Assembly: GCF_008831285.2 (NCBI RefSeq)
Contig: NC_045138.2
Location: 186,001-250,000 of the forward strand
Direction: 5' to 3'
DNA length: 64,000 nucleotides
Origin: Nymphaea colorata
Lineage: Eukaryota; Streptophyta; Magnoliopsida; Nymphaeales; Nymphaeaceae
The position numbers and the translations under genes were made by a program. Positions 1 to 64,000 of this stretch are shown here, one piece after another. The notes below the pieces were generated by a model, which was not told the origin of the DNA, did no database searches, and worked only from the letters and a program-made list of their open reading frames with translations. Position 1 is the first letter of the stretch; every line of letters begins with the position of its first letter.

Positions 1-189
1 CACTGAAAGCAACATCCAGTATCGCTTACCTAAGCTAAAATAAGTTTTATTTAAGCTTAGTAAGATAAGTGGTTGAGTGAGACATATTTAAACGATGGAA
101 TATATATATATATATTGGTAGAAACCAAACCAATCAGTCCTTTTAATATGATATTTAAAGTGTTTTTTTTCTAAAAAAATCTAAAATTA

Positions 190-355
190 CCCAATGGCGA
201 AGCCAAGGGGAACTTGGCAGGGGCTTTAGCCCCCCTCGAAGAAAAATTAGGTGTAAATTTAAAAAAAAAAATATGAAAAAATTTATTTCTGTTCATGTTG
301 AAATTTTGAAACTATAACTCAGTTTTCCTCATAAAAAATTTCACTTTACCAATAG
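190..355 (-). repeat. Degraded copy of the CAGGGGCGGAG MITE family
   Basis: The start GGCGAAGCCAAGGGG, followed by an AT-rich body containing TGAAATTTTGAAAC, resembles better-preserved copies at 37864-38044 and 47587-47758. No clean right end or target-site duplication was found, so the limits are approximate. Confidence 0.35.
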
Positions 356-740
356 ATTGATGCAAAATGTATTTTGAGTTGATCATTTTTTAGGTTTTGA
401 TAGTGTTTTTATAATAACATAAACATTTTAATAATAAAAAAGCAAATATTTTTCATAAAAAAAACTTCATTCAAAAGCATGTTTTGTATCAAAATAGTTT
501 TTATAAATATATTAAGATGTTTATATTTTATTAAAAAAATAAAAGGTATATATATGCGTGTACGTGTGGTAATTGCCCACATGTGTCATGTGTCTCGCTC
601 TTGAAGAAGAGAACATTACTTTGTTGGCTACAGAGAAAGGGAAGGAGGAGCGAGTACGGCGCACAGTGACCGCCTGATTTGACAAAATCTGATGGCCATG
701 TGCCATTCATGAGATACGTAGGTTCCTCCATCCATGGAAG

Positions 741-778
<38 letters not shown>

Positions 779-1104
779 AAATAAAAAAGTTAGATAAATG
801 CACAAGTTATGGGCACATGTGCAAGAACAAAGATATATCACGTGAATCTTAACTTTATCCGTAAGAAATGTGTGTGCGATTTTAATGTTCCAAGAAAGGG
901 TTTGTCTCATGCACTGTCCAACAAATTTTTATTGCTCTCTGCCCATTTCATTTCAGTCACTAGCTCCCAGTAGTCAGTCAATAGCACCTCCCTACCTATC
1001 GAATCTTGCTTTATTTTCCTCGAATTAATGACAGAACCTTGAAAAAGAAAAACAACAAATTCAATAGCTTACCTACTCTAAAAGAAACCTATCAATACAA
1101 GGCA

Positions 1105-1152
<48 letters not shown>

Positions 1153-1553
1153 TCATCACAAGATCTTTGGGCATCGTAAGATGTCGATCTTTTAGACCAT
1201 TCAGTGGCATCCTTACGAAGCATGGGCAAGGAAGTGAACTGCAATTGCAAAAGATATCAAGGGGCTTTCATTCTTAAAAGCAATCACGTGTGTGCCTACA
1301 TGCATGCATTAGGTGCATGCTGTGAGATGCCAGAGGATTCCTCCGGCCACGGTGACTCTGAAGCTCACTTGTAACGGTCATCTGATTTATTGTGATGAAT
1401 GGTTAAGAGAAAAATAAGAAAATAAAGATGATGGGCACTTTCATTATCCTATATTAATTCACATATTTTTCTCTTTTTTGTTTCTCTCAACTGTCTATTA
1501 TAATGGATCAAAAGCCCTCATGAGTTACTTTGATTACCTTAAATAGCTAGTCA

Positions 1554-1555
<2 letters not shown>

Positions 1556-1620
<65 letters not shown>
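1556..1620. repeat. (AT)n-(GA)n compound microsatellite
   Basis: About 40 bp of alternating TA is followed directly by about 25 bp of alternating GA. It is one of many long dinucleotide tracts in the window; others lie at 742-775, 1106-1151, 32240-32268, 34419-34455, 34746-34776, 42893-42951, 46519-46552, 50330-50359, 50911-50954 and 55963-56018. Confidence 0.95.
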
Positions 1621-2640
1621 AAAAAGAGTGGAAACGGATCCACTTAACCTCCATAGCAGCACCTTTATGTGTGTAAGACACATAAAGAGACTACTAATAA
1701 TAATTACATCAGTGTTTTCCTCCCTCATCTCTTTCTTTAATGAGATTCAGTGTAGAGAGTGAAGAGAGTCAGTGAGGAAAGGGGTAAACATAGAACAAGA
1801 TTGGGAGTGAAGACCTAATCTCTGCATATAATGGCAGTCAAACGGGGAATGTAGAATGTAAAATGCCACAAGAAGAATTGCTTCCAGTGACAAAAATCTT
1901 TGACCTTTTAGACTGCCCGCGGGACTAAAGTTAAAGTGACAGAAAGCGAAAGATCATCAAGATATCCCATGCAAGCTTGGCTAGTAAAAAGACCTTTTAA
2001 ATCTGAATTACACATTTTCTTCTTTACAAAAACCAAATTGTAGGTCAGCCAATTTCCGAGACAAAAATGGCTACATTAACATATTGAAAAATCAACATGG
2101 ACTTTTAAGAATTGGAAATTCATATTTTCATATGCAAGCAACATTATGCGTCCATGTCGTTTAATTGCAACAGTATAGTATGTCTTCCATCCATGGCTTC
2201 CACAATATTAAGTGCTAAAAGAACTTTTTCCTGCAAAAACGAAAAACTTTTCAATCATATTCTAGTGATTCCCAATGTTTTCTCTTTCTCACCTTCCAAC
2301 GCAAGTGTCATGCACAAGTGGGCAGCTACAAGTACGAGAGAGAGGTCAAATAAAATTGAACATTCCTCGTGCAACCTGTAGGCCTGACAAGATAATGTCA
2401 GTTCATGCATAATGCTGCCGCTAAGATCCACCAACAGTTGAATGAAAAGTCAAGTCCTTCCACCCATAGATAAACCATGATCGTGCCGATGCAGACTGAA
2501 AATTGACCCTTATTTGCTCGTGCTCTCACCTGTAGATAACTTTCGTATTCCTGTTTACACCTCTTTCTAGTGCACACTTTCGACGTTTTCTTAAAGAATG
2601 TTCGGACACCATTAGTATCAGGATAACCACCACTTGTATA

Positions 2641-2700
2641 AGAAAATATTTACTGTCTAACATTATTACAGGAAAATATTTACTGTCTAACATTGTTACA
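2641..2700. repeat. 30-bp tandem duplication
   Basis: Two adjacent 30-bp units, 2641-2670 and 2671-2700, share the core AAAATATTTACTGTCTAACA and differ at two positions. This is a recent local duplication with no evident function. Confidence 0.9.
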
Positions 2701-3670
2701 GGAAACAATCTTCTGATATCGTCCCATATTCACTCCTGCAATTTCCTACACTTCTAAGTTGATGTAGAGCCAGAGACGCAAAGCAAGTGATTAATACAAG
2801 ACGTGCATATATTTTTTCCAGTTACGGTATGGAGAATTGCTCTTATTAATGATGAATAGAGACATCCACTGAAAAGTACGGGGTAACATGGTGTGCCATA
2901 CAGAGTGGGCTCGAAGTCAGTGTCATGCCTCTTCACTGAGACTCTGAATTGCGTGTTTGAATGGAAAAGCACGAATAGACAGTAGATTCCATCGCATGTT
3001 TAGCTGTCACCTGCACTGCTTTGACATCCACATGAATGGAAATAAGGTTACCTAGTGTTGCATGTGGCATCACCACCAGGGAGAACAGATGAGCCCCGTT
3101 GGCTTGTCACAGTTTACAGATGATGATCCACAAGATGGGAAGTGTGTATCCTTGAAAGTGTGCATGAAAATGCCATTCACCAGAAAATAAATGGGTTGAA
3201 TAGACTCCTTGTGAGACCCAACGGTCCCAACCAACAGTATGGACACAAATGTTAGTTACATTTACAAATAAATGACTGGTTGAGGTGGCAGTTTCACCTT
3301 TTTAAGTAATGTTAGTTTTAGAAACAAATTATTTATTTAAGAAAAAGAGACCCATACTTAGTAACTGAAATAACAGCGACATTTTTCAAGGCAAAAACTA
3401 ATAGTCTACAAACTAATGAGCACTAGAGTTTCAACTGCTTAGGTAAAGTAACCTCAAACAAGGTCTTTGCACTAAGAATGCCACGAACTTGAATTTCAAT
3501 TTCATTTGCTAAATAACAGGATTTTTGCACTCTGATTTCTTTCAATGCCATTTTCTTTATATAAATTAAAGATAACAGAATTCCAAGAACAAAAAAATGG
3601 TGTGGCTGTTCTCAAAAAGAAAACCAACATTCTAGAAGTATTTTTTCTCCAGCACCAGCGGTTCAGGAAC

Positions 3671-3794
3671 TTATAATGGAATCCTGCCATCCTCCAGTTC
3701 TGAATTAGCATGACTTGCGAGTACCTCGGACTCCACATCGTCAACAACTTCTGCCGATGTGTCAGCATAAATCCAAGAACAACTGAGATCAAAC
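3671..3794 (-). other. Possible alternative C-terminal exon of the PP2C gene
   Basis: If the last PP2C exon is cut at a weak donor (CG|GTTCAG, exon end 4614) and joined to an acceptor ending at 3795 (CAACAG|G), the frame stays open. The protein then continues past VVRF with FDLSCSWIYADTS and an acidic Ser/Glu/Asp-rich tail, ending at TAA 3671-3673 and giving 311 aa instead of 274. Some plant relatives, as I remember them, have an acidic tail after the phosphatase domain. Against it, a stronger donor (GATAAG|GTTAGT, near 4580) lies just after the in-frame stop, so this exon may be only 3' untranslated sequence. Confidence 0.4.
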
Positions 3795-4600
3795 CTGTTG
3801 AACTGAAAATAACAGTAGAAATTAACTTACCACTAAGAAACAACAAATAATATGTAAGATAACAATGTGTACCCACTTGTGAATAGAAAGCCTATCCACA
3901 GATTATGCTTTGTAGATAATTTTATTGCTAAAATAAGCAGAACCAGACATTCAAAATATGTGCAAACGTGTGCAAATGCTGGCCCGTGTAAATGTACATG
4001 TCTTGCACATATCTCTGTGTTTCTGTGTGTATGACAGGTAATTGCAAGCTAGTCATATTTTTTATCTCATTGTCAGTAAAGGAGAAACAGAGTGCAACTC
4101 AACATAGTATGGACATGATGCAAGGACACAGTAAAGGAATTAAAACGATGGGTTAAGTACATAACTTCATATAGACTCTAGAAGCAAAAAAAAAAAAAAT
4201 GCAAACCATTTAACAGCCATGTTTGAGCTTCCAGTGAGAAATAGAAGTGGAAAGACTAAAGAGCATTACAAAAGCTGACTGGAAAGATGAAACAAGTACA
4301 ATCCTTTTGAATAGAATGTGATTTTCTCGAATGAAATGGGCATCACAAGAAACACATACTTCATCAAAAGTCTGATACATCACGGACTAGGTTGAGAGCA
4401 GCTTATTCCAAAACAACTACATGTGGCCAGCAGAATGCTGGATCATAGATCTACGGTACTGATCTTGAACTCAGACAGACAGATCAAACTATACTGCAAG
4501 CTTATCCTACGAGGTATTCAGTCATTCAATATCCACATCAGCATCAAGCTAGTCTCAATTAAACTGTTAAAAGAAACTAACCTTATCTTCAATAGCTTCA

Positions 4601-7600
4601 TTAGGAACTGAACCGAACAACAATGCAAGTGATATTGTCAGTACTTCCCCTTGCAAAGGCTTCTTCTATCAGTTTTCTTGCAGCTGTTTCAGCTTCTGTT
4701 ATGTCTCGCACTACGGCAACTGCATCCTGGTCAAGATAGGAGCAGGGTAACAAAAAATTCAAAATTTTGGAGAGAAAGCAGACTCAGATGGCATAAAGTT
4801 TCATTCTGAAAAGACGAGATTAATAAGGATGAAAGACACACATTCAGACACTACTAGTAAAAATATGGACTCAAAACTACACACTCCTTAGAAAATGAAA
4901 CTAATGATTTACACCTGCAATAGATTCTTATATATGGAAAACTTAGCTTCTAGTTCAGCTCTTGCCCATAAATGTATTTACAGAAGTAATAAACACAGAT
5001 ATACTACCTAATAACTGCTGAAAAAAATATTATTAGTGCTTATAGCTTGTAATAAAATGCATCAAAATTCAATAACCCAATTTCAACAGGAGTTGACTGC
5101 TGGCAGCCTGCAAACAGAAGCCAATTATATGCATAACACGGCACAATTGAACACAACAAACTCTCAAGACATTAACCTTTTTCTTGTGAAATGAGTATGT
5201 TACTGCAAGAACTAAGATGCTACATTAAGAGAAATGGAAGGCCTCAGACGCTCAACATTAGGTAGCTACTACAAAATAAAACAATTACAGCAAAATGGCG
5301 AGGCTCAAAAGACAATAACACTGTTGAACTTTCCAAGTCCAAGGATCATTATGATACTTTACTAAAGAAAAAGGTCTCTGCATAGAAAGAATTTAGTATA
5401 ATACACAATGATACTGATTTACCCAACTTCCTCCTACACTGGAACATTTATCCATAAAAGATCAACTAACATAATTAAAGATCCTTGAGATGACACCTGA
5501 CTTGACTTCATAGAGAATGGGACATACATCAGCTTCAAACATTATGAAACCAACACCTTGGGAGAACAAATGGAAACAAATTAAAAGGATGCTTCCTTTT
5601 CCTTTCTGAGATTAAACAAAAAGAAGGAGGTGATTGAAGGATAGAAAGATGTGAGTTAAACTTTTACCAGTCAAATCTTCATCAACATCTAACAAAAGCC
5701 ATTCATCAAAACAATAACATAGAGTCCAGGATTATCCCTTCTTTGAAAGAAGAGATGATTTGGTTTGGTCATATTCTTTCAGTCAATTAGGACTATATTA
5801 ATGCCAAGAATGAGAACCAAAAGTACAGGCATCTAACTGTAATGTTTGAAGAGAAAAACTACTTGAGCAGACTGCAATTCCAAAAGCACCTGGCCAAGCC
5901 TGCCATATAATTGTAATGATACATTCTAGACAATGAAGCACTCAAATGGAATAAAGAGTCATGGTCTGACAGGATATGGCCTACCACTCAAACAGAAGAA
6001 AGAGTCAAGGTCTGACCGAATATAGCCTATCTAACAAGGCGTAATCAGGTTACGAAAAAAATTATCTAGATATTTAGGTCCTTCAAACCACTGGCCCATT
6101 TACTATCTGAAACCTGAACTTGGTTCAAGGCCATTACAAGCATAGAGATTGTAAAGAAAGATATAAGATTGCAAGATGACATAAGACAAACAATAAAAAG
6201 GAAAGAATGGAAAGGCATGATTCGTAGTGATGACTCCCTGCAGTTGGAAGTAGGCTCCATAATGATGAATGATCCAATTTATTTAGCTTTCCAAAATTGT
6301 CTTAGGTAACATAGGTTGGACCTTTAAGAGGATGTTGTCATGTACAGTTACATACTTCAAATTGAAAAGCCTAGATACATTATCATCATCATCACACCTT
6401 CTCCAATGATCCCATGCATGTGCCATCAGGTCTGCTAGAATCATGACAGAGAAACGACCTTTTTGGATTGACAAAACTTCAAGGTTGATATATTGGATTC
6501 ATAGGCATCAAAATATCCAAATCCAAGAACATAAAAATCTTAAGAAATCAATGATTACAGTGGTGGCATAATAAAAATAGAAGATCATTTGTTCCTCCAT
6601 GATGATAAATATTATCCGATTCCAAGAAAATAACCATCTTAAGCAATCACTGGCTATGATAATGTGTGACTATATTGGTGTAGATGCGTGCATGTGCGTG
6701 TGTGTGTGTCTGAGAGTGTGTGTGTGTGTGTGGCTGTGTATGAATGTGAGAGAGAGAGAGAGAGAGAGAGATGCCTATCTCAATGATGCTTACAATAAAG
6801 GCTTTTTATTGGCACTAGTGATAAGAATTTATCCATATGATATAGCATGTAGAAGAAACGAAAAGAAAATATTACCTCATTTGACATGACATTCCAGAGG
6901 CCATCACTCGCAAGAATAAGGAACTCAACATCATTGATGACTTCCTCCTGAGTACATCAAATTTGAAGATAGATAACTGTTTGAATTAGTATCAGAAGAC
7001 AATGAGAACATATAAACATCCATCACAAATAAACTAAAACACGTAAACCCATGAAAATGATTTAATAGAATGTGTTGATGATCACATAGTCCGGAATGAT
7101 GGCAAAGTTGGCTCACTTTCTATCTACATATTATAGTAACAAATATCAATTTTAAAGTTTCAACCATAGTCGCAAATAATGCCTCGGAGTTTTAAACGGT
7201 GAGGTTTTTCTCGGGTATAATACGGCGAGCTTGAAAAAAACGAGAAAAAAAATGGGAAGAATATGGTAAATTTTTTAAAATTTAAAAAAACTAAAAATTG
7301 GGAAAAAATAAAATACGTGAAAAACTAATAACACAAATATCAAAAGATAAGTAGATTTGCAACAAATAAAAAATAGAAAAAAAAAACTGTTTGGCATTAA
7401 AAAAATAAAAAAGTGAAAAAAACGCAAAAAAAAGAGTAGTTTTTAACATATTTTTAAAAAAAAACATGTTTTTTTTTAGTTTTAAACGGCCATTTGATTT
7501 ATCGCGTTTTTTTAGTGAAAAAACACGTTTTCTGCGAATATGGTACCAACCACATATCAGCAAGGTGAGAAGCCAACTTAGTGTGTGTTTTAAAGTTTAA

Positions 7601-10600
7601 ACATTAAATAATTTACAAAATGCACACAACAAACTGAGCAAGGAAAATTTTTACAAAGAAACAAGCAAAACATCATAAAACAGCTAAAAGATATAGAGAG
7701 GTAAAAAAGTTGGAACTATCATGAACTTGTGCATTATAAACAACCATCAATATTACTATAAAATTGTTTTCAAGTGTCATTATGTTTGCCTTCAATATTC
7801 TTTGGCTAAAAATCAATTTTTATAAATGTGTTTTCTACAGGAGACTGGAAAGATACATGACTATGCTTTAGACTCAATAGTCTTTTTCTATAGATACCAG
7901 ATTCAGTAGAATTTTCTGGTGACAATTAGAAACAGCAATTATAAGTCCTTTCATAAGTTCACTAATGAGAATGACAATATATCCATTTCATGACAATAGT
8001 TAAACCAAGACAATTCTTGACCAGTTATATTATTATCCAATGCAAATTCATATTCATATGAAACTAGAAAGAATCACTAGGTTATCAAAATGCTTAGAAC
8101 TAACACCCCAAAAATTTAGTCTCATGTTGAAGATTATAAGGGATCTTCAACGGCTTATAAAAGGGGTTATTAAATAAGTGGTTGTCATGATTCCTAGCCG
8201 TTTTTGAGTTAGAACCGAAACTGCTAGGGGGCAGATTGGGATCCGTTGAACCAGGGGCCTGAGTCCACGAGTGGGTCGGGTTGTTATAGTGGCATCAGAA
8301 CTGGTTCAACACTCGGACCTAGGGTCCCACACGTATTGACACCTGTGCCTTTAAGGGGGTTATTAAATATATGGTTGTCCTGGTTCCTATCCATTTTTGG
8401 GTTAGTACCGAAACAGTTAGGGGGCGGGTTGAGATCCGTGGAACCAGACGCCCGAGTACAGGAGTGGATTGGGTTGTTACACTAAGAATCAAAAGAATGG
8501 GGATATAGGCACAAATTAAACTGAAAGTTCATGATTTAAAGATCACAATATCCAACATTGGCACTCTTTGTCCAAAAATCATACAGAAATGCAACTATAA
8601 AATCACTCTATTGTGCACATATAAGCACATAAATGTTGCCCAAAATTTCTAGTCACCACAGAAATTTTTATAATAAGATAATTCCCAAAAAATCAGAAAA
8701 CGTCAAGTGTTGGGAGAAAGGAACCTAATGAAATACCTTAATTTCTGGATCAGCAACAACAAATTGTTTCAGTAGTCTATCTCCAAATGCACGAGAAACA
8801 GCTAAAACGCCTCCAACCCTCCACGTTCCTAAAAGTTAAAACATTTCATGATGACATTGGGATAAAAGCAAGTAGAAGGCTTTCACATGCAATCAACATG
8901 TGAGAAAAGAAGCATTCACAAATTAAGCCTACAAAATAATATACCTGCCCAAATTATAAATCCTCCAGCATCTTCAATTCGACGTCGTTCATCAGACCTA
9001 TTAGGTTTGTGATCAATAGACAGGGGAATAGCTAAGGCATGGTACAGATGATGAAGAAAAACGTGGATACACAGGAAAAAAAAAAAAGAAGGTTAATGTC
9101 ATCATAGACTGTAAATACTGGAAAAACATATACAAATTACTGGAGCTGCAGAGTACAAGTATATTCCCAGACTTTGGCAACGAAGATTAATACTGATAAA
9201 CAAAAGCACTCAAGCCAAGAACTTGAATCATTAATTTTATGAATCCTTTTCTAATAAATAATCAAATCTATAAACAAGATGAATTACGAAGACATAGTTC
9301 TAGCATAAGCATTCTGACTTGTTTGACAAAATTTATCTTGTTCACACTTTCCAAGTTCATACATGTAAAGAGAAAATACTATATGTAAAAGAAGCAGCAC
9401 GAATAACAAAGAAGGTAAGAAGATAGAAACTTTTACATGTTTACAAGACAATCATTTGATGAACTGCATCCCACAAAACCTAAGCTGTTAAACAGCTAAA
9501 GGTTTAGGCACAAAGCCTGGACTGAGAGAGCTAGCAAAAACATCATGGCGAATAATAGAGAAGCTTAATAATAAAAGAAATCAATAACCTTTTAGGACTT
9601 TGCAAAATTGATCTTACTAGTGATGGTTATCACCATGAATTTTTTTTCTTCTTTTGTTGGCCCGTAGCACACGATTCCAAATGTCAAGTTCGATCTTATC
9701 AGATTTTTTCACTTTTTTTTAAAAAAAAAATGCCAATATTTGTGGCAGTAACTCATAGAAGATTACTCAAGCAACAGAAAATAAGATTGTCATATCATTT
9801 TGGAGCTTATTCTAAGCACAAAAAACTAATATAAACCGCATTCAGAATTTTTACCTGCCCCAGATCTACTTGCAACCACCCTTGAGTCTCCCACATTAGC
9901 GACAAGAAGTCTGTCACCCAGCAGAACAGCTGTTGTTGCAGTTGAACCAGCATCTCTATGCTGGCCCTTTTCCCTGTTAAGGTAATTTGAATCTGTTTCC
10001 TTGAACGTCTCAACTGCAAGGGAATATTTTGCAAAGTTAAAGAAATGATCAGCACAGAAAGGAAACCACAAACGTATGAAAATAATATACAGTTAATTGC
10101 AGACCAATAGCTGACTTTGTGTCTTTGAGGAAGTTGGGGTGATGAACCAAATTATTGAAAAGGTTGAGCTTCAAATACTCAGCAGCTCCTGGACCTCCAT
10201 GTCCTGCAACAAAGACAGCACTAGTAGCATCAAACAGAGCACCTTAGACAGATCAGCCACAGTGGCCACTATCAAACCAAACTACTCCAACAAGCTAAGT
10301 AGAAGCTTATTTCCAAGATCAAGCAATCATTCTGAACAAAAGTAACCAAGAGAAGCTCAAAAACTTGCATCTTGTGATTTTCCAAAAATACTAATACAGT
10401 AACATGCATATACATGATGCATAAATGCTTACATGTTTTTTTCCTTCTTTTCAGAAGTCCAGAAAGTGTCAAAGGATACACAAGTTTTTTATTCTAGTCT
10501 TCTTCATCTTTCTCTATTTGCTTGTTTAGCCTCCCCACTCAAATTATTCATGGATTGCTCATTTCTCAATTTTGTATGATTTTGTTACTTACTAGCAGAT

Positions 10601-13600
10601 TTCTTTAATGCAGTTGTACCTCGAGGTTGCATTCAGGTATGCTCTAGCAGTGAATGTTACAGAACTAGAAGTCATTCAAAACTTTTTCCTCTATGTGCCT
10701 GAACTCATTAAGCTCAAACCCAATAAAAAGCTTACTAACAAAACCAAATGAAGGTTCAAATAAGCCAGCGTTGAAAGAAATGAAGTTGAGCAAGGATTTA
10801 GAATTACAGTTGAAAATGAAGGGATTAACATACTTCATGAATATCAGATACAGCTTGGTTTTGACTTTTGATCAATAAAAGAAATGAAAAATGGCATTTA
10901 AGCTTGATCTAGTTTCAATTTTTTACTGATAAAGGGCATTATGACATGAAGTAGATACTAGAGAGACCATACTCAGCGGCTTTTATTCATCATAATCTTA
11001 AAGTTCTACCTCACAAACATGCATTTCACTATTCTAATTACCGAATTTTGCAAACCTTATCACCAGTTTCCCAACTTAGACCAAAGTAAGATTAATGTGC
11101 ATCCATGCATACACACAAACATGTATGCATATATAACATTATGCACTGGCTACACCTACTTCCCATTCAAGTCTCGTGAACCTGATCTAGACAGAATCAC
11201 AATAATTTGGGAAGGAGAAAAGAAGCGCAAATTCTCTTATACATGGAACCTAACATTTTCCAAAAGAAGGTAGCAAGTGGATCCAATCAGATTCAATACA
11301 TAGGTTAAGAAACATATACGCAGACTAGGTGTACCATAACTTCATATTTACATACATGAAGACATATATTCACAAGGGAAGTCTATTAAGCTAATGCTAT
11401 TTCTCATTCTTATGAGCTATAAAAAGCAACATACCTTTCTTTATATCATATATGGAAGATAACAAGGATATTTCTGAAGTATCTTATTAATCTTCTACAG
11501 ATGTCCAAGCATTGAAAAGAAGAAATTTTAAATCTTTGTGGCAACCAAATTAAGTTTGTTGCTCACTCTCCTGGAAAACAAAGGCACGTATTACAGGAAT
11601 ATGCGGATATACCATCAAAAACACCAAAAAATGCAACCATCTGGCCATCGATGTCTGATACTCTTGTCTCATAGAAGTCTTCCATGGATGCCCTTTTCCC
11701 TTTAAAACTAGAATAACCATAGCTGAAACTCCCATTACAATTTCCAGTGAGGAAGCTACAACAGAAAGGGGAAAAATTATATTAGAAATTTAGGAATCAA
11801 TAAATTCTAACTCTTAAAAGAAAAGATTAAGCCTCCAAAACAAGTCACAATACCATCTATTTATTGGTAGCCTCAGGAACAGCTACCTAAGAAACAGAGC
11901 TGCCAACCTCAATCAAGCTACATTCAAATGAATCATATGTATCCACATGTCCCACAAGCTAGCGAACTCAAACAATGTACAAAACAAATGAAAGTTTCAA
12001 TGTGTTAATTCACACTATTTAGTTACTTACGGTATAAAAGTCACCAGTAAATACATGTTAGATCTTCATGTACCGCCTATGTCTTTCCGGAGAGATCTGA
12101 TTAACTTTGAACATACACTACAACGATCGTTATGTACCAGATATCAGTCACAAGTGATTCACTTCCTTTATCCATTTACTATATCAAACTAAAACCTAGC
12201 AAAGGAGCTTACTCCATCTCAGTGTATCATTGGTTAAACACTCAATAGAAGGTGCTCATGTAACCTTTTACCACAAGTTCTTATTTCTAACAGAATGTTC
12301 TCTACATAATTCCCATTTGACTCATTACACATGCTATAGCAATTCATTTTTTTTTTTCTGTCTGAACATAGAATATAAAAGTTGTTAGCTTTGGGAAATG
12401 CCCAATGAAAGATTTTTGGGTATTTCATCCTTAACAATTTAATTAAGTTTACATGATAATACTGTGTTGATATTTCCTTTTGAATGCAGGAAACTATTTT
12501 CTTCAAAGAGAAGGAATATAGGTAGCAAAAGTTCCAAAATAAGGTGTTAAAGGTGGACATTTTTAGGATGTTCACTTTTGTTACATAGCTGGAAAAAAAC
12601 CAGTTTCAGAGCTGCCATATACTATACAGCAAGCACATCTTACAACACTTGTCCACTTAGGTCATAGGAGAGGACATGAAATGCCACTGCTAAAAACCAT
12701 GTCCATAATCTTTTTTCAATAGCTTTCCCTTTGTCTTTTACCAATAGACTTCAGTCTTGGCCTTCGAAAACTGCTAGTTGCAATTTTTAGGGTGACATAT
12801 CAGTTACTAAACTGATAAGAAAATATTGATTATTCCCTGATTCTTGAATCTGCATGTTGCTCCTGTTGTAAGAACATAGACTGTTTATTGCGACATTTTT
12901 CTCAGGTATTTTTGAGTAAAGTTCTTTTTCCTGGGAAAATTCTAGAGGATTCAAAAAAACTAAACTAATATATAAAACACTACTAAAAAATTTATAGTTT
13001 TCTACTAGATCTCTTTAAGAAGCAGCAATGAAATTGTCAGAGCAGTTTCTAAGATGGTAAAAGAAACAAAGAAAGGGAAAAAATTTCAAATACATTAAGA
13101 AAGAGTTTTTAAAAAGAAGGAAAGTAGTGATATTATTGTGACAACGTCACAAATTTTTCATTTCTGTGATACTGTCAACTATGCAATATTTTGCCTCTCC
13201 CTGCTTTGTCGAAGATCCTCTCTTTTAAACAAAGGGAGCCCCAGAGAGCGGGGGACAGCTGGGACTTAGCCACTTGGGAGCCACAAGTCCTTTTGAGTGA
13301 TAGATATACTCTTTGATATGTATTGAAGCAGCATTTCCTACAGACAAATCTCTAATATATAAATTTTTCCCCAATTCCAACGTATGCTGAAAGCTAAAAG
13401 AAGATATAGTGATAGAGACTATTTTACACCTTTGCGGGACATAGATGCCAAACTACAGAAAATACATCCAGAGTCCCGAATTCCATTTTGAAACAAGGTG
13501 AATGGGATAGGGAACTAGGTCAATCTGTGAGGGAGTATTAGGAATGGCAGCAAAAAAAGTGGAAGACAGGCTTTTCCTCCATAAAAAGGAGATGCAGCAA

Positions 13601-14730
13601 AAGGAAAGGTAAGATAACTCAATCTCAATTCTCAAATTCCAACATGAAAGGAAGCAACAGCAGCCAGATGCCATTCGCTAGTTTCACAATTATCGTGGTT
13701 AAACTTTAAATGGGTGTTGTGAACCACTTGGAAACGATGCAACTTCTGGCAGTTATAACATCGGAAAAGCCTTAGTAAGCTTATTTTACTAACCCGGTGT
13801 TTCACCATAATGTCATAATAATCTACCTTCCTGACCATGCTTTATAACAGGAAAAAAAGAAAATACCATGTAGACGATGTGTGGGACAAAGCAAAACCAG
13901 CAAAGAATTATATTAACATATTCAGAGCTCAAGTGCCGTTTACTAATTCATCACAACCACAATAAAAGGTGGAGCCAATTATTATCATCCTCGTCATGAC
14001 TACAGAACTTAACAAAACTATGGCATTATTTCAGGATTTCAAATGGACACCTCATTTGTACCATCAGACAATAAGAAAGAGCGTCATTAATGTGGCCGAC
14101 CCCCATTAAAATAAATCCTTCTCTAAACACATTAATATAAACTTTTATTATATCGCATGTATATATCAAATATTTTCCTTAAAACCCGCCAACTGGACTA
14201 ACTTCCAGACCTCATCTAAATCATGGGGAGCAAAAGATTCATCAAATAATAAAGTCCAAGCTCCAGGGAATACATTTGTGTCCATCAAAATGTCTATTTC
14301 TCGCATTCCAAATCCCAACCATCAAGCTCGTTCGAATATGCAGGAGGCTACAAATCATTTCCGGCAAGAAACTGAACCGATTCCACTCATCCAAGCCGAT
14401 CCAAGTTACTACACGAAGAACCACGTTGTTCCCAATCTTTCTGCTTTTTTGTTACGCAAAAACGCGCTTTCATTCATGTCAGCATTTCGATCTTAATTGC
14501 CGTACGACCCATGTTAAAGAATCCATTCATTCTCAACATCAAAATAAAGGTACTGTAAGCAAAAAAATCTAATAAATCGCAACAGTATTCATCGATTGGT
14601 AGCAAACTAAAAGATACCAACTACAGAAAAACACCACAAGAGAAGGATCCTTGAAGTAAACAGGAAGAAGGAGAAGAAGAAACCTGATTCCTCCGCCACT
14701 GGTGAGAAAATCGGGGTCTATCGTCATCAT
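4601..14730 (-). CDS. PP2C: Protein phosphatase 2C (PP2C/PPM family), intact, 8 coding exons
   Basis: Metal-dependent Ser/Thr phosphatase. Exons on the minus strand: 14684-14730, 11613-11755, 10105-10203, 9855-10013, 8945-9031, 8737-8828, 6876-6947 and 4601-4726 (stop TAA 4601-4603). All junctions are GT-AG and in phase, giving 825 nt and 274 aa. The PP2C motifs are in order: [10 protein letters not shown] (36-45), FGVFDGHGG (59-67), [49 protein letters not shown] (222-233) and [10 protein letters not shown] (263 on). The expected metal ligands E41/D42, D63/G64, D224 and D263 are present. From memory it is closest to the Arabidopsis At1g43900/PP2C11 and WIN2/PP2C59 group. The chosen start is MMTIDPDF; an in-frame upstream ATG at 14857-14859 would add 43 low-complexity residues encoded by a CT/GA tract and is probably untranslated. 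No transit peptide or membrane segment is seen. The protein is about the domain alone. Confidence 0.95.
4727..6875 (-). other. PP2C intron 7
   Basis: A 2.1-kb AT-rich intron with no coding sequence recognised. It contains a (TG)n-(GA)n microsatellite near its 5' end at 6690-6771, and an imperfect tandem copy around 5950-6035 in which AAGAGTCA-GGTCTGAC and TATAGCCTA/TATGGCCTA recur. Confidence 0.8.
6690..6771. repeat. (TG)n-(GA)n compound microsatellite in PP2C intron
   Basis: Interrupted TG repeats are followed by about 11 GA repeats. It is purely intronic. Confidence 0.9.
7163..7547. mobile_element. MITE-like element in PP2C intron 6
   Basis: The left end ACCATAGTCGCAAA and the right end TTCTGCGAATATGGT are imperfect inverted repeats. 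The body is strongly A/T-rich and contains TTTTAAACGG at two places (about 7192 and 7479). No target-site duplication was secured, so the class is uncertain. The element lies wholly between exons 6 and 7 and does not touch a splice site. Confidence 0.5.
8118..8481 (+). mobile_element. TRIM-like LTR relic in PP2C intron 6
   Basis: Two direct repeats of about 130-170 bp (about 8118-8290 and 8352-8481) share GGGGTTATTAAATA, GTTAG-ACCGAAAC and a GGGTTGTTA end. Immediately after the first is TGGCATCAGAACTGG, close to the plant initiator-Met tRNA primer-binding site TGGTATCAGAGC. The ~60 bp between the repeats has no coding capacity. This is what a very small terminal-repeat retrotransposon in miniature, or a collapsed LTR element, looks like. 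Confidence 0.6.
11756..14683 (-). other. PP2C intron 1
   Basis: A 2.9-kb first intron between the short first coding exon and the exon that opens the catalytic domain. It is AT-rich and no gene, RNA or complete mobile element was recognised in it. Confidence 0.8.
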
Positions 14731-14890
14731 TCCCTCCTCATTCAATCTGGACAAGGGGAGAGAGAGGCAGGGAGAGGGGAGAGAGAGACAGAGAGAGAGA
14801 GCTCTCTCTCTCTCTCTCTGTCTGAAACTCCGGAGGGAGGAAGGATGGTGCCCAACCACGTTCGGGGAAGAGAAAGGGTCGACCAGAGAG
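14731..14890 (-). promoter_or_regulatory. PP2C 5' leader with GA/CT palindromic tract
   Basis: Upstream of the ATG, about 14760-14822 is a GA-rich run turning into a CT-rich run, with a perfect palindromic centre around GAGAGAGAGCTCTCTCTC (14793-14810). Such (GA/CT)n tracts are common near plant transcription starts and are bound by BPC/GAGA factors (family knowledge). The tract can also form a hairpin in the transcript. The transcription start is not fixed. Confidence 0.55.
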
Positions 14891-17201
14891 GGGTGTTTCC
14901 CTTTAAAAGCCGTTACCTCGGGTCGAGATCGAGAATCGAGATCCAGACACCTGCACCAAAATCGAGGTCAAAATTTCCCACCAAGCACCTGCAAGCCGCA
15001 TAGGCTCGGGATCGGAACCAAACGTGGACCATCGAAATTCCCAGCTCAATCGCCACCTCTTCAATTCCATGTAGGCCAAATTTTGGATCTAACTGCTGAA
15101 ACATATTAAAAGATCCAAATTGATGACCAATCTTAGTTCCACAAATTTCAATATCAGAACCAAATCTCCATATAAATACTGAAATTCTACCCAATTATCT
15201 TAGCAAACAGTTATCTGCAACTCTGCACATTGTTTGGATCAGTCATATATATGGGAAGTAGGATTTGGTTCAGATTTGAAGATAACCAAAAATTGCAGAA
15301 TCTGCACCCTTGAAACAAATGCTAATCGTATCATTAACAGCTAATACTTGCCAAACTCCATCCTAGATCCAATTCACTTGAATCCTCACATTAGATCCAC
15401 ATATTTCTTCTTTTAAATGTTTGAGAATGTAGAGAAGGCAGGGAGATAAACGGTTCAAACCCAGTTCAGATCCATTGTTTACTTAAATCTGACCTAATCA
15501 GATCTCCCCAGATCAGATCCAGTCTCCGACTTCAACTCTTAAATGTGAATCCCAATCCTAAAAGGACAATATGACACTTTCTACATGCAGTCTGGTTGGA
15601 TCTTGTTCCTTTATCAAAGCCCAACTAAACCGACCCCGAATTGGGTCCCTGATCCAAAGGAGAAAACAAGTTTGTCTTTCTCTGATTCTCTCCCTTGGGC
15701 TTGGATGAGGGATGTTAAAAGTTTGGATTTGGATTAAGGGTTTGACCATGTTGATACACTCTAATTTTTTATGTATTTCATTGGTTCAAATCCATCTCAC
15801 TTGCACCCCCTGATTTGAATGGATTGAATCAAAGCACTTTGAGATGGATTTGGCTGTCTGTCCTTTATTTAAGATCCAACATCTGGTGAGATGGTACTGG
15901 TCTGGCTGTCTTTTAAGTGGGGAGCCCACCCAACCACTTATCGCTCACCAGCTAATCAGAATCTTAATTATTGGCCTTTGCGGAACCAAGTGTTACAATC
16001 CAAACGCTGAGCAATTTGATGTGATGTTGAAAATAATACGAAGTCTCTGACAAACGACGAATGACTTAAACATATCGCGAATGTCACATCTTCATTATGA
16101 AGCCCCCCGATAATTATATATAAAAACAAAGCAACTTTTAATATTAAAAAATGATCATTTAAAAAAACTGCACACATTTGTAGACACCCTGGTACTTTTT
16201 TTGCCAAATTCAAGAATATACTGAATTTTTTGGGCTTTTTTTTTTCAATTTGCAGTTGAAATTTTGAAGTGGGTTGAACAGGTATCTTCCAATTTGAATA
16301 ATGTTTATAACCCTTTTTGGTTATTTAATATCATCATTATATGATTTTCAATATAAACTTTCCCAAATGACAAGTGCTAACATAGAAGAACGGAACATTG
16401 TAAGTGTTTTAGTGAAAGAGAAAATTTAAAAACTACCAGTTGATGTATCTTGAATAGAATAAACCACATCCTTAAAAGTTTTTTATTGTCAAGTTGGGAT
16501 TACACGAATCCATATAAGATTACGGCGAAGCATAAGCTCCAGCTATTATATTCGGGTTCAGAGCCAGGGGGAATATTACCTGTTATAATTAAAAAAAGAA
16601 ACAATCATCCCACCTCCATAAAATTTGAAAAACATAGTGGGCCCTTGTGAAAAATTTTCAAAAAGCATTTCAAAAAATGCTTAAACCATTCAACCCCCAC
16701 AAAAAAATTAATTCACTGCTTAGCCTTTTTTTTTCTTTCTTTTTTTGTAACATAAGATGGAACATGAAAAAACACCCATATATAATTCAACTATGGAAAG
16801 TTGGATTGATCAAATTTGAGACATGAACAAAATGTAGCAAAAAAAAAAAAAGAAAAAGAATTAGGAATAGTTTTCTGGATGAGGGCTTCCGTTTGATTTA
16901 CATTTATAATGAGAAACTTTTTGTGGTAAATTGAAAATAATTCAACTTTTGTTGTGCCCATGACTCGAACTCAAATGATGATGTTTATAAAATTATTGAG
17001 TTGCACGGAGCACCAAGAGGACCCGCTCGGCCGCTCCTGCTCCGGCAGAAAGGACGATTTCTGTGTCATGCCGTAACATAGAAACCCCTGTTCCCACGGT
17101 TTAATATCTTTAAGGATTATTTTTGGTTATTTTATAAAATATATATTTTTTAGTTTAGAGTAAATTTTCAAAATTAGGGCTGAGTAACCAAGTAAGTAAA
17201 C
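14891..17201. other. PP2C upstream intergenic region
   Basis: No gene recognised. 15080-15720 is rich in GATCCAAATT/GATCCAGAT-type short repeats. 16100-16900 is very AT-rich. No convincing TATA box could be assigned to the PP2C gene. Confidence 0.6.
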
Positions 17202-17470
17202 TTAGGGTGGGCGTTAGGCCTAGCTGCCCGTGGGTCTCGTATCCGGCCTGGTATGGGTCCGAGCTTGGGTTTAGGTTCAATGAATCAACCCGATTCGTTT
17301 TGATTAATTTTTTAATTATTTTTTATTAATAATATATATATTATTATTAAAATTTTATTTTATGTTTTAAAAATAATTTTTTATTATAACCAGGCCGAGC
17401 CTGACTTTTAGACAACGGGCTTGCCTGAACCCAGTTCTTATCAGGTTGTGCCAGCCCGATGCCAACCCCT
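17202..17470. mobile_element. hAT-like MITE with perfect 8-bp target duplication (GGGTGGGC family)
   Basis: A 269-bp element starting TTAGGGTGGGC and ending GCCAACCCCT, which are imperfect inverted termini. It is flanked by perfect 8-bp direct repeats AAGTAAAC at 17194-17201 and 17471-17478. Inside are GC-rich end blocks (CCGGCCTGGTATGGG, CCAGGCCGAGCC) around an AT core of TTTTTAATTATTTTTTATTAA type. Related sequence without secure ends occurs at 17690-17830, 18690-18900, 30575-30825, 50155-50480, 56530-56650 and 61835-62260. A second copy with ends is at 63189-63513. Confidence 0.85.
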
Positions 17471-17478
17471 AAGTAAAC

Positions 17479-19060
17479 TCAACCCTTGATAGATCTTGTT
17501 TGGGTTCATTTGGCATTCGGGTTAACTTGATGAAAAAAAAAAACTTGTTGGGTGTTGGGTTATTGAGTCGAGTATTGAGGACTCGACCTAACTCGAAATA
17601 TGTATTTATAACTTATATTTTCACATTTTTTGTTTTTATATATATATATAAAGAGAGAAATGAAACGTTTATGGGTTTGAAATAAGTTTGACATTGCACC
17701 TGAGGGTCTGACCCAATAACTGAGTAGCTCAAGCTTAGACTGCCCACAAGGGCTTCGGCCCAACCCAAGCTCAGCTTTGTCAGTCTTGGGCGGATTCGGC
17801 CTGGCCTGATGTCCAACCTTAATTAAGTTATAGTCCCTTGTCATGAACCATAACTTATAACATGCTCCGAGCACATCAATATTTAATTTTGGAATAATTT
17901 TGTTTATATTAAGGCTAAAGGATATCCTTAACTATATTTTTCATTCCTAAAGCATGTGTTTATGACATACTTCACAAGATCAAGTAATTGTTTATATCAA
18001 ATGTCGCACATCAAACATTGACCAACTACTTGTAAAATTCTCATGATAATATCATTCCCTTAAGCCGTATACATTATTGCTTCACTGGAGTAAAGCTGTG
18101 ACCACATTTCCTATTGCATAAGTCGTGTTGATGAATGCCACAATTTTCTTTGAACATGTGATGGTCTGGATGAAAGGCTTAAGTCTTAAACATTTTCAAG
18201 TCTATACCATATTTTCACGAGATCAAACGTGCCTTTAGAACTAGTTTGGTAAATAAAACACTTTGGAATTTGGAAGTTTTTCATAAATCTGTTTCAAAGA
18301 TTGAGAAAGGTTTATAAACACCTGCCCCAATATTTAGAAAATATTCATAGAACACTCAAAAACTATTTTATTTGTCAAACGACTCTTTAGAGTCTGTTTG
18401 GCAACTGTAATTGTCATATAAACTTACCTTAAAAAATGAGGTAAATTTAAAAAACAATATTACAAGTGTTTCATGAATATTATAAGGATCCATCAATCTA
18501 CCCCAACATTTAAAACATATCCACAAAACACTCACAAAATATTCATTTGTCAAACGATCTGGGCTGCTTGGCTTTTTAAAAAGTAAAATAAATTCGTAAA
18601 ACACTATTACAAAATTTCATAAATCTTTTCTAAATTTTTCAAGCATATTCATAAAAAAGTAACATATTTTTAGTTGCCGAAAAAACCTTAGAGCATGGAG
18701 ATATAGAATTGGGTATGGGCTGGCTTGATGCCCGAAATCTGAACCCAAGCCTGGCTAGGTTAAAATAAAACATATTTTAATAATAAAAAATATATTTTAA
18801 TAAAATAAAACTATTTTTATTTATTATCAGGCTGAATTGAGCTCCTGATCCGGGTGGACGTGATACGTTATAGGGTTGGTTGGAGCCTGATCAGTATGGA
18901 TACTGAGTATCAATTGGTACTCGGTTCGATGCGTGGAGAGAATGGTGGAGTCAAATTTTTTTAAAGAATGACCACTATATAATTTTTGAAATTTGTATAA
19001 GGCCTCACTACTTTTGAAAACAGGAAGCAAAATTTAGTTTTTCAAAAACTCAAGGGATAT
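17479..19060. other. AT-rich intergenic region with repeat fragments
   Basis: No gene recognised. It contains fragments of the GGGTGGGC MITE family (17690-17830, 18690-18900). At 18290-18600 is a loose repeat of a ~150-bp unit with motifs such as TTTGTCAAACGA and CATTTAAAACATAT-like strings. Confidence 0.6.
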
Positions 19061-19947
19061 TGATAGAACTTTGCTGCCGAGGCGCTATCGCTACCCAAGA
19101 TCAGCAAGGCGGATTGGTCTCAGCTTTGTGATCTGCCATAGCTTCTCCTTCTATCGCAAGATCAGGAGAGGCAGATGTTCCTTCGGCCAATTGGGGAGAA
19201 AAAGAAAAGAGTATTGAGGACGGGAGGATGATTGACACCGTTGGATCGAAGAAAGACACCAGTCGTCGCTGGTCAAGGGTGAAAAGAAATCAATCCGGGA
19301 CTTGGTTGAGAAGAAGATGGGATGAGAGAGAGAGTGACGCCCAAAGTAAAAATCATTTCATTCTTCATTCAAGTGTAAGAGAAAAACCCTAACTACATGA
19401 CTTATATACAAAAGAGCGTCTCGATTCTAACTCTAACCTGAGACGAGATAAAAACAAACCGAACCAAAGAACGTCTCAAACCAAGACGATACATAAGAGT
19501 AAATAAACATAAGTAAAAAGGGTGCCTGAAGTAGATCTGGCTGAGCCTGTTCTCTCTATGGATCTGGACCGTGTCTCACATTTTTCGACCTTAGCTGCTC
19601 CGCCCACTCCTCCCACTGCAGCCATACGAGTGGTGCTCACAGGGTCTACATGTATCAAACCCAGAACCTTGCCAAGGTGCCGTGTGATCCCACCCACTCG
19701 CGTGCACTTGGCTCTTCGCACATAGGTGCTAGTGGTCGTTTCTTGGGCTTGCGCCCATCCTTGGCCGCGCGTAGTGTTGCAGCCTGCTACTCTCGGCAAT
19801 CCCCGCAGAGGCTAACCTCACATGGCAACAAGGACATAGGCCCGTCGGGTGGTAATCGTCGTGCCTAGCTGCAACTCACGCAGCCGGTCGGCTTCGCTTC
19901 AGTGCTCTCCGCAGTACTCGACGGTGCTAGAATTTAGGCACGTATCA
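19061..19947 (-). repeat. 3' LTR of the retrotransposon (887 bp)
   Basis: It matches 21275-22089 along its length, from GCGCTATCGCTACCCAAGATC near the left end to GGCACGTATCA at the right. It carries about 85 bp near 19858-19935 and a segment near 19730-19770 that are absent from the other LTR, and it lacks a ~22-bp GC-rich piece present in the other LTR at about 21518-21540. Confidence 0.88.
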
Positions 19948-19949
19948 GA

Positions 19950-19961
19950 TCCACCCTCCTT
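19950..19961 (-). other. Polypurine tract
   Basis: On the minus strand, AAGGAGGGTGGA lies two bases before the LTR start TGATACG. This is the expected position and composition for the plus-strand primer of an LTR retrotransposon. Confidence 0.8.
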
Positions 19962-20060
19962 AGATCGAGCTTGACCCTAAGCTCATAGGAGGTTATCTCC
20001 TTGGATGGTCTGGCCATGCCCCTTCCGTGTTCCTAGGCTGCTATAATTTGGCATTCCTTT

Positions 20061-20690
20061 CTAAGGCGTTGGAACAAGTTCCTTCCATGTACAACCCGAA
20101 ATCGTTTGGACCTGCTCTCCTTGGTCACTTATCGAACTCATGACTATCTCCCGCGTTGCTGCCCTTTGTATACTATCCAACAAACTCCATGAAGTACCAC
20201 TCACACCCTCCTTAGGCTCGACTATATACTGAGGAGTGAAGGACCGTGGTAACAATGGCCCTCTCATGGCTATGGTGTCATTCTCAACCATCGAACCCAT
20301 GGCGACTTCAGCTTGCTTCCCTTTTGCTTGCAGCCCATCGATGGCCTCAATGATTTTCTCACCAAGCTGTTCCATTGCTTGTGCCTCCGGTCTTTCCACG
20401 TACGGCTCTTGGTGTTTGCTGTCATGACCTCCTTTTTGCTCGTGGTCATGATCTCCATCTTCTTGGTTTGGAGATGAAGGAGTCTCCTGTAGCACTAAGC
20501 TCCGACTTGAGTTCCCAATTTGGAGAACCTCAACCGGATAGATCCTCACCGTTTGCTGGGGTCTTAAGCTATACCCTGCCACAGTTAGTTTACCAGTTAG
20601 TGTCACATTGGTCACCCAAACTCGCCGGCTCCCCTTGTCGATCTCGAGTTCAAAGTAGAACCCGTGGATGCTCGGGTGTTGGAATACCAA
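20061..20690 (-). CDS. Hypothetical ORF inside the LTR element (209 aa)
   Basis: An uninterrupted reading frame in the sense strand of the retrotransposon, starting MVFQHPSIHGFYFELEID. It has a charged Gln/Glu/His/Lys-rich middle (QEDGDHDHEQKGGHDSKHQE). I do not recognise a gag zinc knuckle, protease or polymerase motif. It may be a degenerate gag or a captured sequence; translation is unproven. Confidence 0.4.
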   Translation of the reverse strand: MVFQHPSIHGFYFELEIDKGSRRVWVTNVTLTGKLTVAGYSLRPQQTVRIYPVEVLQIGNSSRSLVLQETPSSPNQEDGDHDHEQKGGHDSKHQEPYVERPEAQAMEQLGEKIIEAIDGLQAKGKQAEVAMGSMVENDTIAMRGPLLPRSFTPQYIVEPKEGVSGTSWSLLDSIQRAATREIVMSSISDQGEQVQTISGCTWKELVPTP

Positions 20691-20976
20691 GTTGCCATCC
20701 GTAAATCTTCCCGCAGTCCATACCTCTACTCTCGGTCATTGGTTGATCTCCGAACTAGAAATCAACACTATATCTTGTAGGTGCTTGTCCCTCGTGTAGA
20801 CGCCAAGAACTAAGTCCATTGCACTCTTATTCTCTGTTAGCCGTTTTAGGAACCTTTGCTTCTTCAAAAATCGATATCTTCTCACAGGATGGTCCAAAAT
20901 TCACGAAACTTGAAAAAAAAAATAGAAGAAATCTGTAGGAATCCAATGCCTCCAAGATGGCTGTCAGCATGGTCTC

Positions 20977-21318
20977 CTATATAAATTCGTTGAGCCCCAA
21001 AGTCATGCCTTTTATGTTCGACTGTAGCTTGTACTCAGTTCCAAGAATCAGCTCAGAGTAGTCAGCACTCAAAAATTCACTGCGCCCTGATGTTAGCTCT
21101 GAGAGATGCTTGAGACGTAGACGAATCCAATGGTCTATTGCTTGACCCGTAAATCCTTCTAGAAAATTAACGCCAATGATTTTTGTCACTGCGTTTTTCA
21201 ATCTACCTTGAAAAAGATGATATGTGTCACTGAAACTGGATTCGCCGCTGTGAGCGTCCGCTCTAATACCAAATTGATGGAACCTCGTTGCCAAGGTGCT
21301 ATCGCTACCCAAGATCAC
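20977..21318 (-). CDS. Hypothetical ORF overlapping the LTR/primer-site junction (113 aa)
   Basis: The frame starts within the 5' LTR, reads through the primer-binding site and enters the interior, with the stretch IGVNFLEGFTGQAIDHW. No family recognised. It may be chance openness of the leader. Confidence 0.25.
   Translation of the reverse strand: MILGSDSTLATRFHQFGIRADAHSGESSFSDTYHLFQGRLKNAVTKIIGVNFLEGFTGQAIDHWIRLRLKHLSELTSGRSEFLSADYSELILGTEYKLQSNIKGMTLGLNEFI
21260..21271 (-). other. Primer-binding site (initiator Met-tRNA type)
   Basis: On the minus strand, TGGTATTAGAGC lies three bases after the LTR end. It differs at one base from TGGTATCAGAGC, the classical plant tRNA-iMet primer site. 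It fixes the element's orientation as minus. Confidence 0.85.
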
Positions 21319-22089
21319 GCTCAGTAGGGCGGATTGGTCTCAGCTTTGTGATCTGCCACAGCTTCTCCTTCTATCGCAGGATCAGGGGAGACAGATGTTC
21401 CTTCGGCCGATTGGGGAGAAGAAGAAAAAAGTATTGAGGATGGGAGAAGGATTGACGCCATCGGATCGAAGAAAGACACTAGCCGTCGCTGGTCAAGGGT
21501 GAGAAGAAATCAATCCGGCCACCGCCGGGAAGACGAGTAGACTTGGTTGAGAAGAAGATTGGATGAGAGAGAGAGTGATGCCCAAAATGAAAATCAATTT
21601 ATTCTTCATTCAAGCGTAAGAGAAAAACCCTAATTACATGACTTATGTACATAAGAGCGTCTCAGTTCTAACTCTAACCTGAGACGAGATAAAAACAAAT
21701 CGAACCAAAGAACGTTTCAAACCGAGACGATACATAAGAGTAAATAAACATAAGTAAAAAGAGTGCCTAAAGTAGATCTGGTTGAGCCCGTTCTCTCTAT
21801 GGATCTGGACCATGTCTCACCTTTTTCGACCTTAGCTGTTCTGCCCATTCCTCCCACTGCAGCCATACGAGTGGTGCTCAAAGGGTCTACATGTATCAAA
21901 CCCAGAACCTTGCCAAGGTGCAGTGTGATCCCACTCACACGCGTGCACTTAGCACTTCGCACATGGGTGCTAATGGCCGACCCTGCGTAGTGCTGCAGCC
22001 TGCTACTCTCGGCAATCCCCGTCGATGCTAACCTCACAAGACAACGAGAACATAGGCCCATCGGGTGGTAATCGTTTAGGCACGTATCA
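21275..22089 (-). repeat. 5' LTR of the retrotransposon (815 bp)
   Basis: It starts TGATGGAACC and ends GTATCA on the plus strand. Sequence identity to 19061-19947 is high but broken by indels. Confidence 0.88.
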
Positions 22090-22339
22090 TATATACTGCT
22101 AAAAAGAAATGAGTAGGTAAATTTTATTTTTTCAAAAAGAAATGAGTAGGTAAATTTTAATTTTTCAAAAACTCAAGATATGCTCCTGAAAACAATTTTT
22201 CAAAAGCCCGAATGATACGCCGCTGAAAACAGTAAGTAGTGAATTTTATCTGTTTTTATTTACCCTTCAGTTTCTGAAATAGGTACGAAGACACATACAA
22301 GATTTATCACTAACAAAAGCTCATATAAATCCCGCAACA
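22090..22339. repeat. Short interspersed tandem repeats right of the LTR element
   Basis: AAAAGAAATGAGTAGGTAAA occurs twice (about 22102 and 22135). TTTTTCAAAAACTCAAG recurs at about 22164 and also just left of the LTR element at about 19038. The element therefore inserted into pre-existing repetitive DNA. Confidence 0.7.
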
Positions 22340-22447
22340 GTTAGTGTTCTTTCCCGCGTCTCCTGTGTGCCTGAACAGGAAGCCGACACGGCCACCGGGA
22401 AGCTCCTTCGCCGGCAACGTAGTCACCCATCAGAACCAAGGCATGTG

Positions 22448-22490
<43 letters not shown>

Positions 22491-24676
22491 GTGCGTGCAT
22501 CTGCATTCGTGCATCATTCTCTCCATCGGGCAGCCCCTGCCTGAATGGGAGGCGGAATAGAGACGGGAGGTCAGGGCTGCGTCGACTCCATTTCTTTTGG
22601 CCAGAGAATCGGTCGGCCGGTGCACACAGCCCTTTCCTTTTTGTTTTTTGGGTCGTATGTTGGTTGTTGGAAACGTGCTTGTGCGTGGTTTAAAGTTTAC
22701 TACCAATCTTGCCAAAGAATTTTCAGAAGAGGGGGTTTAAAGGGATTCTGCAGTTAAATTTGGGAAGAGACTCGAAATCTAACAGCAGATGCACCGAAAG
22801 CGTTTTGATCAGGCTTCCAGTGCCTTGGCTCATAGCCTCTTTTATATGTCGTTCATCCTCGCTTTGAAGTCTGAAATTTCCCGTAGCAATGGTTCATTCG
22901 CAGCCTTACTATGCCTGCTGCATATGATGATGCATAGGGCTATTAGTTGGCAGCCTCATGATGCCATTGATAGGGAGAGTGAAGCCATTTTATAGGCCGT
23001 TCAGGTCGCCGGCCATGCATTTTTTTAGTCATCTTTCTTCGAAGCTCATATACCAACTCCTAGGATATGAGTCAACACAGGTACTAATGATAAAATAGCT
23101 TACTTGAGAACATATTGATCAGAAATATTTCGTCCGCAGCTACAAGGTTATAGAAAACAGGACTAGGGCAAAAAGAAGACAGGAAATCCCTTTTCTTATG
23201 ACTTAATTTTAGGAAGTCAAAGTTAAACTACATACATAAAGTGATACAGAGTAGCATAAGAACCAAGGCTATGTTAACATCGAAAGAGAATTATGAACAA
23301 TCTCACTCCATACCTATGTAAAGACATCCCCAGAATGGATGCCACACATCTACATAGGGTCCAAAAAGAGATAAATTTTCATAATATGGTAGTAACGTAT
23401 GCAAAAGGCAGGCCAAGTTTACTTCATGAATGAACATCTCTTAAGATAAGCCCCCCCTGAAAAAGGAAAAAAGTTAGTCTATTCAGGGAAATGCAGTTTG
23501 GAGGTTCTTTAACATTAGATTATGTTCTTGCCTAGACATTGTGTTGGATGAACAAACTGTAGCTATAGATATTGCTGTTCTGCATGCGATATTAACATTA
23601 AAACAAAAAACAAAAAAAGTGTAAAAAACACACATTTTCTTTAAAAAGTCAAAATAAATTTAATGTACCTGTTATGGCATTTTTTTCCCCTGTCTGTTAT
23701 TCCTATTGCCGAAGCATTAGTCATTAAAGAAATTTTTAGAATGAATTTTTGCATGTGGTGAATTTCTTTTAAAAGGGGCAAAGTGGGTTAGAAAGTACTT
23801 AAAGAAATGACTTGATTTGTGTTCATAAAGTCATGGAAGGCTAAACTCATTCTTGGTTGTGTGTTTTGTTAGTTTCCATTTTCTAATTTTCATTGTGACT
23901 TTGCTATTCTGCTATATGAGTTATCCTTCTTGATTTTGTGATTGTTAAACGTTAGTTCTACACTTTTTAGTTGTCATCGTGTAATGTTTGAACTTAAATT
24001 AAGTTATCCATTGTCATTGTCATATATAATAATTTATCATCACTAAAACATCATTTCTGTCATTTTATCTAGTTCCTTTTTGTCTTTTTATCGGCTACTC
24101 ATTGATTTTATTTTTAACTAATTTATAAGATTTTTTTTTCATCTAAAAGAAATTGACCCAGATTTTCTCAACAAAAGAAAGTTGAAAAGTACCTGATAAC
24201 AACCTTGACTTTGAAAGCTTGAAAATGATATTTCTGGCTATGCAACAAACTAACAGTCTTTCTCAGTTAAAAAATGGAAAAGCTACAATTATCTTAAGGA
24301 AGCTCCCATATAATTACTTGCCTAGGTACCTATAACCTACGTTCTGAGCTACATATGTGAGAACATCTGATCTGGTTATAAATTGCAGTGGCTGGAGAAG
24401 ATGCTCCATTAGGACCTAAATCCCAAGGGCATCCATCAGTAGGTTTTGTCTTGTCTGCTATTTTTCAACAGCTTCTTTTTAACAATGTTGCAAAAATAAT
24501 GAAATATATGCTCTGGATTTTAATGAACATAGTCCTTGCCAACTAAGCAATTCTCTTTTTTCTGTTCTGCTAGCAGGCTATATTATTCTCCAAAACAAGA
24601 TCTGTTTAATTTCCACAATTGGCACTATTGTTGGTTCACATTATTCTTTTTTTGACTTTCTGAGTTTGCAGGAGAT
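22340..24676 (+). promoter_or_regulatory. Probable promoter/5' leader and leader intron of the FAM32A-like locus
   Basis: 22340-22640 is locally GC-rich and contains a pure (CT)n tract at 22451-22486, like many plant 5' leaders. From 22760 to 24676 the DNA is AT-rich with no coding sequence recognised, and the coding exon follows an acceptor TTTGCAG at 24666-24672. I infer a non-coding first exon in the GC-rich part and a leader intron after it. Confidence 0.45.
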
Positions 24677-25304
24677 ATGTCTGAATATGAAAATGTGGTT
24701 GTGGGAAAGCTAAAATTGAAAGGGAAGGCATTGGATGTCAAGTCCGGTGGGGTAAAGAAGAAAAAGAAGCACCAGCAGACTGGAACATCACATAATGAAT
24801 CATCTGGAGGTTTTCTCTTCTTAGTTCTTACTCAAACCCCAAATGTTGTCCGTCAACCCTCTCTGGACTTCTTTCTGCCAACTGCAAACTGCAATCTTTT
24901 TATTTAACCAAAGAAATTGGATTCTTGTTGTCCGGCTCCAACTTTTTTTGTGATTTGTTCACTGGAAATTCTGCTTTAGTTGAAGCAGTTTAAAGGATAT
25001 AAATGAGGAGCACCAGTTAGGCAATGAGGGAAATGATCCTGCGTATGATGATCATCTCACGCCAGCAGAGAGGAAATACATAAAGCAGCGGGCCAAACTT
25101 GACACAAAACTGTTGGTGAAACCCTCCAATAAATCACACAGAGTCAAAATTCAGGACTTCAATCAGTACCTAGCAAATCTTGGTGAGCATTATGACATTC
25201 CGAAAGTGGGCCCTGCCTATTTAATGTTCTCGCCAACGAGAAAGTGCCAAAGTGGTATGCTGCTTAACATTGTTCTTTGCGTGCCAAAGTGGTATGCTGC
25301 TTAA
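24677..25304 (+). pseudogene. FAM32A: FAM32A-like gene, apparently broken
   Basis: FAM32A is a small, conserved, lysine-rich nuclear protein linked to the spliceosome. Exon 1 (24677-24809) encodes MSEYENVV, GKLKLKGKALDVK and GGVKKKKKH, the family N-terminus. Exon 2 starts after the acceptor CTTTAG (exon from 24980) and encodes the family C-terminus: DDHLTPAERKYIKQRAKLD, KSHRVKIQDFNQYLANL and EHYDIPKVGP. Two defects are seen. First, after GAAGCAGTT the sequence reads TAAAGGATATA, where the family frame needs AAGGATATA: two extra bases make a stop at 24991-24993. Second, the usual end just after KVGP is lost and the frame runs about 29 residues into a 37-bp tandem repeat. An alternative splice or assembly error could rescue it, but I found none that keeps frame. 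It could still be a gene with an unusual exon 2 start. Confidence 0.8.
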
Positions 25305-25317
25305 CATTGTTCTTTGC
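25244..25317. repeat. 37-bp perfect tandem duplication
   Basis: Two identical adjacent units, 25244-25280 and 25281-25317, both contain GTGGTATGCTGCTTAACATT. Because 37 is not a multiple of three, the TAA in the second unit (25302-25304) is the one that ends the FAM32A-like frame. Confidence 0.95.
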
Positions 25318-26449
25318 CAGATACAACTTGTAATTGCAACAGGCTGGTCCAAGGCACAGAACCCTTATATGTTTCCTTTAGTTGCCAGTTGCAGCCTTCC
25401 ATTTCTGATGCACTGATAACACTTTATCATCAATCATGTCATGCAATAATGACTTCAAAATATGTTATCTCATATTGGTTCTTATTACTCTTTCCATCCT
25501 ATTAAATAAACTGTTATCTAGTCATCTTTCTGTAACGATATGAACAGGTCCGGTATGGTAGTCTATTTGCCCTTGGTTTGAACCTGATTGATCCAAGTAC
25601 TTGACATTTTTCTCATCCGAGCTTTCTAGTGCAGTGGCTTGATCGCTGTTCTGATTTTGGGACATTACCAGACGTGGATTTTCTTGTGAAGTCTACTTAT
25701 ATTCTTCTAAGTGAGGAAGAGGAGCATTTTAACCTACTGCACGGCTGAAAGATGAAGCCCCCACCCTTCCCCTCATGCCCAACTCCATTTATGTTCTTGG
25801 AAAAACTGTGGGAACAATATTTGTTTATGCATTCTTTAGTATCAAAAAATAAGAAAATTATCAAGGAAATGGAAATGTGGTATCAATAAAATATTTGATA
25901 ATGCAAATCCTAATCTGCTGAAAATTTTCTCGTTTCCTGAATGTGTCGTGATAAACTGTGATACATTTAAGACCAAAATCCGTCATTCCCACCATCTATT
26001 TGAATTATGATGACATTGATTGTGCAAATTGATGATGCTTTTTGTCTGATCTGATCCCTTGGATATGTTTTCCGTTCTTAATTACTAGGCCACATACTTC
26101 AGATTCAATTAGTTTGGCGAAAAGTTCGATTCTTTTCCTATCAATTTTTTCAAGCAATGCATGCCGTTGATATTCTCAACCTCTTGAGCAAACAGTGGTA
26201 AAAATATGTGATCTAACTTAATGGTTTCTGTTAAATAAGGCATGAAACGCATGTACAAGTCAACAAAACGCACTGGCAGATACAATCGTTTTGCTGAGAC
26301 CCAAGGAGGAGCCTAAAGAACAAATTTCATGCTTCCCACATGGTAACAATGATAATAACAATGAAAATGGTAAATTATTGTTCAGGGCACATTCATACAT
26401 AATCCCTCTCTCTCTCTCTGTGTGATTATCTGTATCTGCTACAAACAGG
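25318..26449. other. Region between the FAM32A-like locus and the YUCCA gene
   Basis: No recognised gene. A stretch at about 25632-25750 on the plus strand reads as a short open segment ending LSEEEEHFNLLHG then a stop. It could be a decayed exon or 3' untranslated sequence, and I do not recognise it. The right part probably holds the 3' untranslated region of the minus-strand YUCCA gene. Confidence 0.5.
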
Positions 26450-29400
26450 TCATGGTTTTGGTTTTGATACACTTTGAGAGGAAAGCACCACACTGATGTC
26501 CTGAGCTACGTTCTTGGCATCCTCAGCTATTCCATAGAACCCCTTCCTTGAAAAGCCAACACAGTAGAGGCCATTGTTGCCCTTCCACTGGCTTGGCCAG
26601 CCCTCTGCAGGGAAGCCACTTTCATCAAAGAAGCCATCATCATCCTGCACAGAGAGAATGAGGAGATAAGCCGACGAACATGGAGCGAGTATCTCGATCG
26701 AATTGCACCTACAAGTCGACGGGATTAAATAAAAAATGAGGAGATGTACATCTGATATGCAGTGCAATCCTATGAAGCTTATGCAGATTTTCTGAGAATT
26801 CTTATGTGGATGCGATCTCCAAGGTTTAAAACTTAGAAATGTGCTTGTATTAGATTATTTGTTGTAGGTGATCTAGAACTTATGAAATTCTTACTAGTAA
26901 AAATCATGTAAATAAGCCCAACCAAATCCAAGAATTCTCTGAAAGATGTAGCCGGCTAAAATCTTTTTTTTCATCTTTACGGGCGGGGGTAAAATGAAAA
27001 GGGAGGGAAAAAACTGTACGGGCGGGTGAAATTTCACCCGCCCGACGTAAAATGCATCAAACGGGGTGAAATTCACCCCGTTTAACATATAAGCGAGCGG
27101 GTGAAATTTCACCCGCTCGAAAGTCCGAGTTCGCAGCTCGGACTTTTGAGCGGGTGAAATTTCACCCGTTCGACCGCTTTCGATTTTTCACTCTCACGCC
27201 CCGAGCATGTGGTCGAGACTGGGGAGGGGTTTCTGCAGCAAAGCACAAATAAATGGAGGGTGAAGCAGGTGGTGTGGGAATAGCACGAAAGAATGGAGGG
27301 TGAAGAGCAGGTGGTGCGGGAAGAGCACGAAGGAATGGAGGGTGAAGCAGGTGGTGCGGGCAGAGCACGAAGGAAGTGACGCCGATTTCATATCCATCTT
27401 AGAAATCGGGGCTTTACTCTTCTCCGTGGCGCTGGATTCTTCCCATTGACACTGCCGATGGCCTACCATAATCAAGGCTTCTCAAATTTCCCCCAATTCA
27501 AAAACCCTAATCACCCTCAAATAGAAACTGCAAAGACTGCTGGAAAAAGCTCGACTCTATGCAGCCGACTCAGAAAACCCCCAAAATCTATGGTGGATTG
27601 AATGCTCCTGGCTTCACTTGATGTGGAGGATCCATGCAAAATCCCCCTACAGGACACAGTGGTGGGGCGAGAATTCGAGACCTTCATATCAAAAGATTAG
27701 AACACGCTGTGCAACGAAGAAGCAGCAGTGGGGTGAAGCAGTAGAGGATGAAAATGAGAAGGGGAAGACGAAGGGAGCCAGCAGAGGATGAAAATGAGAA
27801 GGGGAAAACGAAGGGAGCCAGCAGAGGATGAAGACGACAAGAGGAAGATGAAGGGAGCTCTAACGGGCAGAAAAGTGTTCCAAGGATTTCGATCACACCC
27901 CTCTTGGGTGATTTGATGAAATGCGATTATTGTCCCCAGATACTCCACCATCTGTTATTGTCCACAGAATGCGATGTGGGTGATTCAATACTCCACCATC
28001 TGCACGGGATAACTGGTAACGAACAGCTTGCTTGCAAGGTGTTCGATAAAATGCCCAAAAGAAGCATCGTCTCATGGAATGCCATGATTGATGGTTACTG
28101 CAAAGTTGGTGAGTTCAATGTGTTGCTTGGGATTTTTAATAGTCTGTTGATGGATGATTTGAAGCCCAATTTGAGCAGCTTAGTGAGCATTACAGCTGGT
28201 CAGTGTGGGTTTCCTGACATTGGCAGGTTGATTCATTGCCACAGGATGAAGCTTGGGCATGAGTTATCGTTGGGCATGAGTTGGATTCAGTATTATGTAA
28301 TTTCATTATGAAAATGTACATTGAGCTTGGGCTTGTAGATTGTGCTCACCTCCTATTCAATTAGAAAGATCAGTCGTTTCATGGATACTTTCATTGAAGG
28401 GTACACAAAGATTGGAAATTTTCATCAAGTTTTCTTGCTTTTTACCAGGTTAAATTTTTCCTGTGCATCAAACGAGATTAAATTTACCACGTTAAATTCT
28501 TCGTGTGCATCAAACAAAGCCTCATATTGGAACAAGGAGAAATTTCATCCTGTAAATTTTTCCAGAAAAATTTACCATGGTAAATTTACCATGTTAAATT
28601 TCACCCGACAATCAAACGGGCCCTAAAGAAGAAGATGAGGATATTCCGCAGTGGGCAATTGCCCACATAGACCAACACACACTTTACATTTATATATTGA
28701 AGCTTCATAGCCATTTTCTGATTCACATATTGCTGCTTCTTAGAAGGTTTGTGAATTTGCGAGATTCAGATTTAAGTAAGTTCAAGTGTTTTGCCACATC
28801 TATTCAGATCTAGTTCTGGATTGGACAATGTCCACAAACCAAATCTTCGCCAAGACAAAGAGATAATCATCATACCTTAAGCCAAGCCTTAACTGTGCTC
28901 TTGTACCCAGTTGCAAAGATTATTGCGTCGAACCGGCGAGTGGATCCATTTTCGAACTCCAGATCACTGCTCCGTATGCATTTCACTCCTGGATACACCT
29001 GCAAACAGATTAAAGATCCAGATTTGGTTACTGTTGTTGGTCGTGGATTTTAAGAGCAATTTGGACGTGGACAGATCCAAATCAAATGTTTGGTTTAAAA
29101 TAAATGCATATGAAATCCATTGTTCATTTAAACAGCAGACCTACGAATTCGGAGGGCCCAACACATACTTATTAAGACTCAGGGTTGCTGGGTCTGCTGC
29201 ATCGGGAGTAGCCCTAAAGCCAAACAACCCACTTTGCGTACCATCTTGCCATAATTGTGCCTCCAACTTTGACCTCTTGACCTTGCCGTGACTTGGTCAA
29301 AGTTGGCGCAGGTCAAGGTCCAGTTGACTTGACTTGACTAGGCTCGCAACGTCATGTTCTTGGTGAGATCTATCTTTGAACTTTAGAGAGAGAAACGAGA

Positions 29401-32237
29401 TTCTTTTTTGTTTTTATTTTGAAACTTGAACCCCCAAAATATCTTCGTGTAATTAACTTAATTAAGCACAACTTAGCTTTGCAAGTAGAGTTTATAGGCT
29501 AACCGGTGAAGGTCGGGTCATCCAACTATTGTGGGCACTATTCTTCTGCACTGCAAATCGTGGATCGTGATGCTTAGTTGGCACGAGCCCCACTCTTTGC
29601 CCCGGTTCCAAAGCAACCATGGACCCTCAAGGTAAAAGGGAAGGGAAGAACTTCAACCTGAGGTTACCTCCTCCTTCCTTCCCCTGTACTACAAAATACA
29701 AAATACCTCTGAGGAGTGTAGCATGACTATTTTGGGCTACTTACTCGTAGAGGGAAATTGATGCACCTTTTTTTGCAAATGAGGAAGTGATACACAAGGT
29801 GAAGGGTAATTGAAACTCTAACACAAATACCAACGGTCCAACATAGCCTTGGACCCTGGGAGGGCATGCACTCTTACTCGGGGCGAGCGGAAAGAAACTC
29901 CCATTCACCATAGTATAAAATTACTATTATTTATCCTTTAGAAAAATGAATTTTTATCAAAAAAATGATTTGGATATAATTAAACTTGAATTGATAATAC
30001 TATTTGGCAACATTAAATGGGCTATACTACAAATTAATGAGCACATACTTTTCTTATACCGAAACTATCTCAGGCACGTTGTCTTATTAATCCGGATAAC
30101 TTATTATGTAAGTTAGAGTAATGGTGCAAAACTTGGTCCTTTTTAACAATATCAAAAACTTAAGTGCGTTTTATGAAACCTTATAACCTATTATTTATTT
30201 CTTTCATAAAAGATGCCTTTGCTAATACTTTCACAGGACCCAAATGTAACTTCTTTGCTTACATTATATTATTATTAATAAGAGAATTAAAGAAATGTAA
30301 GCAAAACCAAAACTTAGTTGGGAATCTCCTTACATTGGCCAATAATTCTGATGAAAATGACGTCTTATCTCGCATTTGCCAGCAACCGTGGTTATCTCGA
30401 ACGTTCGCTTTCCGAGACAGTCAAGAAATTGGACAAACTTGCACTAAAACCAAGTACTTGAGATCCGCGGAATCCCGTGTGGGGCTTGTTTGTCTTGTAC
30501 AAATAGATGACCAAAACCCCAATATCCTCATTCCCTTTGTTTCATTGCATGGCATGAAGACTTGGCATCCGGCCGATCCAGCCCGGCCTTGTAAGAGTGG
30601 GGTTCGGGCTGGCTCGATGTCTGAAACTCAAGTTCAGACTCGAGCCCCATGATCGAAACTCGAGTCGGCTTGGTTACTTAATTCTTTTTTAAATATAAAA
30701 TAAATTTTAATATAAAATATATATTATTAATAAAATAAAAATAATATTTAAATGTCATCAAGCCAAAACGAGTCGCATCGAACCGACTTGGGCCGGATAC
30801 TACCCGGCCCAATGCCCAAGTCTAATAGTATGTTACTCAATTATCAGTTCTAAATTAATAGCACGTTTATCTTGTTGAAGTTTTGATTGCGTGATCTCAC
30901 GTCTTTGGCTTATTTGAGTAACATGATTCGAAAAGTACTGATTTGAAATGCCCTACTTGTTTAATTCGTGATCTTTTTTAGTAAGTTAAAAGTTTTTTGG
31001 CCAGTAATAATAATTCATAGTAAAAGAATTTTAAGCAATTAGAAAGAACTTAGACCCTTCAAATGCACAATAAAATAGTGTAGTTGGGGTTTGACGCAAC
31101 CATGGGATGGAAGCTGTAGTAGCCAGTCTCTATTATTCTAAGCTCATGTGACATCAATTTTCTATATTATAAAAGTAGAGAGGGGCTCATTAATATGTAA
31201 GTTGAGAGCCAGGGGCCAAGCCAAGGTAGGACCCAAGGCTATGACCCTACCTCAAAAAAAAGTTAAAAAACATTACATATATAAATTTTAAAAAAAATTT
31301 ACTTGTTTTATATAAAATTTTGAAAAATGATATTTCAGCTCCTATAAAAGTTAAAAAAAAATAATTCACCCCCCATAAAAATTTCTGTCTTTGCCCCTGA
31401 TGGAGACATCACTAGAAAACACCCAAAGCTGACTAAGCACATTTGGAAATGGAGGAAAAGGTAAAGGGTTTTGGCTACCAGCGATGAAATATTTTTTTTT
31501 TGGAACGAAATAAATAAATTGTACGGGTCCGTGTAGACAACTACCCAGATGACCCCCCACTGGGCTCGGTCAACGCTTTCAAGTGTACATCTGATCTCAT
31601 AGACACGAAGAAGAAAGAAAGAAAGGTAGATCATAGAGCATTAGAGATTGAGACCAGAGATCGATTAACCTGAATGTCGCCGGACTTGATCTTATCGAAG
31701 GTGCCGATATCTACGACCGGATACTTGCCGGTGGTGTCCTTGAGATGGTTCGGCCCCTCCGTGGGTCTAACTATCCCATACTTTGCGGTGTCGCCATACT
31801 TGAGCTTGCTGTGGAGCACTTGAAGGGAATCCACAGTTGAGTAGGGCAGGTACTTGAACAAATGCAGCCCCAGGTTGGCCACCTCTCTTGTAATGATATG
31901 AACCTGAGGGAGACAGGGAATTATAGTAAACAAACTAAGCACTTGAAGGGCGTTTGATGGCCTTCTGAAAAGGTTTCTCAGAATTGATTTTCTTGCAACT
32001 TTAAGGGGGCGTTTGATATATCCAGAATCAAGGAATTTTAATTCAATTAAAATGCTCGCTTGTTAAGAAACTTGAATTGTTCGACAAACATGGTATTTTG
32101 TTTCCAAATCATGAAGCTAAAACCTCAAATTTTGAATCTATTCCAGTTTCTAAAAATTTTCATTCTTGAATCAAAATCCCAAACCATCAAATATCCTTAA
32201 AGATGAACTAATAACATTTGGAATCATTCTAAAATAT

Positions 32238-32271
<34 letters not shown>

Positions 32272-33762
32272 GTCCTTGCAAAAAGTACTTTTCAAAATAA
32301 AGTTTGTAGCTAGAAAAAGCATGAAAAGGTTGCAGTAGTGACGTCCTTTATTGCCATTATTAGTCAACTTGGATGTATAGATTCAATTTCTGACAAAAAA
32401 TTCATTGTTACAAAAAATATGTCAGAAACAGTTCTAGACTCTGAAACACTACGTGACTCTAACCCTTGGAAGAGAGCCATACACGTGTTTGGCCGGAACA
32501 TTTGGCCGGAACATGCAACCAAGTTAAAAATCCGGCGACTCAGCCGAGCTATTTGTGAATCAATGAAAATAGTTATTAATTATTTTGAAAAGAATAGGTG
32601 CACTAAATATATAACATAATTAGGAAGATAAAAACCTTAAAAATTAAATTTTCAGAAAAATTTGACGTCAATCTAAAGGCCCCCTTTGAGTAGTGCCAAA
32701 AAATTTTCTTCACACTCCTACTTTGCTTAAGAGTGTGTGTCACGCAACAGCACTATGAAAGAGAAAGCGTCCGCAATAAAAGCTTAATTTATGAACGTCA
32801 GACATCATAGACGGATACACGCGCATTTAGAGAGAGAGAAAACAATATATATATATATATATATAAAAGAGAGAGAGAAAGAGAAAGAGAAATATGGTAA
32901 AGGAAATTGGAAAGAGAGAAGAAGTGGAGAAGCCCAAAAAACTAAAAGGAAAGCAGTTTTAAGAGAGAGAAAGGGAGTGAACCCTCCTCGGAAAAGTATG
33001 CAGGTTAGACCAGCAGAGGGGAAAACAGGAAAAAAAAACGAGAGGATTACGAAAAGGAACGAAAGCGGGAACCAAACCAGAGAATCAGCCGGAAAAATGA
33101 AAAAGGCAAAGAGAGAAAGAGAGAGAGAGAGCAAGCTGGAACGGTATTGGTACCGGGGCGCGAACGACGAGCGACGCTCTGGCATGGTGATTACAGAGAT
33201 CGAGGGCAATCTCCATGCCGGAGTTTCCCGACCCAACGACCAGAACATCTTGGTCCTTGTACGGCACACCGTTCTTATACTGGCTAGAATGCATCACCTC
33301 TCCCGGGAACCCGTCGAGACCGGGCACGTCCGGAACATACCCTTCACTGTTCTCTCCGGTGGCCACCACAAGGAACCTGGCCCGGTACTCCTCGGCCTCG
33401 CCCGTCCGGGTATGCTTTGCCCGGACGGTCCACGCGCCGGCAGCCCGGTCATAAACCGCGGTCTCGACGCACCGGTCGTAGACAGGCCGGAGATCGAACT
33501 GCTGGACGTAGGCGTCGATGTACTTGACGAATTCGTCTTTGGAGAGGTACGTCGGCGCGGTCTTCGGGTAGGGCAGGTGCGGCAACTCGCAGAAAGTCTT
33601 GGCGAGGTGGAGGTGGAGGCGGTCGTAGGAGTACTTCCGCCACAGCGGCACCGAGCAGTCGTCCTTCTCCAGGATGAGGTTGTCGATGGAGAGCTTGTTG
33701 AGGCATGCCGATGCAGAGAGACCCGCTGCACCAGCACCCACTATGATCACCTCCTTCCACAT
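26450..33762 (-). CDS. YUC: YUCCA flavin-containing monooxygenase (auxin biosynthesis), intact, 4 exons
   Basis: It converts indole-3-pyruvate to indole-3-acetic acid with FAD, NADPH and O2, the last step of the main auxin pathway. Exons on the minus strand: 33154-33762, 31670-31903, 28876-28998 and 26450-26644 (stop TGA 26450-26452). All junctions are phase 0 and GT-AG, giving 1161 nt and 386 aa, normal for the family. Motifs: FAD site GAGAAG (9-14), ATGEN (134-138), the FMO signature FPGEVMHSSQY (152-162), NADPH site GSGNSG (177-182), and the C-terminal FATGY (309-313) with a conserved GLYCVGFSRKG in exon 4. MWKEVIIVGAGAAGLSAS with the short length suggests the YUC10/YUC11 branch, whose Arabidopsis members act in seeds (family knowledge). 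Exon 1 is much richer in G+C than exons 2-4. Introns of 1.25, 2.67 and 2.23 kb are full of repeats. A TATA box lies about 65 bp upstream of the ATG. Confidence 0.97.
27019..27172. repeat. Cluster of five consecutive palindromes/hairpins in YUCCA intron 3
   Basis: Within 154 bp: a perfect 26-bp palindrome (27019-27044), a 25-bp palindrome (27059-27083), another perfect 26-bp palindrome (27094-27119), a hairpin with a 10-bp stem and 7-nt loop (stem AAAGTCCGAG, 27120-27129 with 27137-27146), and a near-perfect 25-bp palindrome (27148-27172). Three share the core GGGTGAAATTTCACCC, and the second has GGGGTGAAATTCACCCC. The flanking arms differ (CGGGC, AAAC, CGAGC) and stay complementary, so the pairing itself is what recurs. 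Confidence 0.95.
27252..27373. repeat. Tandem repeat, 3 units of 40-42 bp, in YUCCA intron 3
   Basis: Units at 27252-27291, 27292-27333 and 27334-27373 each begin AATGGAGGGTGAAG and end GAGCACGAAGG or a close variant. Purine-rich on the plus strand. Confidence 0.93.
27741..27860. repeat. Tandem repeat, 3 units of exactly 40 bp, in YUCCA intron 3
   Basis: Units at 27741-27780, 27781-27820 and 27821-27860 each begin G(C/T)AGAGGATGAA and end GAAGGGAGC. The third unit has diverged most. It lies just before the PPR fragment. Confidence 0.93.
27985..28452 (+). pseudogene. Decayed pentatricopeptide repeat (PPR) gene fragment
   Basis: PPR proteins bind organellar RNA. The fragment reads GNEQLACKVFDKMPKRSIVSW, AMIDGYCKVGEFN and LKPNLSSL in one frame up to about 28262. 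Typical PPR sequence (CNFIMKMYIELGLVDCAHLLF) then continues in a second frame, and DTFIEGYTKIGNFHQVFLLF follows in a third. At least two frameshifts and an in-frame stop mean it is not functional. It covers only about four repeats, without an N-terminal targeting peptide or the gene's ends. It is antisense to, and inside intron 3 of, the YUCCA gene, between tandem repeats and an AT-rich palindromic stretch, as if carried in by the composite repeat. Confidence 0.85.
28453..28627. repeat. AT-rich palindromic terminal segment of the intron-3 composite repeat
   Basis: It contains a perfect 20-bp palindrome AAATTTACCATGGTAAATTT (28568-28587), repeated GTGCATCAAAC motifs, and a GC-rich end ATCAAACGGGCCCTAA. 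The string AAATTTCACCCG near its right end (28597) is shared with the palindrome cluster at 27019-27172, and ATGCATCAAACGGGG there resembles ATCAAACGGGCC here. This suggests that both are ends of one element of about 1.6 kb. Confidence 0.55.
29000..31669 (-). other. YUCCA intron 2
   Basis: A 2.7-kb intron with no gene of its own. 29270-29350 is a GACTTG/GGTCAA-rich stretch. 30575-30825 is a diverged copy of the GGGTGGGC MITE family, and 31207-31400 is a copy of the CAGGGGCGGAG family. Confidence 0.75.
31207..31400 (-). mobile_element. CAGGGGCGGAG-family MITE in YUCCA intron 2
   Basis: It begins CCAGGGGCCAAGCC and ends AATTTCTGTCTTTGCCCCTG, with the family's AT-rich body including TTTTGAAAAATGATATTTCAG. 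Flanking 8-mers agree at only 5 of 8 positions, so it is an older insertion. Confidence 0.65.
31999..32202. mobile_element. Tourist/PIF-like MITE in YUCCA intron 1
   Basis: About 204 bp with inverted ends CTTTAAGGGGGCGTTTGAT and (reverse) CTTTAAGGATATTTGAT. The TAA/TTA next to the GGGG ends would fit a 3-bp Tourist-type target site, but that is weak evidence. Confidence 0.55.
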
Positions 33763-34414
33763 CCTCTCTTCTTCTTCCCGATTTTGAGATCGAGCTTGCT
33801 CCTCTGGTTGGCAATGGCATCATCATTTATATAGATGTGGAGGGAGGAGACACCTAACTTTCTCAACCATCATGGTGGACTCATCTGGGGAGTCATTATT
33901 CCATTTTAAATGATAGTTCCTTCCTTCGGTTAATTAAATTTAATTCTCTTTCATACTTTTTCCTTCTGAGATCAAAGGCTATTAGTATCCCACGATTTGA
34001 AACGTGTTTTTTATGATCAAATGGGAAACTGCAGTAAAACCAAAATTAGACGATAAGCTGTTGCCGAAATTCACAAACGTCGGCAGAAAAACAAACAGAA
34101 GGAGAAGAAAAGAAAAGAAACAGTGAAGCTAGACCTTTCCCCCTTTGACTGTAAATCCATTAATTTGAAAGCTAATGGCCATTAACATACATGCATATTA
34201 TATATATAAAGTCAAGGTCTTCCCCTTCCTTTAAGCATGGTTTATTTTCTCAAAGAGAAAAAAAAAAAACAGAAAAATGGTTCTGAAAACTATTAAAAAA
34301 GGCTTTTTATTTGATGATCCAGGGCATAGGCTTTCCTGTTACGTTTCCAAGAGTTGACGCCCGTCGAAAGTGGAAACCTATTATTAAAGTTACAACATTC
34401 GGCTAACTTAGCGT

Positions 34415-34457
<43 letters not shown>

Positions 34458-34743
34458 TGGAAACCTATTATTAAAGTTAGAACATTAGGCTAACGTACCG
34501 TTGGTTATATATATATATACTCCTCAAATACACAGTAAGATGTTTGAGGAATACGACTTAATAAACAGTTTTTTTGATCTGGGAGCAATTTTTCTAAAGG
34601 CCAAGTTCCTCGGCAACTGTACTTTGGTGCAGATATTTTGTTAATACAGAGAAACATGGAAGTACAGACATAAATGAAGCTGCGAGGCCATGTGGTTTAA
34701 GTACTTAATGTTTCTGACAAGTTGCGGTTTTCACATTCAGAGT

Positions 34744-34779
<36 letters not shown>

Positions 34780-35335
34780 CCAAAAACAGTGGATATGTGG
34801 TAGCAATTTTCCACAAGGCTATGAAAACGTGGAAGTACAGAGATACATGAGAAGAGGCCATGTGGTTGAAGCACTTAATGTTTCTGACATGTTGCAGTTT
34901 TCACAATCAGAGTAAAAAAAAAAAAAAACTCTAAGAAGAAATTCATAAGTGGCGTTACTGTTTCCTTCTTCCAACATGAAATCTGGATCTTATTGTATCG
35001 GAAGTGATTTGTGTAAGTTTGGATTGTGCAGCATCAGGCATTTCACTAAGTAATATCTTCGCAAATAATCTGCATCGTACACGATATAGGCTGAGGCCCA
35101 CACCGTGGTACAACATGTGCTCCATGTTTTCAGCTGTCGGGAGTCCTTTTCAGGTTTCAATATAGATCAGATTCAGTTGAACCAAGTTGACCCGGTCCAA
35201 ATTTAGTAAGGTCTTGAATTCAAAAACCAAATTTAGTTCAAAACAAGATCTGACGCAAATTTTCAGTGGCATCATCCCATGTGCTTCATGCAATTCACTT
35301 ACCTTTCTTGTTCCGACTACACATATTTAAGACTG
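33763..35335 (-). promoter_or_regulatory. YUCCA upstream region, proximal copy of a duplicated segment
   Basis: This is the natural promoter side of the YUCCA gene. Similar sequence recurs at 49263-50040 and, starting further upstream, at 47190-48880. Shared strings include GAGCTTGCTCCTCTGGTTGG, GGCAATGGCATCATCATTTA, GGTCGGCAGAAAAACAAAC, GTCGAAAGTGGAAA and CATCCCATGTGCTTCATGC. It also has internal tandem copies: GTGGAAACCTATTATTAAAG at about 34370 and 34458, and GGCCATGTGGTT near 34686 and 34857. (AT)n tracts separate the copies. Confidence 0.8.
33825..33833 (-). promoter_or_regulatory. TATA box of the YUCCA gene
   Basis: TATATAAAT on the minus strand, 63-71 bp before the ATG, would give a leader of roughly 35 nt. 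The box is kept in the diverged upstream copy at 49323-49330 (CTATAAAT). Confidence 0.7.
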
Positions 35336-35344
35336 AGTAGTGAA

Positions 35345-35835
35345 TAGGGCTTACTCGAAAAACTCGGCTTCTGCTCGATCGTTTATAAACGAACCGAGTT
35401 CGAGCTTACAAAGTTGCTTAAAACGTCGAATCCAAGTTTTTAGGAACCCGACTCGTTTATACTCGACTCAACTCGCAAACCGGTATTCTGTATAATATTG
35501 TCAAAACTGGTTCTACAAATTACAAGAATTAATGCTTACACACGAGTTAAACGAGTTAATGCTTACATGAGCTAACGTCTAAACGAGTTAAGTGGGTTAA
35601 ACAAGTTGACTTCAAGATCGATTTTGTGTAGTCGAGTCGAGCTCTATCTTGCTATAAGGAGCTCGAATTGAGTTTGAGCCGAGCTCAAGTTTGCTATAAG
35701 GATCTCGAATCTAGTTCGAGCTGAGCTCGAGCTTGCTATAAGGAGCTCGAATCAAGTTCGAGCCAAGCTTGAGCTCTACTTTTTTGAGCCGAGTCGAGAT
35801 CGAGCTGTCCAAATTCGGGCTCCACTCGGCTCATG
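35345..35835. repeat. CGAGCTCG-rich repeat (second hAT-like MITE family, no clear ends)
   Basis: Dense short repeats of GAGCTCGA, GAGTTCGAGC and CTCGACTC, from TAGGGCTTACTCGAAAAACTC to GGCTCATGTGCAGGCTTA. It is the same family as 53895-54302, which has a target duplication, and the fragment 37420-37660. Confidence 0.65.
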
Positions 35836-37419
35836 TGCAGGCTTAGAGATGAATCCTTCTATTTCGGATGGGGATGCAAATGGTATGGAAATGGGTTCAT
35901 TTTATTATCAAACCATTTCGACTCTAGCCACTGTAAGCCCCAAGTCTGGATCGGGTCCAATGTTTGTGGTTTTGGTTTTCATTGGTTGAGACAACTTTCG
36001 GGAGATCCGGCTTCTCGCATGTTTGGATTATTCTAACCCGAATTGCTTGATTCTTGGACCCGGTTTGTGGAGTCCCGGGTTTAGATATTTCCCTTGCTTT
36101 TGTCTTTATCTCGAGTGTCTCAGATTTCCATTTCACACTTGTGGACCCTGGAAAGAGGCAAGAGATTTTTAACTAAGAGAACCATTTGTTTTTCTCTCAA
36201 CCATTCAATTCAATTCGTCCATTGAGTAACTTTAATAGCTACGGTCACCATTCAAAATGTATTATATAAATATATAGATGCACCGACGCACGTGAATACT
36301 TGACTATGTCACATAAATATACGTATACGTAATAAATATTTGAGAAAAAGATGCGGAGAAAGCGAGAACCCAATGATATTAGTGTCAACGATAGTTGTTA
36401 AATGAATAGTCACGGTTCGACTTTTTTTATAAATATTTCTTTCAAACAAGTTGCTTATAATATATTCCAACCGCGTTTGTTAGGCAGGCAGTCGTGGATC
36501 TCGTGGCTCGAATTTTATAAATATATTTTTCTGAAAATTTTATGCTAAAGTTTGAAGCATTATATGTTTCATTTGTTGAAGAAATCCATAAACAATTGGG
36601 CATGGACTTTTCATAGATACAACTTATTGTATTGAAATGTTTAGGTTATTGAAACTTGAATGGGCGTTTCTCTATTCCAGGTCAACTTTTTCGGGAGTTT
36701 CTCTTTCTAAAGTCAAGCTTTTTTTTTTGTTCTGTTTTTTTAAGGGTGAGTGGTTCATTCCACCGCCCCTAAAAGAGGCACTGGCCCCTTATGCCCACCT
36801 ACTGGGTTTTCACAGAGTATGCTTCGGATTCTTTTACGAACCAAAGGTAGAGCACACTAGGATGTGACAGCGACCACTTCAAGGCTCGAACCTGAGTCGT
36901 TAGAAGAGCTGGACCACATTGCCGCTCAGTACGGTACCACCCCTTGGGATAAGTCAAGATTCACACATGCATACCTAGCTAGCTTTTACAAGCTTTACGT
37001 AAATTCATGGTTTAATTACTTTTAGTTTACCTATTGTAAGCCCAGTGCCGTTGTTTGAATTGATCGATTTGAATGAAATTAGTGGCAAATTTATTCGTCT
37101 CAATGGCCAATTTGAGAATATCATGTGTTCATTTTTTTCACTGTGGTGTAAGGATACTTTATAGTTTTTTTTTTTTTTAAATTCTTGATAGTTTAAAGAT
37201 ATACTGTGGGCCAATGCAAGCCCCATCCAAATAAACATTAAAAAGATGATTTTTAATTATACTTCTAGTAATTTTTTTCATTTATATTTTTTGAAAATTA
37301 TTTTATTCGGTGGATTTCAGACTGACTCATCAGAATATGTGGATTGGCCGATTTGGCTAAAAACTAATTTTCAGGACATTGCTGAGCACTTTCGAGGCTT
37401 AAGCTGCAAATCCTGGAGC
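35836..37419. other. Intergenic DNA, partly duplicated further right
   Basis: No gene recognised. 36430-36600 resembles 53260-53420 (shared GAAGAAATCCATAAACAATTGG). 37010-37220 resembles 51530-51720 (shared GGTGGCAAA/GTGGCAAATTTATT and AAAGATAT). This shows that the local duplication extends beyond the YUCCA promoter. Confidence 0.65.
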
Positions 37420-37660
37420 CCTAAAGCTCGACCACGAAATGCCAAACGAGTTGTTTAAACTCAGATGGACTCGATTTAACTACACAATCAATATTGAATT
37501 ATAACGAAGAAATAATTAAATAAGTAGCAAGTAAACGAGTTAAGTGAGTTCGACCTCGACCTTTTTCTGTCGAGCTCGACTTGAGTTTGAACTGAGTTTT
37601 TGGAGTCAAGTCAAGCTAGCCCAACTCGAGCTTGACTCGGCTAGTGTGCAGCCCTAAGTC
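37420..37660. repeat. Fragment of the CGAGCTCG repeat family
   Basis: It contains GAGTTAAGTGAGTTCGACC and CTCGAGCTTGACTCGGCTAG and ends GTGCAGCCCTAAG. No target duplication was found. Confidence 0.55.
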
Positions 37661-37863
37661 TTCCCTAGTCTTCCTGAAGCACTCTACCTTTCTCATTCTC
37701 TCTAGTTTACCTACGCTACGATCGGCGTAGTCTTTGAAATCCACTCAGCATTCGCAGATTCTCATGGGCTTATCGTATTATGAGTGCTCGCCTACCTGGT
37801 GTCTGCTCAACCTCTCTCTGCCCCTCTCTGACCTCTCTTTAGTCACTAGTCCATTGTTCATTG

Positions 37864-38044
37864 CAGGGGCCGAGCCAACCTAGGGCTCCTCGCCTGACCT
37901 CAATTTTTTTTAAATTTATATGTAAATTTTAGAAAATTCCAGTTGTTCTATATAAAAATTTTGACAAATGATATTTTGACCTTAATCAAAATTTAGAAAC
38001 TTTAATTCAATATCTCACATGAAAAATTTCTGGTTCCGCCCCTA
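37864..38044 (-). mobile_element. CAGGGGCGGAG-family hAT-like MITE with 8-bp target duplication
   Basis: 181 bp, starting CAGGGGCCGAGCCAA and ending TGGTTCCGCCCCTA, inverted termini with few mismatches. The flanks are GTTCATTG (37856-37863) and TTTCATTG (38045-38052), 7 of 8 identical. Confidence 0.85.
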
Positions 38045-39214
38045 TTTCATTGGACCACCTCGCCTGCTGCCGCTTCTTTTTCTCGGTTTCTCATGGCTCA
38101 CGATTTCTGGGTCTCTCTCCCTCTTTCTTGTTTATCACGGTACCTTGCACCTACCTAACAGATATGGCACGTCCCTCCGGCGCCCTCCGATATTTGTAGG
38201 AGGCCTCCGGCCAACCAGCTTTAGTTAATTTCAAACAGGTGATGTATCACGACTGTAGCTACTTAATTTTCTTTATTTTATTATGTTTTTCTTTGTTGTA
38301 TTATATATGTAGATCTCAACTACTTAATTTTCTTTTCTTCATGATGTATATCTCAGTTCTTATTTAATTATGGTTTCTATACGAAAACTACGCATTTATA
38401 GTTGTAATTTTTTAATGTTTAGTTGGCAGGATGCTTCGATGCTTCAGCCTTCATTATGGTTTCTCTGCAACTTGAGAAAACTATGCATTTCTAATTGTCA
38501 TGTTGTAGAATGGTTACAGTTCTTTAATGTTTATTGAAAGGATGTTTAGATGCCTCTTCATGTTGCTCAATAACCCATGGTATATTTTGGGGAATGGAAA
38601 GTGAGAATGGACTCGGAACTTGCATGTTCAAAGAAGAAAAACTGCATTATATGTAAAACCATCCAATTAAAAGTTTTTTGGAATTAATGGAACTTTAAGT
38701 TGTAGCAGATGCGAGCTTCTAATGGGGTTTGGGAACCCCAATCCATTAAGGACACATATTAATCATTTGAATTGGTGCTTAACTAATTTGACTCCAATTT
38801 AAAAGTTCATGTAACTCTTGTTTGAATGATTTTATCTAGTGCCTAATATTGCTAAGAAAGAAAATGCTTTAGAAATTTACTAGTAGTATGTAGAAATATA
38901 AATGTTGTCACATGTATACAACATTAGTAACAACAATATAGGTTATTATTAAATATTATGTCATTATCATATATTTCTTTGAATTCTAAAGTTCATTATC
39001 TCAATTCTTAATGTTTTGTGAATTGATGTTGTGTTTTAATATATTGGCATAGTCAATTATGTATTCTTGTTAAAGTGATAAAGAATATTGTCCAACTCAG
39101 GGTATGAAGGAAAATGGATTACATTCACCTACTGACAGACAAACTATATTTAAGAGCCAAAAAACTTCAAAAGTATAGACTTATTTTACATAGGTTATGC
39201 ATAAGGGAATAAAA
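38045..39214. other. Spacer left of the dead hAT gene
   Basis: AT-rich DNA with no confident coding sequence. It may include the left part of the hAT element, but I could not find its terminal repeat. Confidence 0.5.
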
Positions 39215-39984
39215 TTTGTAAAATGCAAATATTGCAGTAAATGACATGATGGACATGGTGCTAACAAACAAGTCAACTAAATGTGAAAAGAGATTCATGC
39301 ATTAAAGGCAAATCAGCGAAAGAAAACGAAAAATTTAGTCATTTGCAGTTGGTGAATCTAGTGCAACTTCTTTATGCATACAAAAGTTTGATATGAAACA
39401 TATAAGAAAGTTGATATCCAAGTGTGCAATAGTACATGTTCTTTCATTTAATTTGGCAGAATATAAATATCATAACAAGTTTTTTCATGTTTGCAATTCA
39501 AGGCTTGTTCCATTTTTCATGAAAACTCTTACAAGAGAGATTTGTCAGTGTACAAAACAAAGAAAATTCAATCCGAATGATTGATAGTGATTGAAAGTTT
39601 TATGTCATATGTTCAATTTTTTACATGTACCTTCACCATATAATGCAAACATTTTGTGTGAAGTTTTATTAAGATATATCTCTAAATGAAACAGTCAGTC
39701 AAAGTTTTCTTACTACTACATTAAAAAAGAAATTAGAAAGAAGAAACCTTATTCTATTGAAAGGGAAACATTTGCATATTCATTGTAGTACACTTATTAT
39801 AAATTTCATGGTTCAAGATGACATGTAAGATATGCATAATATAATTTCAAAAATTCATGAAAAGTCAAGTATGTGAAGGGATCGTCAAATTAATTGGAGA
39901 AATTTATTTCTAGAAATGGAACTGATGAAACGGAAATATTTTTTCTTTTTTCCAAAACCAGCTTCTGTTTGTTATGAATGAATT

Positions 39985-41020
39985 ATTTTTCTAGAAAAAA
40001 TTTCTTCGTTTGGTGGAAATGGTGAGGAAGAAGGATGAAGAAAGGAAGGAATGAGGAGGGAGGAGAAAGAAGGGAGCGAGGGAGGAATGAGGAAGAAGGG
40101 AAGAGAAGGGAGGAAGAGGAAGAAGGAGGAGGAGGAAGAAGGGAAGAGAAGGGAGGAAGAGGAAGAAGGAGGAGGAGGAAGAAGGGAAGAGAAGGGAGGT
40201 TCCTTGCATCGTCGGCTGAGAAGCAGCTCCCAACTCTTAGGTTCGCCCCTATCTCCCTCTGTCTCTGTCTCTTACTCCCTTTTCTATTGTCTCACCCTCT
40301 TTCCATCACTCTCTCTTTCGTCCTCACCCTTTTTCTTCGTCTCTCTCCCTTTGTATCTCACCCACTCCTTCTATGTGTCTTACCCTCCTTCTTTGTGTAG
40401 CCCTTTCCTTCCGCCTCTTCTCTCTCCCTCCTTCCCTTCTTCTTCCGTCCCTCCTCCTCCCTCCTTCCTTCCCTTCTTCTTCTTCTTCTTCTTCTTCTTC
40501 TTCTTCTTCTTCTTCTTCTTCTTTCTTTTTGCGCTGGTAAAACCCTCTGCTGAAACCCTCGGCAGGAAATGCCGAGGGTTCCAAAATCCCTCCTTCCCTT
40601 CTTCTTCCCCCCTTCTTCCCTTCTTCCTCCTCCCTGGCTCCCTTCTTTCTCCTCCCTCCTTCCCTTCTTCCCTTCTTCTTCCTCCTCTCTCCTTCCCTTC
40701 TTCTTTCCTCCTTCTTCTTCCTTCCTTCCCTTCTTCCTCCTCCCTCCTTCTCTCCTTCCCTTCTTCCTCCTCCCTCCTTCTCTCCTTCCCTTCTTCTTCC
40801 TCCCCGTCCATTCTTCCTCCAACGGTAAAAAAAAAAAAATTTTGAAAAAATTTTTCTACCCCTCTGGCTGGAAAATTTTTTTGGAAATATATTTTCAGAA
40901 TCACCTCCAATGGTAAAAAAAATTTATCCACGTTTGATGGAATAAGAAAAATTTTAAAAATTTGAAATTTTTTTCCTCCGCTTCAGTGTTTTTCCAGCGT
41001 AACAAACGCCCCCTTAAGGA
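39985..41020. mobile_element. GA/TC-strand repeat inserted in the hAT pseudogene
   Basis: A ~1-kb block splits the hAT frame between its YVKG and TQWNST segments. Its left arm (40020-40200) is almost pure purine (GGAAGAAGG, GAGGAAGAAG). Its right arm (40380-40810) is almost pure pyrimidine (CCTTCTTCC). The two arms are therefore complementary and could fold into a long stem. The outer ends, CGTTTGGTGGA on the left and, reversed, GGGGGCGTTTGTTACGCTGG on the right, resemble each other loosely. The exact limits and class (foldback or MITE) are uncertain. Confidence 0.6.
40556..40578. repeat. Perfect GC-rich hairpin inside the GA/TC block
   Basis: Stem CCCTCGGCA (40556-40564) pairs perfectly with TGCCGAGGG (40570-40578) around a 5-nt loop GGAAA. 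It interrupts an otherwise pyrimidine-only strand. Confidence 0.9.
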
Positions 41021-41935
41021 TTTTATAATATAGTGAGCTTGAGTGGTACAAAGGAATTTATCTATAATGTTTTTACTCAATGGAACTCTACATTTATTAT
41101 GTTGAGAGATACATTACTATACAAGGATTCTTTCAACATTTGGCTTATGCTGATCATAATTATTTAAGTTATCATTCCGATGGTAAGTGGTCTTATGCAT
41201 CGTGTCAGTTTTTGAAGGTATTGTACAATGCGACGAATATCTTCTATGTTACTAGGTGTGTAACAAACAATGCAGTTTCTGAAGAAGTATAATTGATTTA
41301 TAAACATTTGCATAAGCATCGTGACATCTAATAAATATATAAGGGCATTGACATATAAAATGAAACAAAAAATTCACAAATATTGGCAATACTACAATGT
41401 TCTTTTTGGAATTGTATTTGATTTGGATCTGAAGTCCAAATTTTGGTATTTAAAATTTTTGTTTGAGAGTTTGAATGAACCTAATGCAACGATACAATAT
41501 AAGAAAGTAGGGAAAAACCTTCATTAGTTGCATGTCAAACACAAAAGTATATATGGTACAAGTGATAGAAAAAGATAAATTAAATCTAATGGCATAATGA
41601 CAATGAAAGATGGAATAGATTCTTGAAGAGATGCTTTCATGATGTTTTGCCTGAATTCTACATCTACTCAAGTATCTCGTGCAAATTTAGAAACTTATTT
41701 AGCTGATTCAATCGAAGAAGTTCCACCTAATGAAAACTTCAGTATATTGTTTTGGTAGAAGTTAAATGAAAGTTATAAATGCACCATTCTATCCAAGATG
41801 AATTGAGACATATCAGCAGCCCTCATATCTACAATTGCTTTAGAGTATGTATTTAATAAAACATGCAGAATTGTTAATGGCTATAATGGATTGTCAACCA
41901 CTCTTGAATTTGTTGAAGCAATGGTTTGCACATAA

Positions 41936-42889
41936 AGTTGGATTCACCATTAAGAGAATTCATGTGAAATGTAAGATGTTCATTATTCAATGCTAGATTT
42001 TGGTCATTCATTTTGTTTTTCTAATATACTAACATTGTAGTATGCTGATCATGATACACTTTATAGTTTGATGATAGGGAGGGATCTTCTTATGAAAATC
42101 ATGATTCGATTGATGCATGATTGTGATCATTGTGGTATGTCTTTTTTGCATTTTGGTTTACTATTTATATTTCGTTACATGGTGTCTTTATGTAATTTGT
42201 AGACTAAATATTGGTAGTGTTTTGCATGTCCCTTGTGGTTTCTTTGAAATAAAAAAATGGAGCTATGTGTAGGCCTCGTAAAACTCAAATTTCGAAAATG
42301 TTTTGTTTATCTAAGATCTAGTTATGTTGGTTGAGATAGAAGTTCCTTGAGATGTTATTGTTAGGCATAACATACTTTATTTGTTGACTAATGTAAAACC
42401 ATATGTGTCAGCTGATGTAATAAATGATGGTAACAGGCAAAACACTTCAGATGTTATATTCACTTTAGATGTTATTTTGATGTTGGTGGAATACTTTATA
42501 TGTTTTTCTTCCTTTTTGCATGTGTTAATGGTGGTGGCATATTTTTTATTGTTCATTTTTCGTTTGGTTGCTTTAGTTGTTTGTCTTAACACTGATTGAT
42601 TGATGTCCTAAATAAGCTTGTTATTTATCACAAAATTCTATTTTACGAGTCTATTCAATTCAAATAAATATAAGTTTTTAAGATTGTTTATCAATTTAGT
42701 TGTGAGATTTATTTTTGATATGTAGGTGGGAATGCATGAAAGAGAAAATAAATGAAGGGGAAAGCGGAGCTAACTTGACATTTAAATCATTAACTTTTGT
42801 TATGTTTGATGATTCTTGTAATAGTGATTTTTTTATTCATGCAAACAAAATATCATCAATCAAGAATTTGCCTTGTTTTTGTTTAGTGA

Positions 42890-42954
<65 letters not shown>

Positions 42955-43400
42955 TTTACATACATGCCAAAAAGAATTGGCGGTGCTATAAAAAAGAAAG
43001 ACTATTATTTTATTATTTAGATTTAAATTTTAGACCCAAAACAAATTCGAGTCCATTCTATCCAAAATGAATTTCAAGATTAGATCCAAATCAAGCATTT
43101 CAAACTCAAAATTCAAAATCAAAGTTCAAAATGACAAAGTTTGATGCTATGAGTTCCATATGCGCATGCACAAACCTTTGCTTTGTTTTATATTTCACTC
43201 TCACTTCGAAATGTATTTTTGAAGCTTAACCCACTTACAAGAACATGTCGGCAGCCGATTGAATCGAATATAGATTCAAAAAGAACCCGGAGTAGCTCAA
43301 AATGGAGTTGGCCACCGATTTTTAACAAAACTTTTTTTTAACACATCTTAAATAAAAATATATATTTATATTTTATGCTCCTTACATAAAAAAAGATTTA
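41936..43400. other. AT-rich DNA right of the hAT pseudogene
   Basis: No gene recognised. It probably includes the right end of the hAT element, whose terminal repeat was not identified. A (CT)n-(TA)n microsatellite lies at 42893-42951. Confidence 0.6.
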
Positions 43401-43439
43401 GCTATTTATGCATTTTTTGATTTGCTTTAATTTCATTTT

Positions 43440-43655
43440 TTTAATAAAAAAGGAAAAGCATGCAACGACGCATGCGAGCGCTCTGCACGGCCATGCACGC
43501 CATTGCACGCACGTTATCGCTTGCAAGAGCGAGCGAGCCTTCGTGCAACGCACGACACACGCGACAGCTCGTCGTGCGCTGCCACGCGCAGTGCGCGCAA
43601 CGCGATGCGCTCGACAGCGCGTCGTAGGCGCTGCTGGCCTGGCGCGTCAAGCTTT
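43440..43655. other. GC-rich island rich in GCGC/GCATGC motifs
   Basis: About 215 bp with far more G+C and CpG than anything near it, full of short palindromes (GCATGC, GCGCGC, GCGCTCG). Open frames of 95-120 aa cross it in several directions. This is expected from the composition and is not evidence of a gene. It may be the U3 region of an LTR, given the TATA box about 230 bp downstream. Confidence 0.6.
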
Positions 43656-43887
43656 CCATTTTTATGAAAAAAAACTCCCCTTTCGAGGGCAGTTTTGGCA
43701 TTTGTGGGTGGCAATAGCCCGCCCACATCCCAAAGAGGTATTTGTAGGGCTAATGGCCAATCCTACTTAGTCAAAACTTATTTTTCTACAAACAAATTTG
43801 AAAATAATTCAAAATTCTTTGAAATTCGGATGAAAATCTTTTGAAATTCAAAAAAATTGAAATTTTGAATTTTGGCTTCAAAACTCT

Positions 43888-43897
43888 ATATAAATAA
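43888..43897 (+). promoter_or_regulatory. TATA box of a probable solo promoter/LTR fragment
   Basis: TATATAAATA is followed by a (CT)n-rich leader-like stretch (43985-44015) and no gene. Together with the GC-rich island upstream it looks like the U3-R part of an LTR in plus orientation. No matching second LTR is seen. Confidence 0.35.
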
Positions 43898-43900
43898 CCC

Positions 43901-45013
43901 CATAATCCCCTCTTTTGGGCAAGAGTTGGCCATTGGTAGAAGCTTTAGTATATTCTCATTTGAGGACTTAGAGTTTCTCTTGAGCTCTCTCTCTCTCTCC
44001 CTCTTCCTCTTTCCATTTCTCTCCAACTTGGAACAAACTACAACTCTTCAAGGGAGTACCAAAGATCTCTTGGATGACTCATCTTCATAATCTTGGAGCT
44101 TCGTTCAATGTGAATTCAAGATTATTTCAAACATAGTTGTTCATTTTCCCTAAGTCATTTCTCATTTAGAGGTATGTAATCATAATCCCTATTATTTTTC
44201 TCTTATTCTCTTTCCTCTCTTCTTCATCTATCCATGGTCATATGAAATAGCTCTCAATCTTTACGTTAGAGATAAGAGGTTATGCTTGAGTGCACCGGGA
44301 GCATGTGAAGATAAGATAATATTTCATTTCGTAGTTCAATCATTTTTTTCTCTTTTTTTGAATATTGCTTTGTTTCAAGATATTACCGATACATAGTTAT
44401 TTGATTTTTCTTATATATATGAATGCACAGTGAGAATGAGAGTGTGGCTTGAGATTTTCTCCTTATTATTGTGTCATTAATTTTAAGGTTGGAGCTTGTC
44501 CAACTCTGGAAGAACCTTCACGCATTTGTACATGTCAAAGTGCATTTTCATGTCATTTCGCGTTATTTTCCTTTTAATCATTTGATTAGGAACCCTAACG
44601 AGCGTCCTATCGTGTGGTTTAAGTTTCTTTTATACCCAACAATGGAAGAAACATATTCCCTAGCAACCAATGAAATAGCTATGTTTTATGTTTATGTTTT
44701 CTAAAATATTTTCAATAGAATCATTTATAATATTTGGAGACTTAGTTTAAACTATTGCATGAGTTCAAGTTCCCTTCAGCTTATATCAAACTTGAAGTCA
44801 GATGTTTTAACTTATCTTTAATCTCATGAAGACATACATGTATATACATGTTATATACATATGTGTGCACATGATGATTTTTATCATTCTCTCTATATGT
44901 TTACATATTTCATTTTACAAATTTTTCGTATCAACATGAATGCATATATATATAAATCTCTTACTTTCTCTCTCTAAAATCTTTTTCTCTCTTTAAGTCG
45001 AATGCCTTTATCT

Positions 45014-45074
<61 letters not shown>

Positions 45075-45292
45075 CTCCATTTCTTTTTCTTTAAAATCTC
45101 TTTTTCTATTCAAGTAAATGTTATTTTTACAAGCTTTTATATATGTGTATATGTGATGGTATATACACATGTATGTGCATATTCTCCATCTCCCTCTTTT
45201 TCTTCCTTTTTCTTGAAGGTTTCATTTTCTTTTTTTACTTAGATTCAAACCTCATTTTCATAAACTTACATATATGTATCTATACATATTAA

Positions 45293-45357
<65 letters not shown>

Positions 45358-46089
45358 GCATATCTCTCTTTCTTTTAAATCTTCAATTTTTTTATTTTCA
45401 AGATCTCTTTCTTTCTTTCTCTTTCCTTCTGTATACTTTCTTATGATCAAGTATCTCATCTCTTGCATTCTTTTGGACATTTTTCTTCTCTAAGATCATT
45501 TTTATTTACCGACTTTACTAAGACCACAACTCAAGTAATGACCCAATATTAGATTCATGCTTGATAGTCTACAATTTCGATCCAATTTCAGAACTTTTCT
45601 TTCTTTGTAAAGATATTTACGTTAACTATAAAAGAAAAATCTTATATGTATGTTATGGTAGGAATGCTCTTAAATGAATGTTATAGTAGGAATGAATAAT
45701 TTTTCTTTCCAATCATATATGATCAATTGCATTCATGCATTCTCACTCATTTAATTTCACTTATGATCACAAACACTTCTCCAAAAAAACTTAAGCAAGG
45801 AGAAATGAAGCTCTAAGTAGGTGGTAACCGAATTAGATCAAAATCTCAAATCTGCTTAAAGTATTAAGAGAACACTAAAGTGATTTCAAAATGATTTCCA
45901 AATGATATTTATAAACATTTCTCAATTCTATGTTTTCCCAAAATGTCTTACATTCTCAAGTAATTCTTCAAAAATCTTTTCAAAAGTTTGAAACATCAAA
46001 CTTTCAATATTTTTCTATACCGCATATAGGAAAGATGTTTAAGCCAAAATGAAATACATAAATAATAAACATAGCATTTGAATTGATTA
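43901..46089. other. Probable LTR-element relic with long (AT)n tracts
   Basis: No protein domain recognised. Pure (AT)n tracts lie at 45018-45071 and 45298-45354, amid pyrimidine-rich DNA (many CTCTTT runs). The region lies between the LTR-like promoter and a primer-binding-site-like sequence. Confidence 0.4.
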
Positions 46090-46107
46090 CCCCCGGTAAA
46101 GGTGCCA
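46090..46107 (-). other. Athila/Tat-type primer-binding-site relic
   Basis: On the minus strand it reads TGGCACCTTTACCGGGGG, 14 of 18 positions matching the primer site TGGCGCCGTTGCCGGGGA of many plant Ty3/gypsy (Athila/Tat) elements as I remember it. Its orientation puts the matching LTR to the right, where none is clear, so only a fragment remains. Confidence 0.4.
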
Positions 46108-46453
46108 GAAACGGTCAATCCTCGTACCGACGGGCGAGTCCTTTATTTCTCATTTTCAAAATAAAACTCATTTTTTCTGTAGTACTCCAAATACCAAAAA
46201 TTGTGGGGATGCAAGCAACATCTTAGGTATAATGGATATTGTAGAAAATGAAAAACAAATGCTAAATTAAATGAACATGTTAGGTAGAATGACCGAATAT
46301 GGTTGAATCTATATGTAACTTTTCACACATATTTTTGAAGATCTTTAAGTCTCCGTAATATGGTCGAATCTTTATGTAATGTTCCACGCATATTCCTAAA
46401 GATCATTAAGTCTCAGTTAATGGTTGATGTGGTCAAATCTATGATGTTCTAAG

Positions 46454-46517
46454 CAATAGCAGAACCAGAATTTTTTTTTGACGGGAGCACTCATTTAATA
46501 CCTTTAATTTCTTTGGG

Positions 46518-46553
<36 letters not shown>

Positions 46554-46652
46554 CAATCAAATATATTAAAACATTAACATATATATTAAATTATTTTTGT
46601 GAGGCCGATGTGGGCAACTGCCCACACCAGCAACCATGTGGCTCCACTACTG
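46454..46652. mobile_element. hAT-like MITE, first of an adjacent pair
   Basis: It begins CAATAGCAGAACCAG and ends TGTGGCTCCACTACTG. It shares body strings with the next element: TTTAATTTCTTTGGG, AACAATCAAATATA and TTTTGTGAGGC. Flanks GTTCTAAG (46446-46453) and GTTCCATG (46653-46660) agree at 6 of 8 positions. It contains an internal (AT)n and the palindrome-like GTGGGCAACTGCCCAC. Confidence 0.8.
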
Positions 46653-46660
46653 GTTCCATG

Positions 46661-46823
46661 CAGTAGTGGAGCTAGAAATTTTTTCTGGCGAGGGCACTCA
46701 TTCAATTCTTTTAATTTCTTTGGGGCATTTATATATATAACAATCAAATATAGCACAATGTTAACATATACATTAAAATAATTTTGTGAGGCTGGTATGG
46801 GCCACCATGTGGCTCTGCCACTG
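46661..46823. mobile_element. hAT-like MITE, second of the pair, perfect 8-bp target duplication
   Basis: 163 bp, CAGTAGTGGAGC...GCTCTGCCACTG (termini 9 of 12 complementary). It is flanked by perfect direct repeats GTTCCATG at 46653-46660 and 46824-46831. The left copy is also the right-hand flank of the first element, so this copy landed exactly at the edge of its relative. Confidence 0.9.
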
Positions 46824-46984
46824 GTTCCATGACATGTTTGTTTATCTTGGCAATGAAGATAGGTATTCAATGGACTAAAACCATGGAGCTAATTGATCAT
46901 CAGCTGTTGGCAAGTCCAATTGTTGCTTATGCTCATATCCATCCAAGCGTACAAAACTTGTTCGGATTGTTTAGGACTTGCAAA

Positions 46985-47165
46985 TAGGGATGTCAATGGA
47001 TTGGATTCGGATCGGATATATCCTTAATCATATGTGTTTTGTTAGATATTCACATATTCAGATTTGAATCCGAATAATGCAAAGTTATATCCGAATCCAA
47101 TTACAATCCAAATCCGATCCAAATCCAAATTTCATATTTGTATTTGAGTTTGACTTTTGGACCAG
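46985..47165 (+). mobile_element. Truncated copy of the TAGGGATGTC MITE family
   Basis: It starts TAGGGATGTCAATGGATTGG, with ATTCGGATCGGATATATCC and repeated AATCCGAAT/AATCCGATCC strings like the complete copy at 59329-59733, but the right terminal repeat is missing. Confidence 0.7.
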
Positions 47166-47586
47166 ATTTTACCAATTTTCAAAATTTAATATTATTGTTT
47201 TCCTTTAAACGGTAGTTCCCTCTTTTGGTATTCTAAAATTAAAATAATATTTGTTCTGGTGTTTTACTTTGTTGGGCTTTTTCTTTTATACTTTTCCCCT
47301 TTTGAGATCAAAAGTTACAAGAGTGATTGAGATTTAATATCCTACGATTTCAGATCTACTGATTTCCAAAGGTCCATGTGTTCTGTGATTAAATGGGAAA
47401 CTGCATTAAACCAAAATTTGGTGAGAAGCTGTTATAGAATTGACAAACAGATCGAGGTGCGTGCACACAATACACAATAAGTATGTGCACACGCAAAAAG
47501 GGTGGAGGGCATTTTAATGGAAGTATTTCCGTTATTGCATGGACCTATGCACAATTTTTTTCTGTTCTTGAGAATGTACATAACCG

Positions 47587-47758
47587 CAGGGCAAAGCCAA
47601 ATGGAGCCTGGCTCCACCTCAATTTTTTTTTTTAAAAAATTACATATAAATTTTTCTTATTTTATATAAAAATTTTGAAAAATGATATCTCAGCCCAAAT
47701 CAAAATTTAGAAACTTCAATTTGATCCTCATTGTAAAAATTTTCTGACTCCGCCCCTA
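47587..47758 (-). mobile_element. CAGGGGCGGAG-family hAT-like MITE with 8-bp target duplication
   Basis: 172 bp, starting CAGGGCAAAGCCAAATGG and ending CTGACTCCGCCCCTA. The flanks CATAACCG (47579-47586) and CATAACCT (47759-47766) agree at 7 of 8. It lies inside copy 2 of the YUCCA upstream region and is absent from copies 1 and 3, so it inserted after duplication. Confidence 0.85.
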
Positions 47759-48136
47759 CATAACCTGCTTGGATTCAAAAAGATAGGTAAAAAAGCAAAC
47801 AAATGGAGAAGAAAAAGAAAGTGAACTTAGACCTTAACCTTGCCGTTTTGACTATAGATCCACTAGTTTGAAGGTTAATCTGAGGTTTGAATTAAAATCC
47901 GGTGTATTCATCTAGGATATATATAGTCTCTTCCAAAAAATCTAGGACTTTTTCAAATTTATAGGAAGATGCTTGAGGGACACGACTATTTGAGGAGGTC
48001 AAGCTCCGTACCTCACCCTGCCTACAGAACAAGCATACATAGGAGGTAGACCTTACTGCTAATATACATATTTGCTTCAATACCCTAACATTACATGTGC
48101 ACAAGTGTCATTATATTATACTTTTGTAGTTATTTC

Positions 48137-48218
48137 GAGCTCATTATCTTATAGTCATAGCGCATGAATAACGACATGAGCTCATTACCTCATAGTCATA
48201 GCGCATGAATAACGACAT
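48137..48218. repeat. 41-bp tandem duplication followed by ATGAGATAATGA-type repeats
   Basis: Units 48137-48177 and 48178-48218 share ATAGTCATAGCGCATGAATA and differ at two positions. From 48219 to 48335 short imperfect repeats of (G/T)ATGAGATAATGA and ATAAGATAAT continue. Confidence 0.93.
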
Positions 48219-48914
48219 GAAGTATGAGATAATGACATAGTATAAGATAATGATAAATGAATGAGATAATGAATATTAGATAACATGAGCATGAGATAAT
48301 GATAGGAGTATAAGATAATAGGTATGCGATAACAACATTTATTTTCAATAACATCATGGAGATGCTTCCCCATTTAGAAAAGTATATTGGTCATAACAAC
48401 CACTTGCATGTATAGGCCGACACAATCATTTGAATAATTTGGTCCCATCTTTTTTAAATCCTAAAAAACCTTACTTTTTTCTGTTTCATTTTGTGTCCAT
48501 ACAAAAAGTTCTTTGTTTTTCCTTAACCAGGGGCTTTATTTGTCATGGGCAGATGAAAATTTTGCTTTATTTGTCATGGGCACATGAAAATTTTGAACAT
48601 AACAGATGACATACATAACTTGCTCTTTTTTGTCAGTAATTTAGTGGGTATATATATTTAGGCCATGTGGTTTAAGTACTCAAAGGCAAGTTGCGTTCGC
48701 CACTTTCAGAATATAAATAAAAAAATTATATAACCCGCACTATTTTTCCCCTTCATCCAATATGACATCAGGACCCTATTGGGTCCGAGGCCGAGGCGGC
48801 GGCTGATTGAGGCATCCCATGTGCTTCATGCAATTCACCTACGCACCTTTCCTGTGCTGAACCAGGAATTCTCTTTTCAATTCTCGGCATATGTCCTTTA
48901 AAGTTCAATCACCA

Positions 48915-48946
<32 letters not shown>

Positions 48947-49262
48947 GTACACATATGTATAGATATATGTGTGTGTCTATATTAACTTGCAGATGCGCTT
49001 ACAGGAGGAGCATTTAACCCTGTGTTTGCTTAAGGGGTTGAGAAGATCAATGGCATGCATTGCATGAAAAAAATGACAAGAAAAGGATCGAACTTTTCAC
49101 CAAACTAATTCAAGCTGAGTATGTGGCTTAGTAAATAAGAATTGAAAACATATCCAAGGGATCAGATGAGACAAAAAGCATCATCAACTTGCACAATCAA
49201 TGTTGACAGTGGGATGATGGATTTTGGTCTTATAGATATCACGGTATATATATATATATATA

Positions 49263-50040
49263 TTTCTCCTTCTTCCTGGTTTTGAGATGGAGCTTGCTCC
49301 TCTGGTTGGCAATGGCATCATCATTTATAGATGTGGAGGGAGGAGGTGATGAACAACCACCTTGGTGTACTCTTCTGGGGGGTCTTTTATTCTATTTTAA
49401 ACGATATTCGTTTCTATTGAAAACTAAATTTTAAATAATATTTGTTTTGGATGTTTGCTTTTTCTTTTATATTTTTCCTTTTGAGATCAAGTTTGATTTA
49501 GATTTAATATACTACAGGCTATGATTTCAAATCTATGGTTACGATCAAACGAGAAAACCGCATTAAAACCAAAATTGGGTGATAAGATGTTCTCGAATTC
49601 ACAAAGGTCGGCAGAAAAACAAACAAAAGGAGGAGAAAAAGAAGTGAAGTTAGACCTTCCCCTTTTGATTATAGATATCCATTCATTTGAAGGATAATGG
49701 GGATTTTAAATCTGAGGTTTGAATAAAAATCTGGCTGGTTCAAACGCCATCTAAGGTTAAATAACTAAATATTTAGCGTTAACATACCCATATATTATAT
49801 ATTCATAAAATTAAGGTGTTCCTCTTCCTTTAGCCACGGGCTTTTTTCAAAGAGAAAAAGGGAATAAATGGTCTTGAAAATTATTAAAAAGGCTTTTAAT
49901 TTGATGTTCCGGAGGCATAGTGGATTTGCTTCGTTACCTTTCCAAGAGATTATGGCGGTCGAAAGTGGAAAACTATATTGAAAAATCCCATTTATATCTT
50001 AAAAGTTACAATATTTAGGTTAATATATATATATATATAC
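49263..50040 (-). repeat. Diverged copy of the YUCCA promoter (copy 3), no coding part
   Basis: The similarity to the YUCCA gene starts right after a (TA)n tract, only a few bases from where the ATG lies in the real gene. It then runs upstream: GAGCTTGCTCCTCTGGTTGG (49289-49308), GGCAATGGCATCATCATTTA, the TATA box (49323-49330), GTGGAGGGAGGAG, GGTCGGCAGAAAAACAAAC, AAATTATTAAAAAGGCTTTTA-like, and GGTCGAAAGTGGAAA (about 49957). The first exon is absent. It is an orphan promoter copy. Confidence 0.85.
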
Positions 50041-50324
50041 TTATTTAGTCTCCTCCAAACAAACTTTGTCCTTTTCAAATATATAAAATGTTTTGAGTGA
50101 CAAGGCTATTAAGTATAAAATGTAAATAAATATTTTGAGTAGGTCTATGCTAGCAATTTTTCTCGACCGTAGGCCTTCGCATTGGGCAGAGCCGGGCCTG
50201 ATAAGAAATCGGGCTCGGGCCAGACCAAGTTTGTGACTGCTGCCCGAGCCCAGCCTGACATGTCATACCCAAGCCTGATGCCTCGGTTAAAATAAAAAAT
50301 ATATTTTTAAATATAAAATAGCAC

Positions 50325-50364
<40 letters not shown>

Positions 50365-50905
50365 TTTTTATCAAACCGGATGAAACCCAATTAAACTAAC
50401 CCGGTAAGTTATGGGATTGATCTGTTACCCATTTCTTAGGCCTGATTGTGGCCCAAGTCGAGCCAAGTACCGGGTGCCAGCTGTAATTTGGCAGACATAT
50501 TTTCATGATAAAGACATGTTTAATATCACTAGACTCGCATACAGAATAAAAAAAGACACTTCTTAAGCCATTGCAATTTTTTTTCCCCCTTGTTTGCTAT
50601 TGGCAATTTGCTAGCTTTTGGTTGTGATGTTTCACCATCCTACGCAACTTGCTCTGTATTCAACCCCTAAAAAGAAACATGAAATCACCGAAGTATGAAT
50701 CTACTGTTGTTGGTAAAAGTCAAATTTTACCAATGGATAAATTGAGGTGTCGATAAAGATGGACTTTCACTGACATAAAACCGCCTCTAATGGACATCTG
50801 TCCTCGTCGACGCGAGGGGACTACATATTGGTAAAAATTCATTTTTAACGACAGTGGGAACTGGCCGTCAGTAAAAGTAATGATTTCACCAGCACTTAAA
50901 ACCTC

Positions 50906-50957
<52 letters not shown>

Positions 50958-52439
50958 TGCCATGTGAACTTACACGGTAGTCACATGCACAACATGTGGG
51001 CGTGCATCTGTATGTCGTTAGCTATTGGTAAATTCCATTTTGGATTTCACGGAGCCCTGCATCCAGTTAGTCTTGATTCTCTGATTTTGATCACATCTAG
51101 TTGAAGCAAGTTGAGCCTCATATAAGGCCTTGATCCAGGCCATGCGGACCCCAGCCCAAATTCAACAATGTTTTTCATCCAAAACCCAATTTTAGTTCAA
51201 AGCAAGCAAGGGTGGCCGAATTAAAGTTTTTAAATTTTAATTTGAGTCAAAATATTATTTTCTAAAATTTTTATATAAAACAAGTATTTCTTTTTTTAAA
51301 TCTTTTTTTAAATTTTCAATGTAAAATTTTAATTTTTTTTATGAGGTGGGGTCATAGTTCTTCCGGGCCCTATGCCCCTGAAAGCAAGATCCACAAACTC
51401 TGCTTTTACATCTGGGTTACCGAAACTACCCAGAAAAAAAAAAAAAAAAAACCCGTTCTGTTGACCAGAGGTATCACGCCAGGGAAGAACCTCGTCGGCT
51501 CCTCTGTAAATTTCATAATTTTTGCTTAAATTAATTACCTTTTATTTACCTGTTATTAGCCCAGCACTGCTGTCAAGATTAGTATGAATCGATGGATTTG
51601 AATTAATTAGGTGGCAAAATTTATTTGACTCATTGCCTACTAGAGAGTAAGTGTTGGATTTAAAGATATTTTATGTTTTTTAAAAATTTTAATAGTTGAA
51701 GAATATATTGTAGGTCCTAAACCCGACTTTTTATTGGGCCTGACTGGGGCAGCCGGCCCCATACTTAACACTGGTTACTAGTAAGTGCCAATTCTTGACC
51801 TGTACTTTAAATTAGCAAGTGCTTCTTTGCTTAATTTGGCTCAGCAATATTTAAAATGAATCAACAAAAAACCATGGGAACACAAAATCATGACCACTTC
51901 CTAATTTTTTGCCTTCCTTTGGTCCCTCTCTCTTTTATTACATTTAAATAACATACTTTTTATTTTCAATAAGAAGTGTTCAATGAGGAGGGAGTCTCAA
52001 AGTACCTGATATATATATATATTACACACACTATTATTGGATTCCTTCAGCCAATTATCGGCCTCTCATAACATGCGCCTTGACCCGATGCATGCATGAA
52101 AACACAGATGTAAAATGAGGCTGCTTGAGAAGGGAATGAATGTTATATATAAATATATATATATCGGTTCGGGCAGGGGTTGGTAGGCTGTTAGTTTCTG
52201 TTTCCTCTTGTGGTGTCAACCCTATGTGCTGGACACAGATATGCAAACAAATATGTAAACAGATATGCAAATAGTGCATAGTGGTTGTTTTTAGCAATTA
52301 AAACAAGGTTAAACATTACATGTGTAAGAACTTACACAACTCTGGTTTTCTTAGGAACCAGGACCTCACAGTTTAAATCCCTCTTTTAGAAATAATCTGA
52401 AAAGCTATATGGTCAATCCGTAAATTTTACGTTTTTTTG
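50041..52439. other. Repeat-rich intergenic DNA
   Basis: No gene recognised. 50155-50480 is a diverged GGGTGGGC-family copy with a (TA)n inside. 51000-51210 resembles 35160-35250 from the YUCCA upstream region. 51210-51375 is a CAGGGGCGGAG-family copy without a clear target duplication. 51530-51720 resembles 37010-37220. Confidence 0.6.
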
Positions 52440-52745
52440 TTTTAAATATTGCTTTCATTTCACGGCACGACGAAGCCCGTGCAATCTTTCAAGGCAAATG
52501 TTTGTCCTGTTTGTAATAAAATAAAAGTATATATTTACATTAGTTGCGAGGTAGTAAAGAAATGCCCACCACTAATGTTCCCTTACAACTTGAAGCAACT
52601 AACAAATTAAATATTAAAAGATATTTTGCGAAAAATGAGGCATTAAAATAAATCAGAGCGGGCGGATGTAAAATATTCAAATTTGAGCATGTTTTTTTTG
52701 TGATGTTCGTTAAAATAATGAACTACTTTTTATAAAATGTTTCTT
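52440..52745. repeat. Direct duplication, first copy
   Basis: It shares ordered strings with 53535-53855: AATCTTTCAAG(G/A)CAAATG, TTTGTCCT, GTTGCGAGGTA, TAAAGAAATG, TTCCCTT-CAACTTGAA and AATGAACTACTTTT/AATAAACTACTTTT. The separation is about 1.1 kb. No coding content recognised. Confidence 0.85.
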
Positions 52746-53534
52746 TATTCTCTATTTTGAATCCATTGCTGCTACAATAATTGGTTCCCGGATGAATCGG
52801 ATCGGTTTTTTGAAGAGATCAAAGAAATGAAAGAATCATATCAGAATTGAAGTTGGTTTTGTAGAAAGCGTGTGCAAATTAACTATAATTGTTGGTTTAA
52901 TTTAGTTCGATTGATGAGAATTGTTGGTGCCATTGATTTTAAGATAATCATTTATTTCTTTCATTAAAAAGTATTTCAATCTCTTCAAAATATGATTGAA
53001 CTTTCATTTTTTAAATTTAATTTCTGCAATTGAAATTCATTTAAAACAATGATATAGATAATTCCAATCAAATCTTGCAAATGGGCCGTTATGAATAATT
53101 AAAAAACAAAAAGAGAAAAAAAATATGATCTAATAATAAATGACGAAAATGTCTATCATATGTTAATTTTTTATTTTATTTTATTTTTTTTAACATATAA
53201 GTATCCCTTAATGTTTAAAATTTAAATAATTGTACCTAGGATCTCTAGCCCACCACTGATTTTTATATAAATATTTCTTTCGAACAACTTGCTTATAATG
53301 CATGCGGACTACGGCGGCTAGACGAACCGTCGTGGTTCGATTTTTATAATATATTTTCTGGAAAATTTGAACAATAATATGTTTCATTGGTTGAAGAAAT
53401 CCATAAACAATTGGGGATGTGAGTGAGAACAAAGATCTCCCTCACCCTTATATGATTGGTAGCTATTAGACTCACATTTAATATATAATAAATTGCATGT
53501 GAATTAGATGGCGTATGGAAAGCATATCAGTTGG
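52746..53534. other. Spacer between the duplicated copies
   Basis: AT-rich. 53260-53420 resembles 36430-36600. No gene recognised. Confidence 0.6.
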
Positions 53535-53855
53535 TGCAGATTACGGCAGCGGATGCTCTTGAAAATCTTTCAAGACAAATGTTTGTCCTTCCTCCAATAA
53601 AATGAAAAAATTATTCACATATGTTGCGAGGTATTAAAGAAATGTCCAACAAAAACTGTTCCCTTGCAACTTGAATAACCTAACAAAGAGCAGTAATGTT
53701 CTTAAATCTTAAAGAACATTTTACAAAAAAGGAAGATCTATAATAAAAATAAGGTCGAGTTTCTAGAATTAATCAAAGCGGGTGGATTAACACATCCAAT
53801 TTGATTATGTTTTTGTAATGTTCATTAAAATAATAAACTACTTTTATAAAATATT
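53535..53855. repeat. Direct duplication, second copy
   Basis: This is the partner of 52440-52745. The copies differ by many substitutions and short indels, so the duplication is old. Confidence 0.85.
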
Positions 53856-53894
53856 CTTTTTAAAAAAGGTGTAAGTTCATTTATTCTGTATACA

Positions 53895-54302
53895 ACTATG
53901 ATGTTCAATGAGTCCGACTCGACTCGAACTTGCTCCATAAACTTGACTAAAAGTCAACTCGTTTATTAAACGAGTTGAGTTTGAGTTAAAAAAAAAATGA
54001 ACTCTACAATCTAAACAAATCGAGGTAGAGTTAAGTGGGCTCGGCTCGAGTAAACTCATTTAAACTTGACAAAGAAAATATATAAACACATCTCATAATG
54101 TTATAAAAAAAAGCACATTGTTCAAATGGGTATGTCCATGTTCAAGTCTACATATTGCCTCTTCCTTTAAAAACATTAATTTTTTAATGAAATACTTGGC
54201 TCGGCTCAAGCTTAATTGAGCCGAGTTCGAGTTTTAAGAACTCAAGCCGAGTCGAGCTGGAGCTGGCTCAACTCGGCTCGAACTCACTCATGAACAACCC
54301 TA
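53895..54302. mobile_element. CGAGCTCG-family hAT-like MITE with perfect 8-bp target duplication
   Basis: 408 bp. The ends TATGATGTTCAATGAGT and, reversed, TAGGGTTGTTCATGAGT are related inverted repeats. Perfect 8-bp direct repeats TGTATACA flank it (53887-53894 and 54303-54310). The interior is dense in GAGTTCGAG, CTCGGCTCGA and CGAGTCGAGC. Confidence 0.85.
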
Positions 54303-54702
54303 TGTATACAAGATCACATGGGACCTATTCTGTGTTGAATTTATCTTAATCAGATTCTTTGTTATCGAATTTCAAATTAGGATTCTGGTTTGGACTTTAT
54401 CTTTTAAAACGAAATTCAGCTTTCTCAAGCATAAGATTGGACATTTATATGTAATTGTATCGGTTTTTCATGCGATCCAATTCTAATATCGGACTTAAAT
54501 TTGTATTGAGTCATGAACATGCATGCCAAATCCGAATACGATTAGTAATCTGACATGAATTTCTTTACTACATCTGCTTGAAGGAGGTTTGGGCTATAGG
54601 TGAAGAGGTTTCATGAGAGATTAATTACCAGACTCCATTTAAGTATATTTCCTAATTACTGTAAGGCTAAACTTAGATTTAGTTCATGTTTTTTTAGTTA
54701 TG

Positions 54703-55688
<986 letters not shown>

Positions 55689-55839
55689 GAGGGCGGAGTC
55701 AGAAAATTTTCATGAGAAGGGCCAAATTAAGTTTTTAAATTTTGAGATGGGTCAAAATATCATTTTTCAAAATATTGATATAATATAAGTGAATTTTTTA
55801 AAATTTACATGTAATTTTTTTTTGATGGATCTGCCCTTG
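55689..55839 (+). mobile_element. CAGGGGCGGAG-family hAT-like MITE with 8-bp target duplication
   Basis: 151 bp, GAGGGCGGAGTCAG...GATCTGCCCTTG. The flanks ATCTGTAC (55681-55688) and ATCTGCAC (55840-55847) agree at 7 of 8. The body contains GGGTCAAAATATCATTTTTC, typical of the family. Confidence 0.82.
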
Positions 55840-55957
55840 ATCTGCACTAGCATTAACCATGCATAAATATGTGAACTATATCATATGGCGGGTACGGATA
55901 TTAGTATTATGGTACAACGATTTTAGAAAATCAGGGTATGAGGTAAGAGTGTATGTG

Positions 55958-56022
<65 letters not shown>

Positions 56023-58714
56023 ATTTAGAAAAAAATTCTCAAAATTAAATAAAAATAAGGAATCTAAGCATAAGGAAAATACAAAAAAGGGAAAACCAAA
56101 ATTAAAGCAAAAAAATATAATCATACCCACATAACCATTTTGTACTTGGGTAGATGGCACCTGCCCATGTAACAGAGCCCCAATTTTCACCGGAGAACCT
56201 TATTAATCACCATCTCCAATTTGTCATGACAGCATCCCCACATAATCTACTTGGAAAACCACAATACACCGGACTTCAATTTACATGTCCTACGGTGACT
56301 TGGACATCATGGCATTCAATATATGACGGTGAAATGCTATAATCACATGGTGGAATGCCGTAATAAACAACATGTTTTGTATATGTCCTTTTGCTCGTCA
56401 AAATATTTCTTCTGGTGGGCTCAATAAAGTTTTTAAATATTTTTTATTAATTTATATATATATATATATAATATTTTATTGTGATAAAATATATTTATAT
56501 TTTATATTTTATTAAAAATATTTTTTTTTAATTTAATAGGACAAGACCTGAGCCGTGCTCGGGCTCCAGTTTTAATGGTCGGAATGAGCCTGGGCCCAAG
56601 TTTTGGATGTCAGGCCGGCTGCATAGCCCAACTTAGACATAAGGCTGCCCCATGAACTTGCTGCATTCCTCGGCCTAACAGCCAAGAATATCATGCATGC
56701 TCTAATACAGGATGTGAACTCTTTTAACTTCCCACCACTTTCACTCACCAGGAAACATAATACTTTCCAGCCAGAAGTGGAGCCAAAAGTTTTTTCATGA
56801 GGCGGACCAAATTAAAGTTTTCAAATTTTGACTAAGGCCGAAATATTATTTTTTAAAATTTTTATATAAAACAATTGAAATTTTTCAAATTTACATATAA
56901 ATTTTTTTTTTTTTAGGTGATGCCAGAGCACATGCAGGCACCTTGGCTGCGCCCCTGTTAAGAGGCTATATAATGATATTTCCTTTAACTCGTCGTCATC
57001 TTTTCAAAAAGATAAAGGACCATGCGTTCTTTCTCAATGGATGTGAAGAGCATCAACTATTTCTTTACTTGAATAATCTTTCCCACACTCTCTGGCATGA
57101 ATTTTGATGTAAGATGCCTCCAATTTTCTTCCAAAATAGGAGGCAATCCCGGATATGTCAAAGGTTAGTTTTGAGGAGTGTAACATAGTTGGTCGATTTA
57201 AGAGATGCGCAGGAGATGTGTCCTCAGCTTGATTCTCCTGAATACTATTCTTTTAGACTACAAAATGTAGTATGCGAAAGTTGTTTCTCTGGAGCCCACC
57301 CCTGACGCCTATCATCATACATATGATCTTAGACATCTAGTAAATGTTTCATGCATAGTTTGGTTAATGACAAAAGTACCTTTCATTCACACAAAAAACA
57401 AAAAAAAAAGACAAGATAAAAATGTAAATAAAAAAAAAAGAAATGACTACAAAAAACATGTTATTTTTTTTAAATTACAAAAACATCTCCCTTCTTTTAC
57501 TGCTTTAACAATACATAAAAAACGATGCATGCAACCTTTACTAGACGTTTCCACCCTACTCAAAAAGCACTCATCTGCTGCATGAATTTATATACAAAAT
57601 TTAAAAAATTAATATTTCGTTCCCTGTCAAAATTATTGGCTCTTGAAAAAAAATTCCAAGGTCCGCCCCTTTCTATACGTTGGGAAGAGATATTTTTTCA
57701 AAGGCTAAAAATTTAAAAGTTTAATAAAAATTAATATTTTATTAAACATAATGATCGTCTTTGGAGGAAATTTAAGCATGCCACTTCAAGATTTAAATTT
57801 GAATAAGAGATTTAAATTCACAACCAAATCCGAGCCACAATATGATATGTTAAAAAAACTCAACTTCCGAAATGTATGGATATTGAATATAGAAAATTTT
57901 AACTGATCATATTAATGCTTGTCGTCCAATTGAATATTTATTTAAAACCTAATCCGAGTTAGAAGCGAACCAGATGTCATTTGATGTCATTTCCTAAGCA
58001 TGAACCTGATCAGATTTATTAACCAGATGTTAATTATTTCTCATGTTGGATATTTTCTTAGCAATTCGGTTGGATATCAAATCCGAATATGACCTTAGAC
58101 ATGTCTAGACAGCTGCAAACACGACCCATCCATTTTCAATTGAGACCGGTTATGTTGTGGTGTCCTTAAGTTAGACTAGGCACATCGGTACCTGGAATTT
58201 GGAAGTATCAGAAAATACATTTAATGTTTCTATATTGTAAAAAATGCACCTTAGTTTCTTCATGGTTAAAGAAAATCATATGGAATTTTCTTCCGTCAAG
58301 TTTGTGGCTAATCGTGGTAGAAAAACATTTCCGGTCTTCGTGAAAGAGAAAAAAAAGTGATAAGCTTCATAATTTTTATACTTTGATTATTGAAAGAGAC
58401 TATGATCAAGGCAGAACTACAGAGTTATAAGGCTGCAAAAGTTGAAGGGATGAAGAAAATAAGAATCCACTAATCAGCACAAAAAATTAATCAAGAAACC
58501 TCAATGCACTTAATTTGGGTCCAAAATAACTAAATATTAGATTATTATGATAACAGGATCTGAACTAGAACAAGTTTGTAGCTGCCGACAATATATATGT
58601 GGATTGGATTTGGGTCGAACGACAAACCCAGCCAAACAAACCTGCCCTCTTCTTACAGCTTGAGGGTTCGCGGGCATCTGATGTTGGATGTAGCGTTGGT
58701 GTCCGCTCCACCAA
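55840..58714. other. AT-rich intergenic DNA with MITE fragments
   Basis: No gene recognised. A (TA)n tract lies at 55963-56018, a GGGTGGGC-family fragment at 56530-56650 and a CAGGGGCGGAG-family copy at about 56770-56960 (ends CAGAAGTGGAGCC and CTGCGCCCCTG, no target duplication). A further CAGGGGCGGAG fragment ends at about 57670 (GGTCCGCCCCT). Confidence 0.6.
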
Positions 58715-58852
58715 TTAAACTATGATATTGTCCCTGTTATAGGCTGACTTCTTCAGCTCGTGCGGCACGACAAGAACGTAATTGCCGTAAGCCTTCAAAC
58801 CACCGAAAAAGAACGCAAAGAGCGTTTTTGGAAAGCAGTCCCAATTCATCAT
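58715..58852 (-). CDS. Short unrecognised ORF (45 aa)
   Basis: It opens with two Met codons and reads MMNWDCFPKTLFAFFFGG, then LKAYGNYVLVVPHELKK, ending with TAA. It has a hydrophobic Phe-rich stretch followed by a positively charged end, and its base composition (many CG steps) stands out from the AT-rich flanks. It may be a relic exon or a small peptide gene; I do not recognise a family. Confidence 0.3.
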   Translation of the reverse strand: MMNWDCFPKTLFAFFFGGLKAYGNYVLVVPHELKKSAYNRDNIIV

Positions 58853-59328
58853 GTTTCATTCCTTAGAAAATACAACGGCCCCAAATCCAATTGACTGAAT
58901 ATATATATATATAACAAAATCATGTCATTTTCGAAAGGGACCGCCTGCAATTATCAATTGAACATGCTGTCAAACACTTTCTATTGCATTGCTTGATATC
59001 AGGGAATTAAAAATAATACAGATTTGGGAGTAGATTCCCAGAAAAAATGAAAAATTGGGTATGAACAAAACCCAAAACCTGACTAGAATCCAACTGAAGC
59101 TAGCGTAAGGCTGCGTTTGGTAGGTGATTATCAGGGGATCTGCGTTTGGCACTGATCTCGTGATGAAGTCAGATCCAAACACTGACCTGAACTGGGTTCG
59201 ACCTTGCACCATCCCTACCTGCTTCCTTGTTACTTATCGTGTAAGCAAAATACAGGCTAATTTCCTGGCTTGCCGTGTGGGAGACTAGGAGTTGTGCTGA
59301 TATTTGGAACATGGCTTAAAGTTATTGG

Positions 59329-59733
59329 TAGGGATGTCGATATATTCGATTTGAATCGGATATCCGATCGATCCGATCGATCCGATCCGAAAAAAATGAG
59401 TATGGATTAAAATTTAATATTTGATTAAGAGATCGGATCGGATTCGGATTTAATAAATATCATTCGATCGGATTCGGATTCGGAGTCAGATATACATGAA
59501 TATCGGATACGGATTCAGATCGGATTCATTTTTAGACAAATATCCTCTATCTAATACTTATAAAATGGCAAAATCCGATTCAAAATTCGGATTCGGATAT
59601 AAATATAAAAATCGGATTCAGATTGTAAAATCGGGAATTCGAATCTGAATCCGAATCCGAATATATGAATATCCGAAAAAGCGGATATGATTAAAGATGT
59701 ATCCGATCCGAATCCGATCCGTTGACATCCCTA
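59329..59733. mobile_element. hAT-like MITE, perfect 10-bp termini, 8-bp target duplication
   Basis: 405 bp. The ends are perfect inverted repeats TAGGGATGTC and GACATCCCTA. The flanks GTTATTGG (59321-59328) and GTTATTGA (59734-59741) agree at 7 of 8. The interior is almost wholly made of short variants of GGATCGGATTCGGATAT and its complement, so it can fold back on itself. Confidence 0.92.
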
Positions 59734-59741
59734 GTTATTGA

Positions 59742-60362
59742 TTGGCCTTGTCTTTCAAAAACTAATCTCACCGTCAATATGAAGGCCGAAGCATTTGGCG
59801 ACACACTAATCACTATATTCCCTCACAGCAAAAACGTAGATGGCAGCAACTCTGGCCGCGAGAGAGCTGAGAGAGGGAGATGATGGCAGCGTCAGTCATG
59901 GACAGAGAGATTAAGACAGCAAGAGAAAAATGGTCACCTCTGTTCGGGGTCAGCCATGGAAAGAAAGAAAGAGACTCAAAGAAGAACATATCAGCGATGG
60001 AGAATGGAGAGAAAGAGATTTAAGGAAAGAGACTTATAGTTGCAATGGATTTCTGACGTTAGTAGCAGCTCCAGCCTCTAGCAATCTCACAGGCGTGCAG
60101 CGATGGTTGAATTTCGCATGACCATTTTTATTTAATTTTAATTTTTTTAATTAAAGAAACTAAACAGATTTTGTCCTTGAAGCATACACCTTAAGCATTG
60201 AACGTGCCATAGATGGAGGCGTACACCTCTCTACCAAATGAGGCACACCCTTCAGGGATGCGTGTGCCTCACAACCATGCTTCAAGGCATTTTTTTTTTA
60301 AATGCTTTGAATCTTTTTTTTGTGTGAAGCATACACTTTTCACAACGATTGGTTATCCCACT
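59742..60362. other. Intergenic DNA
   Basis: No gene recognised. 59850-60020 is purine-rich (GAGAGAG, AAGAAAGAAAGAG). 60180-60310 has a repeated GAAGCATACAC(C/T)TT motif. Confidence 0.55.
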
Positions 60363-60552
60363 CGAGAGCGGAGTCAGAAATTTTTCATGAGGCGGACAAA
60401 TTAAAGTATATAAATTTTGACTGGGGCTAAAATATCATTTTCCAATACTTTTATATAGAACAAGCGATTTTTTTTTAAATTTACATGTAAATTTAAAAAA
60501 AAATTGAGGTGGGACCACGGTCCATGCAAGCCCTACCTTGGGGCCGCCCCTA
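60363..60552 (+). mobile_element. CAGGGGCGGAG-family hAT-like MITE with perfect 8-bp target duplication
   Basis: 190 bp, CGAGAGCGGAGTCAG...GGGGCCGCCCCTA. It is flanked by perfect direct repeats ATCCCACT (60355-60362 and 60553-60560). This is the best-defined member of its family in the window. Confidence 0.88.
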
Positions 60553-60560
60553 ATCCCACT

Positions 60561-61834
60561 ACCCACTCAGGTTCTGAAGCAGTAATGCATGCCGGGGTCA
60601 TATATATATTAATTTGAAGTGAAGTATTCAATTCAAATGGACGAGTTCTTGAATTTCCTCAACAACTTGTTCAATGTAAGTCATCATGCAACTCTTTTCT
60701 TTCTTTTGATTCTCCAAAAAAAAACTAGAACCTAATATTCCCACGTGAGGTATTTATAATTGAATTGCTTAAGAAAATCAGATAATTAAAAAAACATCTT
60801 ATCAAGAAATCTGATTATATTCAGATTTAAGAAATGACATTCAATTGGATCCTGATTGTAATTTGGTTCTAAATAAGTATTTGAAAAAATTGTATTTGGT
60901 TGTAAATTCAGGTTTAAACAACTATTCTATATACAATATCCATATATTTTGGAAGTTAGTTTTTCAATAGCATCATTTTGCAGTTCGGGATCTGGTTTCA
61001 TATTTAAAAGTTTGATTATGAATTTAAAAATAGGATAAAGTTCAGATTATGAACCTAAAGACTTTTGATCAAAACGGTTTTAAAATTTTTAATCATCTCG
61101 CAACATCTGACAATCTTTTGATTTTAAAGATCTACCAAATTGAGTTGAGTTGCTAAAGCTTATAGCATTAAGAATCATTGTGAAATGAGTAATGATTTTT
61201 TTTGAAAAATTCAACATGTTTATCGTTGATATCTTGATTAGAGAACATGCATTAAAACAAATATTTGAAATAGCAACCCATGTTTTTCAAAGGGGTAAAA
61301 GTTTAACGTCTCAAATTGCTACTTTTTTTAATTACAATTTGAACCTATTTTTTTGGGAATGTTTTTTTTTTAATTTAATTTGATTATCTTAGATGGGAAA
61401 TTCCTGCCAATGAATTTTCCTTTTTATTACCTTGCCGAAGCTAACTGAGCTTGGCATATAGCGTGAATTGAGGGATCCGGTTGGGCCTCTCTTGATCCGA
61501 ATGGGCCGGTGGACATGGCGTCTGAACTCAGATCCAGGAGCTCGTAAAGTGCCCGAACCGACCCATCCCGACTCTGCTCTTGCATGGTAATGGGCCACGT
61601 CATCAAAGTATCTGAAATGGATACGATTCTGGCGTCCTGATCCGATTTAATTTTCCATGGTTTGGAATGTTGAAATAGACAGTGCCCTTTCTCTAGTTTG
61701 CATATTTGGGTTCAATGAATTGGGAAGCTAGTAATTTATCCGTATGGATCTACTTGGATTTGGGTTGGATTTAGGACTAAAAAGCCATTTGAACCTGAAT
61801 CGGATATGGTCCAACTAATTTAAAATCAAGTCTG
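60561..61834. other. AT-rich intergenic DNA
   Basis: No gene, RNA or complete element recognised. Confidence 0.6.
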
Positions 61835-62260
61835 GGCATCAGGCCGGCCCGGCCTGGCCCAGCTCGGCTCGACTCGGCTCGATAAGTAATCGGACTTGGG
61901 ACAGCATGACACCCAAAACCTGGGCCCGGGTCCAGCCCGATAAGGAGTCAGGCTTAGGCCAGCCCGACACTTGAAACCCGGGCCCAGGCCCAGCTTGACA
62001 CATAAAACCTAAGCCCAAGCCTGGTTCGGGACTGGTCTGATTAAATTAAAAAATATATATTTTTAATATAAAATACTATATATATATATGAAATTAATCA
62101 TAATAAAATATTACAATTATATATACAAATCAATAAACTTTACATTAAAAGAATATTATCGGGCCAAACCTGTCTTATCGGGACCACTTGGGCCGGCCCG
62201 AAGCCCTTTTTTCCGGGCTCGAGCCCAAGCACGAGTCTGGCCGGGTACCGAACAACTACT
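61835..62260. repeat. Large diverged copy of the GGGTGGGC MITE family
   Basis: From CTGGGCATCAGGCCGGCCCGG to GAGTCTGGCCGGGTACCG. GC-rich blocks with repeated CCCGGGCCCAG and GCCCGACAC strings surround an AT core (62045-62150). No target duplication was found. Confidence 0.65.
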
Positions 62261-63188
62261 ACAAGGCAAAACTGAATACCTAATCTCATTATGATTATTA
62301 GTCAGATTTCGTTTTCTTGCTTAATTCATTAATTTGTCAAAATATATTCAAGTTATTGACCATTGTGAGGAGGCAAGGATGTAAATCACACTTGGAAGGG
62401 ATGACAAAGAGTTGGGTTATCTGGATTCATTTAATTGTATTTGAAAAGAAAAATGAGATTGCATTAGCAACACTAGATTCAGATTTAGAATGAAGACTCT
62501 AATTAAATCCAAATGGAAGTCCCTGACCCGTCAAAAGTTCGAACCCAGACCGTAAGCAAATGTCAGATCTTATGCAGGATCCAGATCTGGCTTTAAATCA
62601 GGTCAGAATCCCAAGATCCTTCTTGTGTCTTCGTACCATCAAATAACTTCTCAGAGACTCTTCGGTTAAAGGAACAATGTGGTCTTAGAAGAGATGGTAA
62701 AGAAACATACTTTATCTTCTTGTCCTGGGAAAGCATGGTGTGATAATGCCCAATCATTAGTTAATGAATTTAAAAAATTTATTAGAAATTAGACTAAGTT
62801 TTTGCCTCAAGGAACATAGGATAGGAGGGCATTTAAAAAAACATATCTCTAGTTCGATTCTCATGGTGGGATGCCTCCACATCTTACCATGGTGGAGTAT
62901 GATGCATAGGTTGAAGGGTATACCATTGCGATCGCTGATGTCTATGATGCTCAGGACCTTGAAGGTATGGAAACACAGAGGAAAACAAGTGGAAGGATGC
63001 TTTGGGCCTTTTTTCCATGTCATGGGTTGTTAAACTCTTGCTCACCAAAAATTAGACTATGTTTCTTACCAACTTCACTTACCGCTCTAAGGGGCTCACT
63101 CCCGGCTGGACTAAGATACAACACATGACTCTACAAAGGGGTTACAAGTGGATAAAGATCTGTGGATACATCGAGGGGAGAGGCAGTG
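62261..63188. other. Intergenic DNA
   Basis: No recognised gene. Short open frames at 62757-63033 on both strands look like chance. Confidence 0.5.
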
Positions 63189-63513
63189 TTAGGGGTGGGC
63201 ATCGGGCCGGGTCGGCCCGTCGGGCCCGAAACCCGGGCCCAACCCAGCCTGATGGGGGAAAGCGGCGAGCGAGATGGGGAGCGGAGAGGGAGAGGGAGAC
63301 GGGAAGGGACTCAGGGAGAGGGAGAGCCGGAGCGGAGAGGGGGAGAGGGAGACGGGGAGTGGAGAGGGAGACGGAGAGGGGGAGGGGGAGCGGAGTGAGA
63401 GCGGGAGCGGAGACGAGAAGGAGGGGGAGTGGGAGATGGACTCACGGAGGGCGGGAGTCGGGCCGCCGCTGGGCCGGCCTATCGGGCCCGGGCCCGGCCC
63501 GATGCCCAAGCTT
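63189..63513. mobile_element. GGGTGGGC-family hAT-like MITE carrying a GGAGAGGGAGACGG minisatellite
   Basis: 325 bp, from TTAGGGGTGGGCATCGGGCC to GGCCCGATGCCCAAGCTT, with inverted ends. The flanks AGGCAGTG (63181-63188) and AGGCGGTG (63514-63521) agree at 7 of 8. Instead of the family's AT core, 63270-63440 holds imperfect repeats of GGAGAGGGAGACGGG-type sequence. Confidence 0.85.
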
Positions 63514-63521
63514 AGGCGGTG

Positions 63522-64000
63522 CAGTTTGGGTCAACAAAAATGTGTTAGTTTTTATAAGGGCTTTTTGGCAATAAGAACATTTTGTAACAGTTTCATTTTG
63601 GGGCAGATTCATATTCTCTTGGCCAAACAAACTCATATTGTAACATATGTTCAAGAACATGTATATGAAATCAGCTGAACAAAGTAACACAATTTCTTCT
63701 ATCTTGGTGTAAGATATAAGGAACTGTTGGCGATCCAAGCTAACTTGGGCGATTTCCGAGACACTGGTGAGTTTGCCAACTATGATCCCAACTGTTAAAA
63801 ATCAAACGCGAAACATAACGGACAGAACAGACACATGTTCTGTGGGAATCAAAAGTCGGATAGAACTGATACTGCATTCCCTTCCTTAAAAACTGTCAAA
63901 CAGTGAACAGAGAACTGGTGTGTGCATTTTTTCTGGAGTACAGAACGTCCTATTCGTTTTGTCCCATGAATTACGAAAAAAAAAATCTTTTACCGAGTGA
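63522..64000. other. Window end, nothing recognised
   Basis: AT-rich DNA without a supported gene or repeat. Confidence 0.5.

Follow-up and report, generated by a model that had tools for sequence, protein, structure and literature searches.

A palindrome block in a YUCCA intron of Nymphaea colorata, probably the subterminal end of a PIF/Harbinger transposon family

The last intron of a YUCCA-like gene in Nymphaea colorata contains a row of five palindromes and hairpins. Do they serve the gene that harbours them, or do they belong to something that came to lie there? An earlier note had described the row and its distinct yet self-complementary arms, and every part of it was confirmed. The window is the whole 64,000-nucleotide stretch of DNA that was analysed, and positions refer to it unless a locus is named.

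27019-27044, no strand: P1, CGGGCGGGTGAAATTTCACCCGCCCG, a perfect 26-bp palindrome
27059-27083, no strand: P2, 12-bp arms AAACGGGG and CCCCGTTT flanking one base
27094-27119, no strand: P3, CGAGCGGGTGAAATTTCACCCGCTCG, a perfect 26-bp palindrome and the left part of a 36-bp foldback
27120-27146, no strand: 10-bp stem, AAAGTCCGAG and CTCGGACTTT, with halves at 27120-27129 and 27137-27146 and a 7-nt loop at 27130-27136, joining P3 to P4
27147-27172, no strand: P4, an inverted copy of P3 with a perfect 18-bp centre and mismatched arms
26645-28875, minus strand: last intron of the YUCCA-like FAD-monooxygenase gene, GT..AG ends, splice sites read

The exon-1 frame of the host gene (33088-33819) matches PF13738 (5.6e-28) and PF00743 (3.3e-18). 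The later exon frames gave no meaningful Pfam match; these exons are assigned to YUCCA by their likeness to the family.

The palindrome block and its predicted fold

P3, the stem and P4 together form a single inverted repeat of 36 bp, 94% complementary, with a 7-nt loop. The 10-bp stem, previously listed as a separate hairpin, is present, but it joins P3 and P4 in this one foldback. RNA folding of 26960-27210 gave z-scores of -14.5 for the plus strand (0 of 200 shuffles equally stable) and -11.9 for the minus strand (again no shuffle equally stable). The predicted fold has P3-stem-P4 as one long hairpin with P1 and P2 alongside. With up to 2 mismatches allowed, the window contains three instances of the core GGGTGAAATTTCACCC, each of them an exact match; none of 100 shuffled sequences contained three. 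Rfam returned no family at gathering score in 26000-29200, the best miRNA match scoring 41.2 bits against a cut-off of 95.

A genome-wide family with PIF/Harbinger ends

A search of the genome (407.8 Mb, 783 contigs) for the exact 16-base core gave 356 occurrences, and 0 of the reversed control. Among the 40 scored of 350 candidates, the window block was matched on each of the contigs C1-C14; the best four matches besides the window block itself are at 96-99%, and over 234 bp the window block is 99% identical to one on C9. The order terminal repeat, P1, P2, P3, stem, P4 recurs in the loci that were fetched (L numbers), together with shorter or rearranged copies, and the core-to-core spacings are mostly 40, 35 and 53 bases. 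Many of these copies were sampled via the exact core, so that its conservation is overstated. In 58 blocks scored for P1, P3, stem and P4, near-identical copies included, P1 is at its expected place in 54 (at most 6 mismatches), P3 in 50 (at most 5) and P4 in 27 (at most 5); in 34 blocks, both stem halves were detected at some position, each with up to 2 mismatches. In L053, L059 and L071, apparent deletions between cores have left hybrid palindromes with unmatched arms.

The block lies approximately 55 bp inward of a terminal inverted repeat, in non-autonomous copies and coding elements alike. The copy in the YUCCA intron is a relative in which no transposase domain was detected and whose 5' end is damaged.

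26981-28623, plus strand: non-autonomous PIF/Harbinger-type element, 1,643 bp, with the palindrome block at its 5' end, inside the last YUCCA intron
26981-26996, plus strand: damaged 5' end, GGGCGGGGGTAAAATG compared with GGCCCCGTTTGATAGCCGGGGTAAAATG in L046; terminal repeat mostly lost (comparison with L046-L050)
27832-28311, plus strand: PPR-protein-like fragment (PF13041, E = 1.1e-08; PF01535, 3.3e-08)
28568-28587 and 28576-28593, no strand: overlapping 3' subterminal palindromes AAATTTACCATGGTAAATTT and CATGGTAAATTTACCATG, respectively
28611-28623, minus strand: intact 3' terminal inverted repeat ATCAAACGGGCCC, followed by TAA

In alignments over about 1.68 kb, the window element is 95.4% and 95.8% alike to the complete copies L046 and L048; the values for L047 and L050 are 94.6% and 90.6%. 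It is flanked by TAA on the 3' side and TAC at the damaged 5' side, and an intact terminal repeat fitting the G(N)5GTT motif is present at the 3' end only. Given the damage to its 5' end, this copy is probably immobile. Eleven open reading frames of the window element were tested (stop-to-stop, at least 70 amino acids; 28598-28813, which overlaps the edge, was left out); one of the 11 has a Pfam match, to PPR, and no transposase domain was detected among them. Nor was there a PF13359 match at the element among the 150 scored of 307 genome candidates. The PPR stretch, probably a captured gene piece, is common to L046, L047, L048 and L050, and the alignment of L049 lacks the window bases from about 27694 to 27972. 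Of the two 3' palindromes, both are also in L046 and L049, AAATTTACCATGGTAAATTT alone in L051, and neither in L047, L048 and L050. Both ends of the element are rich in palindromes, with different sequences at the two ends (window; 3' ends of L046, L049 and L051).

The arms of P2 repeat the sequence ATCAAACGGG of the terminal repeat, which makes P2 a terminal-repeat-like palindrome within the element; its likeness to the terminal repeats across copies was compared by eye. Lengths range from 1,368 to 2,033 bp among the complete copies L046-L051, which have GG(G/C)CCCGTTTGAT-type ends and 3-bp duplications. PIF/Harbinger elements duplicate 3 bp of target, usually TTA or TAA. Short terminal repeats and 3-bp target-site duplications were read by eye in 7 of 7 complete copies: TTA in L046 and L049, CAA in L047, TGA in L048, TAA in L050 and in the coding element L072+L073, and TCA in L051. 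A lenient automatic scan of end pairs, which tries several pairs per stretch and omitted L017-L020, L023 and L044 as the same elements as L046-L051, found identical 3-bp flanks in 16 pairs and differing flanks in 14. Nine of the differing pairs have no real terminal repeat at one end, and five are unmatched as scored (L022, L035, L054, L060, L062). L059, one of the 16 identical pairs, has no real left end, leaving 15 stretches that have both recognisable ends and identical triplets, near-duplicates L012 and L014 among them.

The coding element L072+L073 (C1:4738230-4744576) is 6,347 bp long, has TAA on both sides and is bounded by perfect 16-bp terminal repeats, GGGCCCGTTTGATGGG, that contain the G(N)5GTT motif. 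It is the one coding element that was read whole, and its reading frames are as follows.

L072 2410-2820: Myb/SANT ORF (Myb_DNA-bind_3; PF12776, 1.6e-15)
L072 4714-5238: DDE_Tnp_4 transposase ORF (PF13359, 7.1e-14)
L072 5259-5621: RNase H1 N-terminal-domain ORF, downstream of the transposase exon (PF01693, 1.7e-16)

Coding members thus have the DDE_Tnp_4 transposase expected of PIF/Harbinger elements, and the second protein, with its Myb/SANT domain, was found in the one element examined for it, L072. The RNase H1 N-terminal domain would be an unusual cargo for this superfamily. A MULE or hAT identity was set aside once the 3-bp duplications and the DDE_Tnp_4 transposase had been found.

P1, P2 and P3 sit at the same places in L072 as in the window block. 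The palindromes are located in the YUCCA intron, as the earlier note had described, and given the genome copies they are not specific to the host gene. Blocks and transposases also lie together elsewhere, as judged from the 150 PF13359 matches scored of 307 candidates. Contig C1 has 33 core loci, of which 5 are within 6 kb of one of 15 such matches there, compared with a random mean of 0.13, and none of 20000 draws gave as many as 5. With a block from a coding copy as query, the 40 best-scoring blocks were taken from 295 candidates, which biases the sample towards the coding lineage. Eleven of these 40 are within 6.5 kb of a PF13359 match, which in 11 of 11 cases lies inward on the same strand; random placement gave a mean of 0.21 and 3 at most in 2000 draws. 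No transposase among the 150 scored of 307 candidates lies near the other 29 blocks, which is what one would expect of non-autonomous copies.

Half-sites GGGTGAAAT (at most 1 mismatch) are concentrated at the element ends. In the coding element there are 13 in about 510 terminal bp (7 at the 5' end, 6 at the 3' end) compared with 4 in about 5,850 interior bp. L046 has 9 at the 5' end, 3 at the 3' end and 0 in the interior (12 compared with 0), and the window copy has 9, 2 and 1, respectively (11 compared with 1).

Taken together, these findings make it probable that the row of five palindromes belongs to a PIF/Harbinger family of Nymphaea colorata as its 5' subterminal block, and that this block serves as a docking platform for the proteins of the family. 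Each palindrome would consist of two copies of one short site, GGGTGAAAT, set head to head, and the array would be a putative platform near the transposon end on which the Myb/SANT protein, the transposase or both may assemble in end recognition, with P2 repeating the terminal-repeat sequence within the element. What had looked like an oddity of one gene would then be a well-defined transposon end, and the palindromes need no function in YUCCA to be explained.

Arm changes between copies

The arms around 93 exact cores are mainly of three kinds, GGGC..GCCC, GAGC..GCTC and AAACG..CGTTT, plus variants; the differing arms of the window block are mainly three old, family-wide palindrome types. We counted positions at which one or both arms differ between copies. 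The whole-block MAFFT alignment was gappy beyond P3, so each palindrome was located by its position and its best match. Near-identical copies (L014, L026, L027, L029, L031) were dropped from all tables; L005 was omitted because it overlaps L004, and L009 because L072 takes its place. The P1 counts also drop L053, L059, L060, L067, L068 and L070; the P3 counts L004, L052, L053, L055, L059, L063, L068 and L070; and the P4 and foldback counts L020 and copies without P4 or P3 at up to 5 mismatches. Expected values are two-sided cells if the sides were independent.

P1, 47 copies: 56 one-sided cells, 5 two-sided (2 complementary), 2.64 expected
P3, 45 copies: 53 one-sided, 17 two-sided (14 complementary), 9.73 expected
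P4, 22 copies: 27 one-sided, 3 two-sided (2 complementary), 1.18 expected
Foldback P3 versus P4, 22 copies: 59 one-sided, 10 two-sided (9 complementary), 5.32 expected
P3 versus P4 in direct register (control): 67 one-sided, 6 two-sided (4 the same), 6.68 expected

Most arm changes affect one side only. What is left is a single symmetric change in P3 and a weak excess in the foldback. All 14 complementary P3 cells are at two pairs. At pair 11/16, G-C is found in 9 copies, the coding copy L072 among them, and with 3.11 two-sided cells expected this is a real excess. As three kinds of terminal repeat occur among these 9 copies, the state extends beyond a single close lineage. At pair 1/26, where the commonest state is a G/G mismatch, T-A accounts for 5 of 8 two-sided cells; with 6.20 expected there is no clear excess. 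In the coding copy, P2 and P3 share a change from A-T to G-C at the corresponding place, and P1 is unchanged. The excess at P3 11/16 and the two-sided excess between P3 and P4 suggest that there may be some modest maintenance or correction of the foldback.

Selection for the fold in the YUCCA pre-mRNA, as had been proposed, is weakly supported at best, and we rejected RNA-fold selection in the intron as the main cause because the changes are mostly one-sided. The earlier note had held that plain repeat debris would be indicated if the copies in the genome all carried the same five palindromes with random mismatches in the arms and there were no small RNA. Copies of that kind are largely what we found, but the anatomy of the block recurs, also beside transposase genes, and unrelated repeat debris is therefore rejected in part. 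Growth of the element by the addition of foldbacks received some support, as P4 is an inverted copy of P3 and both stem halves are detectable in more than half of the scored blocks.

That arms stay complementary through mutation without selection, by template switching that corrects palindromes or by inverted duplication, appears somewhat unlikely. It would account for the inverted copy of P3 in P4 and for L053, L071 and L059, which look recombined between cores. Inverted duplication would also leave the trace seen in seven blocks (L024-L027, L029, L031, L033), where a half-changed P3 (A..C) is accompanied by a mirror-image P4 (G..T); five of the seven (L025-L027, L029, L031) are near-identical, and L010 has the reverse combination. 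However, L036 (A..C with A..T) and L030 and L032 (G..C with A..T) break the mirror pattern, and the many one-sided changes left uncorrected in P1 and P3 indicate that correction is infrequent in inserted copies.

The alternative that the hairpin itself is kept seems unlikely to us. Read-through transcripts of the copies, including the YUCCA pre-mRNA (minus strand), would fold into double-stranded RNA and be processed to 21-24-nt small RNAs that silence the family and possibly YUCCA. The very strong folds on both strands and the near-perfect 36-bp foldback speak for it, and the 9 complementary changes among the 10 two-sided ones in P3-P4 point the same way. P1, however, has no clear covariation (2 complementary changes against 56 one-sided), 24 of the 58 blocks are without one or both stem halves at up to 2 mismatches, and the best miRNA match in Rfam is far below its cut-off. 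A recruitment of the palindromes as a regulator of the YUCCA gene, through splicing, termination or transcription, fits their intronic position within a transcribed unit, but is very improbable given that the 356 genomic cores and the C9 block show the sequence was not shaped here.

The reading as a subterminal docking platform would accommodate these observations as follows. P3-stem-P4 would have been born of an inverted duplication, and the arms would differ because the palindrome types are old. Pairing may be kept in active elements either because symmetric sites are needed or because they are homogenised; after insertion, copies such as that in the window would decay, mostly one-sidedly. 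More tentatively, the ordered array of three cores, an internal terminal-repeat palindrome and a 36-bp foldback could be a symmetric Myb/SANT docking platform in an early-branching flowering plant, grown by inverted duplication, in which arm shifts made in step record coevolution or homogenisation of binding sites.

Comparison with known systems

The family resembles plant PIF/Harbinger elements (PIF, Pong and Ping, and the MtPH families of Medicago) as described in PMC2213677 and PMC9921582: 3-bp duplications, G(N)5GTT repeats, an ORF1 with a Myb/SANT domain plus a DDE transposase, and non-coding relatives. The G(N)5GTT motif is given in PMC2213677. Subterminal arrays are also described for Medicago MtPH-A6-4, namely 60-bp tandem repeats and a triplicated AAACNNCTTATT motif (PMC2213677). 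Unlike these, the subterminal repeats of the water lily are near-perfect palindromes with a recurring order and spacing and a 36-bp foldback, and one palindrome repeats the terminal-repeat sequence. As far as our literature search shows, the ordered palindrome array is the unusual part: among titles and abstract openings we found no such array in a PIF/Harbinger element, which is not proof that it is unpublished, and among the papers searched none joined Nymphaea colorata, transposable elements and Harbinger. The 356 exact cores and their coding partners constitute a large natural set of symmetric sites for the study of PIF/Harbinger end recognition.

The Ping/mPing system requires two proteins, and internal regions alter mobility (PMC9921582). 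The authors think sequence-specific sites unlikely in the interiors of mPing and mPong, which counts against a docking-site reading (PMC9921582). A parallel, not a relationship, is offered by piggyBac and piggyBat: their end palindromes are contacted by the C-terminal domains of a transposase dimer, which bind as a pair (PMC11707139). Shared features in that account are palindromes near the transposon end, an A/T-rich centre and several copies at one end (PMC11707139). The superfamily and the protein are different, and binding is proven there whereas for the water-lily block it is inferred.

With what is probably a captured host-gene fragment aboard (PPR; PF13041, 27832-28311), the window element resembles the Pack-TYPE transposons of the PIF superfamily, which are non-autonomous and carry gene fragments (PMC8903248). 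The palindrome block is no part of the Pack-TYPE definition. The window element (1,643 bp) and L046-L051 are longer than typical Tourist-type MITEs, and the window element has the gene fragment in its interior. Tourist-type MITEs such as mPing are non-autonomous PIF/Harbinger relatives with TTA/TAA duplications, below about 600 bp in size. Shorter copies of the family do exist, for example L007 at 646 bp. The window element also contains two arrays of three 40-bp tandem repeats, at 27252-27375 and 27739-27858, the first of which is also visible in L017-L020.
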